Of a stretch of DNA of 64,000 bases, positions 1 through 64,000 are shown one piece after another. Both the position numbers and the translations under genes were made by a program. The notes below the pieces were generated by a model. It worked only from the letters and a program-made list of their open reading frames with translations, had not been told where the DNA came from and ran no database searches. Origin of the DNA: an uncultured Bacteroidota bacterium. GTDB lineage: Bacteria; Bacteroidota; Bacteroidia; Chitinophagales; Saprospiraceae. The DNA lies in contig CALMSX010000083.1 of assembly GCA_937872515.1 (NCBI GenBank), positions 124,001 through 188,000 on the forward strand, given 5' to 3'. Every line of letters starts with the position of its first letter. Within the stretch, counting starts at the first letter, position 1.

Positions 1-303
1 CTCTTGTCCTACAAAAGTGGCAATCTTATGCTCTAACTCTTTGTGTATATCTTGGGTGCCGCAAATGAAACGCACAGAACTCATGCCAAAACCATGGCTA
101 TGGATGGCTTGGATGGCTGCTTCAATTACGGCTGGATGTGAAGAAAGTCCAAGGTAATTGTTGGCACAAAAATTTAGCACTTCAGCGCCTTCTGTTGTAC
201 GTATAACTGCAGATTGGGGTGTAGTAATTATCCTTTCAGATTTATACAATCCCGCTTCTTTTATATTTTCCAGTTCTTTTTGAATGTTTTGATAAAACGT
301 CAT
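1..303 (-). CDS. kbl: 2-amino-3-ketobutyrate CoA ligase (glycine C-acetyltransferase), N-terminal part
   Basis: The minus strand from the ATG at 303 encodes about 101 residues and runs off the window edge. The visible part has ERIITTPQ, NFCANNYLGLSSHP and HGFGMSSVRFICGTQ, the conserved N-terminal signature of Kbl in the PLP-dependent alpha-oxoamine synthase family. Kbl splits 2-amino-3-ketobutyrate with CoA into glycine and acetyl-CoA in the cytoplasm. It begins two bases after the stop of the threonine dehydrogenase gene, so the pair forms an operon that turns threonine into glycine plus acetyl-CoA. The PLP lysine lies outside the window. Confidence 0.93.
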   Translation of the reverse strand, partial: MTFYQNIQKELENIKEAGLYKSERIITTPQSAVIRTTEGAEVLNFCANNYLGLSSHPAVIEAAIQAIHSHGFGMSSVRFICGTQDIHKELEHKIATFVGQE

Positions 304-305
304 GG

Positions 306-1256
306 CTATTGAATTTGATACTGTTTCCTAAGTTCTTCAATCATGATCTGAACCATAGATTCAAGATCATAGTTTTCTTTCCATCCCCAATCTTTTCGGG
401 CAGCTGAGTCATCTATACTCTCTGTCCAGGATGAAGCGATTTCCTGTCTGAAATCGGGTTCGTATTCAATTTTAAAATCAGGATAATAATTGAGTATGGC
501 ATTGTAAATATCCTCCGGGGTAAAACTCATGGCAGCGAGGTTGTAACCGTACCTGACATTGATGGCTGTAGCATCTGCTTCCATGAGTTCAATGGTGCCT
601 CTGATGGCATCATCAATATACATCATGGGAAGCTTTGTTTGGGATTTTAAAAAACATTTATACACCTCTCCTTTAATGGCAGCATGAAAAATTTCAACTG
701 CATAATCGGTTGTTCCACCTGATGGAATGGATTGATAAGATATGATGCCGGGATAACGCAAAGATCTAACATCTACCCCATATCTTTTGTGGTAATAATT
801 GCACCACAATTCTCCAGTTGTTTTGCTGATACCATAAACTGTGGTTGGCAGGAGCGGCACATCCTGGGCAGTATTTTCTCTGGGTGTCGTTTTGCCAAAC
901 ACGGCTATGGTACTCGGAAAAAACACTTTATCCAAGGAAAATTCTCTTGCCAGTTCAAGAATGCTGATAAGTCCGTTGAGGTTGATATTCCAGGTCTTCA
1001 GAGGATTGTATTCGCCTCCAGCGGATAGGATGGCAGCAAGATGGTATATTTCAGTAATCTGGTGATCACCAATGATTTCCTTTAATCTAACGGTATTGAG
1101 GATGTCAAGGAATTCAAAAGGAGCCTGGTCTTCAGTAATTTTTTGAATATCAGAAACCAAAACGGTCTCTCTTCCATATTTGATTCTCAGTTCTTCAGCC
1201 AGAACCCTCCCAAGTTGACCATTGGCTCCGGTGATCAGTATTTTTTTCGATTTCAT
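306..1256 (-). CDS. tdh: L-threonine 3-dehydrogenase, SDR/epimerase-like type
   Basis: This 316-aa protein has an extended SDR fold. A Rossmann glycine motif (TGANGQLG, residues 9-16) binds NAD+. The catalytic set is a serine near 115 (FFPSTIAVFG), Tyr141 and Lys145 (YGISK). The sequence resembles the short-chain (UDP-galactose epimerase-like) threonine dehydrogenases of Bacteroidota rather than the zinc MDR type. It oxidises L-threonine to 2-amino-3-ketobutyrate, the substrate of kbl two bases downstream. A strong terminator at 1340-1374 separates it from the upstream gene, so it should have its own promoter; I see only a poor octamer match there. A sugar epimerase role is unlikely given the kbl partner. 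Confidence 0.92.
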   Translation of the reverse strand: MKSKKILITGANGQLGRVLAEELRIKYGRETVLVSDIQKITEDQAPFEFLDILNTVRLKEIIGDHQITEIYHLAAILSAGGEYNPLKTWNINLNGLISILELAREFSLDKVFFPSTIAVFGKTTPRENTAQDVPLLPTTVYGISKTTGELWCNYYHKRYGVDVRSLRYPGIISYQSIPSGGTTDYAVEIFHAAIKGEVYKCFLKSQTKLPMMYIDDAIRGTIELMEADATAINVRYGYNLAAMSFTPEDIYNAILNYYPDFKIEYEPDFRQEIASSWTESIDDSAARKDWGWKENYDLESMVQIMIEELRKQYQIQ

Positions 1257-1339
1257 TGGTCTGAATTTGCCACCAAGATACGATAATTACCTCTTTTTTA
1301 AATGTCTGTTCCCTTATATTCAAGTTGACTTTAGGGCAA

Positions 1340-1374
1340 AAAAAAATAGAGATCAGCAAGCTGACCTCTATTTT
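1340..1374 (-). terminator. Rho-independent terminator of the T9SS-substrate gene
   Basis: Inverted repeat with 14-bp arms (1343-1356 against 1361-1374), containing one G-U wobble in the minus transcript, and a 4-nt loop. On the minus strand it is followed by a run of T. It lies 22 bases after the stop of the minus-strand gene at 1397. Confidence 0.85.
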
Positions 1375-1396
1375 GATTTTTTTCAGAAGTAACTGA

Positions 1397-3277
1397 TTAT
1401 TTAACCATCAGTTTCAACGTTTCCTGTTGGTTGCCTATTTGCATTTGAACAAAAAATAAGCCAGTACCAAAATCCTGGGTATTTACAGGAAGTACCTGTT
1501 TCCCGCTCAATTCACCATAGTTTCTTGAAGCAATAGTCTGGCCCATTTGATTTACAATTTTCATGCTTACCTCGCTTTTTTGATCAAGGTTAACATTTAC
1601 ATAAGTTACATCAAATGCTGGGTTTGGAGTAAGGCTTAAGCCAAATCCTTCAAGAGTTTGATCATTTGCAGAAACGGTTTTGCTTTCTGTGTGAGCACCA
1701 CCTAAAATAGCACCTCCACCGTCTGCAACCATTACTACTACAAATACATTATTAATGTCGTAATCAGCAGGAACCTCAATATCAAATGCGAGATCAGCAA
1801 AATCACCGGCATTTACTTCATTACCAAATGTATTAGATCTGCCTTCAAAGCCAAAAAGTAATTCCCTTCCTACTTCATTGTAGGTCATTTGTGATGCTGG
1901 TACCGGGTTAGGCAAACTTTCGTAACCTCCCATTACACCAGCTGCACCAGCTGCATAATAGTTTACCTGATCATATCCAGAACCGGTACCTGTTACTCCG
2001 TCTTCAACCAAAACTGCAATAAGTTTGAGGTCTTCATCAATAAATTGAGTATTGAAATCTATCGCTGCCTCAACAGAGATGGTTCGATCAACGATGGTAC
2101 TGGCTACTTCAACAGCAACTGGACCACTTTCGCTTCTGATGGTTTCCAAAAGGATGGTTTCCATATCAGCAGGATCTTCAATGGCAGACCTGTTGATAAT
2201 TACGGATGGAAATCCACCAAATCCAGGCAAGGTGGTCAAACCCAAATCATATTCATCATTCATCATTGGGTCTTCATTGTGAACCGCAACGCCAACAAAT
2301 TCATCAGGGTATTTTTCTCTCATAGATGCCATGTTGATAGCTCCTCTTGGGCACCATCCACACCAGGTTCCAGTAGCTTCTTCAACCACCATTTTGAGGG
2401 GGATGTCTTTATCAAGACCTCTCACAACCAATGTGTTTATGTTGTTTTCTACCACTGAATCAGGCACACCGTTTACACTTACTACTCGGGCAACAATGTT
2501 AATTTGCTCCGCTGTCTCTACTGGTACTTTGGTATCAAATGTTCCGTTATAAGTTTGAAAAAATTTAATATCTAAACCTGTAAGTGCGTCTTTGTGTGTT
2601 TCAACACCATCGGTCCACTCAATTTCCATTTGATTGATGGTTGTCAAACCCGTATTTTTAATGCTATAGTTAATTGAAGTTTCACCTCCTTTCAAAACAT
2701 ATTTTTTAGCATCGCTGGAAACCATAGCTGCATCTTTATTTGGAGCATCAAAAACCATGATGTCATCGACAAAAAGCAAAAATTTGTCGTTTGAGATGTT
2801 TCTGAAGGCCAATCTGATGGTCTTTCCGGCATAGTCTTTCAAGCTGATACTTCTATCAACAGGGGTGCCGTCTTCACCTGCCTTTGAGAATAATGTTTTT
2901 GTAAAGTCTGCAGTTGCAGCACCTGTTACAGAAACCTTCACTTCATAACTGTCTTTGAATTGGGCATCTGCTGAGAATGCAGTCCATGCCAAAACAGTAT
3001 TTGCTGTAATGTTGGAGATTTCAGGTGTAATCATCCAGTCATCAGCTTTACCTACAGGTTCGTACCATGAATTACTCACAGCCCAGTTGTCCCCATCCGA
3101 TGTACGAATTGTCCATGCATCCTTATAAAGAGAAACATTGGCATTAGGTGCTTTTTTGTCAACATCGATTAGAATCATGTCTCCAAAACCGTTTTCAAAA
3201 TCCTGGCTGTATTTTATCTGGGCATTCACCCCTGTAAAAATTCCACCCATCAGAAAGCCCAGTAAAAGTCTTTTCAT
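1397..3277 (-). CDS. T9SS-exported Omp28-like protein with cleaved-adhesin and thioredoxin-like regions
   Basis: This 626-aa protein starts with a Sec signal peptide (about residues 1-19, cleavage before Gln20). Residues 25-175 resemble the choice-of-anchor J/cleaved adhesin beta-sandwich (DDWMITPEI, LFVDDIMVF). An Omp28-related region follows, with a CxxC motif (TWCGWCPRG, about residue 305) like a thioredoxin-type redox site. The last ~80 residues (FGLSLTPNPA... to LKLMVK) match the type A T9SS C-terminal sorting domain, so the protein should cross the outer membrane by T9SS and be surface-anchored or released. Its substrate is unknown. It has its own promoter (3326-3355) and terminator. 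Confidence 0.85.
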   Translation of the reverse strand: MKRLLLGFLMGGIFTGVNAQIKYSQDFENGFGDMILIDVDKKAPNANVSLYKDAWTIRTSDGDNWAVSNSWYEPVGKADDWMITPEISNITANTVLAWTAFSADAQFKDSYEVKVSVTGAATADFTKTLFSKAGEDGTPVDRSISLKDYAGKTIRLAFRNISNDKFLLFVDDIMVFDAPNKDAAMVSSDAKKYVLKGGETSINYSIKNTGLTTINQMEIEWTDGVETHKDALTGLDIKFFQTYNGTFDTKVPVETAEQINIVARVVSVNGVPDSVVENNINTLVVRGLDKDIPLKMVVEEATGTWCGWCPRGAINMASMREKYPDEFVGVAVHNEDPMMNDEYDLGLTTLPGFGGFPSVIINRSAIEDPADMETILLETIRSESGPVAVEVASTIVDRTISVEAAIDFNTQFIDEDLKLIAVLVEDGVTGTGSGYDQVNYYAAGAAGVMGGYESLPNPVPASQMTYNEVGRELLFGFEGRSNTFGNEVNAGDFADLAFDIEVPADYDINNVFVVVMVADGGGAILGGAHTESKTVSANDQTLEGFGLSLTPNPAFDVTYVNVNLDQKSEVSMKIVNQMGQTIASRNYGELSGKQVLPVNTQDFGTGLFFVQMQIGNQQETLKLMVK

Positions 3278-3325
3278 TTTTTGTTGATTAGAAGTTGTTT
3301 AAACAAATTTTATTATAATTGCCTC

Positions 3326-3355
3326 CAAAGATAGAAATAACCCTGATTTGACAAA
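3326..3355 (-). promoter_or_regulatory. Bacteroidota-type promoter for the T9SS-substrate gene
   Basis: On the minus strand, TTTG (3355-3352), an 18-bp spacer, then TATCTTTG (3333-3326) fit the TTTG / TAnnTTTG consensus. The start codon is 48 bases downstream of the box. Confidence 0.7.
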
Positions 3356-3380
3356 TGAATAATTGAGAAAATGTTAATAG

Positions 3381-5006
3381 ATGACAAATAAGGACATTGC
3401 AGGTAAAATAAAATTGTTGGCTGACCTCATGGAACTGCATGGAGAAAATGCTTTTAAAGTCAAAAATTATGCAAATTCTTATTTAAATATTAGAAAATAT
3501 CCTAAAAATTTAACTGAGAGTACAGAAATAGAGATCGCCGCATTTCCTGGAATTGGAAAATCCGTAGCTGCAAAAATTACGGAATTAATTCAAACGGGAA
3601 AGATTGATGAATTAGACCTTTGGCTTGGCAAGACACCTGAAGGGGTGGTAGAAATGCTGAAAATAAAAGGTCTGGGACCCAAAAAAGTTAAGGCTCTATG
3701 GGAGGGTCTTCAATTAGAAGATGTGGCTGAACTTTATCAGGCTTGTATCGAAAACCGATTGATTGCACTGAAAGGATTTGGAGAAAAAACACAACTGGAC
3801 ATTCAGGAAAAGCTGCAATTCTACTTTAACAATAAGGGGAAATTTCATTTTGCCTCCGTTGAGGAGATTGCCACTGAATTAATCCAAAGATTACAGGGGG
3901 CATTTCCTTCTTTGTGCTTCGAACTGTGTGGAGAAATTCGCAGAAAAATGCCTGTTGTTTCCTCCATTGAAGTGCTTACCAATGGGCCAATACAGGCTCA
4001 GGATTTGGATTTTTTTTCTTTGGAGGAAGAAAGTGGACAATTACTGTTCAAGGAGATAGCCGTTGATATAATCACGGTAGCTGAAAATACCTTTGAGCAG
4101 GAATGGTATCAACGTTCTTCATCCGTTGAGTTTTTGGAGGAGATGGGACCAATTAAGGAAGGTTTTATTTCAGAGTTAGATTACTTTTCGGATCAGCATT
4201 TCACCTATGTACCTCCAGAATACCGGGAAACAAAAGCAGCAGCTATTAAATCAAAAACCGGAACTTCAATTCAACTGATCACACACACCGATTTAAAAGG
4301 GGTAATACATAATCATTGCACCTATAGTGATGGGGTAAATTCACTTTCCGAAATGGCAAAAGAGGCCCAAAAACTGGGTTATTCTTATCTAGTAATATCA
4401 GACCACAGTCAATCTGCCTTTTATGCCAATGGCTTATCAGAAAATAAGGTTCGTGAACAATGGTTGGAAATAGACCAGATCAATGGTAACAATTTGGATT
4501 TTACCATTGTTAAAGGAATTGAATCGGATATTCTCAACGATGGTAGACTGGATTATCCGGATGATGTATTAAAAGGTTTTGAAATCATTATTGCCAGCAT
4601 CCATTCTAATTTGAGGATGGATAAACTAAAAGCCACAGATCGGTTAATCAAAGCGATTGAGAATCCATTTACCAATATCCTGGGTCACCCAACAGGGAGG
4701 CTGTTGCTTGGAAGAAAAGGGTATGAAATTGACCATCATAAGGTCATTGATGCCTGCTCTGCTAATAATGTAGCAATAGAGTTGAATGCCAATCCCTTAC
4801 GCATGGATTTAGATTGGACATTTATCCCCTATGCCCTCGAAAAGGGTGTTAAAATAGCAATCTCACCCGATGCACACAGTGTTTCGCAATATCAATTTGT
4901 GAAATTTGGTTTAAACACGGCGAGAAAAGGGGGGCTTGAAGCTTCAAATTGTTTAAACTGCATGTCCGTTGAAGAGCTCCTGGCCTGGGCTAATATAAAA
5001 AATTAA
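3381..5006 (+). CDS. polX: PolX-family protein: helix-hairpin-helix, degenerate polymerase palm, intact PHP domain
   Basis: This 541-aa protein has the bacterial PolX layout: N-terminal HhH region (FPGIGKSVAAKI about 55-66, IKGLGPKKVKAL about 95-106, LKGFGEKT about 130-137), pol-beta-like palm (about 160-290), and C-terminal PHP phosphoesterase (about 305-535). The PHP metal ligands are present: H310, H312, D317, D341-H342, E381, H408, H436, D497, H499. The palm motif that is normally G-S-x-RR...GDxD reads GEIRR...SSIEV (184-198), so the catalytic aspartate pair is Ser195/Glu197. The third acidic residue (VDII, D229) remains. It probably keeps 3'-5' exonuclease or AP-endonuclease-like activity for base-excision repair but is unlikely to polymerise. 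It is divergent from the T9SS gene and has no operon partner. Confidence 0.88.
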   Translation: MTNKDIAGKIKLLADLMELHGENAFKVKNYANSYLNIRKYPKNLTESTEIEIAAFPGIGKSVAAKITELIQTGKIDELDLWLGKTPEGVVEMLKIKGLGPKKVKALWEGLQLEDVAELYQACIENRLIALKGFGEKTQLDIQEKLQFYFNNKGKFHFASVEEIATELIQRLQGAFPSLCFELCGEIRRKMPVVSSIEVLTNGPIQAQDLDFFSLEEESGQLLFKEIAVDIITVAENTFEQEWYQRSSSVEFLEEMGPIKEGFISELDYFSDQHFTYVPPEYRETKAAAIKSKTGTSIQLITHTDLKGVIHNHCTYSDGVNSLSEMAKEAQKLGYSYLVISDHSQSAFYANGLSENKVREQWLEIDQINGNNLDFTIVKGIESDILNDGRLDYPDDVLKGFEIIIASIHSNLRMDKLKATDRLIKAIENPFTNILGHPTGRLLLGRKGYEIDHHKVIDACSANNVAIELNANPLRMDLDWTFIPYALEKGVKIAISPDAHSVSQYQFVKFGLNTARKGGLEASNCLNCMSVEELLAWANIKN

Positions 5007-5090
5007 TACATTTATATTCTTATGTAAATCAAATTAATAGACCTTAATTTAACGATTGGGTGTTAATAACATGTTAAACATTGTGATTCC

Positions 5091-5122
5091 ATTGTTTCGG
5101 GCCTTAATACCCTATATTTTTG
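5091..5122 (+). promoter_or_regulatory. Promoter of the DUF1573 lipoprotein gene
   Basis: ATTG (5091-5094), a 20-bp spacer, then TATTTTTG (5115-5122), matching TAnnTTTG and followed by C. The start codon is 43 bases downstream. The palindrome TAACATGTTA (5067-5076) lies upstream. Confidence 0.6.
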
Positions 5123-5165
5123 CGTACATATTTTCCAATAATCCTTAAAAATTTTAAGAGTAAAA

Positions 5166-5747
5166 ATGAAAAAATTTTCATCTATTTTGTTTTTTGCTTC
5201 ATTGATTGCTTTTGTTGCTTGTAAAGACAACAAAGCTACTGAAGAAACCAAAGAAACTCCTGCTACTACAGAAGCTACCACTGGAACTACTGAAGCCATG
5301 CCAGCACCTGCTGCCGATCCTAATGCAGCGGTACCAACTGCTACTCTTGACCCTGCAGCAGCCAACACACCCGCAGATGCAAAAGCTGCCACAGCGCCTA
5401 CCGGACCTATTACTTCCATCCAATTTGATGAAACCACATATGATTATGGTACGGTAAAGGATGGAGATAAGGTTAAACACATTTATAAGTTTAAAAACAC
5501 GGGTAAAGCTCCTTTGATCATTTCAGATGCGAAAGGAAGTTGTGGTTGTACTGTACCTGATTGGCCAAGGGAGCCTATTGCTCCAGGAAAAACAGGAGAA
5601 ATCAAAGTTGAATTTGATTCCAAAAACAAAGGAACTGAAGAAGGAAGTAACCAAAGTAAAAGAGTTACCATCACTGCTAACACAGATCCAGTACAAACAT
5701 ACCTTACCATTAAAGGCATTGTAAAAAAAGACAAAGCCGGTAAATAA
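5166..5747 (+). CDS. DUF1573 lipoprotein with Ala/Thr/Pro-rich linker
   Basis: This 193-aa protein has a lipoprotein signal ending at the lipobox cysteine Cys19 (IAFVAC). A low-complexity Ala/Thr/Glu/Pro linker (about 20-80) follows, then a DUF1573 Ig-like domain (about 85-188; FDETTYDYGTVKDGDKV, KFKNTGKAPL, GSCGCTVPDWP, PGKTGEIKVEFDS). DUF1573 proteins are abundant in Bacteroidota and resemble ASPM/SPD-2/Hydin domains, but their molecular role is not settled. It should sit in the periplasm or outer membrane, with the linker holding the domain off the membrane. It has its own promoter and a strong terminator, so it is probably a single-gene transcript. Confidence 0.85.
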   Translation: MKKFSSILFFASLIAFVACKDNKATEETKETPATTEATTGTTEAMPAPAADPNAAVPTATLDPAAANTPADAKAATAPTGPITSIQFDETTYDYGTVKDGDKVKHIYKFKNTGKAPLIISDAKGSCGCTVPDWPREPIAPGKTGEIKVEFDSKNKGTEEGSNQSKRVTITANTDPVQTYLTIKGIVKKDKAGK

Positions 5748-5771
5748 TTATCATAAAGAACAATGACAAAG

Positions 5772-5805
5772 GCCTGTATGTGATTACATACAGGCTTTTA
5801 TTTTT
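5772..5805 (+). terminator. Rho-independent terminator abutting the next gene's start
   Basis: Perfect 10-bp arms GCCTGTATGT / ACATACAGGC (5772-5781, 5786-5795), a GATT loop, then TTTTATTTTT. The T-tract ends 5 bases before the ATG of the prenyltransferase at 5811. Confidence 0.9.
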
Positions 5806-5810
5806 ACACC

Positions 5811-6674
5811 ATGAAGGTATATCTTAGTTTAGTAAAATTTAGCCATACAATATTTGCCCTTCCCTTTGCATTGACAGGCTTGGTTTTGGGCTTTGTAGTT
5901 TCAGGGACACCCTTTTCATGGGAAAAACTCCTGCTTGTTTTAGGCTGTATGGTTACAGCCAGAAATACCGCCATGGCCTTCAATCGATATATTGATAAAG
6001 ACATCGACGCTGCAAACGAAAGAACAAAGGTTCGTGAATTGCCTAGTGGTAAATTGTCTGGAAGTCAGGTGCTACTATTTATAGCATTTAATGCCATTCT
6101 TTTCATTGCCTTCACATGGTTCATCAATCCACTCTGTTTTTATCTAAGTCCGGTTGCCCTGCTGGTAATCATGGGCTATAGCCTCACAAAAAGGTTCACC
6201 TTTTTATGTCATTTAATCCTCGGTACTGGTTTGTCGTTAGCCCCTGTTGGAGCCTTTATTGCGGTAACCGGATACTTCCATATTTTGCCCATAATTTTGG
6301 GTTTTGCTGTCTTGTTTTGGGTCTCAGGTTTTGATATCATTTATGCTTTACAGGATGAAGACTTTGACAAGTCTAAAGGCTTATTTTCAATACCCTCCTA
6401 CTTTGGAGCTAACAATGCTTTGAAAATTTCACGAGGACTACACTTTATTTCAGCTGGTCTGCTCCTCTTTTTTTTATATCAAAGCCATATCCATATTGAT
6501 AGAGTTGCTTACCTAGCCATATTAGGTACCCTAATTTTCATAAGCAGGTTAGTTGCCCAACACCTTTTGGTATCGGCCAATGATCTTAGTAAGGTAAACA
6601 TGGCCTTTTTCACTAATAACGGAATTGCCAGCGTGGTCTATGGCCTTCTTTTTATTGTCGATCTGCTGCTCTGA
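5811..6674 (+). CDS. UbiA-family prenyltransferase, probably MqnP/menaquinone-type
   Basis: This 287-aa multi-pass membrane protein has both Asp-rich UbiA motifs: NRYIDKDID (N58, D62, D64, D66) and a second site around 175-186 (DIIYALQDEDFD). The LPSGKLS segment is typical of the UbiA/MqnP branch. It would attach a polyprenyl chain to an aromatic acid at the inner membrane. The window also carries a polyprenyl diphosphate synthase and a MenG/UbiE methyltransferase, and Bacteroidota make menaquinone, so a menaquinone role (MqnP of the futalosine route) is more likely than ubiquinone synthesis; this is inference. No promoter octamer is visible ahead of it, and a terminator lies directly before the start codon. 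Its 3' end overlaps the convergent FMN reductase by 23 bases. Confidence 0.85.
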   Translation: MKVYLSLVKFSHTIFALPFALTGLVLGFVVSGTPFSWEKLLLVLGCMVTARNTAMAFNRYIDKDIDAANERTKVRELPSGKLSGSQVLLFIAFNAILFIAFTWFINPLCFYLSPVALLVIMGYSLTKRFTFLCHLILGTGLSLAPVGAFIAVTGYFHILPIILGFAVLFWVSGFDIIYALQDEDFDKSKGLFSIPSYFGANNALKISRGLHFISAGLLLFFLYQSHIHIDRVAYLAILGTLIFISRLVAQHLLVSANDLSKVNMAFFTNNGIASVVYGLLFIVDLLL

Positions 6675-7230
6675 TAGGTGCTGACATCATGTTGGCCCAT
6701 TCTAAAAACTCTTCCACAAAATTTCTTAAAACACTGGCTGTTGGCTCCAAAATTTCGGTTCCATCCAAAGCTGATTTTACTGAAGAAATCGGTAACTTGT
6801 TATGGTAAACCGTCATTTTTAAATAGTTAAACATTCCGGTCAAATGTTCCATTCCTCTAAGGTTTCCGGCTCTGCCATCTGAGATTCCTATCATGCCTAC
6901 TTTTTTGTGATAAAACGTCTCTTTCATTTTATGGATTGATAAAGCGTCGAAAAACATCTTAAGGATTCCTGGGTAACTGCCATTGTACTCGGGTACAATC
7001 AGAAGCCAAGTAGTAGAAGGAATCAGTATTTTTTCTTTTAATTCCAAAATGTATTCGGATTGACCTTCGTTTAAATACATTTTATTGATATTCATCACCT
7101 CTGGCAAATTGGCAAGGTCAATGTAGGCAACCGATTGTGGAGCTTTAGTTTCCAAGTAATTGACAATCAATTGAGAAAAATACTGACTTTTATTGTCAGG
7201 TCTGTTTGTTCCGTTTATTACAGCAATCAT
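6652..7230 (-). CDS. NADPH-dependent FMN reductase family protein
   Basis: From the Met at 7230 the product is 192 aa and begins MIAVINGTNRP, the usual flavodoxin-like start of this family (phosphate loop GTNRPDNKSQ). The frame stays open up to an ATG at 7278, which would add 16 residues, but the later start fits the family better. PEYNGSYPG (about 100-110 from the upstream start) is the conserved FMN-contact segment. Such proteins reduce FMN, quinones or azo compounds with NAD(P)H; the substrate cannot be told from sequence. It is convergent with the prenyltransferase gene and overlaps its last 23 bases. Confidence 0.82.
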   Translation of the reverse strand: MIAVINGTNRPDNKSQYFSQLIVNYLETKAPQSVAYIDLANLPEVMNINKMYLNEGQSEYILELKEKILIPSTTWLLIVPEYNGSYPGILKMFFDALSIHKMKETFYHKKVGMIGISDGRAGNLRGMEHLTGMFNYLKMTVYHNKLPISSVKSALDGTEILEPTASVLRNFVEEFLEWANMMSAPIRAADRQ

Positions 7231-7397
7231 GGGACAAGATTTCGACTTTTCGAACATCAACTCTAAAGCATTGTTCAAAAATGATTAAATAAATCCAAGA
7301 TTAGATATATAATCATTAGAATATCAATTGAATATAAATTGTACTAATTTTATATACCTTAATAAAGCATTCCTTTCCTGATCGTGGTATTTTTTCG

Positions 7398-7405
7398 TAA
7401 TTTTG
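7398..7405 (+). promoter_or_regulatory. Promoter -7 box ahead of the UPF0173 hydrolase-parAB operon
   Basis: TAATTTTG followed by C, 14 bases before the GTG start at 7420. No good -33 element is visible. The implied 5' leader is under about 10 nt. Confidence 0.5.
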
Positions 7406-7419
7406 CACTCCAATTTTAA

Positions 7420-8112
7420 GTGGCTTTGATAATTCAATTTTTAGGACATTCGGGTTTTCGTGTGCAATGTGGAAGTACTTCCATGATCGTAGATCCTTTT
7501 TTTCCGGAATCGAGTTCACAAGTCTTCAATGAAATAAAGGATCTCCACTGCGATCTGTTACTTCTGACGCATGGCCACCAGGATCATATTAAAGACGCGG
7601 ATCATTTTTTGGCAAAGCAAGGATGTCAATTGATTGCTAATTTTGAAATTGTGAATTGGTTTGAGAAGAAGTTCCCTAGAGCGTCCTTCCACCCTATGAA
7701 CATTGGTGGTAAATTTCAATTCCAGGGAGTTAGTATAAAAATGGTGGCTGCAATGCATTCCAGCACGATGCCGGATGGTAGTGCAGGTGGACTGGCTTGT
7801 GGTTTTATTATCGAAGACCATAAGAGTGCCCTTTACATTGCTGGCGATACCGGATTGACGGCAGATATGCAATTAATACAAGGATTTATCCGATCAGAGT
7901 TGACCGCAATTATGCCAATTGGAGGTTGTTTTACAATGGATGTTGAAGATGCTCTAAAGGCCGCATCAATGACTGGTGCAAAAAGAGTTATTGGTTGTCA
8001 TTACAATACCTTCCCTCCAATCCGTATAGATATTAATCAATCAAAGACCCAATTTGAGCAAGCTGGTATTCCTCTTGTTCTGCTGGATGTTGGAGAACAA
8101 ATAGAAATTTAA
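7420..8112 (+). CDS. UPF0173-family metal-dependent hydrolase (MBL fold)
   Basis: This 230-aa metallo-beta-lactamase fold protein begins with a GTG codon; an in-frame TTG at 7426 is an alternative. The metal-site motif HGHQDH (H51, H53, D55, H56) follows the strand that starts QFLGHSGFRV, the hallmark of the UPF0173/YtkL family. Other ligand motifs are a histidine near 112 (AAMHSS), GDTG near 147 and GCHYNT near 197. The physiological substrate is unknown. It lies two bases upstream of parA and is likely cotranscribed with it from the box at 7398. Confidence 0.85.
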   Translation: MALIIQFLGHSGFRVQCGSTSMIVDPFFPESSSQVFNEIKDLHCDLLLLTHGHQDHIKDADHFLAKQGCQLIANFEIVNWFEKKFPRASFHPMNIGGKFQFQGVSIKMVAAMHSSTMPDGSAGGLACGFIIEDHKSALYIAGDTGLTADMQLIQGFIRSELTAIMPIGGCFTMDVEDALKAASMTGAKRVIGCHYNTFPPIRIDINQSKTQFEQAGIPLVLLDVGEQIEI

Positions 8113-8114
8113 TT

Positions 8115-8921
8115 ATGGGAAAAGTAATAGCCATTGCCAATCAAAAAGGGGGAGTTGGTAAAACAACCACCGCCATAAACTTAGCCGCGTCATTGGCAGC
8201 GCTTGATCGTAAGGTTTTACTGATTGATGCTGATCCACAAAGCAATGCTACCAGTGGTGTTGGCATTAAACCGGATCAGATTGAGTCTGATATTTATGAT
8301 TGTTTGGTAGAAGGAGCACCTGCAAAGGACGCTATTTTGGAAACTGCTACTCCAAACTTATTTTTACTTCCCTCCTCTATTCAACTGGTAGGTGCTGAAA
8401 TTGAGCTGGTAAATCGTGATAAGCGGGAGTATCAGATGAAAAATTTTATCGCTTCCATCAAAAATGATTTCGACTATATATTTATCGACTGTTTACCTTC
8501 ACTGGGACTCATCACCGTGAATGCCCTTACGGCTGCTGACAGTGTAATCATTCCGGTTCAATGTGAGTTCTTTTCATTGGAAGGATTTGGTAAACTGAAA
8601 GATACAGTTACTCTGGTGAGGTCTGGTTTAAACCCCGGACTCCAGATTGAAGGCATTATTTTATCCATGTATGACAAACGGTTAAGAATGGCCAATTTGG
8701 TGGTGGAGCAGGTAAAAGAAATCATCACAGATCGAATATTTGCCACCATAATACACAGAAACAGTAAGATCGGTGAAGCCCCATCTTTGGGTCAGCCTAT
8801 CATCATCTATGATGCCACCAGCAAGGGGGCGATCAATTTTTTAAATTTAGCCATTGAATTCCTCCAATTCAATGATGATGCGCATAATCTTTCCATACAA
8901 ATGACTGCAAGCGATGAGTAA
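8115..8921 (+). CDS. parA: ParA/Soj chromosome-partitioning ATPase
   Basis: This 268-aa protein has the deviant Walker A motif KGGVGKTTT (11-19) with its signature lysine, the DADPQSNAT switch (39-47), and IFIDCLPSLG as Walker B. There is no N-terminal DNA-binding extension, so it is the short chromosomal (Soj-like) type. ParA binds DNA as an ATP dimer and, with ParB-parS, moves origins apart. Its 3' end overlaps the parB start by 8 bases, so the two are translationally coupled. I saw no parS-like CACGTG palindrome nearby. Confidence 0.96.
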   Translation: MGKVIAIANQKGGVGKTTTAINLAASLAALDRKVLLIDADPQSNATSGVGIKPDQIESDIYDCLVEGAPAKDAILETATPNLFLLPSSIQLVGAEIELVNRDKREYQMKNFIASIKNDFDYIFIDCLPSLGLITVNALTAADSVIIPVQCEFFSLEGFGKLKDTVTLVRSGLNPGLQIEGIILSMYDKRLRMANLVVEQVKEIITDRIFATIIHRNSKIGEAPSLGQPIIIYDATSKGAINFLNLAIEFLQFNDDAHNLSIQMTASDE

Positions 8922-9819
8922 GAAAAAAGATTTAGGCAAAGGACTTAGGGCCTTGCTTTCCAATATTGAGCAAACTACCAATCCTGAGGATAAAACATTG
9001 CTCGTAAAAGAATTATCCAGTTCAGTTGCCATGATTAAACTGGAAGCTATAGAAGTAAACCCTTACCAACCCAGGGTGGATTTTGATACCGAGGAGTTGA
9101 TGGAACTGGCAAAATCCATCAAAGTTCATGGATTGATACAGCCTATAACGGTTAGAAGCCTTGGTGGAGATCAATACCAGTTGATTTCTGGTGAACGAAG
9201 ACTTAGGGCGTCAAAGATGGCTGGCATTACTGAAGTTCCTGCCTATATAAGAGTAGCCAACGATCAGGAAATGTTGGAAATGGCTCTGATTGAAAACATC
9301 CAAAGAGCAGAACTCAACGCCGTAGAAATTGCCATCTCCTATCAACGACTGATCGATGAATGCAATTTGACACACGAAACCCTTTCAGACAGGGTCGGTA
9401 AAAACAGAAGTACGGTAACCAATTACCTAAGGTTATTAAAATTACCACCGGAAATTCAAACATCTGTTAAAGAGGGAAATATTTCAATGGCTCACGCCAG
9501 GGTTTTAGCAGGAATTCAAGACGTTGAAAAACAACTTTATCTTTACAGACGAGCAAAGGCAGAAGAAATGTCTGTTAGGCAGATGGAAGATGCTGCAAGA
9601 GGAATGTCGGTCTCTGCTAACTCAAGTTCAGCAAAACCCAAGTTGGGTGGCTCAACTTCTGTAGAATTGGAAAGAATAAAAAAAGAGATTTCCTCTTTAT
9701 TAGGCACAAAAGTAGATATCACCCGAAGTGACAAAGGAAAGGGAAAAATCGTTATTAACTTTAATAATGACAAAGAATTCAACGATATCTACGATCAACT
9801 TAGAGAAATTGACGCTTAG
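8914..9819 (+). CDS. parB: ParB chromosome-partitioning protein
   Basis: This 301-aa protein starts MSKKKDLGKGLRALL, the usual ParB N-terminus that contacts ParA. The ParB/Srx CTP-binding domain follows (NPYQPRVDF, then LISGERRLRASK for the GERRxRA motif, and ENIQRAELNAVE). A helix-turn-helix (about 148-185, LSDRVGKNRSTVTNYLRLLKL) recognises parS, and a C-terminal dimerisation region ends near 301. It spreads on origin-proximal DNA as a CTP clamp. It overlaps parA by 8 bases and is followed without a terminator by the DUF5683 gene. Confidence 0.96.
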   Translation: MSKKKDLGKGLRALLSNIEQTTNPEDKTLLVKELSSSVAMIKLEAIEVNPYQPRVDFDTEELMELAKSIKVHGLIQPITVRSLGGDQYQLISGERRLRASKMAGITEVPAYIRVANDQEMLEMALIENIQRAELNAVEIAISYQRLIDECNLTHETLSDRVGKNRSTVTNYLRLLKLPPEIQTSVKEGNISMAHARVLAGIQDVEKQLYLYRRAKAEEMSVRQMEDAARGMSVSANSSSAKPKLGGSTSVELERIKKEISSLLGTKVDITRSDKGKGKIVINFNNDKEFNDIYDQLREIDA

Positions 9820-10420
9820 TTTGAGGCCCTTTTTGCTTTTCCTAAGCCTCATTTTCTTTAATTTACAAGGGGTCAATGGACAGAAAACTTCAAATAGCCA
9901 GCTACCATCCAGCACTCAAACCAATGTAACTCCAGTTGATACCGGCAGCCAAAAAGTTGCCAAACGGAATACATTTTCCACCATTTTCAGCGGAAAACCG
10001 GGTAGAGCTGCACTTTATTCGCTAGTGGTTCCTTCAGGGGGACAGATATACAATAAAAAATGGTGGAAGGTGCCTCTGGCCCTTGGCATAGATGGCTATT
10101 TTGTATATAATCTTTCCAATAAATACAGTGAATTTAGAAAATATGATGCCATCGTAACGGATTATAATAATGGGATCAGCCATCCTGAAATTCCGGAAAG
10201 TTCTGCCCGCAATTTTAGAGCACAGGCCAGGACCAATCGGGAATATGCATGGGTATATCTTATTGTCGGGCATTTGGTCACTGTTTTTGATGCTTACGTT
10301 GACAGACATTTATTGGACTTTGATATCAGTCCGGATCTTACATTTGGCTCTAGTCCGTCAACACTATTTACTCTTTCCTTCCCACTTAATTCAAAGCCAG
10401 CCCGGCCCTCTCTTCCTTAA
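9767..10420 (+). CDS. DUF5683 membrane protein downstream of parAB
   Basis: The C-terminal portion carries PSGGQIYNKKWWKVPLALGIDG, typical of DUF5683, a Bacteroidota family often found beside parAB. From the ATG at 9767 the product is 217 aa and overlaps the last 53 bases of parB in another frame. A TTG at 9821, just after the parB stop, would start directly at a clean signal peptide (LRPFLLFLSLIFFNLQGVNGQ) and is a real alternative. Membrane segments lie around the WKVPLAL and YAWVYLIVGHLVTVFDAYV stretches. Function is unknown; linkage to parAB and the envelope location are what can be said. The 3' end overlaps the convergent sterol-desaturase gene by 35 bases. Confidence 0.75.
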   Translation: MTKNSTISTINLEKLTLSLRPFLLFLSLIFFNLQGVNGQKTSNSQLPSSTQTNVTPVDTGSQKVAKRNTFSTIFSGKPGRAALYSLVVPSGGQIYNKKWWKVPLALGIDGYFVYNLSNKYSEFRKYDAIVTDYNNGISHPEIPESSARNFRAQARTNREYAWVYLIVGHLVTVFDAYVDRHLLDFDISPDLTFGSSPSTLFTLSFPLNSKPARPSLP

Positions 10421-11627
10421 TTACTGCCACTGTAATGGCCAAGGAGACTAATTGCCACGCTATGATCCAATAAATGGGCAGCTGAAACCAATTACCAAAA
10501 TTCATCCAGATTCCAAGAATAATAAAAAATTTGATGCATTCTCCGATAAGTGAGGCCCAATGTCCGTCCATCAAAGCATTAAAACTGAAGATATTCACCA
10601 GAATAAAAAATCCATAAACCAAAAGATAAGGATAAGCCGCATCTCCTATCTGTGAAAAAAAATGGAATAAGAGTAAAAGAGAAAACAATAACTGAAACCA
10701 CATCCAATAGGACGACCAAAAAGAAGTTTTATGATTGTATTTATTTAATTCAAATGGATTTGAGACCACTGTTATGGCATTTTTTTGAGCAACGTCCTCA
10801 GGTCTCCATCCTGTTGGCATAAACCAAATCCTGCACTTGTCTTTCCAGCTTTTGGTATAAAAAGCATCTTTTAGCAAAAGCCAAAAATGTTGGAAATTAA
10901 TTTCCAGGGCATTCCATGTGGCTACAGGCCTTTTGACCCCATAGACCGGTGGTTCCTGTTCTAATTCTTGCTGAAAAGTGCCAAACCACTTATCCCATAA
11001 AATAAATACCTGCCCATAATTTTTGTCTAAATAAATTTCATTGATAGCGTGATGAACTCTATGGTGTGAAGGTGTTACAATAAAAGATTCGAGTATTCCC
11101 ATTTTGCCAATGAGTCTTGTGTGATACCAAAATTGGGCAAAAAGGTGAAGCGGAGCTACTATGTTGATAATTTCAGGTGGTACCCCCAGGATGGCAGCGG
11201 GTAATAATAAAAATGTAAAAACAGCAAACAGGGCAGAAAAATTCTGTCGAAGGGCACATGCCAGATTGTACTCTTCACTGCTGTGGTGAATGATATGTCG
11301 ATTCCAGAAAATATTAACGGTATGTTCAAACCGATGGGACCAATACCCGGCAAAATCCAATGAAATGAAGGCCAAAACATACATGAGCACCGACGATGAA
11401 AGACTAAAAAGCGCCAGATTTTTATACATCCACTGATAACTAACAATCACCACAATCAGACCTAAAATGTCTTTTACAACATTTGTTATTCCGGACGAAA
11501 TACTGGTGATGGTGTCAAATGGTCTATAAACTTCAATACCCTTAATTTTACCCGCTGTAAACTCTATGATCATCAGCAGAATAAAAAATGGGATGGCAAA
11601 GCTCAGTACGAAAGCATATTCTTTCAT
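10386..11627 (-). CDS. Sterol desaturase / fatty acid hydroxylase family membrane protein
   Basis: This 413-aa polytopic protein has the three histidine clusters of the non-haem di-iron hydroxylase family: HRFEH (H98-H102), HIIHH (111-115) and SHHRVHH (about 190-196). Several hydrophobic segments surround them, with extra membrane helices at the C-terminus (about 310-405). Members hydroxylate or desaturate lipids at the membrane. The actual substrate here (fatty acid, carotenoid or another lipid) cannot be inferred. It is divergent from msrB, with nearly abutting promoter boxes, and its 3' end overlaps the DUF5683 gene by 35 bases. Confidence 0.85.
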   Translation of the reverse strand: MKEYAFVLSFAIPFFILLMIIEFTAGKIKGIEVYRPFDTITSISSGITNVVKDILGLIVVIVSYQWMYKNLALFSLSSSVLMYVLAFISLDFAGYWSHRFEHTVNIFWNRHIIHHSSEEYNLACALRQNFSALFAVFTFLLLPAAILGVPPEIINIVAPLHLFAQFWYHTRLIGKMGILESFIVTPSHHRVHHAINEIYLDKNYGQVFILWDKWFGTFQQELEQEPPVYGVKRPVATWNALEINFQHFWLLLKDAFYTKSWKDKCRIWFMPTGWRPEDVAQKNAITVVSNPFELNKYNHKTSFWSSYWMWFQLLFSLLLLFHFFSQIGDAAYPYLLVYGFFILVNIFSFNALMDGHWASLIGECIKFFIILGIWMNFGNWFQLPIYWIIAWQLVSLAITVAVIKEERAGLALN

Positions 11628-11640
11628 TTCATTTTTTCAC

Positions 11641-11648
11641 CAAAAATA
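11641..11648 (-). promoter_or_regulatory. Promoter -7 box of the sterol-desaturase family gene
   Basis: TATTTTTG on the minus strand, 13 bases before the ATG at 11627. No clear -33 element. It lies 12 bases from the divergent msrB box. Confidence 0.5.
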
Positions 11649-11660
11649 CCAATCTTGGGT

Positions 11661-11668
11661 TAATTTTG
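11661..11668 (+). promoter_or_regulatory. Promoter -7 box of the msrB lipoprotein gene
   Basis: TAATTTTG, 63 bases before the ATG at 11732. No -33 element is evident. Confidence 0.45.
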
Positions 11669-11731
11669 AAAAGAAAACAATAAAGACGTTCAGGCGTTAT
11701 CTATTTTCAAAGAGGCACCACAATAATTACC

Positions 11732-12283
11732 ATGAAAACACTTATAACTCTTACCCTTCTACTAACCTTTTTTGGGGCTTGTAAAAGTTCAAAACAGAAC
11801 CAGGAATCCAAAGCAATCCCCTATCAACCGTTACCCGGGGATAAAATCACCAATAGAATGGGTGATACAATTGCTACCGTGGTTTTGAGTGAGGCTCAAT
11901 GGAAAGAAAAATTGACTCCGGAGGAATTCAGGATTTTGCGACAAAAAGGTACAGAAGCAGCATTTACCGGTGATTTGTGGGATAATAAAAAAGATGGCTT
12001 GTATACCTGTGCAGGCTGTGACCAGGTTATATTTTCCAGCAATGCAAAATATGAATCAGGCACTGGATGGCCTAGTTTTTTCAGACCCGATGACGAAAAC
12101 ATGATCAAAAGAGACACCGACTACCACATTGGTTATCCCAGAACCGAAGTAATGTGCGCCCGGTGTGGTGGACACCTGGGACATGTCTTTGAAGATGGAC
12201 CCCCTCCTACAGGATTGAGGTACTGCCTCAATTCCGCTGCATTAAATTTTATTGAAAGTAAACAGGTTAATAACAGCAAATAA
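11732..12283 (+). CDS. msrB: Peptide-methionine (R)-S-oxide reductase, lipoprotein form
   Basis: This 183-aa protein has a lipoprotein signal with lipobox Cys17 (FFGAC) followed by an MsrB domain (about 50-175). The zinc site is C93xxC96 and C142xxC145. The catalytic cysteine is Cys165 (RYCLNS), within the family motif. MsrB reduces methionine-R-sulfoxide in damaged proteins. The lipobox puts this copy in the periplasm, where it would repair envelope proteins; that needs a periplasmic reductant, which I do not see here. A single catalytic Cys is clear, and a resolving Cys is not obvious. Confidence 0.92.
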
Positions 12284-12318
12284 GCCTCTCACATCGTTAT
12301 CATGGTAGCGTTTAAGAG

Positions 12319-13098
12319 ATGAATACAAAAACAACACTTTTTTTCCTTTTGCTGCTTTTTCTGATATCCTGCAAAAAAGACGAATTGCAGACCAACATCA
12401 TTAATATTAATGATGAAATCGAGGTTTTTCTAAGTCAGAAACCTAATTCTAATGCCATTGCACCTGTTTTAGAAATTTCAACGGTTGATTCCATCTCATG
12501 TGCCAATACAGAATTGTGGGTAGAAAGCAATTTGGGGTCACAGAATATCGAAATTGACATTCTAGGGCTGGTTTTAGATGGTAATTGTGTCATAGGCAAT
12601 GTAAAACCTATGTCTGAAGTTATACTCAATCCAAGCAACGGTAATTACAATCTGACCTTTGACTTAAAAAACGCAGTGAAGTCAAAAGGCAAAATAGAAA
12701 TTACCAACGACCTGATTTGTTTGACTATGAGTGAAGAGACCGGCGTGGTTGCTGGTCACCAATGTATTCAAAGGCTTCACCCCCGCGCTGTTTGGGGATA
12801 CTTTCAGTGTGCGTCTGAAAATGATGTGCTCAAATTCAATACATCTTTAGCCGCCCTACCCTATGTTGGATTTACAGGGAATTCTGGTAACTATGGTGTT
12901 TTTAGAATGACTGAAAACAGGCAGATAAGCCTCACAAATATTCAGTTTGACCTTCAACAGCTTCCCAAAATTCAACAACTGTACTTCCAGATATCAGAAC
13001 CCGATAAATTTTTGTCAGATCTTGGTCAGATCTTGAAAAATTTTAATGAATATAAGTTGGAGTTGCATTTTTATGACGGTACCATCCTAAAGCTATAA
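12319..13098 (+). CDS. Lipoprotein of unknown function
   Basis: This 259-aa protein begins with a hydrophobic signal and lipobox (LLFLISCKK, Cys18), so it is exported and lipidated. I recognise no domain. The centre (about 140-165) has a His/Cys-containing stretch, GHQCIQRLHPRAVWGYFQC. The rest reads as mixed beta-structure with repeated hydrophobic alternation, as in many Bacteroidota beta-sandwich lipoproteins. It lies 35 bases after msrB in the same direction, so cotranscription is possible, and 64 bases before threonine aldolase. No function is assigned. Confidence 0.6.
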   Translation: MNTKTTLFFLLLLFLISCKKDELQTNIININDEIEVFLSQKPNSNAIAPVLEISTVDSISCANTELWVESNLGSQNIEIDILGLVLDGNCVIGNVKPMSEVILNPSNGNYNLTFDLKNAVKSKGKIEITNDLICLTMSEETGVVAGHQCIQRLHPRAVWGYFQCASENDVLKFNTSLAALPYVGFTGNSGNYGVFRMTENRQISLTNIQFDLQQLPKIQQLYFQISEPDKFLSDLGQILKNFNEYKLELHFYDGTILKL

Positions 13099-13142
13099 CC
13101 AATGCTGGGAAGGTGCGGAATAAAAGGTTGAGATTCATTAAT

Positions 13143-13164
13143 ATTGCACTAAATATTGTGCAAT
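13143..13164. promoter_or_regulatory. Dyad symmetry overlapping the threonine aldolase start codon
   Basis: Perfect 7-bp arms ATTGCAC (13143-13149) and GTGCAAT (13158-13164) separated by 8 bases. The right arm includes the A and T of the ATG at 13163. It could be an operator or a start-sequestering hairpin. Confidence 0.4.
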
Positions 13165-14182
13165 GCAAACCATCAATTTAATCAGCGATACCATTACCAA
13201 ACCCAGCCCGGCTATGCTGGAATACATGCACAATGCTGAGGTGGGAGATGATGTTTTTGGAGATGATCCCACTGTCAACGCTTTGCAACAAAAAGTAGCA
13301 GAAATGTTTGGCAAAGAAGGAGCCCTCTTTTGCCCTTCCGGCACCATGACCAATCAAATTGCCATTAAACTGCATACATCTCCCCTGGAAGAAGTAATCT
13401 GTGATCACAATTCTCATATCTATCAATACGAGGTAGGTGGCTATGCCTTTCACAGCGGTGTAGCTGTTTTTCCTATTGTTGGGCAATATGGAAAAATTAC
13501 CGTTCAAGACATTGAAGATGCCATTCGCCCAGAAACCGATTGGTTCCCTAAGTCAAGCCTGGTTGTTCTTGAAAATTCCACCAATAAAGGAGGTGGTAAC
13601 TATTACACCCTTGATGAACTCAGACCGATTCGAAAGTTCACCAAAGAAAAGAATTTAAAGCTACACCTTGATGGGGCCCGACTTTTTAATGTGTTGGTTG
13701 AAACAGGTGAAACTACCCAAGAAGTAGGAAGTCAGTTTGACAGTATTTCTATCTGCCTTTCTAAAGGGCTGGGCACACCGGTAGGAAGCGTTTTGACGGG
13801 TGATCAAACATTTATAGCTAGAGCAAGAAAGGTTAGAAAGGTAATGGGAGGAGGAATGCGACAAGCCGGTTATCTGGCGGCAGCCGGTATCTATGCACTC
13901 GATCATCATGTAAAAGACCTGGCAAGAGACAATACAAATGCAAAATCTATTGCTGAAACTTTATCTCAATTAGATGCGGTAGACTTCCTGCTACCTGTGA
14001 GGACTAACATTATAATTTTCTACCTTAAAGATCCTCATACTGCTGAATCTTTTGTGGCAAAATTGAAGGAGAAAAACATAATCGCCTCCCCATTTGGTAA
14101 AAAGGCCATCAGATTTGTATTTCATAGAGACATCACAGATGATATGATGCAAGCGTTGTTTGAAAGAATCAAATCATTGTAA
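13163..14182 (+). CDS. ltaE: Low-specificity L-threonine aldolase
   Basis: This 339-aa PLP enzyme of aspartate aminotransferase fold has the threonine aldolase N-terminus (NLISDTITKP, GDDVFGDDPTV), HLDGARLFN with the PLP-contacting Asp170, and SICLSKGLGTPVGS with Lys201 as the Schiff-base lysine. It cleaves L-threonine or allo-threonine to glycine and acetaldehyde. Together with tdh-kbl at 1-1256 this gives the cell a second threonine-to-glycine route. The start codon sits in a dyad (13143-13164). The last 9 bases overlap the convergent DUF3810 gene. Confidence 0.94.
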   Translation: MQTINLISDTITKPSPAMLEYMHNAEVGDDVFGDDPTVNALQQKVAEMFGKEGALFCPSGTMTNQIAIKLHTSPLEEVICDHNSHIYQYEVGGYAFHSGVAVFPIVGQYGKITVQDIEDAIRPETDWFPKSSLVVLENSTNKGGGNYYTLDELRPIRKFTKEKNLKLHLDGARLFNVLVETGETTQEVGSQFDSISICLSKGLGTPVGSVLTGDQTFIARARKVRKVMGGGMRQAGYLAAAGIYALDHHVKDLARDNTNAKSIAETLSQLDAVDFLLPVRTNIIIFYLKDPHTAESFVAKLKEKNIIASPFGKKAIRFVFHRDITDDMMQALFERIKSL

Positions 14183-15271
14183 TGCGTCATCCATTCCCCA
14201 CTTTGTTTTGACATCCTTATCCAGGCTGCTTTTTTGCCAGGCTCTGAATAAGTGAATTATTTTATCATAATTCTTTAACCCATCTTTTAGTCCGTTGGCT
14301 TTCAGGTAAGAATCGTAGATCATATCTCTTATCATAGGCATGATTTCTGGATATTGATCGAGCGCTTCATAGAGAACGAATAAATCTTTTCTAATGGGAA
14401 TCGGTCGCATAAAAGCCATTTTGTAAAAAGAAAACCGGGCAGATTTTTTCAGATCTGATGCCAAATAACGCCAATAGGTAAGAAGGCCTGCATATTGAAT
14501 AAAGGGATTTTCAGAGCGCAAACATGAGATCAACGCAACAAAATTACAATCTGCTTCCCCTGTTATTCCATAACCGTGGCTCAACTCATGGGCCATCACA
14601 AAAGGTGAATGGAAATGCGCCAGACCGGGATCATAATGTCCTTCCATTGAAAATGGCAAATAAATGCCTGCAGTGGAAAAAATCAACAAGGAACCTGCCG
14701 GGTACAATGGACGAACCCTTAATTTTTTATTGGACCTAATGCCCCAGCCTGCGAGGGTTGCAGCCACCTCTTTTTGCAATAAAAATTCAAGATCAAGTGG
14801 CTTTTTTTCTAAAGGAATTGGACTTGAATCCTCATTCCAAAATTTCCGCCTTACCTCAAGTAATCGATTTTCTGTCCATTGCAGTTGACTAATCAAATAA
14901 AGTGTATCTATTGTGGCATCTAATAGGGCTAATTTAACTTGGAGGGGTTTGCTTTTATACAACATGCCCCATGAGCCATAAAACCAGATAAAAACCAACA
15001 TAACCACTGTAGCCGTGAAACTGAGATTAAGCAAAAAAGTCTTACCTGATTTTAATACCCACTTGTAATACCTATAGACCAGCCAAATAAAACCCGGAAT
15101 GACCAGATATATCAGCGCAAAAGGCAGGTGGTAAAAAGTAATTTCATAGATGCCTCTTAAGGGTTGGAAAATCCAGGGCTGATATACTTGTTCTAACCAG
15201 GCATCATTTATGGTCTTTATCAGGACAAGCACCCCAAAACATAAAATCCAAACCGGAAACAATTTTTTCAT
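14174..15271 (-). CDS. DUF3810 membrane-bound putative zinc metalloprotease
   Basis: This 365-aa protein has three hydrophobic segments in the first ~120 residues and then a soluble region with a zincin signature, HELSHGYG (HExxH), followed by GEADCNFVA, where the Glu could be the third zinc ligand. This matches the DUF3810 family of Bacteroidota and Firmicutes. A membrane-anchored peptidase is the likely activity; no substrate is known to me. It lies 10 bases after the small secreted protein gene at 15282, so the two probably form an operon. It overlaps ltaE by 9 bases at the 3' end. Confidence 0.8.
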   Translation of the reverse strand: MKKLFPVWILCFGVLVLIKTINDAWLEQVYQPWIFQPLRGIYEITFYHLPFALIYLVIPGFIWLVYRYYKWVLKSGKTFLLNLSFTATVVMLVFIWFYGSWGMLYKSKPLQVKLALLDATIDTLYLISQLQWTENRLLEVRRKFWNEDSSPIPLEKKPLDLEFLLQKEVAATLAGWGIRSNKKLRVRPLYPAGSLLIFSTAGIYLPFSMEGHYDPGLAHFHSPFVMAHELSHGYGITGEADCNFVALISCLRSENPFIQYAGLLTYWRYLASDLKKSARFSFYKMAFMRPIPIRKDLFVLYEALDQYPEIMPMIRDMIYDSYLKANGLKDGLKNYDKIIHLFRAWQKSSLDKDVKTKWGMDDALQ

Positions 15272-15281
15272 TACAAACGAC

Positions 15282-15845
15282 TTAATTAGTCTCTATTTGC
15301 AGTGAATCTAAAAAATGATCGATGTTGTTGTTAAGACTTTTTTCAATGCTGGTAAAAGCAAAACAATAAATCAAAGTGTCTTTGTCCAAATACATTTTTC
15401 CTTTTACCGTTTGTTTGCTCAGTTTATCTTCTAATCTGAAAATCCGGGAAGTATGGTTGTCAATATCACTTTGGTAGGTCACTTTGCATTTTAATGTTTC
15501 TGCCAAAACCTGTAGGGATTCATCAAGGCTTTTTTGAATAAGTTCTACACTGTCTTGGTGGTAGGTTCCTTCCGGATATTCTACTAATTGTAAAGAATAA
15601 AAGAACACAGGATCATCCGTTTCTGGTTTGAATGTTACAGATAAAATACCTTGCTCTCCAAGAGTGGTGCTGATTAATTTTTGTTTTACCTCCGGTTTAC
15701 CCGGGAATTGGATAGAATAAGGATAATCCGCCAACTTGACTCGCTCCCATTCTTGTGCAAGTGAAGTTACTCCCTGAGCCATGAAAAAAAGAACGTGCAT
15801 AAAGACGATGTTAAGTCTTAAATACCTATTATTGCACATCTTCAT
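15282..15845 (-). CDS. Small secreted protein of unknown function
   Basis: This 187-aa protein has an N-terminal signal segment ending around VTSLAQ (about residue 31); an internal Met at 16 could be the true start and leaves a normal signal peptide. The mature part carries YPYSIQFPGKPEVK, a motif seen in many small bacterial exported or PsbP-like proteins, but I cannot place it in a named family. It is the first gene of a probable two-gene operon with the DUF3810 metalloprotease 10 bases downstream, so it may act with or on that protein. Confidence 0.6.
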   Translation of the reverse strand: MKMCNNRYLRLNIVFMHVLFFMAQGVTSLAQEWERVKLADYPYSIQFPGKPEVKQKLISTTLGEQGILSVTFKPETDDPVFFYSLQLVEYPEGTYHQDSVELIQKSLDESLQVLAETLKCKVTYQSDIDNHTSRIFRLEDKLSKQTVKGKMYLDKDTLIYCFAFTSIEKSLNNNIDHFLDSLQIETN

Positions 15846-15909
15846 GATTTAGTTTTAATTTATAGTTTACAATACTTAAGGCTAAATGGCCTTGCTTTTG
15901 AAATCTTGA

Positions 15910-17109
15910 ATGAAAATAGCAAAACAAAAACGGTTAAGAACAATGTTGTTAAAACAAACGGTGTTGTTTATTATAACTTTAACAATTTCAGGTCTCATTT
16001 CCTGCAAAAACGAAACAAATAGTAAATCAGGTTCACCTTCAGGAGCTGAAGAAGCTTGGTTAGAGGACTATGAGGCATCTCCCTTCATTTGGGGGTTTGT
16101 AGACCCAACAGGCAACTTTGTTATAAATCCTGCCTATGATGAGCTCAGAGACTTTTCAGAGGGACTGGCTGCCTGTAATCTTGGTGGGAAATGGGGCTAT
16201 ATTGATGTATTGGGTAAGAATGTAATCACTCAACAGTATCTCACCTGTGCAGATTTTTCCGGCGGTAGGGCTTTGGTACAAGATTTTAACCATCGCTATT
16301 TTTACATTGATCAAAACGGCAAAAAATTGTTTCCATGCCCCGGTAATGAATGTGGCAATTTCTATCAGGATTTTGCTGTCTATGCATCCAATGATCTGTG
16401 GGGTGTTTTAGATCGTTGGGGGAAATCAGTGATCAAACCGCAATTTATGGACATCAGGCCGGGCTATGAAGGACAGTTTATTGTTAAACTAGGCCAAACT
16501 TATGGACTTATTGATACCAACCAGCAATGGGTACTCGCTCCCAATTTAGATGAAATCAAAGTGGCCAATGAAAATAAGTACATAGTAAAATCCGCAAAAG
16601 AGGTTAAACTGGTCAGTAAAAATGGAAAGCCCTGGCGTTCTGGAATTGAGCATTGCAGTGTCTTTTTGAATGACTTTTGTATTGTGAAAAACAAAAAGGG
16701 ATATCAAATTATAAATAGCAAGGGAGAGGAACAATTTACGACATCCAATAAACTCACTCCTTTAGGAGCCCAAAAATTTGCTGAGTGGGAGGGGACATCG
16801 GCCTTTATTATCAATTTTGAGGGTAAAAGACTAAGCGAACAGGAATACAATGGGTTTTTATTGTATTCAGAAGGCCTTATTGGTGCATTGAGGGGTGAAT
16901 TTTGGACCTATGTGTCGTTGAATGGCAAAGAGATCCTCGAACCCAACCTTCCTTTAGCATGGGATTGTAAAGAAGGGCGAATCCGATATGTAACCCAATA
17001 CGGCTATGGGTTTATGGATGCAGAAGGTAGGTCGATCATAGAAGCACAATATCCAGAAGCCAGAGACTTTAGCAGTGGCTTGGCTAGAATAGCCATATTT
17101 CGTCAGTAA
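15910..17109 (+). CDS. WG-repeat lipoprotein
   Basis: This protein is 399 aa from the ATG at 15910. Starting at the Met at 15943 instead gives a more typical lipoprotein signal (TVLFIITLTISGLISC, lipobox Cys about 32). The mature part is built of about five WG (KWG) repeats: IWGFVDPTGNFVINPAYDE, KWGYIDVLGKNVI, LWGVLDRWGKSVIKPQF, YGLIDTNQQWVLAP and YGFMDAEGRSIIEAQY. Such repeats form beta-structures and are common in exported Bacteroidota proteins with no agreed function. It precedes the ECF sigma gene by 47 bases, but that gene has its own promoter box. Confidence 0.75.
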   Translation: MKIAKQKRLRTMLLKQTVLFIITLTISGLISCKNETNSKSGSPSGAEEAWLEDYEASPFIWGFVDPTGNFVINPAYDELRDFSEGLAACNLGGKWGYIDVLGKNVITQQYLTCADFSGGRALVQDFNHRYFYIDQNGKKLFPCPGNECGNFYQDFAVYASNDLWGVLDRWGKSVIKPQFMDIRPGYEGQFIVKLGQTYGLIDTNQQWVLAPNLDEIKVANENKYIVKSAKEVKLVSKNGKPWRSGIEHCSVFLNDFCIVKNKKGYQIINSKGEEQFTTSNKLTPLGAQKFAEWEGTSAFIINFEGKRLSEQEYNGFLLYSEGLIGALRGEFWTYVSLNGKEILEPNLPLAWDCKEGRIRYVTQYGYGFMDAEGRSIIEAQYPEARDFSSGLARIAIFRQ

Positions 17110-17115
17110 ATAGTC

Positions 17116-17123
17116 TAAATTTG
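17116..17123 (+). promoter_or_regulatory. Promoter -7 box of the ECF sigma factor gene
   Basis: TAAATTTG, 33 bases before the ATG at 17157. A partial -33 element (TTT ending at 17100) lies about 15 bases upstream. Confidence 0.5.
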
Positions 17124-17129
17124 TAACCA

Positions 17130-17144
17130 GTAGATCAAATCTAC
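17130..17144. promoter_or_regulatory. Dyad symmetry in the leader of the ECF sigma gene
   Basis: Perfect 15-bp dyad GTAGAT-CAA-ATCTAC starting about 7 bases after the -7 box, close to the expected transcription start. It is a candidate operator or 5' hairpin. Confidence 0.4.
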
Positions 17145-17156
17145 CGTATTGATCAC

Positions 17157-17696
17157 ATGATGTCGGAATCGGAAATCATAGCGGGCCTTCTTACAGGGGA
17201 CTCGAGGGCTACCACCAGTTTTGTGGATGCCTATTCCGCGTATATTTACAATGTAACGCATCGCATATTACAAAGAAGTCAGGAATCAGAGGAAGCTACC
17301 CAGGATACTTGTATTAAAATCATCAACAAAATAGGAGATTACAACAGAACATCTCCATTTAAGGCATGGATCTTTACAGTTGCTTATCGGACTGCCATAG
17401 ATTATAAAAGGAAACAAAAGAGAAACAGCGATGAGAGTGTTTTAATGTACCAGGCAAGTGGCATGAAATCAGACGTTGATCTTGAACAAAAAGAGACAAC
17501 TCAAAAGATACATCAACTGCTTGCCCACTTAACAGAAGAAGATGGGGCTTTGGTACAGCTGTATTATCTCAACGAAATGAGTATAAAAGAAATAGTAGAT
17601 GCTACCGGTTTTTCGGAAAGTAATATAAAGATTAAATTATTCAGGGCCAGAAAAGAAATGGCCAAACATATTGACAAATATTTTGATGTCACTTAA
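17157..17696 (+). CDS. ECF-type sigma-70 factor
   Basis: This 179-aa protein starts MMSESEIIAGLL; the second Met is an equal candidate. It has sigma region 2 (about 20-90; SYNVTHRILQ-like segment, then SEEATQDTCIKIINKI and FKAWIFTVAYRTAIDYKR) and region 4 (about 115-170; LVQLYYLNEMSIKEIVDATGFSESNIKIKLFRARKEM), with no regions 1 or 3. It would direct polymerase to a small regulon. The next gene encodes a small membrane protein that starts 10 bases after its stop and is a probable antagonist. A dyad lies in its leader. Confidence 0.9.
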   Translation: MMSESEIIAGLLTGDSRATTSFVDAYSAYIYNVTHRILQRSQESEEATQDTCIKIINKIGDYNRTSPFKAWIFTVAYRTAIDYKRKQKRNSDESVLMYQASGMKSDVDLEQKETTQKIHQLLAHLTEEDGALVQLYYLNEMSIKEIVDATGFSESNIKIKLFRARKEMAKHIDKYFDVT

Positions 17697-17706
17697 ATTT
17701 GTAGTC

Positions 17707-18144
17707 ATGGAAGAATTAATGATAAAATACCTTGAAGGTAAGTGTTCGGCTGAGGAAACCAATATCCTGCGCAATGATGCAGTGGTTTGGGCTGAATTGC
17801 AATCCATTTCAGCAGTTGACAGTCTTTTCATGAAGCAGGCCATGCAGGAACTGAATCCGGATTTTAAGGAAAAACTAAAAATCTCTTTGATTCAGATGAA
17901 AAATGAATCTTCCAGCTCCTGGAAAGACTTCATTCTGCCCGGTATTTTTGCCGTTTTTTCTATAATCTATGCCTTTTTCAGCAAAGAAACCTCGTCTGGA
18001 AGTTCCTGGTTTGAAATACCCGAACTTCCCGTCTACCCTATTGTTTCCTGGGTTTGCGCTTGTATTCTTGGTTTTGTGGTATTAGACCAGTTCCTGCAAA
18101 AAAGATCAGGAAGGCACGCCCATACCCTTTTTATTCCTATGTAA
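17707..18144 (+). CDS. Small membrane protein, putative anti-sigma partner
   Basis: From the ATG at 17707 the product is 145 aa. An N-terminal cytosolic region of ~75 residues (EELMIKYLEGKCSAEETN) resembles the N-terminus of Bacteroidota anti-sigma factors, which begin with a short helical sigma-binding region. Two hydrophobic segments follow (FILPGIFAVFSIIYAFF, PIVSWVCACILGFVVL). The HxxxCxxC zinc motif of classical ZAS anti-sigmas is absent. Position right after the ECF gene suggests it holds the sigma at the membrane; this is inference. It ends 2 bases from the convergent yebC stop. Confidence 0.6.
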   Translation: MEELMIKYLEGKCSAEETNILRNDAVVWAELQSISAVDSLFMKQAMQELNPDFKEKLKISLIQMKNESSSSWKDFILPGIFAVFSIIYAFFSKETSSGSSWFEIPELPVYPIVSWVCACILGFVVLDQFLQKRSGRHAHTLFIPM

Positions 18145-18146
18145 GA

Positions 18147-18857
18147 TCAGGCCATGTTGGTGTACACATGTTGGACATCGTCATCATCTTCCAGCTTGTC
18201 TAGCAATTTTTGAATATCCACCATTTGGTCTTCAGTAAACTCAATGGGTGAGGTAGGAATTCTCTCTAATTGAGCAGAAGTTACATTGATTCCTTTTTCT
18301 TCAAAGGCCTTGACCAGTGAACCAAAGTGAGTGTAATCGCCATAGGCATAGACGGAGTTGCCATCAAATTCAAATTCCTGTAGACCACGGTCAATCAATT
18401 CAAATTCGAGTTCTTCCATGTCAATATTGGCAGGTTTCTCAAATTCAATCACTGTTTTTCTGTCAAATAGGAACTCCAGTGAACCGGATGGAACCACCTG
18501 ACCATTGGATTTATTGAAGTAAGACTTCACATTGGCAACTGTTCTGGTCGTATTGTCAGTGGCACATTCAACAAAAACCAGTACGCCATGGGGGCCTTTA
18601 CCTTCATAGCTGACTTCCACAAAATCCGCACCGTCCTTGCCATCTGCCCGTTTAATGGCTGCCTCTACATTGTCTTTGGGCATATTATTGGCTTTGGCGA
18701 GGGCTATGGCCAACCTGAGTTTGGAGTTCATATCAGGATCTGTTCCACCTTCCTTTGCAGCCAAGGTAATGGTCCGGCTGATTTTTGGAAAAACCCTTGA
18801 CATATTAGCCCATCTTTTCTCCTTTGCGGCTCTGCGGTATTCAAATGCCCTTCCCAT
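18147..18857 (-). CDS. yebC: YebC/PmpR-family protein
   Basis: This 236-aa protein has the YebC N-terminus [56 protein letters not shown] and YEGKGPHGV, all conserved in the family. Members were described as DNA-binding regulators, and some are now linked to relieving ribosome stalling at proline stretches, so the molecular role here is open. A full promoter (18880-18909) precedes it. It is convergent with the ECF/anti-sigma pair, with 2 bases between stops. Confidence 0.92.
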
Positions 18858-18879
18858 GTTTCTGTTTTATTTGAGACTG

Positions 18880-18909
18880 CAAAAATATAATCTCTTCAAC
18901 AAATTCAAA
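18880..18909 (-). promoter_or_regulatory. Promoter of yebC
   Basis: On the minus strand, TTTG (18909-18906), an 18-bp spacer, then TATTTTTG (18887-18880) followed by C. This is the best-formed promoter in the window. The start codon is 22 bases beyond the box. Confidence 0.72.
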
Positions 18910-19056
18910 ATAAGAATGCTAAAAATATGAAACTGGTTATCAACCAGATAGCACATTTACCTATCAACCTGACCTTTTTCACAAAATTATAGCAACTGAA
19001 ACAACATTTTTCAAAATTGTACGTTACACAATTATTTACCCGAAAAATATTATGCT

Positions 19057-19428
19057 ATGAACAAGAGTAAACCCAAAACCTGTTTGGTTTGCAACGAAAA
19101 AATCCTGGGAAGATCCGATAAACGATTTTGTTCCTCAGATTGCAGGACTGCCTATCACAATACCCGCAACAGAAATGCCACTTTATTCATGTCTGGAATT
19201 AATAGTATTCTTAGAAAAAACAGAAGAATACTGGCTGAATTGAACAGCAGCGGAAGGGCTAAAGTACAAAAAGAGCAGTTGGTTGAAGAAGGCTTTAAAT
19301 TTGCCTATCACACCAATGAATTTGTCACCAAATCTGGTAAGATCTATAAATTTTGCTACGAGCAGGGTTATCTTGAATTAGAACCCGGCCTTTTTGCACT
19401 GGTGGTTAAGCACGATTATGTAGTCTGA
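19057..19428 (+). CDS. Zinc-ribbon protein of unknown function
   Basis: This 123-aa protein has an N-terminal zinc ribbon with C9xxC12 and C25xxxC29 (TCLVCNEKILGRSDKRFCSSDCRTAYHN), similar to small Zn-ribbon proteins common in Bacteroidota. The rest (about 45-123) is a mixed helical/beta segment, including FVTKSGKIYKFCYEQGY, that I do not recognise. It would be cytosolic. It stands alone between yebC and the ATP-grasp gene, with about 200 bases upstream that hold only a small inverted repeat (CTGGTT-ATC-AACCAG at 18933-18947). Confidence 0.65.
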   Translation: MNKSKPKTCLVCNEKILGRSDKRFCSSDCRTAYHNTRNRNATLFMSGINSILRKNRRILAELNSSGRAKVQKEQLVEEGFKFAYHTNEFVTKSGKIYKFCYEQGYLELEPGLFALVVKHDYVV

Positions 19429-19431
19429 AAA

Positions 19432-19518
19432 CTACTTTTTCCAGAATAAAGAAATCATCGTTATTGGCATTAAAATGATTAACGCCATCAAGATTGACAA
19501 TAATATCTTTCTGTCCAT
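19432..19518 (-). CDS. Candidate 28-residue membrane microprotein
   Basis: On the minus strand an ATG at 19518 opens 28 codons ending in TAG. The product starts MDRK, has a continuous hydrophobic core (ILLSILMALIILMPITMISL) and ends FWKK, so it is a single transmembrane helix with positive ends. An exact TAnnTTTG box lies 19 bases upstream (19545-19538). It occupies a gap between the zinc-ribbon gene and the ATP-grasp gene. Function unknown; there is no homology evidence, only composition and promoter placement. Confidence 0.45.
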   Translation of the reverse strand: MDRKILLSILMALIILMPITMISLFWKK

Positions 19519-19537
19519 TTGATTAATTTTTATAATA

Positions 19538-19545
19538 CAAATTTA
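19538..19545 (-). promoter_or_regulatory. Promoter -7 box ahead of the microprotein
   Basis: TAAATTTG on the minus strand. A TTG lies 23 bases upstream, at the long end of the accepted spacer range. Confidence 0.4.
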
Positions 19546-19602
19546 GACAGGGCTTATTATTTAAATATCAAGGCAATATTATTTTAGCGTTAATTCCAAC
19601 TA

Positions 19603-20802
19603 TTAATTTGTAGGCCGATCCTGTGCAGGCAGGCTGGCGTGGAATTCATTTTTTATTCTCTCAGCATATTGATCCAGAAGGTCCATCACTCTTTCCTGAC
19701 TTTCAGATCTTACGATCAGCCCAATGTGGTGTTTTTTGTCGAGGTGCCACACTACTTCTGCATCATCAAAAGCTGATACGGATGGTTTTTCAAACTTGCT
19801 TAAGGAAACAATGATACCGGCATAGTCATCTTGGATTTTGGGCAATTTGTATTTTTTTCCGGTGTGTGCTGCAATTTCAATTTTTGCCCATTCTGTCCAG
19901 AGATTAATACCTGTGGCTTTTTCTACCATATCTGACAAATGGGCTCCTCCTACCCTGGAGGATGTTTCGAGAAAATAATATTTTCCATCTTTGCCCTTTA
20001 TAAATTCTGTGTGGGATGCACTAAAGACCATACCAAATGATTTCATGATTTCTTCATTCATTTGCTTTAATTTCTGATCCTCCCAGCTGTTTATTTTTAG
20101 GGTACATGAACGAAAGATGCCACCACCATGAGCTACTTCAAAAGGGGTGTTGAGATATTGGCTAACTTTTGAAAATATTACTTTTCCATTAAAGGTGAGT
20201 GAGTCAACATGAAAGACATCACCAGGGGCAAATTTTTCGAGTAAAAAGGAATGTCTTTTGTCTCCTAACTGATGTAATTTTTCCCACAATTCTTCTTTAT
20301 TGTAAACTTTAGACATGCCGGTTGCTGAAGCCTGACCTCTTGGTTTAAGTATCCAAGGAGCCCCAACATTTTGGGTAAAGTTATCTATATCACTATCATG
20401 AAAAAGAGAGGTAAAATCAGGTACCTGGATACCGGCATCTCTTGCCTTGATTCGCATGGCCAATTTATCTCTGAAATACCGGGCTGTCGATTCGCCCATG
20501 CCATCAATTCTAAAGTATTCTCTTAGATGCGCTGCCGCTTCAACATCAAAATCATCCAAAGAAACAAGAATATCAAATTTTAACCTTCGCATAGTAAATG
20601 CAAGTCCATTGATGAGGTCTCCCATATTCCAGTTTCCCTCTTCATCTTCCACCATGTAGAAGGTTTCAGTTATACTTTCCCATGGCCAATTCTCTTTATC
20701 GAGTACGGTGGAAGTTATTAAATAGGCATTATGCCCCTCCTCATGTACTGCCTTGAGAAAATCCGATCCTTTAAAAAAACGTGAAATGCATAAAATATTC
20801 AT
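19603..20802 (-). CDS. ATP-grasp superfamily ligase, substrate unknown
   Basis: This 399-aa protein has a Rossmann-like N-domain (MNILCISRFFKGSDFLKAV), a middle region with RDKLAMRIKARDAGIQVPDF (pre-ATP-grasp), and the ATP-grasp core (about 140-315): PWILKPRGQASATGM for the ATP-binding lysine and glycine loop, LLEKFAPGDVFHVDSL, and FLETSSRVGGAHLSDMV with the metal-binding Glu/Asn-type segment. The family joins a carboxylate to an amine via an acyl-phosphate. Its relatives include carnosine-synthase-like and biotin-carboxylase-like ligases, but I cannot name the product. It follows tonB by 135 bases on the same strand and is probably separate. Confidence 0.78.
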   Translation of the reverse strand: MNILCISRFFKGSDFLKAVHEEGHNAYLITSTVLDKENWPWESITETFYMVEDEEGNWNMGDLINGLAFTMRRLKFDILVSLDDFDVEAAAHLREYFRIDGMGESTARYFRDKLAMRIKARDAGIQVPDFTSLFHDSDIDNFTQNVGAPWILKPRGQASATGMSKVYNKEELWEKLHQLGDKRHSFLLEKFAPGDVFHVDSLTFNGKVIFSKVSQYLNTPFEVAHGGGIFRSCTLKINSWEDQKLKQMNEEIMKSFGMVFSASHTEFIKGKDGKYYFLETSSRVGGAHLSDMVEKATGINLWTEWAKIEIAAHTGKKYKLPKIQDDYAGIIVSLSKFEKPSVSAFDDAEVVWHLDKKHHIGLIVRSESQERVMDLLDQYAERIKNEFHASLPAQDRPTN

Positions 20803-20937
20803 AATTCTTTGATTGGTTTTACATGTTTTATTGGCAAAAAAAATAAAATATGAAATGTTATTTTTTGATTAATACATGCGACAAAATAAGTAAAATCCAG
20901 ACATTACTAAAATTATGAAATAAAAAAGACAAGAAAA

Positions 20938-21672
20938 TTACCTGACTTTAAAATCGAAGGTAATGTTCCCACATTGGCTTTCTATATCTGCAGTGGAAAA
21001 AAGGTATTTAGCAGCACCCTTCTCTGCAAGCCTGATGAGTTGTGCGTCAAGGGTAGTTGAGCCTTGTTGTGTGTATTTGGCAGAGCTGACTTTTCCATTG
21101 CTGCCTACACACACCTTTACCACAACCCTTCCTGTTTTTTGAGAGTTTTCACTAACAGCAGGCACTTCTAGCACTTTACGGCCAGCAAGCCCACCTCCTA
21201 TGATGCCGTTGCCTTTGCTTATAGAACCTAAGGCACCTCCATCCTCTTTGGCAGTGCCATCACTTTCTTGCCCAGTGCCGCTTTTTTGTTTGCCAAATAA
21301 GTCACCAAACTGTTTCTTTTTAGTGGCAACAACATCCGCATTCTCCTGCGTATTGCTGGAAGAAGTGGAGTTATTTCCAGCTGACGGTGCCTTGTTTGAT
21401 GCAGTATTGGATGTGGCAGGTTTTGAGTTATTATTGGGATTTTCAGCTACGGCTGCCGGCTTCGTACTGGTCTCAGTTTGACTGGCATTTTCGAGGGTGG
21501 TGGTTTCCGGAGCAGGCTGCAACTCAGCTTGTTCAAAAACAACTTCAATAGCGGTAGTAATCTGCGGAGATCTTTTGAGAAAAGTAAATTGTAAGGCTAA
21601 AAACAAGATAAGTGTATGTAACAAACCACTTATGATAACTCCAATATAGTCCCTGTTTTCAGAATTTTCCAT
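20938..21672 (-). CDS. tonB: TonB-like energy transducer
   Basis: This 244-aa protein has an N-terminal transmembrane helix (about 12-31), a Pro/Asn/Ser/Thr-rich periplasmic spacer (about 50-115), a Gly-rich segment (GSISKGNGIIGGGLAGR), and a C-terminal TonB/TolA-like fold (about 165-244; TGRVVVKVCVGSNGKVSSAKY). It would carry proton-motive energy from ExbB-ExbD to outer-membrane receptors such as the one at 49678. It is the last gene of the exbB-exbD-exbD-tonB run, 40 bases after the second exbD. The spacer lacks the Pro-Glu/Pro-Lys repeats of the E. coli protein. Confidence 0.88.
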   Translation of the reverse strand: MENSENRDYIGVIISGLLHTLILFLALQFTFLKRSPQITTAIEVVFEQAELQPAPETTTLENASQTETSTKPAAVAENPNNNSKPATSNTASNKAPSAGNNSTSSSNTQENADVVATKKKQFGDLFGKQKSGTGQESDGTAKEDGGALGSISKGNGIIGGGLAGRKVLEVPAVSENSQKTGRVVVKVCVGSNGKVSSAKYTQQGSTTLDAQLIRLAEKGAAKYLFSTADIESQCGNITFDFKVR

Positions 21673-21712
21673 GTATGTAAGAAGGGATGTACTTGCCCTT
21701 CATCAAGGTAAA

Positions 21713-22111
21713 TTATTGAGGGTCATTCAATACCGCACGAATTTCATAACGATAAGCAATGTCCATAACCGCTACAACTGACTCATTTGATGCTTGCCCT
21801 GAAGGTGAGATGTTTAATGTTGCATCTTTTCCTTTCGCCTTTTTTAAGGAAACGAGCCTTTTCTCAAGGCCCTCTATACTTACAGCCTCACCATTGTAAC
21901 TAAATCCATTATCTGCGGAAATAGCCACTCTGACTGGCGGTGTATTACTTCTTGGCATGGTACTCTTTCTACCAGGAAGTTGCAAATTGAGTGCATTAGG
22001 AGTAACCATGGATGAGGTCAACATAAAAAAGATCAATAACAGAAAGATAATATCCGTTAATGAGGACATATTAAAATCTGCTTTTGCCTTTTGTTTTCTA
22101 TATACCGCCAT
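21713..22111 (-). CDS. exbD: ExbD/TolR biopolymer transporter, second copy
   Basis: This 132-aa protein has a short cytosolic N-tail, one transmembrane helix with the essential Asp (SSLTDIIFLLLIFFMLTSS, about 16-34), and a periplasmic domain ending near IRAVLNDP. ExbD pairs with ExbB as the proton-driven stator. It starts two bases after the preceding exbD. The two share a 33-base identical stretch over the transmembrane codons but differ elsewhere, so one may have a specialised periplasmic partner. Confidence 0.92.
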   Translation of the reverse strand: MAVYRKQKAKADFNMSSLTDIIFLLLIFFMLTSSMVTPNALNLQLPGRKSTMPRSNTPPVRVAISADNGFSYNGEAVSIEGLEKRLVSLKKAKGKDATLNISPSGQASNESVVAVMDIAYRYEIRAVLNDPQ

Positions 22112-22113
22112 GA

Positions 22114-22509
22114 TTAACTGTGTGGTTGAGTTGCCAATATTGCCCGTAGCTTCAATCCACTGGCAATTTTCATAATTATGTGCATTTTATCATAGGTTAC
22201 ACCTGTTTCGGCTATGATAGAAATCGTAGCATTCTCTTTGTTTTTAGAGTAACGAACATAGGTAGCAACATCCTTTTCTATGTTTTCCCATGAAGATGCC
22301 TTCCCGTTTAAACTAACAGAGTCATCCAACTTGATCATAACAGCGATGTCAGTAGGTGCAACTGTTTTTGAATCCGATTCAGGCAAAGGCATATTGATCT
22401 GAACCATTTTTGAGGTTAGCATAAAAAAGATCAATAACAGAAAGATAATATCTGTCAAAGATGAGAGGTTAAACTCTGCCTGAACCTTGCTTCTGTTTTT
22501 ACTTAACAT
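22114..22509 (-). CDS. exbD: ExbD/TolR biopolymer transporter, first copy
   Basis: This 131-aa protein has the layout N-tail, transmembrane helix with conserved Asp (LSSLTDIIFLLLIFFMLTSK), then a periplasmic domain (to LRAILATQPHS). Two adjacent ExbD paralogues after ExbB are typical of Bacteroidota, where one is used by TonB and the second by gliding/T9SS or other transport; that split is an inference here. It is separated from exbB by 16 bases and from the next exbD by two. Confidence 0.92.
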   Translation of the reverse strand: MLSKNRSKVQAEFNLSSLTDIIFLLLIFFMLTSKMVQINMPLPESDSKTVAPTDIAVMIKLDDSVSLNGKASSWENIEKDVATYVRYSKNKENATISIIAETGVTYDKMHIIMKIASGLKLRAILATQPHS

Positions 22510-22525
22510 GGTTAATTTTAAAAAA

Positions 22526-23221
22526 TTATCGCGTAGGTTCCTGCAACAGGTCCATAAACTCGAGGGTTGAACGCTCCATCAAAAAGATTACTTGTTCGAC
22601 TTTAGCAACTAAATAGTTATAACCAACAAAGGAAAAAATTCCTATTACTAAACCTAAAGCGGTGGTTATCAATGCTTGATAAATACCGCCTGCCAAAACA
22701 TCCGGAGTTACATTTTGCTCACTGGCCATTTTATAAAAGGCTATGATCATACCTGTTACGGTACCTAAAAAGCCCACCATTGGAGCGGCACCCGAAATAC
22801 TGGCCAGGGTCGATAGGTTTTTCTCCAGTTTAAACACTTCCAAATTACCTACGTTTTCAACCGCCGCGTCAATATCCTTGAGGGGCTTGCCAATGCGCTG
22901 CAGCCCTTTTTCAACCATTCTTGCAACCGGGGTGTCCGTAGATCTGCATAAATTTTTGGCTCCTTCTATGTTGTTTGACGCCACCGCAGCTCTTATGTTA
23001 TTAATAAAGTTATCATCAATTTTACCCGCCTGAGAAATGGTCAGCCATCTTTCAACAAAAATGTAAACAGCCAGAACAGATAATATTAATAAGATTGCCA
23101 CGATGGCCACACCAATCGGACCACCCAACAATATTAAATCAATCAGGTTTTGCTCAGATTGTACTGTTTCTGTGGTCGTATTTGCAGCGTCCTGAAATAA
23201 GAAAAAGCTAAGGTTAAACAT
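22526..23221 (-). CDS. exbB: ExbB/MotA/TolQ proton channel
   Basis: From the Met at 23221 the product is 231 aa. The frame is open to 23293, but a promoter box at 23298-23291 overlaps that region, so the later start is preferred. Three transmembrane helices are seen (IGVAIVAILLILSVLAVYIFV; PMVGFLGTVTGMIIAFY; LITTALGLVIGIFSFVGYNYLV), with the MotA/TolQ/ExbB channel signature around GTVTGM. It heads the exbB-exbD-exbD-tonB operon. An N-terminal segment rich in Thr/Gln precedes helix 1, as in many Bacteroidota ExbB proteins. Confidence 0.92.
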   Translation of the reverse strand: MFNLSFFLFQDAANTTTETVQSEQNLIDLILLGGPIGVAIVAILLILSVLAVYIFVERWLTISQAGKIDDNFINNIRAAVASNNIEGAKNLCRSTDTPVARMVEKGLQRIGKPLKDIDAAVENVGNLEVFKLEKNLSTLASISGAAPMVGFLGTVTGMIIAFYKMASEQNVTPDVLAGGIYQALITTALGLVIGIFSFVGYNYLVAKVEQVIFLMERSTLEFMDLLQEPTR

Positions 23222-23290
23222 ATTACAGATTTTGTTAGAATTCAATTTGTATAGCCCAAACGTAATTTGGGACTTAGTTATTATCAGTGG

Positions 23291-23298
23291 CAAATATA
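23291..23298 (-). promoter_or_regulatory. Promoter -7 box of the exbB-tonB operon
   Basis: TATATTTG on the minus strand followed by C, 69 bases before the ATG at 23221. Its position rules against a start at 23293. Confidence 0.5.
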
Positions 23299-23380
23299 CA
23301 AATTGAAAATATATATTATATAATTTTTTAATTTGAACTTAATTGAACTAGATTTTTCTACATATTAACAATACTCCCCT

Positions 23381-23388
23381 TATTTTTG
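23381..23388 (+). promoter_or_regulatory. Promoter -7 box of dapF
   Basis: TATTTTTG followed by C, only 4 bases before the first ATG (23393). The mRNA is therefore nearly leaderless, or translation begins at the second Met (23402). Confidence 0.55.
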
Positions 23389-23392
23389 CATA

Positions 23393-24181
23393 ATGAATAA
23401 AATGAGTTTGCCTTTTTTTAAATACCAGGGCACCGGAAATGATTTTATCATCATTGACGGCATATTAAACAATCTTAAATCAATTGATAATTCCGTTGTA
23501 GCCAGACTTTGCGATAGAAAATTTGGCATTGGGGCTGATGGCTTAATGATCATAGCTAAGCATGAAAATTTCAGCTTCGAAATGGTCTATTACAATTCAG
23601 ATGGCGGATTGAGCACCATGTGTGGAAATGGAGGCAGATGCATTGCTGCCCTGGCGCACAAACTTGGATATTGCGGGCCTGAAGTTCATTTTATTGCCGC
23701 TGATGGACCCCACTTTGCTTCAATTGAAGGTGATGAGGTGGCACTCGGCATGGCTGATGTTGATACTATTGACATAATCAAATCATCGGAATATGTTCTC
23801 AATACCGGATCTCCTCATTATGTGAGATTTACAGAAAAGGAAGACTTAACAAACATCGTTGAAGAGGGTAAAAAAATTAGATACAGCGAAAAATATATTT
23901 CAGCAGGTATCAATGTCAATTTGTGTTTTTGGGATGGATTGATCCTGCATGTTGCTACCTACGAAAGAGGGGTTGAAGACGAAACCCTTAGTTGTGGTAC
24001 TGGGGTTACAGCGGCAGCCCTGGCTACAGCACATCACTATCATCTTGAATCCCCTCTGTTGGTTCAAACAAAAGGGGGTAGATTAAAAGTTTCCTTTCAA
24101 CGACATGATACATCATACACTCAAGTTGTTTTAAAAGGGCCTGCAACGCCCGTTTTCACAGGCGAAATTGAGCTCAAATGA
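23393..24181 (+). CDS. dapF: Diaminopimelate epimerase
   Basis: This 262-aa protein has both catalytic cysteines: Cys77 in STMCGNGGRC and Cys201 in TLSCGTGVTAA. It interconverts LL- and meso-diaminopimelate for lysine and peptidoglycan synthesis. The first Met at 23393 lies 4 bases past the promoter box, so Met at 23402 (MSLPFFKYQGTGNDF) is the more likely start unless the mRNA is leaderless. Its stop overlaps the CPBP protease start by 4 bases, and the chain dapF-CPBP-mutS2-mnmD is probably one operon. Confidence 0.95.
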   Translation: MNKMSLPFFKYQGTGNDFIIIDGILNNLKSIDNSVVARLCDRKFGIGADGLMIIAKHENFSFEMVYYNSDGGLSTMCGNGGRCIAALAHKLGYCGPEVHFIAADGPHFASIEGDEVALGMADVDTIDIIKSSEYVLNTGSPHYVRFTEKEDLTNIVEEGKKIRYSEKYISAGINVNLCFWDGLILHVATYERGVEDETLSCGTGVTAAALATAHHYHLESPLLVQTKGGRLKVSFQRHDTSYTQVVLKGPATPVFTGEIELK

Positions 24182-25146
24182 ACAAATTGAATTTTGTTCA
24201 GGCCGGGAAAGACCATTCATTTCATTGGGTGAATTATTTTTGGAGTGTACTTGCCGTGGGTTTCGGATATTATGTGGGCCAGATTCCAATGGTGATAATA
24301 CAGACCTTAAAAATAAGAGAACACAAAATCGGCACAGATGAGGTAAAAGCTTTTCTAAAAACCAATGACTTTTCGCTGTTACACATTGACTACAACCTTG
24401 GTTTTTTGCTCATGTTATTGACATTTGTAGGTGGGTGGCTTGGACTCTTATTTTTATTAAAAATGCAGAGAATACCGCTTTTAACGACCCTGACTTCAAG
24501 AAAAAAATTTGACTTTTCAAGGTTTTTTTGGGGCATGGGTATATGGCTTATTTTAACCGTTATAGCTGAGTTGTTTTTTTATTTTAACAATCCTGAATCT
24601 TATCGTTTTCAATTCCATCTTTCAGCCTTTATTCCTCTTTTGATTATCGGACTGTTTTTGATACCTGTTCAATCCGCTATGGAAGAGGTATTTTTCAGAG
24701 GGTATGTTTTACAAGGTAGTTATAAAGCAACTCAATCCATCGTGTGGTCTTTGGTGGTAAGTATCTGCTTTTTTTCTTTGGTACACAGCGCCAATCCGGA
24801 AGTATCAAAATTTGGTTTTGCTACCATGCAAGCTTATTATTTAGGTGCGGGGCTGTTTTTGGCACTTCTGGCCATAGCAGATAACGGACTGGAGTTATCC
24901 ATTGGGATTCACACCGCTACCAATCTTTTTGGATCTATTGTTTTGAAGTATGAAGGAAGTGTACTGCAGACCGAGACCCTTTTTGAGCAAAAAATGGTGA
25001 ATCCATGGCCAATGACCATTTCTTTTTACCTTTGTGCTCTGGTTTCGTGGTGGTTGCTATCAAGAAGATATGGCTTTTCGATTCAGGATATTTGGCCCGG
25101 AGCAAGGGTTGAATTGAACAAAAACCAGGGAAATCCGATTACATAA
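24178..25146 (+). CDS. CPBP-family intramembrane metalloprotease
   Basis: This 322-aa polytopic protein (about eight hydrophobic segments) has the Abi/CAAX motif EExxxR at E169-E170...R174 (MEEVFFRGYV), then FSLVHS (about 197-203) and IHTATN (about 245) as the other metal-ligand histidine motifs. Such proteins cleave membrane proteins or modify prenylated peptides; the substrate is unknown. It overlaps dapF by 4 bases and precedes mutS2 by 47 bases. Confidence 0.85.
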   Translation: MNKLNFVQAGKDHSFHWVNYFWSVLAVGFGYYVGQIPMVIIQTLKIREHKIGTDEVKAFLKTNDFSLLHIDYNLGFLLMLLTFVGGWLGLLFLLKMQRIPLLTTLTSRKKFDFSRFFWGMGIWLILTVIAELFFYFNNPESYRFQFHLSAFIPLLIIGLFLIPVQSAMEEVFFRGYVLQGSYKATQSIVWSLVVSICFFSLVHSANPEVSKFGFATMQAYYLGAGLFLALLAIADNGLELSIGIHTATNLFGSIVLKYEGSVLQTETLFEQKMVNPWPMTISFYLCALVSWWLLSRRYGFSIQDIWPGARVELNKNQGNPIT

Positions 25147-25193
25147 TAGAATTAAATCATACCCTTAACCAGGTATTGTAGTAAAAAAAATAC

Positions 25194-27575
25194 ATGGAAA
25201 ATTATCCCAAGGATATATTTGAAAAACTGGAGTTTAATAAGTTACTTCAATTGATTGCTGCTGAATGTTTGGGAGCAGATGGCAAACAAATTATTTTAAA
25301 CACACAGCCTTTGACCCAAAAGGAGGAGATAGAAATAAGCCTACACGAGACAGATGAATATAAAAAATGCATAGAAAGAGGTGCTGCCCTACCCTGTGGT
25401 TCTTATGAAAACATTGCTTCTGACTTGTTTTTACTCTCTAAAGATGGCTATGTTCTGGAAGTAGAATCCATTCAAAGAATCCACCGTATTTTATTTTTAG
25501 GAACCCAGGTTTACAATTATTTTCAGGATTATATCATTCAGAAAGCAGCTCCACATCTTTCAAAAATCGGATTATCGATAAATCTGGATAGCCGGTTAAT
25601 CAAAGATATTGAAAGAATATTTGATGATGAAGGCAATGTCAGACCCAATGCATCAGAAGGCTTATTGAAGATATCAAAGGCCATTCAAAATAAAGAAAGA
25701 GAGACCGAAAAGACTTTTCACCAGGAATTGCTCTTTTACAGAGAGCGTGGATACCTTACAGAAGGATTTGAATCTATCAGAAATGGTAGAACAGTGCTCA
25801 TGGTTGCGGCAGAATACAAAAGAAAAATACCAGGCATTATTCACGATGAATCAGCCACCGGAAAAACCGTGTTTATCGAACCTGAAAAAACCCTTGCCCT
25901 CAATAACGAAGTACACAATCTGTATGCTGAAAGAAGGGCAGAGATCTATAAAATCATCAGAGAATTGTGTCACCAATTGAGACCATTTGGACCTTCCATT
26001 GAATCTACATTTGAGGCCATCGCCAAGTTGGATGCCATCCGTGCAAAAGCCAGATTTGGTCTTTTAACACAAGCATCACGGCCTATCATGGGCGGAAAGG
26101 CAGGCTTTGACCTCAAGGAAGCCAGAAATCCGTTACTTTTTCTGCGTTTGAAAGAACTGGAAAGAAAGACAGTTAGTTTTGATTTATCATTGGATAAGAC
26201 CAATCGATTTTTAATTTTAAGCGGGCCCAATGCAGGTGGTAAATCGGTGACCCTAAAAACCATTGGTCTGCTTCATCTCATGGCGCAAAGTGGTATTTTG
26301 GTTACAGCCAATGAAAATTCAAGAATGTCAATCTTTCATCACTTTTTTGCTGACATTGGAGACCAGCAAAGTTTGGAAGATGACCTGAGTACTTACAGTT
26401 CACATTTGGCAAACATGAAATATTTTCTTGAAAATGCCGATGATAAAACCTTGGTGTTGATTGATGAATTCGGATCAGGAACTGATCCAAAGATTGGCGG
26501 AGGAATAGCAGAAGCCATTTTGAAAAAATTACAACAAATTAGGTGTTTTGGGACCGTGACCACACACTATTCAAATCTAAAATACTTTGCCTTCAAAAAT
26601 CATGGTTTTGTCAATGGAAGCATGGAATTTGACAAAAAAGGACTTATTCCTACATATCAGTTGATTGTTGGTAAACCGGGATCTTCATTTGCCTTTGAAA
26701 TAGCTGAAAAAACCGGCCTGCCTGAAGAGGTAATCGAGTATGCAAAAAAACGAGCCGGTAAGCACGAGCAAAGCATGGAAGAAATGTTGGTCAACCTGCA
26801 GGCAGAAAGACAGGAATTTGAGAAAAAAATGACCCTGGTGTTAGAAAAAGAAGAAAGGCTCGACCGGCTGATGAAGACCTATGACCAATTGCATGGTGAA
26901 CTGGAGTTTAGGAGAAAAAAACTCAAGCTCGAACAAAAAGAGGCTACACTTTATCAGCAAGCTGAGATGCAGAAAGAGCTTCAAAAAATGCTTAAAAATT
27001 TAAAAGCAACCACAAAGCCTGAAGAGGTTCAAAAAGTGCTGGAGGAGAAAAAAGCAGATACACAGGTTATAGCAGAACAAATTGGGCAGATCAAAACAGA
27101 AATGTACACCCATACCGTTAAGACTCAAAAAGCCATAGAGGTGGGTGGATATGCGCAGGTGAGAAACGGCACCAGCATTGGTAAAATTCTGGGTATTGAC
27201 AAAGATACAGCTGAACTTGAAATGGGCTTTTTCAAAATCAAGGTGCCATTGAAAGATTTGATTCCTTCAAACAAACCAATCGAAACACAAAGAGAAAATT
27301 CTGTCAATACCAGTCACCTCAGTGGCATGGGTTCATTTGATTCAAAACTCGACATAAGAGGTTATCGGGCCGAAGAAGCCATGGTATTTTTGGAAGAGTT
27401 TTTAGAAAAAGCCATCATTAACAACGCCCATGAATTAAGGATCATCCACGGAGTAGGCAATGGCACGCTTAAAAGAAAGGTACATGAAAAATTTAGGGAA
27501 TATAAAGACATCAAAAAGTACTGGCATCCTGAAGAGAATCTTGGAGGAGAAGGAGTAACTTATGTCAATCTTTAA
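25194..27575 (+). CDS. mutS2: Endonuclease MutS2
   Basis: This 793-aa protein has core/clamp regions, then the MutS ATPase (about 300-520) with Walker A GPNAGGKSVTLK (about 344), a FADIGDQQSLEDDLSTYSSH segment and Walker B LVLIDEFGSGTDPK. A long coiled coil (about 520-640) and a C-terminal Smr nuclease domain (LDIRGYRAEEAMVFLEEFL, HGVGNGTLK, about 718-793) follow. It lacks the MutS mismatch-recognition domain. MutS2 acts on recombination intermediates and, in some bacteria, on stalled or collided ribosomes. It lies in the dapF run, 6 bases before mnmD. Confidence 0.96.
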   Translation: MENYPKDIFEKLEFNKLLQLIAAECLGADGKQIILNTQPLTQKEEIEISLHETDEYKKCIERGAALPCGSYENIASDLFLLSKDGYVLEVESIQRIHRILFLGTQVYNYFQDYIIQKAAPHLSKIGLSINLDSRLIKDIERIFDDEGNVRPNASEGLLKISKAIQNKERETEKTFHQELLFYRERGYLTEGFESIRNGRTVLMVAAEYKRKIPGIIHDESATGKTVFIEPEKTLALNNEVHNLYAERRAEIYKIIRELCHQLRPFGPSIESTFEAIAKLDAIRAKARFGLLTQASRPIMGGKAGFDLKEARNPLLFLRLKELERKTVSFDLSLDKTNRFLILSGPNAGGKSVTLKTIGLLHLMAQSGILVTANENSRMSIFHHFFADIGDQQSLEDDLSTYSSHLANMKYFLENADDKTLVLIDEFGSGTDPKIGGGIAEAILKKLQQIRCFGTVTTHYSNLKYFAFKNHGFVNGSMEFDKKGLIPTYQLIVGKPGSSFAFEIAEKTGLPEEVIEYAKKRAGKHEQSMEEMLVNLQAERQEFEKKMTLVLEKEERLDRLMKTYDQLHGELEFRRKKLKLEQKEATLYQQAEMQKELQKMLKNLKATTKPEEVQKVLEEKKADTQVIAEQIGQIKTEMYTHTVKTQKAIEVGGYAQVRNGTSIGKILGIDKDTAELEMGFFKIKVPLKDLIPSNKPIETQRENSVNTSHLSGMGSFDSKLDIRGYRAEEAMVFLEEFLEKAIINNAHELRIIHGVGNGTLKRKVHEKFREYKDIKKYWHPEENLGGEGVTYVNL

Positions 27576-27581
27576 ATAGCC

Positions 27582-28250
27582 ATGACTTATTCTGTTGTAC
27601 CGACGACTGATGGAAGTAATACCTTGTTTACATCTCAATTCAATGCAAGCTACCATTCTGTACATGGTGCCTTAGAAGAAAGTAAGGTGGTTTTTATCCA
27701 ATTGGGTTTGCAATACCTTGCAGAAAAAGGATATCAACACATTCGACTTTTTGAAATGGGCTTTGGCACAGGGTTGAATGCTGCCCTTAGTTTTCAATAT
27801 GCGGGTCAACATGGATTAACTATCCAGTATACAGGGGTAGAGGCTTTTCCGGTACCAATAGAGATCATACAGCAAACTAACTTTTCTGCACTTTTTGCAG
27901 CCCCTTTTGATGAAGTATTTTTGGATTTACACCGACTTCCGTGGAACCAGAACCATCTATTGCTCCAGGCGTCAATTTTTACAAAATGGCATACCGTTTT
28001 GGAAGATTTCGAAAGTGCCAACAAATTTGACCTCATCTACTTCGATGCATTTGCACCGGAATGTCAACCCGAATTATGGTCGGAGGAAATCTTACAAAAG
28101 ATGTATAACCTATTGGATCGCAATGGAGTACTGACTACCTATTGTGCCAAAGGCATTTTTAAAAGAACCTTAAAAAAGGTGGGATTTCACCTTGAAAATC
28201 ATCCTGGACCTGGCAGGAAGAGAGAGATAACAAGGGCAATTAAATTATAA
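27582..28250 (+). CDS. mnmD: MnmD-type tRNA 5-methylaminomethyl-2-thiouridine methyltransferase
   Basis: This 222-aa protein has the SAM motif EMGFGTGLNAALSF (about 48-62), YFDAFAPECQPELWSEEI (about 147-165, the DAFxP catalytic signature) and LTTYCAKGIFKRTLKKVGF, all typical of the stand-alone MnmD/MnmC N-domain. It methylates nm5s2U34 to mnm5s2U in tRNA. No MnmC oxidoreductase domain is fused, as usual for Bacteroidota. It is the last gene of the dapF-mutS2 run, just before tRNA-Leu. Confidence 0.9.
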   Translation: MTYSVVPTTDGSNTLFTSQFNASYHSVHGALEESKVVFIQLGLQYLAEKGYQHIRLFEMGFGTGLNAALSFQYAGQHGLTIQYTGVEAFPVPIEIIQQTNFSALFAAPFDEVFLDLHRLPWNQNHLLLQASIFTKWHTVLEDFESANKFDLIYFDAFAPECQPELWSEEILQKMYNLLDRNGVLTTYCAKGIFKRTLKKVGFHLENHPGPGRKREITRAIKL

Positions 28251-28289
28251 GATTGTAGTTTATTTTATTTAAAAATCCGTTCAATTTTT

Positions 28290-28297
28290 TATATTTG
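28290..28297 (+). promoter_or_regulatory. Promoter -7 box of tRNA-Leu
   Basis: TATATTTG followed by C, 10 bases before the mature 5' end of the tRNA at 28308. Confidence 0.55.
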
Positions 28298-28307
28298 CAC
28301 AGCCTTT

Positions 28308-28394
28308 GCCCAAGTGGCGAAATTGGTAGACGCACTGTGTTCAGGGCGCAGCGTCCGTAAGGGTGTGCTGGTTCGAATCCAGTCTTGGGCACCA
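28308..28394 (+). tRNA. tRNA-Leu(CAG)
   Basis: An 87-nt class II tRNA. Acceptor arms GCCCAAG and CTTGGGC pair. The anticodon stem CTGTG/CGCAG encloses the loop TTCAGGG, giving anticodon CAG, which reads CUG. The long variable arm is typical of leucine, the T-loop is TTCGAAT, and CCA is encoded. It has its own promoter and a terminator that begins at the last A. Confidence 0.97.
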
Positions 28395-28426
28395 ACCCCG
28401 ATCTTGTTAAAGTTCGGGGTTTTTTA
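28394..28426 (+). terminator. Rho-independent terminator of tRNA-Leu
   Basis: Outer stem AACCCCGA / TCGGGGTT (28394-28401, 28414-28421), extended past one mismatch, then a T run. The first arm uses the final A of the tRNA CCA. On the minus strand it may also end the SWIM gene transcript, whose stop is at 28427. Confidence 0.88.
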
Positions 28427-30100
28427 TTATACCAGATCCGACATTCGGGAGCGGTGGGGAAACTTCATTTCAATCAATAAAGCAATCTTATTTGCAATTT
28501 TACCCGCTTTTATTTTATTGAGGTGTTGCAACAATTCATCCATAAAAACATAGGCATGGCGTCCAATGTGTTGGTTTAAAAAATCTTCTGACATCATTTC
28601 GTATAACCTTGTTAATTCTTCAGGAAAACGAGGATACAAATATTCATCCATCATCATTACCATTCTGAAATCGCGTTGTGATTTCAGCCATTCCATAAGT
28701 GGCTCATCTTGCCTTGATCGAAATAGATAAAGGCAATAGAAATAGGGATCGGATTTTACCTCTTTTGATTTTTTTTCAATGATAGACCTAAACTTATCAA
28801 ATTGGGTTGCATCTACTGTTTCTCTAAGCCAATCTACAATTCTAAGATCTTTGAACTGGAGGAAATAATTGGCGGCTTCCTGGATCACGGTTTTGGGCTT
28901 ATATTGATGGAGCGCCTTAATGTGAATCAGGGGCAGATCTTTATGACTCTTATTAGCACTTTGGCAGAATGCATCCACTTCAGGATAAAATTGTTCCTGC
29001 AAAAGTAAGTTAGCTGTCTTTTCTGTAAGGTGCAGGAGGCGGCCATCCATAGATAATGAATTGCCCATACGATAACCTACAATTACCGATAGCGCCGATA
29101 ATACTACCAATTGATTTACATCTTCCCTTTTTCGCCAAAGCTGAGAAGCGATGATGTCATGTGCTTCTACTGGTGCTTTTTTAAGATGAAGCAGCACCAT
29201 TATGGCATTTTTTCTGAGGTCGAGATATGGATAATAAGAAAAATTGGCTAATTCTTTTAGAAAAGCAACTACGTTTTCCTTTACTTCAATGCTGGGAGAT
29301 TTTAATCCTATTCTTTCCAGGATTTCATGGCAAATGGTGATGTTTTTTTCCAAAACCGATATCGCCCCATTATTGTGGTGAAGGGTATAACAGAGTTTCG
29401 AGAGGGTAACCTTTGTCAGTATCAAAGCCTCGCCATATTGGCCCAGGGCAATGGCATCCCATGCCTGTTCAACAAATTCGATGGCTACCTGATTGAGGCT
29501 CTTGACATCTGATATTTTGATGGTTGCTGAACCCGTAGTTACCGGGCGGATGATGGCGTCGAGGATGGATCTGTATTTTTTTTCATTGTCGTGCAAATCC
29601 ACCTTTCTGGCAAAATGTACCTTCAGAGCTGTTGACAGTTTTTTATCTGTCTGAGCATAATTTTTGATAAATGCTTTGAGTTCCTCTTTGGTTACATTGT
29701 TGAGTAAAGTAAAGAGATTGAGGCCTGATTTCTGTTGGGATTCTGCGGGTTTTTCTTTTTTTTCCGGAAGTGTCGCCTTGTAAGCAAGGATAGCAGCCAC
29801 AACATGTCTGCAAACTTTTTCGGCTTTAAAAAAGCTACAATCACAGCTGGCTCTCTGGTGTTTTGTGAAAGGACGCAACCATTCCACCTCAAAGCGTTGA
29901 CCATCGCTGACCACAAAAGAAAATAGGTTCTTTTCAATGGGAGTAAACTCCAAAACAGCCCCATCCTCAAACAACTCCTCTCCCCTGAGGTAGACCTCAT
30001 CGGGGAACATTAGCTCAATATTATCTTGGTGGGGTTTTATTTTACTCAATCGTTTGCAGAATTTGTCAACACAATCTGTAAAGATAAAGCTAAAACGCAA
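28427..30100 (-). CDS. SWIM zinc-finger protein
   Basis: The open frame encodes 557 aa starting from a TTG at 30100; the next Met is residue 31 (MFPDEVYLRGEELFEDGAVL), where the recognisable family homology begins, so the true start is uncertain. A SWIM zinc finger (C86-x-C88...C97-x-H99, SCDCSFFKAEKVCRHVV) follows. The remainder (about 125-557) is largely alpha-helical and repeat-like, with no enzymatic motif I recognise. SWIM domains bind nucleic acid or protein. No MoxR/VWA partners, which often accompany SWIM genes, are nearby. It is divergent from the SixA-like gene. Confidence 0.75.
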   Translation of the reverse strand: MRFSFIFTDCVDKFCKRLSKIKPHQDNIELMFPDEVYLRGEELFEDGAVLEFTPIEKNLFSFVVSDGQRFEVEWLRPFTKHQRASCDCSFFKAEKVCRHVVAAILAYKATLPEKKEKPAESQQKSGLNLFTLLNNVTKEELKAFIKNYAQTDKKLSTALKVHFARKVDLHDNEKKYRSILDAIIRPVTTGSATIKISDVKSLNQVAIEFVEQAWDAIALGQYGEALILTKVTLSKLCYTLHHNNGAISVLEKNITICHEILERIGLKSPSIEVKENVVAFLKELANFSYYPYLDLRKNAIMVLLHLKKAPVEAHDIIASQLWRKREDVNQLVVLSALSVIVGYRMGNSLSMDGRLLHLTEKTANLLLQEQFYPEVDAFCQSANKSHKDLPLIHIKALHQYKPKTVIQEAANYFLQFKDLRIVDWLRETVDATQFDKFRSIIEKKSKEVKSDPYFYCLYLFRSRQDEPLMEWLKSQRDFRMVMMMDEYLYPRFPEELTRLYEMMSEDFLNQHIGRHAYVFMDELLQHLNKIKAGKIANKIALLIEMKFPHRSRMSDLV

Positions 30101-30222
30101 ATATTTGTTGAAAGTTTAGCATTTATGGCCTGCCAAGTGCCTGGAATAGAGAGAATCCAACAAATACATTATTTTTACACAATTTAACTGATTCCACGAT
30201 TTACCAACTATAAAACAATTTA

Positions 30223-30720
30223 ATGGGCAGTAAAAGACTATATTTAACCAGACATGCTAAATCTGATTGGGCGCAGCTTGGCATAGATGATGTAGATCGC
30301 CCATTAAACGAAAGAGGGAAAAAAGATGCCCCCAATATGGCGCAGAATATGAAAAACATGGGATACAGGGTTGATTGTATCATTAGCTCCCATGCCAACA
30401 GGGCTTTCGAAACGGCCACTTGTTTTCATGCCCACTATCCTGACGCAATCTTAGTGAAAGAACACCAACTTTATCATGCTGATATTGATGAAATCATCCA
30501 CACCTGCCTGGAGTTAGATGCTGGTGTCAATAATGTAATGATGGTATGTCATAACCCTGGTATTACTTATTTCGCCAACGTCATATGTGGGGCAAATCTC
30601 AACAATGTACCAACCTGCGGCGTTTTGGTTATTGATATTGAAACAGAAGACTGGACTTCAATTGACATGTCTAAATTTAGGCTACACCAATTCTTATATC
30701 CTAAAATGAACAATGAATAA
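30223..30720 (+). CDS. SixA-type histidine phosphatase
   Basis: This 165-aa protein has RHAKSDW (about 9-15), the RHG catalytic motif with the phospho-accepting histidine, then DRPLNERGKKDAP and VCHNPGI with the second catalytic histidine. It belongs to the short SixA branch of the histidine phosphatase superfamily, which can remove phosphate from phosphohistidine proteins. Which protein it acts on here is unknown. It overlaps the DUF4296 lipoprotein gene by 8 bases, so the two are coupled. Confidence 0.85.
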   Translation: MGSKRLYLTRHAKSDWAQLGIDDVDRPLNERGKKDAPNMAQNMKNMGYRVDCIISSHANRAFETATCFHAHYPDAILVKEHQLYHADIDEIIHTCLELDAGVNNVMMVCHNPGITYFANVICGANLNNVPTCGVLVIDIETEDWTSIDMSKFRLHQFLYPKMNNE

Positions 30721-31057
30721 GATTTTTTGGCTAATAACAGCTGTAATTATGCTGTCAATTGGTTGTTCAGAAGATAAATCAGAAGTTGCTCTACCTCTTC
30801 CAAGGGCAAAGGTCAGAAATATTCTGGCTGATATGTATCTGGCGAATGCTGCTGTAGAATTGCATCCGTCTTCCAATAAAGATAGCTTGCAACAAATTTA
30901 TCTCACAGAAATCTGCAAAATCCATCAAATTACTCCTGAAATGATGGCCCGCTTCCAAAAAGTGCTCAAAAATGACTTAAAACTCAATTCTGAAATTCAA
31001 AAAGAGGTATTGGATTCTGTCAATTTGATTCCAACAAAAAAAATGACCACACACTGA
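30713..31057 (+). CDS. DUF4296 lipoprotein
   Basis: This 114-aa protein has a signal peptide with lipobox Cys18 (MLSIGCS) and a short helical domain (about 30-105; VRNILADMYLANAAVEL and EICKIHQITPEMMARFQKVL) that matches DUF4296, a Bacteroidota lipoprotein family of unknown function. It is likely anchored in the outer or inner membrane facing the periplasm. It starts inside the last codons of the SixA-like gene, but no functional link is known. Confidence 0.8.
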   Translation: MNKIFWLITAVIMLSIGCSEDKSEVALPLPRAKVRNILADMYLANAAVELHPSSNKDSLQQIYLTEICKIHQITPEMMARFQKVLKNDLKLNSEIQKEVLDSVNLIPTKKMTTH

Positions 31058-31126
31058 GGTAATTATTTAGAAACAAACTTAATAATTAATTAATGTACAA
31101 TAACCTGCACCCTGTAAGAAGTCACT

Positions 31127-31134
31127 TAACTTTG
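31127..31134 (+). promoter_or_regulatory. Promoter -7 box of the response regulator gene
   Basis: TAACTTTG, 22 bases before the ATG at 31157. There is no good -33 match. Confidence 0.5.
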
Positions 31135-31156
31135 TGTTAATCATTTATAAACCTGC

Positions 31157-31846
31157 ATGATTAAAGACATAAAAATCCTTATTGTTGACGATGAAGAGGA
31201 TATTCTGGAGTTTTTAGAGTACAATCTCGACAAGGCAGGTTACTCTGTATTTAAAGCCAGCGACGGCTTACAAGCCATAGAAATGGCTAAAAAAGTAATT
31301 CCCCACCTGATTGTGATGGACATCATGATGCCTAATATGGATGGCATAGAGGCATGTGAGCAAATAAGAAAAGTGCCCAGTCTCGCCCATAGTCTGATTT
31401 GTTTTCTGACTGCCAGAAATGAGTCATTTACCCAAATCAGCGCATTGGATGGTGGAGGTGATGACTTTATCACCAAGCCGATTAAACCCAATGTTTTTAT
31501 CAGTCGCATCAAAGCCATTCTCCGCAGGCACAAGGATCTGATTAGTTCAGATGACAGCCAGCTGTTGCAATCATTTGGTAAACTTAATATCAATCACGAG
31601 ACTTTTTCAGTTTCTTTGGAAGGAAGAGAAATACCTCTGGCAAAAAAAGAATTTGAGCTTCTGGCCTTGCTTGCTACCAAGCCAGGAAAGGTATTTAAGC
31701 GGGATGAGATCATGAAAAAAATCTGGGGTGAAGACATCATTGTAGGAGACCGCACACTGGATGTTCACATCCGAAAAATCAGAGAAAAGATAGGTGACAA
31801 CTACATTTCTACTTTGAAAGGAGTAGGTTATAAATTTGAATTTTAA
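31157..31846 (+). CDS. OmpR/PhoB-family response regulator
   Basis: This 229-aa protein has a receiver domain (about 1-120) with Asp11-Asp12 for Mg2+, Asp55 as the phosphorylation site (LIVMDIMMP), Thr87 and Lys107 (FITKPIKP). The C-terminal winged helix (about 130-229) contains KEFELLALLATKPGKVFKRDEIM and the recognition segment GDRTLDVHIRKIREKI. It resembles PhoB/PhoP-type regulators. No histidine kinase is adjacent, so the partner must be encoded elsewhere. It has its own promoter and stands alone. Confidence 0.93.
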   Translation: MIKDIKILIVDDEEDILEFLEYNLDKAGYSVFKASDGLQAIEMAKKVIPHLIVMDIMMPNMDGIEACEQIRKVPSLAHSLICFLTARNESFTQISALDGGGDDFITKPIKPNVFISRIKAILRRHKDLISSDDSQLLQSFGKLNINHETFSVSLEGREIPLAKKEFELLALLATKPGKVFKRDEIMKKIWGEDIIVGDRTLDVHIRKIREKIGDNYISTLKGVGYKFEF

Positions 31847-31862
31847 GAGCAGACCCCCAAGA

Positions 31863-31895
31863 TTGACAGGGTTACGCTAAGTTTCGCTAAATTTG
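31863..31895 (+). promoter_or_regulatory. Promoter of the CorC/HlyC-type gene
   Basis: TTG (31863-31865), a 22-bp spacer, then TAAATTTG (31888-31895) followed by C. The start codon is 13 bases downstream. The box is part of a tandem CGCTAAgTTT / CGCTAAaTTT repeat. Confidence 0.55.
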
Positions 31896-31908
31896 CGAAA
31901 AATCCTAT

Positions 31909-33180
31909 ATGGAAATCCTTGTAATTATTATCCTCATACTTTTAAATGGGATTTTGAGCCTGGCAGAAATGTCATTGGTTTCGGCAAGGAAGTTTAAACT
32001 CGAGAACGAGGTAAAAAAAGGCAATGAAAGGGCTAAAATCGCTCTGGAGGTGTCACAGAATCCAACCAAACTTCTATCCACGGTTCAAATTGGAATAACG
32101 GTTATCGGCATCTTACTTGGTATTTTTAGTGGGGCCAATATTACCGATGATTTTGAAAAGCTGTTGAGTACCGTACCGTGGCTTATGGACTATGCCCACA
32201 TGATTGCAGTTGGAGTAGTGGTTGTACTGATCACCTATTTTTCCATTGTTTTTGGTGAATTACTTCCTAAAAGAATAGGTCTAACCTATCCCGAGTCAAT
32301 AGCCATCGTAATGGCAAGACCCATGCAGATTCTGGCCTTGCTCAACAGTCCATTCGTCTGGTTACTCTCAGCTACCAATGACATGATGCTTCGCCTCCTC
32401 AAAATAAAGCCATCCTACGAAAGCAAGGTGACAGAAGAAGAGATAAAGTCGATGATCCAGGAAAGTACAGAAGGGGGAGAAATTCAGGAAATAGAGCAAG
32501 ACATCGTAGAAAGGGTTTTTGAAATGGGCGACCGAACTGTGAATTCGCTAATGACCCATCGATCAGATATTGTTTGGATAGATCTTGACGATGCCAGAGA
32601 GGTTACCGAAGAGAAAATAAAAGGAGAGATTCATTCTGCTTATCCGCTTTGCAAAAGCGACCTCGATCATATCTACGGCCTGATTCTGTTAAAAGATTTG
32701 TACTTACAGCAAAAAGAAGGAAAATACGACTTAAATGTAATTATCAGGCAGCCCATTCTGGTTCCAGAATATACATCCGCCTACAAGGTGCTCGAAAAAT
32801 TCAGACAAGAGAGAATTCACTATGCCATTGTCATTGACGAATACGGCGCCACGGCAGGTTTTGTCACAATGGATGACCTATTGGATGCCTTGCTGGGAGA
32901 TTTTACAGAGATGCACCATGAAGAATACGGGGTTAGGGAATTGGATGACAATGTTTGGGAAATTGATGGCCAATACAGTTTTTTTGAGTTTTGTAAGTAT
33001 TTTGACCTGCATGAAGAGGAAGAGATGGAAGGTGATTTTAATACCATTGGCGGACTCTTTTTTTACCAGATGGATGAGGTTCCAAAAACCGGAGACACCT
33101 TGGTCTTCCAGGGTTATAAATTGGAAATTACTTCCATGGAGATCAACCGAATTATAAAATTGAAGTGTATTAAAGTATAA
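31909..33180 (+). CDS. Hemolysin/CorC-family (CNNM-like) membrane protein
   Basis: This 423-aa protein has an N-terminal DUF21/CNNM transmembrane domain (about 1-185, with NGILSLAEMSLVSARKFKLE and the conserved VFGELLPKRIGLT), a pair of CBS domains (about 205-325; VNSLMTHRSDIVWID and YAIVIDEYGATAGFVTMDDLLDAL), and a C-terminal CorC_HlyC/transporter-associated domain (about 340-423). Homologues are Mg2+ or other divalent-cation transporters; the cation here is not known. It has its own promoter, and the small membrane protein gene at 33191 is convergent, 10 bases from its stop. Confidence 0.9.
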   Translation: MEILVIIILILLNGILSLAEMSLVSARKFKLENEVKKGNERAKIALEVSQNPTKLLSTVQIGITVIGILLGIFSGANITDDFEKLLSTVPWLMDYAHMIAVGVVVVLITYFSIVFGELLPKRIGLTYPESIAIVMARPMQILALLNSPFVWLLSATNDMMLRLLKIKPSYESKVTEEEIKSMIQESTEGGEIQEIEQDIVERVFEMGDRTVNSLMTHRSDIVWIDLDDAREVTEEKIKGEIHSAYPLCKSDLDHIYGLILLKDLYLQQKEGKYDLNVIIRQPILVPEYTSAYKVLEKFRQERIHYAIVIDEYGATAGFVTMDDLLDALLGDFTEMHHEEYGVRELDDNVWEIDGQYSFFEFCKYFDLHEEEEMEGDFNTIGGLFFYQMDEVPKTGDTLVFQGYKLEITSMEINRIIKLKCIKV

Positions 33181-33190
33181 AGGTAAATGC

Positions 33191-33364
33191 TCAACAGGAT
33201 TTACCGATACCCCAGAAAATGGCTAACCAAATCAGTCCTTTAATTAAAAAGAAGAGAAAGCCAGCAACTCCGAGTGTCTTCAGATAGGATTTAAAACCCT
33301 TATTGCTTTTTTCATCAGCTGTTGGATGATTTTTATCAAACTTATTGGTGGTTTCCTGCCCCAT
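33191..33364 (-). CDS. 57-residue small membrane protein
   Basis: Minus-strand frame from ATG 33364 to TGA 33191. The product has a polar N-tail (MGQETTNKFDKNHPTADEKS...), then a hydrophobic segment GVAGFLFFLIKGLIWLAIFW near residues 32-51 and a short GIGKSC tail. This resembles small single-helix proteins seen in other Bacteroidota, but I cannot name a family. It fills the only gene gap over 300 bases in the window (33181-33552). The rest of that gap holds the yidC promoter. Confidence 0.6.
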   Translation of the reverse strand: MGQETTNKFDKNHPTADEKSNKGFKSYLKTLGVAGFLFFLIKGLIWLAIFWGIGKSC

Positions 33365-33517
33365 GACGGCAAATAAACACAGAAATAGCCATTTGGTTGA
33401 CCAAAACGATTAAAAAAGTAATCATTTCACGGCATTTTGTTAAGGTAAAATTGCCACGTATTCATGGGAAAGAACTTGGTTTTAGTCTAAAAGACCAGAA
33501 AAAATCGTTAAAAAGTG

Positions 33518-33525
33518 TACTTTTG
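33518..33525 (+). promoter_or_regulatory. Promoter -7 box of yidC
   Basis: TACTTTTG followed by C, 27 bases before the yidC ATG at 33553. No -33 element is evident. Confidence 0.5.
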
Positions 33526-33552
33526 CAGCCTCAACAAGCATAGGTTGATATA

Positions 33553-35352
33553 ATGGAAAGAAATCACATCATAGGATTCATACTAATTTTCGCTACCCTA
33601 CTCATTTTCAACATCGTTAGTTCTCCTTCGAAAGAAGAACTCGAAAAGAGTCAGAGGACGAGGGATTCCATAGAAATGGCATCCAAACCCAAACCGGCTT
33701 CAAAGGCGGCGCCTTCCCAAGCCGCGGTACCTGGCAAGGACACTACATCTCAGGAAACAGCAACTGTTGCAAGAGATACACAGATTGTTCTTGAGAACGA
33801 GGTAATGAAAGCTACCCTGAGTTCGTTAGGTGGTCGTTTGGTATCTGTTGAATTAAAAAACTACGACAAAGTCCAGGAAATTGACGGCGTACCCTCTAAA
33901 TCAAAGGTGAGATTGCTCAACGATGAAAAAAATGTATACGACATCAGGGTTATCAAAAATGGTAAAAAACTATCTACCCAAAATAGTATTTACGCTCCTA
34001 CCATCTCGGGAAATACCATAAAATTTGACTTACAACTGGACGATAAACACCAGGTTACTCAGACTTATACGCTGCAGCCCAATAGTTATGTACTTGACTA
34101 CAATCTATCAGGCACAGGTTTTAATGACCGGGATGTAAGTGTCCATTGGATCAACTACATTGATAAAATAGAGTTGGGACACAGGTATGAGCAACAAACG
34201 AGTACCGTTTATTTCAAAGATAATGCTGAAGACAATGCAGATTATTGCAGCTGTACTTCAAATGACAGTGAAAACTTAAGTGGAAAAAGTGTTCAGTGGC
34301 TGGCCCACACCAATCAGTTTTTCAACAGCTCATTGATCAGTAAATCCGGTGGATTTAAGGATGCAGCTTTGGCCACAGAGGTTATTGATTTTACCACAAG
34401 TGAGGATCTCAAAAAACTAACCTCAGATTTCGAAGTACCCCTTACCAATGGTAGCCACCAAATGCAATGGTACATCGGCCCAAATGAATTTCACACATTG
34501 AAGGCTTTTAATATTGGACTGGAAGAAATCATTCCTTATGGATCCAGTATTTTTGGTTCTCTCAACAGGTGGGTGATCAGGCCCTTCTTTGATTTCCTGA
34601 CTGGCTTTATTTCAAGCAAAGGATTGGCCATCATCTTTTTGATTTTCCTGATCAAAATGATGCTTTACCCGCTGTTGTATAAAATGTTGCACAGTCAGGC
34701 AAAAATGGCGGCTCTGAAACCTGAGCTAAATAAAATAAAAGACAAACACAAAGAAGACCTCCAGAAGCAACAAATGGAGTCAATGAAAGTATACCAGGAA
34801 TTTGGCGTGAGTCCCCTCGCCGGCTGTTTGCCAATGTTGTTGCAAATGCCGATCTGGATTGCTTTGTATCGCTATTTTCCTGCATCTATTACCTTCAGGC
34901 AGGAATCATTTTTGTGGGCTCCGGATTTATCTTCGTTTGATGCATTTATCAGACTTTCGTTTGAAATACCATTTATGGGGTCACACCTGAGTTTGTTTAC
35001 CATATTGTGGGCGGTTTCAACGCTTGTTTATACCTATTATAGTACCAAGGACGTAGATATGTCGGCCAATCCTGCCATGAAATATGTTCAGTATTTTATG
35101 CCTCTGATGTTCCTTGGCTTTTTCAATAGTTATGCGAGCGGTTTAACCTGTTACATGTTTTTCAGTAACCTGATCAATATTTTGCAAACCATTATTACCC
35201 GTAAGTTCATCTTTGATGATGAAAAAATTCGACAAGAGTTGGATCTTCAGAAAAACAAGCCCAAGAAAAAAGGAGGATTTCAATCGCGTTTGGAAGAGGC
35301 CATGAAACAGCAGCAGCGACTGGCAGAAGAGAAAGCAAAAAATAAAAAATAG
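33553..35352 (+). CDS. yidC: Membrane protein insertase YidC
   Basis: This 599-aa protein has an N-terminal transmembrane helix (IIGFILIFATLLIFNIVS), a Lys/Pro/Ala-rich linker, a large periplasmic domain (about 75-345), and the conserved 60KD_IMP core (about 365-570, with LAIIFLIFLIKMMLYPLLYKM, LQMPIWIALYRYF and FMPLMFLGFFNSYASGLTCYMFFSNLI). The C-terminal tail is Lys/Gln-rich, as in ribosome-contacting YidC. It inserts membrane proteins alone or with Sec. It lies two bases before gpsA, and the run continues with the rhomboid and pssA genes. Confidence 0.96.
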   Translation: MERNHIIGFILIFATLLIFNIVSSPSKEELEKSQRTRDSIEMASKPKPASKAAPSQAAVPGKDTTSQETATVARDTQIVLENEVMKATLSSLGGRLVSVELKNYDKVQEIDGVPSKSKVRLLNDEKNVYDIRVIKNGKKLSTQNSIYAPTISGNTIKFDLQLDDKHQVTQTYTLQPNSYVLDYNLSGTGFNDRDVSVHWINYIDKIELGHRYEQQTSTVYFKDNAEDNADYCSCTSNDSENLSGKSVQWLAHTNQFFNSSLISKSGGFKDAALATEVIDFTTSEDLKKLTSDFEVPLTNGSHQMQWYIGPNEFHTLKAFNIGLEEIIPYGSSIFGSLNRWVIRPFFDFLTGFISSKGLAIIFLIFLIKMMLYPLLYKMLHSQAKMAALKPELNKIKDKHKEDLQKQQMESMKVYQEFGVSPLAGCLPMLLQMPIWIALYRYFPASITFRQESFLWAPDLSSFDAFIRLSFEIPFMGSHLSLFTILWAVSTLVYTYYSTKDVDMSANPAMKYVQYFMPLMFLGFFNSYASGLTCYMFFSNLINILQTIITRKFIFDDEKIRQELDLQKNKPKKKGGFQSRLEEAMKQQQRLAEEKAKNKK

Positions 35353-35354
35353 TT

Positions 35355-36395
35355 TTGAAACCGGCTGGTGTCATAGGTGCTGGTAGCTTTGGTATTACTG
35401 TTGCCAAACTACTTTCTGAAAATGTCGATGTACTCTTGTTTTCCAGAAAGGAAGCCTTGGTCCATCACATCAATAATAAGCATGAACACCTTGGCTATGC
35501 TCTCTCAGAGCGGGTTACGGCTACCATGGACCTTAAATTTATTTGTGCCAGTTGTGATGTCATTTTTTTAGTAGTTCCCTCAGGAGCCATGAGGGCCACT
35601 ATGCAGGCCATGAGTGCTTATCTAAGGCCATACCACATAGTCATCCATGGAACCAAAGGTTTGGACACCAGTTTGATCAATGATGAAGACCTGGAGGCTG
35701 GACATTTTGACATCAAACAGGTTTGCACGATGTCAGAAGTTATATCTCAGGAATCTTCTGTGTTGAGGATAGGGTGTATGGCTGGCCCCAATCTTGCCAA
35801 AGAAATTCTCTCGAACCTGCCTGCAGCCTCAGTAATTGCCTCTGAATTTGATGAAGTGATCAAAACGGGTAAAGACTTACTTACCAGCAAACGTTTTACC
35901 ATTTTTGGAAGTTATGATCTCAAGGGAGCTGAAATATCAGGTTCATATAAAAATATCATAGCATTGGCGTCGGGTATAGTTAGCGGGCTAGGTCTGGGCA
36001 AAAACATGGAAGCCCTTTTAATTACCAGAGGACTTTCAGAAATGATTGAATATGGTACCTCCCTGGGGTTATCGGGACAGGCTTTTTTTGGTGCAGCCGG
36101 TTTGGGTGACCTCATTGCTACTTCGACCAGTGAGAAGAGTAGAAACTTTGCCTTTGGTTACAGGTTTGCCAGAGGTGAAAAAAGGGATGACATTATAAAC
36201 AGCAGTTCAGAAGTAGTTGAAGGGGTGAGGACATTAAAAATAATTTATTTTTTAGCCAAGTACCACCAAATTCCACTGCCAATAACCAACCTCCTTTACC
36301 GTGTAATTTATGAAGATTTTGATGTTCGAAAGGCCATTGAAATTCTTATGAGCATACCCAATGCACCGGATGTAGACTTTAACATCGTGAGGTGA
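35355..36395 (+). CDS. gpsA: Glycerol-3-phosphate dehydrogenase [NAD(P)+]
   Basis: This 346-aa protein begins with a TTG two bases after the yidC stop; no in-frame ATG precedes the GxGxxG motif (GVIGAGSFG, residues 5-13), so TTG is the start. GTKG, GPNLAKEI, the catalytic lysine in GSYKNIIALASGI (about 198) and GLGDLIATSTS are family motifs. It reduces dihydroxyacetone phosphate to sn-glycerol-3-phosphate, the backbone of phospholipids. Downstream pssA and the neighbouring yidC make this a membrane-biogenesis cluster. Confidence 0.93.
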   Translation: MKPAGVIGAGSFGITVAKLLSENVDVLLFSRKEALVHHINNKHEHLGYALSERVTATMDLKFICASCDVIFLVVPSGAMRATMQAMSAYLRPYHIVIHGTKGLDTSLINDEDLEAGHFDIKQVCTMSEVISQESSVLRIGCMAGPNLAKEILSNLPAASVIASEFDEVIKTGKDLLTSKRFTIFGSYDLKGAEISGSYKNIIALASGIVSGLGLGKNMEALLITRGLSEMIEYGTSLGLSGQAFFGAAGLGDLIATSTSEKSRNFAFGYRFARGEKRDDIINSSSEVVEGVRTLKIIYFLAKYHQIPLPITNLLYRVIYEDFDVRKAIEILMSIPNAPDVDFNIVR

Positions 36396-36440
36396 TCGCA
36401 AAGCTACTTTTTTTAAAATCATCCAAATAATACTTCTACC

Positions 36441-37058
36441 ATGAATGTAACCATCGCTATAGTAGCAATCACCTGTCTTGTATCCTGGCTGGCATTCAAC
36501 AATAGGAATTTATTTGACCAGCTGTGTCACTATCCTTTTGCTGAGTTCAAACGTGGAGAAAAGTATCGCTGGTTAACAGGGGGCCTTATCCATGCGGATG
36601 TTTTCCATTTGTTTATCAATATGTATGTATTGTATGAATTTGGTAAAATGGTAGAATATTATTTCACGGAGGTACATGGTATGACTGGTGGAATGATGAT
36701 GTATGTAGCCTTTTATTTTTTCACCCTGGTTTTATCCAATTTACCCACCTACTTAAAACACAGAGACAATGCCCATTTTCGTGCTGTAGGTGCATCAGGA
36801 GCTACTTCAGCCATTGTTTTTTCATTCATTGTCTTTGAGCCAACAGCTATGTTAGGCTTATTTTTCATTTTGCCTATTCCAGCGGTATTGTTTGGCATTT
36901 TGTATTTATTTTATTCGAGTTGGGCCGGCAAAAAGAATGCTGACAACATAGACCATGAGGCGCACTTTTACGGTGCTATTGCCGGTTTTCTTTTTACAAT
37001 TGCTATGAAACCTGCTCTTTTTTCACTTTTTATTCATAAAATTGTAAGCGTATTTTAA
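36441..37058 (+). CDS. Rhomboid-family intramembrane serine protease
   Basis: This 205-aa polytopic protein has the rhomboid dyad: Ser119 in VGASGATSA (GxSx) and His175 in DHEAHFYGAIAGF. The loop-1 region is WLTGGLIHADVFHLFINMYVLYEFG. Six hydrophobic segments are present. It cleaves transmembrane substrates in the membrane; the target is unknown. It sits between gpsA and pssA, with pssA starting at the last base of its stop codon (TAATG overlap). Confidence 0.9.
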   Translation: MNVTIAIVAITCLVSWLAFNNRNLFDQLCHYPFAEFKRGEKYRWLTGGLIHADVFHLFINMYVLYEFGKMVEYYFTEVHGMTGGMMMYVAFYFFTLVLSNLPTYLKHRDNAHFRAVGASGATSAIVFSFIVFEPTAMLGLFFILPIPAVLFGILYLFYSSWAGKKNADNIDHEAHFYGAIAGFLFTIAMKPALFSLFIHKIVSVF

Positions 37059-37753
37059 TGGAGCCAAAAAAGCGAATAAGAAAGAGGAGTTATATTCCCA
37101 GCATCATTACCTTGATGAACCTGGGATGTGGTTTTATGGCCATTGTTACAGCTGATTATTATAGAAGTTCCATTTTCCTCCTTTTTTCCCTTGTTTTTGA
37201 TGTTTTGGATGGATTTGCTGCCCGAAAATTACAAGCTCAAAGTGAATTGGGCCGAGAATTAGATTCTTTAGCCGATCTCACCAGTTTTGGGGTGGCACCA
37301 GCCTACCTCTACTTTTTATTGAGTCCCATTCAGGGCTGGCCTGCAATGATTCCGCCCCTTGCTATCGTTATTGCGAGTGCAGTGAGACTGGCTAAATTTA
37401 ATTTACTCCCTCCCTCACCCTACTTTACGGGACTACCAACCCCTGCCACCGCGATGTTTTTAATTGGCCTTTTTTTAGGGATGGAATATGACAGTCAAAT
37501 CATCAAAACCATTTTTAGCAATACTTATGCTTATTGGGCAATAGCCTTCTTTTTTGCCTTTATGATGGTAAGTACGGTCCGAATGTTCTCTTTAAAAGGA
37601 CTCAACAAGGATATGCGGCAGAATAAACTCCAACTTGTATTATTGGTAGTGTTTATCCTGCTTTTATTGGTTGATAATAAATTGGCGGCTCCAGTTGTCA
37701 TTCTACTTTACATTATACTGTCACTGGCACAATCTCTTTCAAGAAAAGCCTAG
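37058..37753 (+). CDS. pssA: CDP-diacylglycerol-serine O-phosphatidyltransferase
   Basis: This 231-aa membrane protein has the CDP-alcohol phosphotransferase signature around 48-78 (DVLDGFAARKLQAQ..., then GRELDSLADLTSFG), i.e. DGxxARxx...GxxxDxxxD. It would make phosphatidylserine from CDP-diacylglycerol and serine, the precursor of phosphatidylethanolamine. The N-terminus is Lys/Arg-rich (PKKRIRKRSY). It ends the yidC-gpsA-rhomboid-pssA run. Confidence 0.88.
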   Translation: MEPKKRIRKRSYIPSIITLMNLGCGFMAIVTADYYRSSIFLLFSLVFDVLDGFAARKLQAQSELGRELDSLADLTSFGVAPAYLYFLLSPIQGWPAMIPPLAIVIASAVRLAKFNLLPPSPYFTGLPTPATAMFLIGLFLGMEYDSQIIKTIFSNTYAYWAIAFFFAFMMVSTVRMFSLKGLNKDMRQNKLQLVLLVVFILLLLVDNKLAAPVVILLYIILSLAQSLSRKA

Positions 37754-37808
37754 CCAAATAAAATTCATAAGTTTTTTCTAAATTATTAGTTAATTATACT
37801 GTATAAGG

Positions 37809-37826
37809 ACTGTTTATTTAAACAGT
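37809..37826. repeat. Short inverted repeat upstream of the ferredoxin gene
   Basis: ACTGTTT-ATTT-AAACAGT, a perfect 7-bp dyad 45 bases before the ferredoxin ATG. It could be a weak terminator after pssA or an operator. Partial repeats of ACTGTxTA lie next to it. Confidence 0.35.
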
Positions 37827-37870
37827 TTAGAATAATATTTTGTTATTTTGCATAATATCATTTTTACGAC

Positions 37871-38218
37871 ATGGCCATCATAATCACAGATGAATGTATT
37901 AATTGCGGGGCTTGTGAACCCGAATGCCCAAACAATGCTATCTACGAAGGTGGTGTTGAGTGGGCCATCAAAGATGGTAGTACCATTCAAGGCAAGTACG
38001 TTTTAGAAGACGGCAGAGAAGTCAATGTAGACGATTTACAAAAACCGGTTAGTGATGATTTTTACTTTATTGTTCCGGATAAATGTACAGAATGTGTTGG
38101 ATTTCATGAAGAACCTCAGTGTGCTGCCGTATGTCCGGTAGATTGTTGTGTTCCCGATCCTGATCGCAGAGAAACCGAAGCCATTTTATTGGCTAGAAAA
38201 GAAAGACTCCACTTGTAA
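37871..38218 (+). CDS. 2[4Fe-4S]-type ferredoxin
   Basis: This 115-aa protein has one full cluster motif, C9xxC12xxC15xxxC19P, and a second set C72xxC75x8C84xxxC88P with C92/C93 nearby, so two clusters are likely (the 8-residue spacing in the second resembles the extended dicluster type). It is a small cytosolic electron carrier. A Glu/Asp-rich insert (about 27-68) separates the sites. It lies two bases before dapB; whether it supplies electrons to a neighbouring pathway is unknown. Confidence 0.9.
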   Translation: MAIIITDECINCGACEPECPNNAIYEGGVEWAIKDGSTIQGKYVLEDGREVNVDDLQKPVSDDFYFIVPDKCTECVGFHEEPQCAAVCPVDCCVPDPDRRETEAILLARKERLHL

Positions 38219-38220
38219 AA

Positions 38221-38937
38221 ATGAGAATCGCACTGCTGGGTTACGGAAAGATGGGCAAGGCCATAGAAAAAGTGGCGCTACAGAGAGGACATGAAATCGT
38301 TATAAAAATAGGCTCCAACAACGCAGAAGAGCTTTCCACCTTAAGTACTTCAGTTGCTGATGTAGTGATAGAATTTAGCAGGCCCGAGTTGGCTGCGCGA
38401 CACATCACCATTTGCAATGAGCTTGGACTTCCTGTGGTCTGTGGCACCACGGCCTGGCAATCTGAAGAGGTTAGTGTCTATGAAAACATAAGAAAAAGAA
38501 ATGGGGCCCTGGTTCATGCTTCTAACTTTAGTCCCGGCGTGAATCTATTTTTTCTTCTAAACTCCTACCTTGCCAAGCTGATGTCTAAATGGCCAGACTA
38601 CAAGGTGTCACTCACTGAAACCCACCACACTGCCAAATTAGATGCCCCAAGCGGAACAGCCATAACCCTGGCACAGGCAATTATAGACAATCGCCAGGAT
38701 CTGCAAAGCTGGACCTTGGGTCAGTCAGAAAGTAACGAAGTTTTGAGCATTCAGGCCATCAGAAAGGACCCCGCACCCGGAACCCATACAATCCATTATT
38801 CTAGTACCATTGATGAAATATCAATCACCCATGAAGCTCATAACAGAGAAGGTTTTGCCACCGGTGCTGTAATGGCGGCAGAATGGATAATTGGAAAAAA
38901 GGGTGTTTTTGCTATGAAAGACGTTCTTGGTTTTTAA
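38221..38937 (+). CDS. dapB: 4-hydroxy-tetrahydrodipicolinate reductase
   Basis: This 238-aa protein has the N-terminal GYGKMGKA nucleotide motif (7-14), CGTTAW (about 74-79), and the substrate-binding signature ETHHTAKLDAPSGTA (about 137-151) with the HH and Lys residues. It makes tetrahydrodipicolinate in the lysine/DAP pathway; dapF lies elsewhere in the window. It is in the same direction as, and two bases after, the ferredoxin gene. It is convergent with porT, 6 bases between stops. Confidence 0.94.
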   Translation: MRIALLGYGKMGKAIEKVALQRGHEIVIKIGSNNAEELSTLSTSVADVVIEFSRPELAARHITICNELGLPVVCGTTAWQSEEVSVYENIRKRNGALVHASNFSPGVNLFFLLNSYLAKLMSKWPDYKVSLTETHHTAKLDAPSGTAITLAQAIIDNRQDLQSWTLGQSESNEVLSIQAIRKDPAPGTHTIHYSSTIDEISITHEAHNREGFATGAVMAAEWIIGKKGVFAMKDVLGF

Positions 38938-38943
38938 TCCAAT

Positions 38944-39648
38944 TTAGCCTTCAAAATTGAAAGTCAATGTGAAAATTTGGGAAGTTACGTTTTCCAATAC
39001 CTTTGATTCATTGAGGTCTTTGTTGTAAATCAAAATGTTTCCTAACCCTCTGCTGTATTTAATTTCCGGGGAAAAAATGAAGAATGGGTAGAAAAATTGC
39101 ATTCCAAAACCAACCTCCCATTGAAAATCATGAGGTGAAATTTTGATAAGCGTAGCAGCTTGTCTGGACTTGGAGCTACTGGCTATGTCATAATTATATT
39201 TTAAGCCACCTGTAACAAAGACCCTTTTGTCTTTATAAGGCATTGACTTGTATCTTAGGCTAAAAGGTAGTTCAAAAAACACAGACTCTACCTGTCTTTC
39301 TTGCAACTCATTAAAAATAAAGGATCGATAGGAGAATGCAAATCCTGGTAAAAATCTGAAGTCAAAGTATTCACCCATTTTAAGGTTGGCTATCATATGG
39401 ATATTGAAGCCCCCTTTTCGTTTGCCTTCAGCGATTCTTATGCTGTCATTGCCAATAAAATAGCTGGATTGATTGATGCGATACCCTGAAATGTTGGTGC
39501 CGAAGGCCATTCCAAAGTAATAAGATTTGCCTTGAAAATCCTGATAGTTGTAGTTATCTCTTGATCGTATTTGACCAGAGGCCGCTGCTATAAATAGCAA
39601 CACTCCAACAAAAACCAAACTTATTTTTCTGCTACGTAGACGGAACAT
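38944..39648 (-). CDS. porT: PorT-like T9SS outer-membrane beta-barrel protein
   Basis: This 234-aa protein has a signal peptide ending near AAASGQ (about residue 26) and a predicted eight-strand-like barrel with a C-terminal aromatic-rich strand (FTLTFNFEG). Sequence and position after ubiE match PorT of Bacteroidota, a component needed for T9SS function. The T9SS substrate at 1397 and gldC at 52804 support an active system. The start overlaps the 3' end of menG/ubiE by 28 bases, so the pair is translationally coupled. Confidence 0.8.
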   Translation of the reverse strand: MFRLRSRKISLVFVGVLLFIAAASGQIRSRDNYNYQDFQGKSYYFGMAFGTNISGYRINQSSYFIGNDSIRIAEGKRKGGFNIHMIANLKMGEYFDFRFLPGFAFSYRSFIFNELQERQVESVFFELPFSLRYKSMPYKDKRVFVTGGLKYNYDIASSSKSRQAATLIKISPHDFQWEVGFGMQFFYPFFIFSPEIKYSRGLGNILIYNKDLNESKVLENVTSQIFTLTFNFEG

Positions 39649-40361
39649 ATTCCAAAGCTTAATGCATAATAACGTGAATTTTTAAATCCTATTTTGTTCA
39701 GAACTGCCAAAAATTCTTCAAAACAGGGAAAAGCGCTCGATGATTCGTACAAATAGTGATAGGCTTTGTTGTCTTTTGAAATCCATTTGCCAATTGTGGG
39801 CAGGATGTATTTAAAATAAAATGAATACAGCTGCTTAATTGGAAAAACCCTTGGTCTAGAAAATTCAAGGACCATAATTACGCCTCCGGGTTTTAAAACC
39901 CTGTACATTTCAGAGAGGCCTTTGTCAAGGTTTTCAAAATTCCTGACCCCAAATGATGACATTACGGTATCAAAACGATGGTCTTCAAATTGTAGATCTT
40001 CGCTATCACCGGCTTCAAATTCAATTATTTGATCCTTACCAGCCTTTTTCGCCTTGATTTTACCAATCTCCAGCATATTAACAGCAATGTCGAGGGCATA
40101 TATATGGTCCGGTGCAAATTTTTTACACGCCTCCAAAGCCAGATCACCGGTTCCTGTTGCCACATCCAGAATTTGTTTGTTGCTATAGCTCGCTATCTTG
40201 TTCAAAGCTATTTTTCTCCAAAGGATGTCACTTCCCAGCGATAAAAAATGATTGAGAAAGTCATAGGACCTGGCAATGCTGTCAAACATTGATTTAACCT
40301 GATGTTTCTTCCCCTCTTCACTTTCATAAGGGGTGACATTGTCGTGTTTAAACTGAGTCAT
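39621..40361 (-). CDS. ubiE: Demethylmenaquinone methyltransferase
   Basis: This 246-aa SAM methyltransferase has motif I DVATGTGDLALEA (about 66-78), a conserved SFGVRNFENLDKGL post-I region and MVLEFSRP (about 165), all hallmarks of MenG/UbiE. It performs the last step of menaquinone synthesis. It follows the macroglobulin gene by 77 bases but has its own promoter, and porT overlaps its last 28 bases. Confidence 0.94.
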   Translation of the reverse strand: MTQFKHDNVTPYESEEGKKHQVKSMFDSIARSYDFLNHFLSLGSDILWRKIALNKIASYSNKQILDVATGTGDLALEACKKFAPDHIYALDIAVNMLEIGKIKAKKAGKDQIIEFEAGDSEDLQFEDHRFDTVMSSFGVRNFENLDKGLSEMYRVLKPGGVIMVLEFSRPRVFPIKQLYSFYFKYILPTIGKWISKDNKAYHYLYESSSAFPCFEEFLAVLNKIGFKNSRYYALSFGICSVYVAEK

Positions 40362-40377
40362 CTATTATTGTAACGCG

Positions 40378-40385
40378 CAAATATA
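40378..40385 (-). promoter_or_regulatory. Promoter -7 box of the ubiE-porT operon
   Basis: TATATTTG on the minus strand followed by C, 16 bases before the ATG at 40361. There is no clear -33 element. Confidence 0.5.
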
Positions 40386-40438
40386 CACATTAGTTTTTAT
40401 ATGTAGGGCGGGCTCTCTTGCTTGTAGCGATCCACAAG

Positions 40439-43400
40439 TTATTTTACAACAATTACAGATCCTTCTGAGTTACCTCTGAATTCAGGGGCATACAGACACT
40501 CTATGCTTGCAAGGGCGCCGCTGTAAGCCCCTCGATGCACCACCCTTTGTCTGGATTCAAATACATGATCTCCTTTTGCCAGCCGGTCAATAAAATAGTG
40601 GGTAGCGCCATCTGTCACATTTTCATAATACCCCAAACCTCCTTTCCAATTGTAACTGCTTAGGGCACGGAAGGGTTCAAGGCCACTTCCCCTAAGGTCA
40701 CTCAAGTGCACAAACTCAAGATCTCTGTCTGAATGCACCACGAGTCTGGAAACCAAAATATCGCCAGGTGTCAAAATTACCTCTGTGGATAAAGGAGTGA
40801 GCCTGATGGTACTTCCTACCCTATCCTCTCTGAAGAGCTTTTTACTGATGGTCAAAGAGGCATTTTGTGATTGCACAACTTCTTTAATGGGACTCAAATA
40901 CTGATAATAAACTGCCCCAAAGGCCACACTGGTGCCATTATTGGCCATTTCTATTTTACCCAGTTCAGGTTGTATTTCCTTCCCTGACCATTCCTGTATA
41001 AAATAACTGGAGCCTGCAGATATTTGACCGCTAATTGGCAATCGAACACCTCCTGCGTGTACACTTACGCCATCTGCATCCGTAAAATTGACCTGCCTTG
41101 GACCTTTTTGCAATAGCAGTGCAGAAATGGCATCAGCGGTTGCTCTGGTTGAAGACCAGTGGTGTGTTTTTTTGTGCGACAAAAGCCAGATTTTCATTTC
41201 TTCCAACTTTCCATTGTCAGCACCTGATTCGTATAAAAATTCCATGATGGCAGCATGGCTTTCAACCGGCATTTCCTGCCATCTCAAACCGGTGCCGGCA
41301 TTCCAATACATTCCTGTACTGGTTTGGGTTTTGGCTTTTTCCAACAAAGCAGCAGCGGTCGTTTTCCATGCTTGTCCCTTGAAACGTAAGTCATAGCTGG
41401 CCAACATCACCTGACCCATCAGACTGTATTGCTGGATGGCTTTTAAAGCCTGTTCTGAATAATACAAGTAAGCCGGTTTTATATTTGCCTCGATAGGAAG
41501 ATTTCTATAAAACGATCTTGCATACAAGTGGCAGATGATCTCTTCTGAAGGAATGTAGTTCTTTAACTTCGCAGCATCATTACCGGTCTCTTTTAACAAT
41601 CGATTGTATTCATTGAAGAGGTAATTATCCAAAAACTGGTTGGTGGGTACCATCCATTCATTTATCGAAGGCAACACGTTAAAGGCATTGGCTTTTCCAA
41701 GGCTAATGGCAACCCTGCACGTAGTATAATGATTGAAAGCACCTCCTTTAAACCAGCCAAAAGAACCATCAACCAATCTTTGTTCCATCAATTTGTCTTT
41801 CCACTTTAATGCCTCATTGTATTGCAGGTTAGGATTCAATATTTGAATGAGTTGTTTTGCCTGTTCTTTTTCCTTGTTGGCAACACCTACCCATGGACTT
41901 TGTTCCAATTGTATGTTTTTCCATGTGGCATTGGTTTCCAAAGTGCTGGATCCATCTTTTGTCTGAGCTGCCCATTTTTCCAAAACCTCATCCAGCTGGG
42001 GATAAAGGTTTCTGACAGCCATGGCCAGTGCAGTGACATATAGCCTATCTGCATTGTCAATAGCGTTATCATAGCCGTTTTGAACTACATACGGCATCGC
42101 CTGCAAAGCATACCAGGCAGGATGACTTGTCATTTCAATGCCATATTTCAGGGCTTTGGTCTTTTGCAGGAAGTCTTGGTGTAATTGCGGTATATCCACC
42201 TTTTTCTTTTCACCCGGTCTGATGATCAAAGGCTGACTTTCTGTGATAACCACTTCATTTGACAGCAACGGAAGGATTCCTATTTCAGCATCTCCTTTCT
42301 TCCCTGATATTACAGAAATCGTATATTCTAATAAGGAAGCATCTCCTAATGGAATCTCCAAGGGCCATGAAACAGTTGCGCTGCCTCCGTTTTCGAGGTG
42401 AACAGCAGCAGGATTTTGCTGTACCCAATTCTCACGACTTTCACCATTTAGTGCGTCTTTAAGAGCAAGGCTGACAAAAGCCTCTCCTGGAGCTCCACTT
42501 TGATTGGCAATAGTTGCCGTGATTACTATTTTATCTCCGAGTCGCACCAGCCTTGGCAAGTTAGGCAAAATCATCCAATCTTTTGAAGTAACCAATTGTT
42601 GATCACTTACTGCAGTGGCCAGTGCCTTGGTATGGGCAAAAACCTTTAAGTGCCATGAAGTCAGTGCTTCGTTCATGGTAAAATCAAACGACAAATTTCC
42701 CTGATCATCAGTTGTGAGGTGGGGATAAAAAAAGACCAACTCATTTAGATTGGTTCTGGGTGTGGGTTTAACCTGTCTTTCTTCCTCTGCTTCTGCAGCA
42801 ACATTTTCTTCGCGGGCAGATTTCATTTTTCCACCATCTCTGCTTTCCGGCACAGGAGCTGCATCTGCCATTGCCGCAGTGCTGAATGCAAAATGTCCAT
42901 AATTTCTATAAAATAGGACGCTGAAAGCATTGTTGTATCCTTCGTACAAATGCGGAACTTGTCCCCAATCTGGTATTTCTTCTGTTAGGAGTGCGTTCCA
43001 TTCCGGATTGATATGCTGATTGTATTGAATACCAAAACCCGGAACTTCCCAGAATAAATAGCCATAATTATTTTGGAAAAACTGAGATGGCCAATTGTCT
43101 TTTTGCAAGGCATCTAATGAAGCATCATAAAGAGTGGCCATCACTTCTGCAGCCCAGTCTTTAGCCTTTGCACCTGAAATTTGTAATTTTATCGACTCTT
43201 TTGCTCCAGGTTCAGTTTTATTGCGAACGGTTATCCATTTCACGTCCAGTTCTTTTTCAGACCAGGGTACATCGATGGTTATTTCTTCTGAATAAAATCG
43301 GTTGTTTTTAACGTAAATATAATTTAGCTGGAGTCCCCCCTTGTCTTCACCTGTAATATTATAGGTGAAAAGGGTGTTTTTCTTAACAGTCATCCACTGT

Positions 43401-46285
43401 TGCTTGATTTTTTTGTTCCCTCTCAGCAAGGTTAAAAATACCATTTGGTCTCCTTCTACCGCACCAAAATTTACTGCCAATGTTTCACCTGCTTCGAAAC
43501 TTTTTTGATTTACGACATGCTGTACATGTTTCAAAAGCGGCCATTTTTTAGCCTTATAATCTGTAACTACTACAACTTCTTTAACTGCGGTATTTCCTTT
43601 GACCTCAAATTCCATGAGGTAGACTCCTGCCGGTAAAAATGAAAAGTCGAACTGAGTTAAAGAAGAGAATGATTTGGAGGCTACTTTTGTGTCAAGGGTC
43701 CAATTCCAGAAAGGCTCTGGTAAGGTAGTTTGTTTTAGGGATGGTTGAAAAGAAGGGTTATTACTCCAGTAGGGTGTGTTCTCAATGTGCTGTGGGCCTT
43801 TTAAAGAGAACACATTCACCATCACCTGCTGATCCAATTTCAGACCTGCCTGATTGGAAACAGTTACATTGGCGAGCATTTTTGCTGACCTATCCACCCG
43901 GGTGTTCAAATCCAGTTGGATGATAAATGGTTCTTTTTGAAGCATTAAATCCTGGGTCAAACTTTGTGTTTCTCCATCTGCGGCCAATACATCAATGATG
44001 ATTTGAAAATGATAGATGGGATGATAATTTTGACCTTTTGTAGATTCTGCATTGAAATCAAAAACAAACCTACCATCTATGGATGTAGTAGTACTACCCT
44101 GCGCAATGATGGTTTCCTGGGTATTAAAATTTTGGGGAATCCATCGGTAACAATAAGGGATCAGCTCTCTTCTTTTGATTTGGTATTTCACTGTGGCGTT
44201 CTGGAGGGCAAGTCCTGAATAAAATTTACTTACACCCTTGATTTCGATAGTCTGATCCAACGCAGGCTGGCCTTGAATGGAATCTAACAAAACTTCAAAA
44301 CGAGGTCTTTTGTATTCTTCTACTCTTACTGCCTTGCTATAATCACCGCATATCAACTGATAATATCCATTGAGTCTACCCGATGGAATATCTATAGACC
44401 CCGAGGCAGATCCCCATTCATTTGTTTTTATTTTTATCGCCTTTACCAACTGGCCATTGACATCATTGAGTTTAACTTCAAGCTCTTTTTCAGGTACGAT
44501 TGAGGGTACATTGTTTTGCGTTACGCCTAAATGAAGGACTTTAAAATGGAGGGTTTGACCGGGTCTGTAAATCGGCCTGTCTGTATAAATTTCAGACCTG
44601 AAATAATCAGGTGCGTCATTTTGTTGTCCATAGCTGTAGTGGGTAAGTTCAGCATCAAAAACGTCTTTCCCTTTTTTCAACACTACACCCAGATTTTGAA
44701 CGCCCGCAGGTTTTTTGATTTTACCTTCTTTATCAGAGGTGGCAGTACTGACAGGCTTGCGCAGGTTGCCATTGGGGTAATTGTATTCGAGATTGTAAAA
44801 TTCGGCATTAACCCCCCTTTCAGGCTTACCACTTTTGCGGTTTACCGCAATAATAAAGTCGGTTGAGCTGCCATTGGGATGCAGATACGCAAGGTTGGTA
44901 ACCTGAAACAATGAAACAGAGAAGGCTTTACTATAATCAGGCGAATCGGATGCAAGTAACAAGTACTTTCCTTTTTTTAAGGAAGGCAGCTTTCCCTCAG
45001 CCAATGATTCAAGGTGATCTCCTTTTAGAGTTAAGTTGACTGTTGTGTTATAAATACTTTTTTCATTTTTCAGTTGATCTTTCCAGCTGGCAATTTCAAA
45101 CGCTTCCTGGTTCATCTTATAATAGGAAGGTAAGTTGATCACCTTTAAATAAATTTTATCCAGGTTTCTCGATGTAAGCTGATAAGGAATAGATTGTTTT
45201 TCTGCAGCTGTACTTTCTATCATCACAGAGAGTGAAGGTTGGTTGATCTCTGCAAGATAGTTTTTACAAATCTTACCCCCAATGCTTTCCGGGTACAATG
45301 CTATTCCCTGATTGCAATAGTTTGAGGCCTTTATGTATCTATTGCTGTCGATCGTTTCGAGGCTCATGGCAGCAAGTTCGGCATAAAACATACTAACGTA
45401 GGGTTGTTTTCTAAAAGTTGTACACCCTGATAGCAAGGCATTCTCCAACCCTGTTTTCTGGTCCTTGGTTACCATTAATTGCCGGGCCAGCTTCAAACGT
45501 TCCAGGTCAAAATAGGCTGCAGATTCCATATAAGCTTTTTCTTCGTTGATTTTCTGTAGTTGAAAGAACAACTCTATCAGCTTATGTTCATTCGTATGAC
45601 CAGAGTAGGTAGAATTATTGATGGCAAATTCTCTGTAGCTGGATCCAATGATGGAGATAGATCTCTCATCAGCAGATTCCAAAAACCTGGGGCCAAACAT
45701 ATCGATTGATTGCTTGAACAAAATATGTAAGATGGTAGGAAATCTGTATTCAGATTCTGGTTGGTCTGTACCAGTCACAATGGTTTTAAAACCTGTAAGA
45801 GGATAATTGGCTAAATTAAGATTGGAAGTTGATTGCTTGAGGTGTTCATCAACCATAGCTGAAAGAGAAGTCAGCGAGATGGATTTCAGCCTGGTATCAT
45901 CTGAATCAGTTCTGGATGAAATTTCATACCTATTTTCCTGGAGATACTTGTTTAAAAAGATGGCATAATAGGCGTGGATTATTTCCTTGAAGGGTGAACT
46001 TGATTTGGTTAAAGCAAGCTCAAAAAGATCTTGAACCCGCAGGGCCACATCTTCACCGTATATAAACTCCAGGGACGCCAAAAATACCAGGGCACGTGTA
46101 TATTGCGGTGCATTGTTTTCCTTTTCAGCTTTGTCAAATATTTCTTTGGTTTTGTCCAAAGCTGTTTGGCTGAGACCTTCTTCAAGGGCAGTATCAACTT
46201 CTTTCCAGGCAACATTGTAATCAAAAGATTGGGCTTGGACAGAACTTAAAACAATAGTAGCCAGCATAAAACACATCATTTTCAT
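40439..46285 (-). CDS. Giant alpha-2-macroglobulin-like protein without thioester
   Basis: This 1,948-aa protein has a signal peptide (cleaved near VQAQ, not a lipobox), an N-terminal helical region (about 20-330), then macroglobulin-type domains including MG2 (YTDRPIYRPGQTLHFK, about 570), an ANATO/bait-like variable stretch, an A2M domain (LTTDDQGNLSFDFTMNEALTSWHLKVFAHT, about 1190), and a TED-like helical domain (about 1390-1700). The usual CxEQ thioester is replaced: PYVVQNGYDNAIDNADRLY (about residues 1398-1416). A large envelope-associated protease inhibitor or scaffold is likely. No penicillin-binding protein gene, a frequent partner, is next to it. It is one of the two largest genes here. 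Confidence 0.88.
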   Translation of the reverse strand: MKMMCFMLATIVLSSVQAQSFDYNVAWKEVDTALEEGLSQTALDKTKEIFDKAEKENNAPQYTRALVFLASLEFIYGEDVALRVQDLFELALTKSSSPFKEIIHAYYAIFLNKYLQENRYEISSRTDSDDTRLKSISLTSLSAMVDEHLKQSTSNLNLANYPLTGFKTIVTGTDQPESEYRFPTILHILFKQSIDMFGPRFLESADERSISIIGSSYREFAINNSTYSGHTNEHKLIELFFQLQKINEEKAYMESAAYFDLERLKLARQLMVTKDQKTGLENALLSGCTTFRKQPYVSMFYAELAAMSLETIDSNRYIKASNYCNQGIALYPESIGGKICKNYLAEINQPSLSVMIESTAAEKQSIPYQLTSRNLDKIYLKVINLPSYYKMNQEAFEIASWKDQLKNEKSIYNTTVNLTLKGDHLESLAEGKLPSLKKGKYLLLASDSPDYSKAFSVSLFQVTNLAYLHPNGSSTDFIIAVNRKSGKPERGVNAEFYNLEYNYPNGNLRKPVSTATSDKEGKIKKPAGVQNLGVVLKKGKDVFDAELTHYSYGQQNDAPDYFRSEIYTDRPIYRPGQTLHFKVLHLGVTQNNVPSIVPEKELEVKLNDVNGQLVKAIKIKTNEWGSASGSIDIPSGRLNGYYQLICGDYSKAVRVEEYKRPRFEVLLDSIQGQPALDQTIEIKGVSKFYSGLALQNATVKYQIKRRELIPYCYRWIPQNFNTQETIIAQGSTTTSIDGRFVFDFNAESTKGQNYHPIYHFQIIIDVLAADGETQSLTQDLMLQKEPFIIQLDLNTRVDRSAKMLANVTVSNQAGLKLDQQVMVNVFSLKGPQHIENTPYWSNNPSFQPSLKQTTLPEPFWNWTLDTKVASKSFSSLTQFDFSFLPAGVYLMEFEVKGNTAVKEVVVVTDYKAKKWPLLKHVQHVVNQKSFEAGETLAVNFGAVEGDQMVFLTLLRGNKKIKQQWMTVKKNTLFTYNITGEDKGGLQLNYIYVKNNRFYSEEITIDVPWSEKELDVKWITVRNKTEPGAKESIKLQISGAKAKDWAAEVMATLYDASLDALQKDNWPSQFFQNNYGYLFWEVPGFGIQYNQHINPEWNALLTEEIPDWGQVPHLYEGYNNAFSVLFYRNYGHFAFSTAAMADAAPVPESRDGGKMKSAREENVAAEAEEERQVKPTPRTNLNELVFFYPHLTTDDQGNLSFDFTMNEALTSWHLKVFAHTKALATAVSDQQLVTSKDWMILPNLPRLVRLGDKIVITATIANQSGAPGEAFVSLALKDALNGESRENWVQQNPAAVHLENGGSATVSWPLEIPLGDASLLEYTISVISGKKGDAEIGILPLLSNEVVITESQPLIIRPGEKKKVDIPQLHQDFLQKTKALKYGIEMTSHPAWYALQAMPYVVQNGYDNAIDNADRLYVTALAMAVRNLYPQLDEVLEKWAAQTKDGSSTLETNATWKNIQLEQSPWVGVANKEKEQAKQLIQILNPNLQYNEALKWKDKLMEQRLVDGSFGWFKGGAFNHYTTCRVAISLGKANAFNVLPSINEWMVPTNQFLDNYLFNEYNRLLKETGNDAAKLKNYIPSEEIICHLYARSFYRNLPIEANIKPAYLYYSEQALKAIQQYSLMGQVMLASYDLRFKGQAWKTTAAALLEKAKTQTSTGMYWNAGTGLRWQEMPVESHAAIMEFLYESGADNGKLEEMKIWLLSHKKTHHWSSTRATADAISALLLQKGPRQVNFTDADGVSVHAGGVRLPISGQISAGSSYFIQEWSGKEIQPELGKIEMANNGTSVAFGAVYYQYLSPIKEVVQSQNASLTISKKLFREDRVGSTIRLTPLSTEVILTPGDILVSRLVVHSDRDLEFVHLSDLRGSGLEPFRALSSYNWKGGLGYYENVTDGATHYFIDRLAKGDHVFESRQRVVHRGAYSGALASIECLYAPEFRGNSEGSVIVVK

Positions 46286-46382
46286 ATTAAGGACATTTAA
46301 GATCTAAATTTCAGTTAAAATTCACATTAGAGATGCCAAATGTCATAAAAATGATGTTAATGAAACCATAATTTATAAATAA

Positions 46383-46416
46383 AAAAAAGCCCCTTCATGG
46401 AAGAAGAGGCTTTTTT
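46383..46416 (-). terminator. Rho-independent terminator of the peroxiredoxin gene
   Basis: Stem GCC/GGC with an inner CTTC/GAAG and an interior loop, flanked by A and T runs. On the minus strand it ends in a long T tract, 10 bases after the peroxiredoxin stop. Confidence 0.65.
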
Positions 46417-46425
46417 CAATGACAA

Positions 46426-47082
46426 TTAAGCTTCAATCATTTTTTTCGCCAGATAAAAGTCAACTTTTTCACAACTGGTATCTGCGATTCTTTCCTCCAT
46501 AGCTGCCAATGTTTTGGGGGGTGGTATGATTACTTTTTCGCCTTTTTTCCAGTTAAGCGGCAGAGCCACTTTGTGTTCTTCGGCAAATTGAAGCGCTTCC
46601 AAGGCCCTGATGATTTCATCCATGTTTCTACCTACATTCATAGGATAATACATGATTAGGCGGATTTTCATTTTTGGATCTATAAAAAACACAGCTCTAA
46701 CCGCAGCTGTTTCACTTTCGTTGGGCTGAAGCATGCCGTAAAGCTTGCTTACTTTCATGTCAATGTCAGCAATTATTGGAAAACTGAGATAAATGCCCAT
46801 TTTTTCTCTCACATTGTTGACCCAGGCCAGATGAGAGTGAATGCTGTCAATGCTCAGGCCCAAAAGCAGCGTATCCAATTTTTCAAAAACTTCTTTCTTT
46901 TGAGCAAAACCACTCATTTCTGTCGTGCAAACCGGAGTAAAGTCGGCCGGATGTGAAAACAAAAGGGTCCATTTGCCTTTGGCAAATTCACTAAATTTAA
47001 TTCTGCCGGTTGTGGTAATGGCTTCAAAGTCTGGAGCCTGATCACCAATCCGGGGCATCATTTGGATTTCTTCTTGTAGCAT
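46426..47082 (-). CDS. Peroxiredoxin, Prx6-like (1-Cys type)
   Basis: This 218-aa protein has the peroxidatic motif PADFTPVCTTEM (Cys52) and the Prx6 C-terminal extension (about 150-218, RNMDEIIRALEALQF). A second Cys (near 207) sits in the tail; whether it acts as a resolving residue is unclear. It reduces H2O2 and alkyl hydroperoxides in the cytosol. The N-terminus could also begin at Met8 or Met9. It has its own promoter box and terminator, so it is a single-gene unit. Confidence 0.92.
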   Translation of the reverse strand: MLQEEIQMMPRIGDQAPDFEAITTTGRIKFSEFAKGKWTLLFSHPADFTPVCTTEMSGFAQKKEVFEKLDTLLLGLSIDSIHSHLAWVNNVREKMGIYLSFPIIADIDMKVSKLYGMLQPNESETAAVRAVFFIDPKMKIRLIMYYPMNVGRNMDEIIRALEALQFAEEHKVALPLNWKKGEKVIIPPPKTLAAMEERIADTSCEKVDFYLAKKMIEA

Positions 47083-47099
47083 AATTTTGTTATTTTATG

Positions 47100-47107
47100 C
47101 AAAGTTA
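47100..47107 (-). promoter_or_regulatory. Promoter -7 box of the peroxiredoxin gene
   Basis: TAACTTTG on the minus strand followed by C, 17 bases before the ATG at 47082. No -33 match. Confidence 0.5.
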
Positions 47108-47171
47108 CAGTCCATAAATTCCGACAGTGGGTGACCTTAGTTACCTTCAGCCATGAGCAAAGGTGGTTGGC

Positions 47172-48158
47172 TTACTTTTGTCTTGAAATCACATATTCCA
47201 CAAGCTCCTGCAGGTGGATATTGGCTTCGTTCTGAGGCAGAGTTTGGATCATTTCAAGTGCCTTTTCCTTGTATTCGTTCATTTTCTGGATGGTAAATGG
47301 GATTCCTTCAGAAGCTTTTACAAAATCGATGACTTCCCTAACCTTTTGCTCGTCTTTACTTTGATTTTTGATAATATAAATGATCCGTCGACGATCCCAG
47401 AAAGAAGCATTATTGAGGGCGTAAATGAGGGGTAAGGTCATCTTTTTTTCTTTGATGTCGATGCCCAGCGGTTTTCCAACATTTTCATCTCCGTAATCAA
47501 AAAGATCGTCCTTAATCTGAAAGCACATACCTATATTCTCGCCTACCTGCCTCATAAATTCTATGCGCTCAGGGTCTTCGACGGTTGATGAGGCACCCAG
47601 ACTGCACGATGCAGCAATAAGAGAGGCGGTTTTTTTTCTTATGATGTCAAAATAAATATCTTCTTTGATATCCAGTCTTCTCGCCTTTTCCAATTGCAAT
47701 AATTCCCCTTCAGCCATTGCTTTCACTGCTTTAGATACGATGTGCAGCATTTTGTATTGTCCCGTATCAAGGGCGATGTGCATGCCCTGGGAAAAAAGAT
47801 AATCTCCTACGAGAACAGCAACTTTGTTTTTCCAAAGTGCATTGATCGAAAAAAAACCCCTTCTTTGGTATGACTCGTCAACCACGTCGTCGTGTACAAG
47901 GGTGGCAGTGTGGAGCAATTCGACCATAGATGCCGCAGTAAAGGTATCGGGATTGGTGGGGCCAAAAATCCGGGCACTTAAAAAGACAAACATGGGTCGC
48001 ATCTGTTTGCCTTTGCTCTTTATAATGTAGTGAGTTATTTTATCGAGCAAAGGAATTTTGCTCTTCATCGCCTCCTTAAAATGGCTTTCATATTGTTTTA
48101 ACTCTGGCGCGAGGAACTCTTTGATTTTATCTGCAGGAGAGGGCATGGAAACAAGCAA
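47172..48158 (-). CDS. Polyprenyl diphosphate synthase
   Basis: This 328-aa protein has the two Asp-rich motifs of trans-prenyltransferases: HDDVVDES (about 91-98) and KDDLFDYGD (about 219-227). It probably makes the long isoprenoid diphosphate used for menaquinone side chains; chain length cannot be fixed from sequence here. The first Met is at 48158 and a second at 48146. It follows the START-domain gene by 30 bases but has its own TACCTTTG box. Confidence 0.88.
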   Translation of the reverse strand: MLVSMPSPADKIKEFLAPELKQYESHFKEAMKSKIPLLDKITHYIIKSKGKQMRPMFVFLSARIFGPTNPDTFTAASMVELLHTATLVHDDVVDESYQRRGFFSINALWKNKVAVLVGDYLFSQGMHIALDTGQYKMLHIVSKAVKAMAEGELLQLEKARRLDIKEDIYFDIIRKKTASLIAASCSLGASSTVEDPERIEFMRQVGENIGMCFQIKDDLFDYGDENVGKPLGIDIKEKKMTLPLIYALNNASFWDRRRIIYIIKNQSKDEQKVREVIDFVKASEGIPFTIQKMNEYKEKALEMIQTLPQNEANIHLQELVEYVISRQK

Positions 48159-48176
48159 TTACATAGTAATGGGCAG

Positions 48177-48184
48177 CAAAGGTA
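48177..48184 (-). promoter_or_regulatory. Promoter -7 box of the polyprenyl synthase gene
   Basis: TACCTTTG on the minus strand followed by C, 18 bases before the ATG at 48158 and 4 bases past the stop of the upstream gene. Confidence 0.45.
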
Positions 48185-48188
48185 ACAA

Positions 48189-48569
48189 TTAGCCGCCACA
48201 CTCTTGTCTAAGAGCGGTTATTTGTTGGGTCCACAAATCTTTGGTTGATTTTTCATCACCCTGATCGCAAAAATCGGTTACTTCCAGGATCGTTTCCAGG
48301 GTAACATCAGACTTATACATTCTGAATTCAAAATATTCGGATTCGTCGTCTGCATCCAGCCATTTAAATCTTACACGTTCATCTTCAATGTCATCAACCA
48401 TTTCGGCATCTTCAAAACTGCCATTCCAACTAAATGAAAATAAATCTTCGTTGATCTCAACGCCATCACAAAACCAGCGAACCAGGCAGGCTGGTGTGGT
48501 AATAAAAGTGTACAATAAGGTTGGGGATGCCTTAAAGATAAATTCTAAATCTAATTTTACTCTTTTCAT
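48189..48569 (-). CDS. START-like domain protein
   Basis: This 126-aa protein is full of the AHSA1/SRPBCC-type pattern: LDLEFIFKASPTLLYTFITTPACLVRWFCDGV, FSWNGSFEDAEMVD and RVRFKWLDADDE. It is a single small START-like domain, common in Bacteroidota and without an agreed function; the fold usually encloses a hydrophobic ligand. It sits 30 bases before the polyprenyl synthase gene on the same strand, which suggests but does not prove a lipid link. Confidence 0.72.
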   Translation of the reverse strand: MKRVKLDLEFIFKASPTLLYTFITTPACLVRWFCDGVEINEDLFSFSWNGSFEDAEMVDDIEDERVRFKWLDADDESEYFEFRMYKSDVTLETILEVTDFCDQGDEKSTKDLWTQQITALRQECGG

Positions 48570-48759
48570 CTTTCTAAATCAAAAATTAAGGGCCGAAAGC
48601 GCAATGATAGGATATATAACGGCTAAATAAAAATTTTTTTTAATATTCATGCCTATTTTGAACTTTTTTTATGAAAAAATTATTGTTTTCCTCGCAGGTC
48701 ACAGATGGATGAGTTGGGGTAAATGCACATTTTGATTCTATGAAATCCCAAAAATTCCT

Positions 48760-48767
48760 TACTTTTG
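48760..48767 (+). promoter_or_regulatory. Promoter -7 box of the primary sigma factor gene
   Basis: TACTTTTG followed by C, 35 bases before the ATG at 48803. A TTTG (48731-48734) lies 25 bases upstream, slightly beyond the usual spacing. Confidence 0.5.
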
Positions 48768-48802
48768 CGGCCTTTTAACACAGTTCAGAACAGATTTTTA
48801 GA

Positions 48803-49672
48803 ATGAGGCAATTAAAAATCACCAAATCCATTACCAACAGAGAGAGTCAGTCTCTTGAAAAATATCTACAGGAAATAGGCAAAGTTGACCTATTAACCCC
48901 TGAAGAGGAGGTGGATTTGGCCAAAAAGATAAAAGAAGGTGACCAGGAAGCACTTGAGAGGCTAACAAAAGCAAATTTGAGGTTTGTGGTTTCTGTTGCC
49001 AAACAATACCAAAATCAAGGTTTGTCGTTGTCTGATTTGATCAATGAAGGAAACCTGGGTTTGATTAAAGCGGCTCAACGTTTTGATGAAACCAGGGGTT
49101 TTAAGTTCATCTCCTATGCCGTTTGGTGGATTCGACAATCCATTCTGCAGGCATTGGCAGAACAGTCAAGGATTGTCCGTCTACCCCTTAACAAGGTAGG
49201 TTCACTCAATAAAATCAACCGTGCTTTTTCTGAATTGGAGCAGGAATTTGAAAGAGAACCCACTGCTGAGGAATTGGCAGAACTGCTAGACATACCTTCA
49301 GAAGAAGTTGAGACCACTCTTGGTGTGGCAGCTCGACACGTATCCATGGATGCACCATTTGCCGAAGGAGAAGACAACTCTCTGTTAGATGTATTGGAAA
49401 ACAATAGTTCTCCTGATACAGATGCAGGACTGGAATATGTTGAATCCCTGAGAACAGAAATTGAAAGGTCGCTCTCGACCCTGACTGACAGGCAATATGA
49501 TGTAATTAAGCTTTATTTTGGAATCGGAATTGAGCATCCTATGTCATTGGAAGATATTGGTGATAAATTTGGATTAACCCGTGAAAGGGTACGTCAAATC
49601 AAAGACAAGGCCATAAACAAGTTGCGTTCAACCAGTAAGAGCAAGTTGTTGAAAAATTACTTAGGTAGTTAA
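48803..49672 (+). CDS. rpoD: Primary (housekeeping) sigma factor RpoD/SigA
   Basis: This 289-aa protein begins with [27 protein letters not shown], the Bacteroidota SigA N-terminus, and lacks the large region 1.1 of E. coli. Regions 1.2 to 4 are intact: [45 protein letters not shown] (region 2.4), [12 protein letters not shown], and [28 protein letters not shown] (4.2 HTH). It is the sigma that would read the TAnnTTTG promoters found throughout the window. It is followed by a terminator that lies inside the next gene. Confidence 0.96.
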
Positions 49673-49677
49673 TACCT

Positions 49678-51732
49678 GTGATCCACAGTGGTCAATTGAT
49701 CTATCATATGATTTTAGTTTTTCAGAACATAAAAAAAAAGGCACTGATTTTCAGTGCCTTTTTCCTTTTATACGCACTTATTGCTCAAGGGCAAAAAGAT
49801 ACCATAGTTGTATTGGATAGCTTTGTGGTTACAGCCAGCCGACTACCTCAACCCGCAAATACACAAAACACCTATATTTCTTCGCCCATTGCTGCAGCAT
49901 TGGCGCAGGGAACGAGCATCAATGACTATATTCAGGCAGCTCCCGGTATATTCACTTTGAGCAACAATAATTACGCACAGGATAGTAGAATTACCAGTCG
50001 TGGCTTTGGTGCAAGGTCATCCTTTGGCATCAGGGGAATAAAAATCTGGGTGGATGATATTCCTGAAACAACACCCGATGGACAAAGTCAACTCGACAAT
50101 TTGGATTACCAACTGATCCACTCTACTGAAATTTTGAGGGGTCCCGATGCTGCTCTCTATGGCAATGTTTCAGGGGCGATGATTAAGATATATCCAACAC
50201 CCTTTGATAGTCTTAAAGAAGGCGTTAAAATTCGTCTTGCCGGTGGTAGTTTTGGATTCAGGCAGGCAGGCATTCAGCTGGTTCCCAAAACAGATAACTG
50301 GAAATGGCAGTTTGGATATGCTTATCAGGGAGCTGATGGATACCGAAAATGGTCGGCCTTCAACAATCATATTGGCAACATACGAGGGCGTTTTCAAAAA
50401 GGGGAGCATGAGCTTAAAATATTAATTAACGGTGTTTTTAACCCCCAGTCACAAGACCCCGGAGCGTTAAATTACATGGAAGCAGAAACCAACCCTCGGG
50501 AAGCCAGAAGCAATAACATCCAGTATAAAGCGGGAGAAAACTTACATCAGCAAAGAATGGCCTTGATTTACAAAAAGTCAGGAACCAAAACCTACCAGCA
50601 GTTAAAAGCATACTATCTCAACAGGCGTTTTTCCAACTTTCTTGCTTTTTCAACCTCGGGATGGGGAGAAATCAAAAGAAAGAACCACGGATTATACTAT
50701 GAAGTAGGCAACCTGCTAAAAAAAGGCAAGTTCAGCTGGATTGCAGGCGCAGACTGGCAGTACCAACAAGATTTCCGCAGCAACTATGACAATTTGCAAG
50801 GAGAAAAAGGGACGCTGCGCTTAGCCCAAAATGAAGTTTACAAAGATCTATCCGTTTACAGTTTGAATTCTTTTCAATTGACGCCCCGTTGCAGAGGAGA
50901 GGTGAACGTGAGGTTGTCAGCCATTCAGACTGCAATGGAGGATCACTTTCAAACCGATGGAGATCAATCAGGAATCAGAAATATTCAATCATTTAACCCC
51001 TCACTCAAATTGAGCTATCAACTCAACCGACAAATGAGTGTTAACTTTATCAATTCTACCGGATTTGAGTCCCCTACCCTGACCGAACTTTCTGTGTCGC
51101 CTGATGGTAAACCCGGTTTTAACCCTGCATTGAACAGTTCTAAAACGAGGCTTTATGAGGTACATTTTCATTATGGTACAACCACTGATCAGAGCCTAGA
51201 TATTCATTGGTTTCATGTATCGGGAAGCAATGAAATTATACCCTTCGAAATTCCATCTGCTCCGGGCAGGTTTTATTATGAAAATTCAGGCACTTCGAAC
51301 AGAAAAGGACTTGAACTTGCGGTTAAATGGCCCCTTTCTGACAAATACCAATTGGGATGGAATTACACCTATAACTATGCGTTCTTATTAAATGGGGCGG
51401 ACCCTATTCCTGGAATTCCTGTTTATGTACATCAGATACAATTAATGGCGCAACCCGTAAGAAAGCTGCAATTGAGGATAGATCACCAATTGGTAGGTAA
51501 AATCTACCTTTTGACAAATTCATCATCTTCCAGCAAATCGTACATAGAAGCCAATATACAAGCAGGCTATACCCTGGATCTGGCTAAACAAGCCCTTGTT
51601 TTTAACATTGGACTGAACAATCTCTACAACGCCAAGTACTATTCCAATATCCGAATTAACGCAACTGCCAACCGGTTTTATGAGTCTGCGCCTCCTACTC
51701 ATTTCTGGGCAGGGATCCAACTTTTGTGGTAA
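49678..51732 (+). CDS. TonB-dependent outer-membrane receptor
   Basis: This protein is 684 aa from the ATG at 49678; a Met at 49708 (MILVFQNIKKK) is the better start. The signal peptide is IKKKALIFSAFFLLYALIAQG. A TonB-box-like DSFVVTASR follows, then a plug domain (about 50-170; SINDYIQAAPGIFTL, RGFGARSSFGIRGI, EILRGPDAALYGNVSGAMI) and a beta-barrel ending with an aromatic residue (FWAGIQLLW). It resembles siderophore/vitamin-type receptors rather than SusC, which would carry a carboxypeptidase-like N-domain; the substrate is unknown. The sigma-factor terminator lies within its signal-peptide codons. Confidence 0.88.
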   Translation: MIHSGQLIYHMILVFQNIKKKALIFSAFFLLYALIAQGQKDTIVVLDSFVVTASRLPQPANTQNTYISSPIAAALAQGTSINDYIQAAPGIFTLSNNNYAQDSRITSRGFGARSSFGIRGIKIWVDDIPETTPDGQSQLDNLDYQLIHSTEILRGPDAALYGNVSGAMIKIYPTPFDSLKEGVKIRLAGGSFGFRQAGIQLVPKTDNWKWQFGYAYQGADGYRKWSAFNNHIGNIRGRFQKGEHELKILINGVFNPQSQDPGALNYMEAETNPREARSNNIQYKAGENLHQQRMALIYKKSGTKTYQQLKAYYLNRRFSNFLAFSTSGWGEIKRKNHGLYYEVGNLLKKGKFSWIAGADWQYQQDFRSNYDNLQGEKGTLRLAQNEVYKDLSVYSLNSFQLTPRCRGEVNVRLSAIQTAMEDHFQTDGDQSGIRNIQSFNPSLKLSYQLNRQMSVNFINSTGFESPTLTELSVSPDGKPGFNPALNSSKTRLYEVHFHYGTTTDQSLDIHWFHVSGSNEIIPFEIPSAPGRFYYENSGTSNRKGLELAVKWPLSDKYQLGWNYTYNYAFLLNGADPIPGIPVYVHQIQLMAQPVRKLQLRIDHQLVGKIYLLTNSSSSSKSYIEANIQAGYTLDLAKQALVFNIGLNNLYNAKYYSNIRINATANRFYESAPPTHFWAGIQLLW
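49731..49766 (+). terminator. Rho-independent terminator inside the receptor's signal-peptide codons
   Basis: Perfect GGCACTGA / TCAGTGCC arms (49740-49747, 49751-49758) extended by five A-T pairs to 13 bp, with a 3-nt loop and a flanking T run. It lies 59 bases after the sigma-factor stop, where a terminator for that gene is expected, yet inside the next ORF. Confidence 0.85.
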
Positions 51733-51878
51733 CACGAGGTTTTTCTGTGGCAAGTGTTCGTTGGTTATTAAAATTCCAAATTAACTACTCAATCGTACTA
51801 CATTATTGGTCGTTTTCAGGCACTTATTTTGTAATAATTCATTTTTAACAAATATTTACAAAGATTACTTAAGTCATC

Positions 51879-51908
51879 TTGCAAAGCTCCTTTTTTTTGG
51901 TAATTTTG
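51879..51908 (+). promoter_or_regulatory. Promoter of accD
   Basis: TTG (51879-51881), a 19-bp spacer, then TAATTTTG (51901-51908) followed by C. The ATG is 15 bases after the box. Confidence 0.72.
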
Positions 51909-51923
51909 CATGAAATTTGATTT

Positions 51924-52811
51924 ATGAGCTGGTTTAAGCGATTAAAAGACGGAATACAAACTGCAACAAAATCCAAAAAGGAAGCTCCCGATGGTTTATG
52001 GCATAAGTGTGAAAAGTGCAGCGAACTGTCTACTCATAAAGAATTGGACGAAAACCTGTACTGCTGTCCCAAGTGCGATCACCATGTCAGAATCGGATCA
52101 GAAAAATACTTCAACATCATTTTTGATGGAAAGTACACCCGATTATTTGACGAAATTGTTTCCAAGGACATTTTAAACTTTGTTGACCTAAAGTCATATC
52201 AAGACAGGCTGGACGCCATTTATCTAAAATCCGATGTTAGTGATGCCATTTCAGTTGCCAGTGGCAAAGTCAATAAAAAGCCATTGACAGTATGCGCTAT
52301 GGATTTCACCTTTATAGGGGGTTCAATGGGATCCGTGGTAGGTGAGAAAATATCAAGAGCTATAGACTATAGCATTGAAAATAAGACACCGCTGCTGATT
52401 ATCTCTAAATCCGGAGGTGCCAGAATGATGGAATCCGCCTTTTCTCTAATGCAAATGGCAAAGACCTCAGCAAAACTAACCCTGTTAGCCAAACACAAAC
52501 TCCCCTTCATTTCCCTGATGACCGATCCTACGACTGGTGGGGTTACGGCTAGTTTTGCCATGCTGGGTGACCTCAATATAGCAGAACCGGGAGCATTGAT
52601 TGGTTTTGCGGGACCCAGGGTAATCAAAGAGACCATAAAACGTGATTTACCGGAGGGCTTTCAAACAGCTGAATTTTTGATAGAAAAAGGCTTTTTAGAT
52701 TTCATCGTTAATAGAAAAGATCTAAAACAAAAGTTAGACGACTTGCTTACCATGTTTACCAATGTAGAAAGCGAGGCGGAACTTAATGAAGAGCCGGCTT
52801 CAGCTAGCTAA
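51924..52811 (+). CDS. accD: Acetyl-CoA carboxylase carboxyltransferase subunit beta
   Basis: This 295-aa protein has the AccD zinc finger C29xxC32...C48xxC51 (HKCEKCSELSTHK, LYCCPKCDHH) and the carboxyltransferase core with GGARMMESAFSLMQMAKTSAKL (about 168-189), PTTGGVTASFAMLGDL and IGFAGPRVIKETI. With AccA it transfers CO2 from biotin to acetyl-CoA to give malonyl-CoA for fatty acid synthesis. It is a single gene with its own promoter; the 3' end overlaps the convergent gldC by 8 bases. Confidence 0.96.
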   Translation: MSWFKRLKDGIQTATKSKKEAPDGLWHKCEKCSELSTHKELDENLYCCPKCDHHVRIGSEKYFNIIFDGKYTRLFDEIVSKDILNFVDLKSYQDRLDAIYLKSDVSDAISVASGKVNKKPLTVCAMDFTFIGGSMGSVVGEKISRAIDYSIENKTPLLIISKSGGARMMESAFSLMQMAKTSAKLTLLAKHKLPFISLMTDPTTGGVTASFAMLGDLNIAEPGALIGFAGPRVIKETIKRDLPEGFQTAEFLIEKGFLDFIVNRKDLKQKLDDLLTMFTNVESEAELNEEPASAS

Positions 52812-53163
52812 GATTTTCGCTCTCATCCTTGGGCACTATTCCTGTTTGTTCTCCGAAATAAATGGCAAAGTTGTGCATAACATTGGCCAAATCGTGGTTG
52901 TTGGTGGCTTTAAAGTAGGTATCTGCCATTGACTTAAAGGTCTGAAACATCAATCTGTCCATTTCGGCTACCTGTAATTTGGAGGTCCATAGGTCAATTC
53001 TGAAGGTATCTGCACTGACTTCATCAAACACAGAAAGAAGAAAAGCCTTGCAGGCAATGGGATCTTTGCCTTGTGGATTGTCAGAAGCACTCCAGTAAAT
53101 TTTATCCGGATGCTTTTTATCATCAAGTTCAACATCAATTTGGATGGTAGATTTGCCCTGCAT
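52804..53163 (-). CDS. gldC: Gliding motility protein GldC
   Basis: This 119-aa protein has the GldC pattern: STIQIDVELDDKKHPDKIYWSA, ACKAFLLSVFDEVSADTFRIDLWTSKLQVAEMDRL and NNHDLANVMHNFAIYFGEQTGI. GldC was named in Flavobacterium gliding; it is broadly conserved in Bacteroidota, and its biochemical role is unclear. It lies alone here, away from gldA/B or porKLMN, so it says little about motility by itself. It is convergent with accD (8-base overlap) and divergent from pepD. Confidence 0.9.
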   Translation of the reverse strand: MQGKSTIQIDVELDDKKHPDKIYWSASDNPQGKDPIACKAFLLSVFDEVSADTFRIDLWTSKLQVAEMDRLMFQTFKSMADTYFKATNNHDLANVMHNFAIYFGEQTGIVPKDESENLS

Positions 53164-53179
53164 TTTATTTTACTTTTTG

Positions 53180-53187
53180 CAAAAGTA
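53180..53187 (-). promoter_or_regulatory. Promoter -7 box of gldC
   Basis: TACTTTTG on the minus strand followed by C, 16 bases before the gldC ATG at 53163. It is divergent from the pepD box. Confidence 0.5.
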
Positions 53188-53208
53188 GGAGAATGAGGTT
53201 TGAAATCC

Positions 53209-53216
53209 TAATTTTG
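53209..53216 (+). promoter_or_regulatory. Promoter -7 box of pepD
   Basis: TAATTTTG, 16 bases before the ATG at 53233. There is no -33 match. Confidence 0.5.
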
Positions 53217-53232
53217 TCACAAAGCCAAAACA

Positions 53233-54702
53233 ATGAACACACAAAAAATAAATGAACTAGAACCCAAGGCCATTTGGGAGAATTTTGCAGCTTTAAATGC
53301 CATCCCCAGGGCCTCCAAAAAAGAAGAAGGGATTAGGGCATTTATGATTGAATTTGCTAAGAATCTGGGCCTGGAGGTAGCAACAGATAAGGTTGGCAAT
53401 GTGCTGATTAAAAAACAGGCAAGTGCCGGCATGGAGAACAAACAAACAGTGGTTCTTCAGGCCCATCTAGACATGGTACACCAAAAAAACAACGATACTG
53501 ATTTCAATTTTGAAACACAGGGAATTGATATGTATTTGGATGGAGACTGGGTAAAGGCGCGAGGCACCACCCTTGGTGCTGATAATGGCCTTGGAGTAGC
53601 AGCTATTATGGGAATACTATCATCCAACACCATACAGCATCCGCCTTTAGAAGCTTTGTTTACCATTGATGAGGAAACAGGAATGACCGGTGCATTGGGC
53701 CTTGAAGCCGGCTTTATTCAAGGCAAAATGTTACTTAATCTCGATACAGAAGACGACGACGAATTGGACATTGGTTGTGCCGGAGGTATGGATGTTACGG
53801 CAACCCTGACTTACAACCAGGTTGCTTGTCCAGCCATCAATGTTGGATTGAGGTTGATCATCAATGGTCTGAAAGGCGGGCACTCCGGCATGGACATCCA
53901 TCTTGGTTTGGGCAATGCCAATAAACTAATGAACAGATTCCTCTATCTTTTGTGCCCAGAACATGGCGTGATGGTGAGTAGTATCAATGGAGGTGGTTTG
54001 AGAAATGCCATTCCAAGAGAAAGTATTGCCGTATTGAGTGTTCATCCAGATCTGGAAACAAAGGTTAGAGCCCACTTTGAGGTTTTAAGACAAGAAATTA
54101 TGGCTGAATATAGATTGGCTGAACCCAATCTTAAAATCAGTTTAGAATCTATTTCAGGTCCTGAAAAAGCAGTTGATCCCCTTGTTGAGATGGCCATCAT
54201 CAAAGCTATTGCAGGGGCTGTTAATGGAGTTTATCGCATGAGTCCGGGCATGACTGACCTGGTCGAGGCTTCCAACAATGTGGCAAAGGTTGAAGTAAAT
54301 GACGGCAATGCCAGAATAATGTGCCTCACCAGATCATCTGTAGAATCTACCAAATTGGAAGTGGCCAATTCGCTGAGGGCAGTATTTGAATTGGCCGGTT
54401 TTGAGTGCCAGTTTTCAGGCAGCTATCCAGGCTGGAGCCCTAATCCAACCTCAACGCTCCTGGAATTGATGAAAAACCAATATTCACAACTATTTGGAAC
54501 AGAACCGAGGGTAGTAGCATGCCATGCAGGCCTTGAATGCGGCATTATTGGAAGTCATTATCCGGGTATGGAAATGATTTCTTTTGGTCCCACCATAAAG
54601 GGTGCACATAGTCCCGATGAAAGAGCAAGTGTGTCTTCTTCCCAAAAATTCTGGCGATTGTTGTTACAGACCCTGTCTAACATACCAGATGTCCATGCTT
54701 AG
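53233..54702 (+). CDS. pepD: Aminoacyl-histidine dipeptidase (M20 family)
   Basis: This 489-aa protein of the M20C PepD type has the zinc-ligand segments LQAHLDMVHQK (His near 78), GADNGLGVAA (Asp near 117), and DEETGMTGALG with the catalytic Glu (about 145-155). A lid/dimerisation domain lies about 205-400, and the final ligands follow near HAGLECG and GAHSPDE. It hydrolyses dipeptides such as Xaa-His or beta-Ala-His in the cytosol. The last bases overlap the next gene, which starts at 54695. Confidence 0.93.
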   Translation: MNTQKINELEPKAIWENFAALNAIPRASKKEEGIRAFMIEFAKNLGLEVATDKVGNVLIKKQASAGMENKQTVVLQAHLDMVHQKNNDTDFNFETQGIDMYLDGDWVKARGTTLGADNGLGVAAIMGILSSNTIQHPPLEALFTIDEETGMTGALGLEAGFIQGKMLLNLDTEDDDELDIGCAGGMDVTATLTYNQVACPAINVGLRLIINGLKGGHSGMDIHLGLGNANKLMNRFLYLLCPEHGVMVSSINGGGLRNAIPRESIAVLSVHPDLETKVRAHFEVLRQEIMAEYRLAEPNLKISLESISGPEKAVDPLVEMAIIKAIAGAVNGVYRMSPGMTDLVEASNNVAKVEVNDGNARIMCLTRSSVESTKLEVANSLRAVFELAGFECQFSGSYPGWSPNPTSTLLELMKNQYSQLFGTEPRVVACHAGLECGIIGSHYPGMEMISFGPTIKGAHSPDERASVSSSQKFWRLLLQTLSNIPDVHA

Positions 54703-55117
54703 TATCATTCCTGATTTAAGGCGGGAATTTGAATATATTACAAGTAGAAGTGGGGGGCCAGGCGGGCAAAACACCAATAAAACGGAGACAAAAGTAATTT
54801 TGCGCTTTGACATAGCGAGCTCTACCCTTCTTACGGATGAGCAAAAGGAAACTTTATTGGCTAAACTTGAGTTTAGTTTACTTGAAGGCTCTGTTTTAAG
54901 TTGTACTTCCCAAAAATTCAGGAGTCAACTACAGAACAAAGAACACTGCATTGAAAAGTGTCACCAGGTATTGATCAGCGCTTTAACACCCATTAAAAAA
55001 CGAATCAAAACAAAGGTACCAAAGGCGGTACATGAAAAACGACTACTAGCAAAAAGAATAAAGGCTTCTCATAAATTTTATAGAAGAAAAATTGGCGGGA
55101 GCTCATTAAATCAGTGA
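54695..55117 (+). CDS. arfB: ArfB/peptide-release-factor-like protein
   Basis: From the Met at 54695 (or 54689) the product is 140 aa. It has the GGQ loop SRSGGPGGQNTNKTETKV, a single RF domain, and a basic C-terminal tail (PKAVHEKRLLAKRIKASHKFYRRK) of the ArfB/ICT1 type, which enters empty mRNA channels and hydrolyses peptidyl-tRNA on stalled ribosomes. No codon-recognition domain is present. The frame also runs upstream inside pepD, but that extension is not plausible. It overlaps the pepD stop by 8 bases, so the two are coupled. Confidence 0.9.
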   Translation: MLSIIPDLRREFEYITSRSGGPGGQNTNKTETKVILRFDIASSTLLTDEQKETLLAKLEFSLLEGSVLSCTSQKFRSQLQNKEHCIEKCHQVLISALTPIKKRIKTKVPKAVHEKRLLAKRIKASHKFYRRKIGGSSLNQ

Positions 55118-55187
55118 AAAATTTCAAAATAAAATTATTAAACCTATAGTTTAGATTTTTTAAATTTTTCCAAATAATATTTTAAAT

Positions 55188-55209
55188 CATGGCGAAAATC
55201 AAAGCCATG
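55188..55209. promoter_or_regulatory. Dyad symmetry at the fatty acid desaturase promoter
   Basis: Perfect 6-bp arms CATGGC (55188-55193) and GCCATG (55204-55209) with a 10-bp spacer, 15 bases upstream of the TATATTTG box where a -33 element would lie. It is a candidate operator. Confidence 0.45.
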
Positions 55210-55224
55210 TCAATTTAATATTTT

Positions 55225-55232
55225 TATATTTG
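55225..55232 (+). promoter_or_regulatory. Promoter -7 box of the desaturase gene
   Basis: TATATTTG followed by C, 20 bases before the ATG at 55253. No -33 element; the expected position is covered by the dyad. Confidence 0.55.
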
Positions 55233-55252
55233 CCTATATTTTGCAATTAATA

Positions 55253-56299
55253 ATGGAATTAGAAAAGAGAGAATTCAGAGACAAAATCCAGTCAGCGCTT
55301 AAAACCCTCAAACAATATCAGAATCCCAGTTACTCCAAGGCTACTATTCAGTTGCTTAATTCATTTGGGCCTTATATCCTGTTGTGGATATTGATGTACA
55401 ATTTGTGGGACTACAGCAAGGCATTGGTCGTATTACTTGGAATTTTGAATGCATTTTTTTTAGTGCGCATATTTATCATACAGCATGATTGCGGACATAA
55501 TTCTTTTGTTAGTTCAAGGCACATGCGCAATATAGTCGGCTATGTCTGCAGTTTATTCAGCGCCATACCCTATAAATACTGGGCTACCTCACACCATTTC
55601 CATCACAACCATAATGGGATGCTGGAGGTGAGAGACATTGGTGATTTGGATACCCTGACAGTGCAGGAGTTTGCAGCATTGACAAAGTTTCAGCGATTTT
55701 GGTACAGAGTCTACAGGTCCCCAATTGTGATGTTTGGTATCATTCCTATTTACTATGTTTTGATCCATAACAGACTTGCTCTGATAAAAATGCCGGAATT
55801 CAAAAAATTGAAGTGGAGCCTCACATTCAACAACGTTTTGTTGATTGGTGGTGTAACGCTTTTGTGTCTTCTGTTAGATTGGAAAAAGGTATTGTTCGTT
55901 CATTTTATTACACTTTTTTTATTTGCGATTGTAGCCATCTGGTTCTTCTACATACAACACCAGCATGAAAAAGGATATAAGCATTGGAAAGCAAGATGGG
56001 AGTTTATTTATGCCGCTGTAAAGGGCAGCAGCTACTATAAATTGCCTGGTATCTTCAATTGGTTTACAGGCAACATTGCCATCCACCATATTCACCACCT
56101 CAATCCGGCGATTCCCAATTATAACCTGAAAAAAAGTGTTGACGCCATTCCATGGATCAATCAGTATACTACAGAAATTACTTTTTGGGAGAGTTTAAAG
56201 TTAGCTACACATAAACTTTGGGATGAGAGTTCAGAACGCATGATTACCTTCAAAGAATATTATCAGATGGAAAAAAATGGCTTGATCAAGCTAGCTTAA
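55253..56299 (+). CDS. Membrane fatty acid desaturase
   Basis: The product is 348 aa from the ATG at 55253; the frame is open back to a TTG at 55241. Three His boxes are present: IIQHDCGHNSF, ATSHHFHHNHN and IAIHHIHHLNP, as in delta-12/omega-3-type membrane desaturases. Four or more hydrophobic segments span the membrane. It introduces double bonds into phospholipid acyl chains, adjusting fluidity. An electron donor is not encoded nearby. It lies 3 bases before an MBL hydrolase gene and is probably cotranscribed with it. A dyad lies at its promoter. Confidence 0.9.
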   Translation: MELEKREFRDKIQSALKTLKQYQNPSYSKATIQLLNSFGPYILLWILMYNLWDYSKALVVLLGILNAFFLVRIFIIQHDCGHNSFVSSRHMRNIVGYVCSLFSAIPYKYWATSHHFHHNHNGMLEVRDIGDLDTLTVQEFAALTKFQRFWYRVYRSPIVMFGIIPIYYVLIHNRLALIKMPEFKKLKWSLTFNNVLLIGGVTLLCLLLDWKKVLFVHFITLFLFAIVAIWFFYIQHQHEKGYKHWKARWEFIYAAVKGSSYYKLPGIFNWFTGNIAIHHIHHLNPAIPNYNLKKSVDAIPWINQYTTEITFWESLKLATHKLWDESSERMITFKEYYQMEKNGLIKLA

Positions 56300-56302
56300 T
56301 AA

Positions 56303-57151
56303 ATGGCCAGGGTAACGGTAATCAACACAGGTTTTTTTAAGTTAGATGGCGGCGCCATGTTTGGGGTTGTTCCAAAATCCATGTGGTCAAAGCTCAACCC
56401 GCCTGATGACAATAATATGTGCACTTGGGCCATGCGTTGTCTCTTGGTGGAAGAAGGTGACAGAAAAATATTAATCGACACCGGAATTGGTAACAAACAA
56501 AGTGAAAAATTCAGAAGTCACTTTAGCCCTACCAATATCATTGATTTTAAAAGCGATCTCGACTATTATGGTTTTGACGCATCAGAAATAACCGATGTAA
56601 TATTAACCCATTTTCACTTTGACCATGCTGGCGGAGTGTTATCCCTTGATAACAAAGGTCAAATCGTTCCTACTTTTCCCAATGCAAAAGTATGGTCCAA
56701 TGACTACCACCTGGATTGGGCACTACACCCCAACGAAAGAGAACGTGCATCCTTCTTAACTGAAAATATCCAGCCTTTACTCGATTTCAATATTTTGAAC
56801 TTAGTCGAATTGGGTGAAAATGTAAAATTTTCTGAGACCATAACACTTGACTTTGTATATGGCCATACCGGAGCCATGATGCTACCTACCATTCAATTGG
56901 CTACAGGTAAAAAAATAATTTTCTGTGCAGATTTATTGCCGTCTAGTTTTCATGTAGGCTTACCTTATATTATGGCTTATGATGTCCAACCCCTGGTGAC
57001 CTTGAAAGAAAAAGAAGAACTGTTTGACAAGGCCTGTGATGGAAAAACTTATTTGTTTACAGAGCACGACCCATTTACCAATTACATTAGTGTAGAAAGA
57101 AGTGACTCAGGAAAAGTTGTCATTAAAGAGCGAACGGATATTCTTGACTAA
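56303..57151 (+). CDS. MBL-fold metallo-hydrolase
   Basis: This 282-aa metallo-beta-lactamase has the metal motif THFHFDHAGG (HxHxDH, about 101-110), then a His near 192 (YGHTGAMM), Asp in FCADLLPSS (about 212) and a terminal TEHDP (His near 253) to complete the binuclear site. It resembles quorum-quenching-lactonase-like or AttM/PhpP-type sequences, but the substrate is unknown. It follows the desaturase by 3 bases and is convergent with the TamB gene (8 bases between stops). Confidence 0.82.
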   Translation: MARVTVINTGFFKLDGGAMFGVVPKSMWSKLNPPDDNNMCTWAMRCLLVEEGDRKILIDTGIGNKQSEKFRSHFSPTNIIDFKSDLDYYGFDASEITDVILTHFHFDHAGGVLSLDNKGQIVPTFPNAKVWSNDYHLDWALHPNERERASFLTENIQPLLDFNILNLVELGENVKFSETITLDFVYGHTGAMMLPTIQLATGKKIIFCADLLPSSFHVGLPYIMAYDVQPLVTLKEKEELFDKACDGKTYLFTEHDPFTNYISVERSDSGKVVIKERTDILD

Positions 57152-57159
57152 AGGTGTTA

Positions 57160-60100
57160 TTATTTCTGTTTTTCCAACAGTTTCTTAAATCCATCTGATA
57201 ATTTGGTTCGGGTTTCTACCATAGAACCAAATTCATTTTTATACCTCAATCCCAGCCCAAACTTCTGCCTTCTACTGGTCAAGCTGATTTCATCCAGGTC
57301 ATATTTACCGTATAATTTTAAATTCAGCTGCCTGTCTTTGGTCAGAGCATATTCAATAAAAAATTCAGGAACAATGTAATTGTTGAGGTTTATGATTGAA
57401 TTTTGCCTCACATAGTTGCCTCCCACATTGATGGACAACCTTTCATCCAAAAATCTAAACTTGTTTTTAAGTTTGACTTCAATTTCAGTTGGCAGCAGAG
57501 AGTTATTACCGGTTACACTTTGAAAGGTAGAATTGTTGCGAAGGTCGATATCGAAATCAATGCCTGAAATCAAACCATTGTCCTCCAGTGCTTCATTGAC
57601 CAATCCTGTCACAAACATTGACAACTGACTACTTACAAATTCGCTTAATGTACTAATACCGGCGCTTTGGATAAAGTTATTGTTCGTAACCACGTCTGAG
57701 ATGGTATTGGAAGGAATAAATGAGTTAAAAACAATAAGGCCAAATACCTGGCTATTGTAATCAGATTCATTGTTTCTGAGTAATCTGATTTTACTATCTG
57801 TATAACTCTTTAACTCACCGGTGAGATTAGGAAATTCGAAATCAAATTTAACCGATGGATTAAACAAGGTATTGCCCAAGATTAATTTTAGATTAACAGC
57901 AGTAGAAACTGCAGCAGCATTAACCAATTGGTCTGTAACCAGGTATTCGGTCAAAAATGATGTAAGTGGGGTCTTTACAGCATAATCTGCTTCAATGTTG
58001 AGAGTTGCGTTGATAGGATTACCGGTCCATCGGATGGTGCCTCCCTCTCTAACAAGGAAGGGTTTGTTTACGAAATTGAACGCCGTAAAAAGGTAATTAC
58101 CCCTGGCTATCGTATAGACTCCAAACATGTCAAATTCGCCCTTATTGGACATAGAGATTCGAAGATTGCCATTGCCCACCCCAGTTATGATGTCATTTTT
58201 AAATTCATCAAAAATCATGTTGACAACCGCATCCTGGGTCATGGTAAGGTTCATTTCAATCGAAATACCTTCTACTTTTACATCCTGACTTATAGAGAGG
58301 CTATCTTCATTTTGAGCTAAAAATTTTTCTTTGTCAATGAAGGAAATAAAACTTTGATCTGTAGAAGTACGCGATTCACGTATAGGTATATTAATCACGG
58401 TCCCTGGCTTGGTAATGGCATTAATCACCATTCTCGGCGTATTGACTGAACCGCTAAAATCTACGGACACTTGTCCTCTCCCCAGGCCATAGTAAACCGG
58501 ATTGTCAAATTTAGAAGTATTGATGGCAATAACATTGTCTCCTCTGATACTTGCATCCAGGTAAAAATCTTTAAACAGTTTGTGTGTAAGTCTGCCCTCA
58601 ATAAAACCCGGATTTCCTTCGGAGTCGGTTAGTTTAGCACCGGTCAAATCGATATAACTCTCAGTAATTTCAAAATCCTGATTGTTAAAATAATACGTCT
58701 CCCCCAGATAAATGACTTCCAATTGGCCTGCGAATGCTTTGCCCTTGCCATCAATTTTAATATCTGGAAGTTTGCCATTTATGTCTGCGTCTATGTCTAC
58801 ATAGCCTTTTACATCCCGAATGCCTGCTTTTAGAATATATTCCAAAAACTTAAGTGACACTTTTTTACCTTTTACCTCAGCATCGAGTCTTTTAGTATCA
58901 AAATTGTATTCACCATTTAATTTCAGGGCCATGCCATCTGTTGCCCTGCTAAGGGATAACAGTACTTCCATGGGTTTACCTTCTTCCTTGCCAACATCGA
59001 TTGTCAATTCGCCATACGAGTCATTGTTCATCAATAAGGAAGGAATGTGGACAGTACCCGTAATACTGGGTGAAGCGTTGAATATATCACTCACTTTTAA
59101 GGTGCTGTTGAGTTCACCTCCCATTAATATTTTATCGTATTTGATAATGGGATTAATCGATGCAACATCAAGTTTAACCACATTAACAGCCAAACCTTTA
59201 TTCATGATGTCTCCTATTTCCAGCAAACGCACCCCATCTGTAATGGTAACGTTTTCCAAATCGATAAATTTGTTTCCGAATGAAAATTTGGATTCATTGT
59301 TGATTTTCCATCTTTTTTGAAAAAGCCTGATATCATTGTCAGTTATTGAAACTGTGTAGCCCTTTTCATGTGGACTCAACGTTCCTGTAAGCTGAAGATT
59401 TTGGATTGAGTCTACTATTTTGGAAGCATCAATTTTAAATTGAACGTCATTTCCTGACATTACAGACTGAACTTCAATGGCATTCAATTTTTTACCGGAT
59501 ACAACAGCGCTATCCAAATGTAAGAGGAAATCACCGGTTGTCCCCGTATTGTTGGCCATCAGTTGGACGTTATGAAACACCAAATCATTCACTTTGAGCA
59601 ATGGAAGATTAGAAACAAAAGAGAGTTCCTTTCTATCCGTATTAACCGCTCCTTTTGCCTTAAAATGATAAAGGTCCAGATTTTTAAGTCCTATCAGGCC
59701 AAACAATTTTCTGGCCTCAAACAACTCTGCATCAAATGTAAAATTTTGGGTATTTTGAAGAGCTGTGGCTTTCAGACCAAGCGTTCTGGTATGATAAGGA
59801 AAATTACTTTTAACTAAATATTGAATATCCTCAACTACCGTATTCAGGTTATATATTCCTTGTAAATTGAGGTTGACAATTTCAGAACTAAAATCAAGTT
59901 TTCTGTTTTTCCCCTTGGTTTGTTCGGCAATAAAGGTCACTTTTCCGAGATCGTACAAAGTATCATTTCTCATTATGCGTACACTATCTCCGGTGATTTT
60001 TCCAAGAAGAGAGTTGAGTGTATTGCCTTCCCCCTGAATTACCAGATGACCTGCTATCTTGCTGATATCTTTTGAAAGGTTCAACGCCTGGAGGTTGAGA

Positions 60101-61977
60101 TTTTTTACATTAGCGTCGAAGTTAAAGTTGGGCAACTGCCTATCGAAGGCCAAACTTCCATTAAAATTAAAATCAATGTTTTTATCAGCAGAAATGAGAC
60201 TTCCATTAAAAGCATTGGATGCCAGACTTCCTTTGATTTTTATTTTGTTGTAGTTGTAATTTTTAAACTCAAGCCTATCTACTTCCGCCTCCAGTTCTGC
60301 TTTTGCATTTTTAAATATGAGGCTTTCTCCATCCTTGATTTTGGCTTTGAATGATACTTTGCCAAAATCCGCATTATTGCTCCATTTGCCAAGATTAAAA
60401 TCAGTAAGAACCAAATTGCCCGCATACCTGGCTTTGTCATTTCCTTTTTTGACATCGAGACGCAAGTCAAGATCGGCATGGCCTATTTCCGTGTTCAATT
60501 TTCCAAAGGCCACAAAATCATTGAGGTAGCCATCAAAATTACCGTTAAAATCAACCCTGCCCAGCTGATAAAAATTAGCAGGTGGGTTGAAGCCGGGAAT
60601 GACATCTCCAATAAATGAAATATTTGTCACCAGTTTTTGAACCCTAAGGTTCAGCAACATTTCTCCGGGATCCTGAAGATTGCGGGCTCCAAAATCACCG
60701 GCAAAAAATAATTTATCCTCTAATCTCACGGTTAACCCAGATCCCTTGATATTGGCTAGCCTTCCTTTTAGTTTACCGTCCAATTCCAACGACTTGTTGC
60801 TATAAGAGCGATAAAAATCAGTTTTGGCAAAAGCAGGAATGAAATATCCCAATTCTTTGAGTGATACTAAGCCCTCAGAAAAATCAGCATCAATAAATAC
60901 TTTATTTGCAAAATCGGCAAATGACTCAATGCCTTTATATTTCAAAACCACTTTATTACCCAAGGTAGAATTTCCTGTTTTGATGTAAAACTCTTCTAAT
61001 GACAACATCTGATGGTTGATGATCAAAGAAGGAACTGCCATTTTTTGAAGCACAAATCCTGAAGGAGATTCAAAAGCAATATTATTAATCCTGGCATATA
61101 TATCGTCTATACCCCCAAATGAAAGGTTATCGATGTCGAGATTGATGTGATGAAAAGCAATGTGTTCAGGATTGAAAAGAAAGGCTTCTTTGCCTGTTGA
61201 TTGTAGCCGTTTGTCTAAATTGACAATACCGTCAAGTATATTTAGGGCCTTGATGGTAACGCAAAGTTGTTCAGAGTTCGACCCTTTGGTTTTTTCATTT
61301 TTAGCCAAAGGTGAACTTTCTGTGCCAAAATCCAGTCTTTGAAACTCAGGTTTAATGAGGTTTAAGTCCCCTACATCAAAAATCAGGTTTTTAATATCAA
61401 AACGTTTAAAGTTGATCTTTCCTTCTTCCAATCTGGCAATCAGGTTGACTTGACGGGGTTCGTCCAGTAGAGAAAAATTCAATTTTTTGACATAAAATTC
61501 TTTCAGGTTAATAACGATGGGGTCTTTACTTCCAGAACTGGATGAAGAGGATAATTTTTCCAGCAATTTTAAAAGATTAATTTTGCCATCCGTCGGGTCC
61601 ACTTCCACAGAAATTCTTGGATTGTAAAGGGAGATGCTACTGATTTCAAGTCTTTTTCTAAAAAGTGAAAACAAATTTTTTGAAAGGTTAACCTCTAATT
61701 TGTCCACTGCCAGGAGGGTGTCGCCATCGGTTTGTTGAATGGCAAAATCAGCCAAACTTACTCCTTTAAATATGCTCAAGTCGATTCTGGAAAGGCTCAC
61801 TTTGGCTTCAATCTTATCGGAAAGATAATTTGTCACCTTACCAGAGGCCCATTGCTGAACTACTGGAATATGAAGCACGGCTGTCAATAAAACTGGAAAA
61901 AGTAAAATAAAAATAACAAGCCATGCCAACCATCGACCAGCTTTTTTCCAAATATTTTTCGCTTTTTCTTGAGTCAT
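57160..61977 (-). CDS. tamB: TamB-like translocation and assembly module protein
   Basis: This 1,605-aa protein has a cytosolic Lys-rich start (TQEKAKNIWKKAGR), one N-terminal transmembrane helix (LAWLVIFILLFPVLLTAVLH), then a very long, repetitive beta-rich periplasmic body (AsmA/DUF748-like), and the DUF490/TamB domain at the C-terminus (about 1130-1600; NVGGNYVRQNSII, LKLYGKYDLDEISLTSR). TamB-like proteins form a hydrophobic groove bridging inner and outer membranes and are linked to lipid transport and outer-membrane protein assembly. No tamA-type gene is adjacent. Confidence 0.88.
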   Translation of the reverse strand: MTQEKAKNIWKKAGRWLAWLVIFILLFPVLLTAVLHIPVVQQWASGKVTNYLSDKIEAKVSLSRIDLSIFKGVSLADFAIQQTDGDTLLAVDKLEVNLSKNLFSLFRKRLEISSISLYNPRISVEVDPTDGKINLLKLLEKLSSSSSSGSKDPIVINLKEFYVKKLNFSLLDEPRQVNLIARLEEGKINFKRFDIKNLIFDVGDLNLIKPEFQRLDFGTESSPLAKNEKTKGSNSEQLCVTIKALNILDGIVNLDKRLQSTGKEAFLFNPEHIAFHHINLDIDNLSFGGIDDIYARINNIAFESPSGFVLQKMAVPSLIINHQMLSLEEFYIKTGNSTLGNKVVLKYKGIESFADFANKVFIDADFSEGLVSLKELGYFIPAFAKTDFYRSYSNKSLELDGKLKGRLANIKGSGLTVRLEDKLFFAGDFGARNLQDPGEMLLNLRVQKLVTNISFIGDVIPGFNPPANFYQLGRVDFNGNFDGYLNDFVAFGKLNTEIGHADLDLRLDVKKGNDKARYAGNLVLTDFNLGKWSNNADFGKVSFKAKIKDGESLIFKNAKAELEAEVDRLEFKNYNYNKIKIKGSLASNAFNGSLISADKNIDFNFNGSLAFDRQLPNFNFDANVKNLNLQALNLSKDISKIAGHLVIQGEGNTLNSLLGKITGDSVRIMRNDTLYDLGKVTFIAEQTKGKNRKLDFSSEIVNLNLQGIYNLNTVVEDIQYLVKSNFPYHTRTLGLKATALQNTQNFTFDAELFEARKLFGLIGLKNLDLYHFKAKGAVNTDRKELSFVSNLPLLKVNDLVFHNVQLMANNTGTTGDFLLHLDSAVVSGKKLNAIEVQSVMSGNDVQFKIDASKIVDSIQNLQLTGTLSPHEKGYTVSITDNDIRLFQKRWKINNESKFSFGNKFIDLENVTITDGVRLLEIGDIMNKGLAVNVVKLDVASINPIIKYDKILMGGELNSTLKVSDIFNASPSITGTVHIPSLLMNNDSYGELTIDVGKEEGKPMEVLLSLSRATDGMALKLNGEYNFDTKRLDAEVKGKKVSLKFLEYILKAGIRDVKGYVDIDADINGKLPDIKIDGKGKAFAGQLEVIYLGETYYFNNQDFEITESYIDLTGAKLTDSEGNPGFIEGRLTHKLFKDFYLDASIRGDNVIAINTSKFDNPVYYGLGRGQVSVDFSGSVNTPRMVINAITKPGTVINIPIRESRTSTDQSFISFIDKEKFLAQNEDSLSISQDVKVEGISIEMNLTMTQDAVVNMIFDEFKNDIITGVGNGNLRISMSNKGEFDMFGVYTIARGNYLFTAFNFVNKPFLVREGGTIRWTGNPINATLNIEADYAVKTPLTSFLTEYLVTDQLVNAAAVSTAVNLKLILGNTLFNPSVKFDFEFPNLTGELKSYTDSKIRLLRNNESDYNSQVFGLIVFNSFIPSNTISDVVTNNNFIQSAGISTLSEFVSSQLSMFVTGLVNEALEDNGLISGIDFDIDLRNNSTFQSVTGNNSLLPTEIEVKLKNKFRFLDERLSINVGGNYVRQNSIINLNNYIVPEFFIEYALTKDRQLNLKLYGKYDLDEISLTSRRQKFGLGLRYKNEFGSMVETRTKLSDGFKKLLEKQK

Positions 61978-62029
61978 TGCTTAGTTTATCACCCTATAAA
62001 CCGAACGTAAAGATAGCCTTTTTTACCCT

Positions 62030-62037
62030 TAATTTTG
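62030..62037 (+). promoter_or_regulatory. Possible promoter -7 box upstream of the acyl-CoA dehydrogenase
   Basis: TAATTTTG, 128 bases before the ATG at 62166. No closer octamer is present. Weakly supported. Confidence 0.3.
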
Positions 62038-62165
62038 TGTTAAATCCGGTGATTTGGCACCAATCAGGGCCTTTTACAGAAAAAATAGGATTGATTTGCT
62101 ACCAGGTTTTGTGAAACCCATTAAAACACTTTTCTTTGCCCTGCGTTTAGGTAAAAAACTAATTT

Positions 62166-63305
62166 ATGTTTGAAAGTATTGAACACCTTGAAATCATTGA
62201 GCATTCGGCCTCAGAATTTGCAAAAAAGCACATCCTTCCTAATGTTATGGAATGGGACGAGGCTCAACATTTTCCCGTTGATTTGATGAGAGAATTGGGA
62301 AAGCAGGGTTTTCTAGGGGTGCTGGTGCCCCATCAATATGGAGGCGCGGGTCTTGGATATCAGGAATATGTTAGCATATTAACAGAGATTGGAAAAGTCT
62401 GCGGATCCATTGGCTTGTCTGTAGCTGCACATAACAGCCTTTGTACAGGTCATATTCTTGCATTTGGAAATGAAGAGCAAAAACAAAAATACTTGCCTAA
62501 GCTGGCGTCTGGCGAACACATTGGTGCCTGGGGTTTAACGGAAGCCAACACCGGCAGCGATGCCATGAGGATGAAATGTGTAGCCACCGAAGATGGTGAT
62601 TATTATATCTTGAATGGAACTAAAAACTGGATTACCCATGGTAAGTCGGGAGATATAGCAGTGGTCTTGGCCCGAACCGGCGACCTTTTGGATTCAAGAG
62701 GCATCACCTCATTTATTGTTGAAAGAGAAACGCCGGGCTTTAAAGCGGGCAAAAAGGAAAATAAATTAGGGATGAGGGCTTCTGAGACAGCAGAGCTTAT
62801 TTTTGAAGATTGCAGGGTTCATAAAAGCCAGGTACTGGGACAACCAGGTGACGGCTTCATTCAGGCCATGAAGGTTTTAGATGGTGGCAGAATTAGCATC
62901 GCCGCTTTGTCTTTGGGTATTGCCAAAGGTGCTTATGAAGCTTCCATCAAATATGCCAAGGAGCGTGAACAATTTGGTCAGCCAATTGCCAATTTTCAGG
63001 CTATTTCCTTTAAGCTCGCGGACATGGCAACCAGAATTCAGGCTGCTGAATTGTTGACGCGTAAAGCTGCAGAATTGAAGAACAAAGGTGAAAAAGTGAC
63101 AGAAGCTGGCGCGATGGCCAAATATTATGCATCCGAAGTTTGTGTTTATGCCTCCAACGAAGCAGTACAAATTTTTGGAGGGTACGGCTATACAAAAGAC
63201 TTTCCAGTAGAAAAATTCTATCGCGATTCTAAACTCTGTACGATTGGTGAAGGAACCAGCGAAATTCAAAAACTAGTTATTAGCAGATCTATTTTGAAAG
63301 GGTAA
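62166..63305 (+). CDS. Acyl-CoA dehydrogenase
   Basis: This 379-aa protein has the acyl-CoA dehydrogenase layout: N-terminal helices with LPNVMEWDEAQHFPVDLMRELGKQGFLGVLVP, the FAD/substrate motif WGLTEANTGSDA (about 119-130), a beta domain, and the C-terminal helical domain with the EQFGQPIANFQ segment. The catalytic base lies in TIGEGTSEIQK (Glu near 364). It oxidises acyl-CoA to enoyl-CoA with FAD; chain length is not predictable with confidence (short/medium-chain type likely). It ends exactly where the convergent hscA gene ends, with no bases between the stop codons. Confidence 0.92.
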   Translation: MFESIEHLEIIEHSASEFAKKHILPNVMEWDEAQHFPVDLMRELGKQGFLGVLVPHQYGGAGLGYQEYVSILTEIGKVCGSIGLSVAAHNSLCTGHILAFGNEEQKQKYLPKLASGEHIGAWGLTEANTGSDAMRMKCVATEDGDYYILNGTKNWITHGKSGDIAVVLARTGDLLDSRGITSFIVERETPGFKAGKKENKLGMRASETAELIFEDCRVHKSQVLGQPGDGFIQAMKVLDGGRISIAALSLGIAKGAYEASIKYAKEREQFGQPIANFQAISFKLADMATRIQAAELLTRKAAELKNKGEKVTEAGAMAKYYASEVCVYASNEAVQIFGGYGYTKDFPVEKFYRDSKLCTIGEGTSEIQKLVISRSILKG

Positions 63306-64000
63306 TTATTCGACCTTTTTACCAGATAAAGCGGCACCAAGAGCACTGTCCATTGCCCTGTGGGTAAATGGCAGTGCGTATTCATTGATTTCCTGGATGA
63401 GGGCCATGATGCTGTCTTTATTACCCGATTCTAACAATAACTCCAGGTTCATTTTTCTTTCGGTAAGCCCGCCCAGTTCTTCTGCAGTCATCAAAGCCGT
63501 GTTAAGCGAAATAAATTTTTGAATAGAATCGATTAATAATTTTCCTTCGTTTAATGCCTCAATACGTTGCTTTTCTTCCATATCATTTTTTGCATGGTGG
63601 ATAGAATCCAAAAGCAATTTGGCCATTTCTTCATCAGAAATGCCGTAGGCAGATTTGATCACAACCTCCATCGAAGTTTCAGACCTTAGTTCACGAGCTT
63701 TTACCGTAAGAATACCATCCGCATCCAGGGCAAAGACAACCTCTATCTTGGGAAGTCCAGCTGGCATTGGAGGGAGGTTGCTTAATATAAAAGCACCCAG
63801 CTTTCTATTGTGTTTAACCAGATCTCTTTCACCTTGATAAACCGTAATAGCCAGATTCTTTTGGCCGTCTTTTGAAGTAGTATAATTTCTGCCAATTCGT
63901 GCTGGCACTTTGGTATTTCTGGGTACGATGACATCCATCAAACCACCGAGGGTTTCAATTCCCAGTGAAAGGGGAGTTACATCCAAAAGCAACAGATCTT
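63306..64000 (-). CDS. hscA: HscA-type Hsp70 chaperone, C-terminal part
   Basis: The minus-strand frame enters from beyond the right edge, with DLLLLDVTPLSLGIETLGGLM across the start of the Hsp70 substrate-binding domain, then ITVYQGERDLVKHNRKLG and a helical lid (to KKVE). About 231 residues are visible. GLMDVIVPRNTKVPARIGRNYTT favours the HscA/Fe-S-assembly branch over DnaK, and the short lid lacks the DnaK acidic tail. The ATPase domain lies outside the window. The downstream gene is convergent and adjacent. Confidence 0.85.
   Translation of the reverse strand, partial: DLLLLDVTPLSLGIETLGGLMDVIVPRNTKVPARIGRNYTTSKDGQKNLAITVYQGERDLVKHNRKLGAFILSNLPPMPAGLPKIEVVFALDADGILTVKARELRSETSMEVVIKSAYGISDEEMAKLLLDSIHHAKNDMEEKQRIEALNEGKLLIDSIQKFISLNTALMTAEELGGLTERKMNLELLLESGNKDSIMALIQEINEYALPFTHRAMDSALGAALSGKKVE

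Follow-up and report, generated by a model that had tools for sequence, protein, structure and literature searches.

A conserved terminator-like hairpin after rpoD lies within the signal-peptide codons of a TonB-dependent receptor gene in Saprospiraceae

Introduction

Can one short piece of DNA end the transcripts of a housekeeping sigma-factor gene and also encode part of the export signal of the next gene's product? The question is raised by the junction between rpoD and a TonB-dependent receptor gene in the window, by which we mean the whole 64,000-nucleotide stretch that was analysed (C83:124001-188000) from a 4.71 Mb genome of an uncultured member of the Saprospiraceae (G000). The plus-strand gene order there is rpoD, receptor and accD (coordinates in Table 1), and this order is also present in two congeneric genomes, the nearer relative G001 (receptor 69% identical) and the farther relative G002 (receptor 48% identical). 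An original prediction, made from the letters of this DNA, held that a perfect hairpin beyond the rpoD stop codon serves as the rpoD terminator and that the same bases encode part of the receptor's signal peptide. We report the structure, rarity and conservation of this hairpin, and weigh what it may do for the two genes that share it.

Table 1. Coordinates of the features at and around the rpoD-receptor junction, numbered from the first base of the window
Feature	Position	Strand	Basis or remark
Primary sigma factor gene, RpoD-like, 289 aa, regions 1.2, 2, 3 and 4	48803..49672	+	Pfam
Box TAAATTTG inside rpoD	49564..49571	+	Exact -7 consensus; no other exact box in the final 300 nt of rpoD
Spacer, 35 nt, rpoD stop to receptor ATG	49673..49707	+	Without an exact TAnnTTTG box
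TonB-dependent receptor gene, PqqU/YncD-like, 674 aa (684 from GTG 49678)	49708..51732	+	Pfam plug and barrel
Signal-peptide region MILVFQNIKKKALIFSAFFLLYALIAQG	49708..49791	+	End set by eye against homologues
Predicted terminator hairpin, inside the signal-peptide codons	49735..49763	+	Folding; kept in G001 and G002
U-rich tract TTTTTCCTTTTAT, counted from the last G-C pair	49759..49771	+	First five T are the stem end
accD, gene after the receptor	51924..52811	+	Pfam; TAnnTTTG box at 51901

Results

The hairpin reads AAAAAGGCACTGA-TTT-TCAGTGCCTTTTT, and the 13-bp perfect stem, 3-nt loop and T run of the original prediction were all confirmed. Five of the 13 pairs are G-C, and past a 2-nt bulge additional A-U pairs widen the structure to about 49729-49771. 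The distance of 59 bases from the rpoD stop codon that had been given holds if counting ends at the wider boundary, 49731; the perfect stem itself begins after a 62-nt spacer from the stop (49672), 27 nt into the receptor reading frame. A 46-nt segment spanning the hairpin folds at -19.0 kcal/mol (z -7.55), a value equalled by none of 200 shuffles, and the minimum-energy fold of the surrounding 121 nt keeps the hairpin (z -3.12; 2 of 200 shuffles equally good). Both parts of an intrinsic terminator are present, a stable G-C stem with a short loop and a U tract: the sequence directly 3' of the stem is CCTTTTAT, and that after the last G-C pair is TTTTTCCT, with T at six of eight positions. The predicted zone of rpoD transcript 3' ends is accordingly placed at 49759-49771, from the sequence. 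On the minus strand the same bases (49728-49773) fold at -21.2 kcal/mol and are followed by a longer T run of nine, so the hairpin may work in both directions, and antisense transcripts could be ended before they reach rpoD. An Rfam search returned four matches with E up to 1, none of which reached its gathering score; those to STnc40 cover the hairpin on both strands (49734-49808 minus and 49703-49764 plus; 30.2 and 25.4 bits, gathering score 45) and most likely reflect a generic hairpin.

Strong hairpins of this kind are rare within genes of the sampled genome. A strict hairpin rule was applied to 21 stretches of the window genome (416,442 bases, 293 ORFs of at least 150 aa) and returned 31 hairpins, 19 of them with at least 13 pairs, whereas eight dinucleotide shuffles returned one to five hairpins and none with at least 13 pairs. 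Twenty-eight of the 31 lie outside ORFs, two lie opposite an ORF (one of these at the window site) and the sole one within a same-strand ORF is that at the rpoD-receptor junction. In relatives, 88 loci totalling 385,174 bases, with some overlap between them, gave 32 hairpins under the same rule, of which 29 were outside ORFs, one was opposite an ORF (the G001 site) and two were within same-strand ORFs, namely the G001 copy and a hairpin in locus L024 (G014), where the ORF opens with a TTG 5 nt ahead of the hairpin, apparently a mis-called start. The G002 copy (loci L003 and L116) was missed by the strict rule, presumably through its limit on G-U pairs. Within the receptor ORFs of relatives, including loci L004-L030 and L082-L107, the rule found no hairpin except that of G001. 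A simpler terminator scan of 6 kb gave four sites against 6.3 +/- 2.5 in shuffles, and since it falls below its own shuffles only the strict rule carries weight; its other three sites have 5-7 pairs, compared with 13 at the junction. The site is conserved and unusual in its genome, with component parts of known kinds. A partial search of the literature, which is not proof of absence, returned no report of a natural terminator inside a signal peptide.

A terminator after rpoD is itself ordinary in this family. Across 71 of 72 rpoD loci, comprising the three with an adjacent receptor and 68 others, a hairpin with a T run was found within about 200 nt of rpoD in 38, compared with 0-4 of 71 in 20 shuffles, which supports the assignment of the hairpin to rpoD. 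The locus left out, L117 (G005), is one in which the rpoD stop was not placed; by eye, an imperfect inverted repeat and then a T run are seen downstream of rpoD there. The same rule gave no hairpin in the remaining 33 of 71, and a hairpin is thus not a constant need of rpoD. The next ORF, called by a simple longest-ORF rule, is on the same strand in 29 of the 71 loci, and 19 have both a hairpin and such an ORF. The hairpin is fully contained in the next ORF in three, all of them receptor-bearing, and it partly overlaps a doubtful start in two more. In those two, L126 and L154, the start is a GTG or TTG and an ATG follows, and these starts are probably mis-called. Location wholly inside the next gene was therefore found only in the receptor-bearing trio. 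Spacing is less distinctive: the hairpin starts 10-53 nt after the rpoD stop in 34 of the 35 other loci and at 106 nt in one, and the trio, at 52, 67 and 68 nt, stands at the far edge of the usual family range. The rpoD terminators of L037, L039, L054 and L132 have GGCAC or GCAC ... GTGCC or GTGC ends like those of the window hairpin, and inner stems unlike it.

The receptor frame is open through the hairpin from either GTG 49678 or ATG 49708, in agreement with the claim that the same bases encode signal-peptide residues. It had also been argued that no later Met leaves an export signal, and indeed the next in-frame Met codon after ATG 49708 is residue 158. The A-run of the hairpin encodes lysines, and the 3' arm and U-run encode part of the hydrophobic core. 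In G002 an in-frame ATG is lacking, and the candidate starts are a GTG before the hairpin and a TTG within the 5' arm; were the TTG used, folding of the hairpin would hide the start codon. Homologues elsewhere carry N-terminal peptides of their own (for example MLKGALIIISFCLVFVQLNGQ in G005), and the trio has the hairpin-coded part instead. The KGAL of the G005 peptide resembles the K(K/G)AL of the trio, and part of the peptide could, at 31% identity, predate the overlap. A broader idea, that terminators in general can read as signal peptides, was dropped: 4 of 183 frames from 61 terminators were signal-peptide-like, one of the four being the window hairpin itself, which is not clearly above dinucleotide shuffles (2.6 +/- 1.4) or random genomic segments (1.6 +/- 1.4).

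The receptor shares with PqqU/YncD receptors its plug and barrel, its best NCBIfam model and its best PDB matches (6v81 at 1.3e-50 and 9c4o at 1.1e-49), but it falls outside PqqU as curated by NCBIfam (NF041535), scoring 230.3 bits against a cut-off of 1200. A receptor of this PqqU/YncD-like kind is present in all six genus genomes, as is an rpoD that is 95-100% identical across the six genomes searched. In three of them it adjoins rpoD with accD next; in G003, G004 and G005 the receptor, rpoD and accD are each on a separate contig (three contigs). Receptor matches at E 1e-60 or better occur in 119 of 398 family genomes searched, with an identity of at least 48% in three and 29-36% in the others among the matches listed. 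Among 57 receptor loci with flanks of 1.5-3 kb or less, rpoD adjoins the receptor only in L001, L002, L031 and L003, of which L003 is the G002 locus and L031 is the same match as L002. A search for related loci likewise found L031 alone (JAGNSQ010000001.1, a Saprospiraceae MAG, with the same 69% match). The evidence on conservation below therefore spans three species, with two distinct versions of the stem.

Aligning the junction in relatives had been suggested as a check on the original prediction, and the pairing proves to be kept in both relatives found, G001 and G002. Between G000 and G001 the longest identical stretch in the receptor gene is 36 nt and lies over the hairpin, the next longest being 23 nt. 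Identity is 20/27 bases in the nine codons before the stem, 29/29 in the stem-loop, 18/31 in the following signal-peptide bases and 1366/1935 from residue 30 onward, and 21 bases are identical in a gapped alignment of the 35-nt spacer of G000 with the 34-nt spacer of G001. At residues unchanged in this single species pair, the codon is also identical in 9 of 9 cases wholly within the stem-loop, compared with 232 of 444 elsewhere (Fisher p 0.003). Of 666 windows of nine codons, four show complete identity, and these overlap one another at the hairpin. For the whole identical run, a region picked after it had been seen, the figures are 12/12 versus 226/437 codons (p 4.3e-4), and a run of at least 12 codon matches arose in 66 of 20,000 shuffles. 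Codon conservation in this pair thus exceeds what the protein needs. All the stem changes in G002 fall in the 5' arm, at three paired positions that become G-U or U-G, and the 3' arm stays the same; 13 of 13 pairs are thus retained, with none altered on both sides, in the same reading frame. Slid versions of the stem alignment pair at 38.5-61.5%; a shuffle control is uninformative with two distinct rows. The hairpin lies inside an open, conserved frame in all three species, the start codon in G002 being uncertain. Signal sequences are normally variable, and a constant peptide in such a sequence fits a constraint on the RNA. To judge from these alignments, the hairpin DNA appears to be constrained as RNA and as codons together.

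Promoters were sought as exact copies of TAnnTTTG, the Bacteroidota -7 box described in PMC7366714 and PMC9723704. This box precedes 48 of 147 genes with an upstream gap of at least 100 nt, compared with 8 of 147 control stretches within ORFs. For genes whose gap is shorter than 60 nt the count is 10 of 103. One precedes rpoD, at 48760, and that before accD means that accD need not depend on receptor transcription. No exact box was found between the rpoD stop and the hairpin; as 99 of the 147 wide-gap genes also have none, this absence is weak evidence. Between the genes, a 5-of-6 box (TACCTGTG) with TTG 21 nt upstream was considered in G000 and rejected, being found in neither G001 nor G002, as were 5-of-6 boxes just after the ATG (TAGTTTTT in G000, TAGCTTTC in G001), which have no full TTG upstream. 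By eye, TATTTTGC just before the ATG in G001 resembles the SM5 box described in PMC9723704. A promoter between rpoD and the receptor, offered in the original prediction as one source of receptor mRNA, has little support, and transcripts from any promoter there would still have to pass the hairpin, which lies downstream.

Discussion

We think it probable, with room for doubt, that rpoD has this hairpin as its intrinsic terminator and that the same bases double as receptor signal-peptide code, the receptor drawing a small share of transcription by readthrough. Polymerases leaving rpoD would come to the hairpin 62 nt past the stop codon, too far on for the last rpoD ribosome to reach, and only 27 nt past the receptor ATG, so early that no receptor ribosome could yet be close behind. 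The majority of rpoD transcripts would stop at the hairpin, and the minority that read through would be receptor mRNA, so that receptor output would amount to a small share of rpoD transcription. Such a low output would suit a high-affinity receptor for a trace compound. For E. coli, PMC4824070 reports that termination is maximal when the stop codon is more than 27 nt from the terminator, and that translation costs a terminator 30 bp after an AUG just about 10% of its efficiency. Set against that geometry, the 62 and 27 nt of the window imply that most rpoD transcripts end at the hairpin, if the geometry carries over; that between ribosome and polymerase in E. coli may not hold in Bacteroidota. 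Receptor mRNA should, on our analysis, come from readthrough or from a promoter inside rpoD.

The second of these sources, a receptor promoter in the 3' end of rpoD, would use the box TAAATTTG at 49564, and the hairpin would end the rpoD mRNA and trim the receptor message too. The match is exact in both G000 and G001, and such boxes are enriched upstream of genes as described above; but it sits in sigma-factor codons, reads CAAATTTG in G002, and carries little weight as a single match given the chance boxes in control stretches. The leader would also be roughly 130 nt long, compared with a median of 24 and a mean of 65 reported for F. psychrophilum in PMC9723704. We regard this arrangement as unlikely, and true attenuation as more so. 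In the latter, a ribosome starting early at 49708, or reinitiating after rpoD, would cover the 5' arm, allow polymerase through and make receptor transcription track translation. The stem indeed begins 27 nt from the A of the ATG, and a trailing ribosome is described in PMC5021804 as able to prevent terminator hairpins; against this, the closest published geometry is the one in which translation shifts termination by only about 10%, and no leader peptide with control codons is seen at the site. The original prediction spoke of a built-in attenuation point; compared with attenuation in a regulated sense, a constant throttle is the simpler reading, nothing signal-sensing having been found there.

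Two further explanations deny the overlap or the terminator itself. The receptor could start downstream of or inside the hairpin, the overlap being an accident of an open frame, as the lack of an in-frame ATG in G002 might suggest, where the TTG in the 5' arm gives MRYFSAFFILNHFQPVFSQ; the nine codons before the stem are moreover barely above gene-wide conservation (20/27 versus 1366/1935 bases, as above). We hold this to be very improbable: past the hairpin, the first possible start codon (ATG, GTG or TTG) in G000 and G001 is residue 36 or 35, beyond the signal peptide, and both have an ATG at precisely 27 nt ahead of the stem with no intervening gap. The palindrome, nearly symmetric in DNA, might instead be a protein-binding site, an explanation to which we give almost no credence. 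Searched at 0 mismatches, its core is found once in G000, once in G001 and nowhere in the four remaining genomes of the genus; the T tract persists, and the G002 changes retain RNA wobble pairs yet break the DNA symmetry.

Taken as the rpoD terminator, the hairpin shares with other intrinsic (Rho-independent) terminators a G-C stem, a short loop and a U tract, and differs in that its bases are at the same time signal-peptide codons of the gene that follows. The closest likeness is to the E. coli plasmid W48, in which, as PMC4824070 describes it, an upstream gene is followed by a start codon and by a terminator about 30 nt further on, so that the mRNA ends in a stopless ORF; W48 is a construct, whereas the present case is natural, occurs in three species and has a full receptor gene as its ORF. 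The terminator roughly halved the expression of the upstream gene in that construct, an effect that the authors put down to non-stop mRNA. Transcript 3' ends within E. coli coding regions and 5' UTRs, some at intrinsic terminators, are described in PMC7815308; unlike these, the window terminator would be that of the housekeeping gene before it, and it shares its bases with an export signal. Classical attenuators (pyrBI and amino-acid operons, named in PMC4824070) also have a terminator near a translated start where a ribosome could influence folding; as a difference, neither a leader peptide nor control codons were seen at the present site.

Terminators are usually treated as intergenic, and one strong hairpin here seems to be held by two constraints; start-codon calling alone, or terminator calling alone, would mis-annotate the site. 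If the terminator reading is true, each terminated rpoD mRNA would end in a start codon and about 20 stopless codons (MILVFQNIKKKALIFSAFFLL). More tentatively, translation of this tail would call on ribosome rescue and could make rpoD mRNA less stable, tying sigma-factor supply to the receptor start site. The junction offers a natural, conserved case in which to ask whether early-coding-region terminators escape ribosome control. We put forward, tentatively, that receptor expression in these Saprospiraceae may be set by leakage through a housekeeping sigma-factor terminator that was exapted as a signal peptide, in which case an uptake gene would depend on escape from that terminator.
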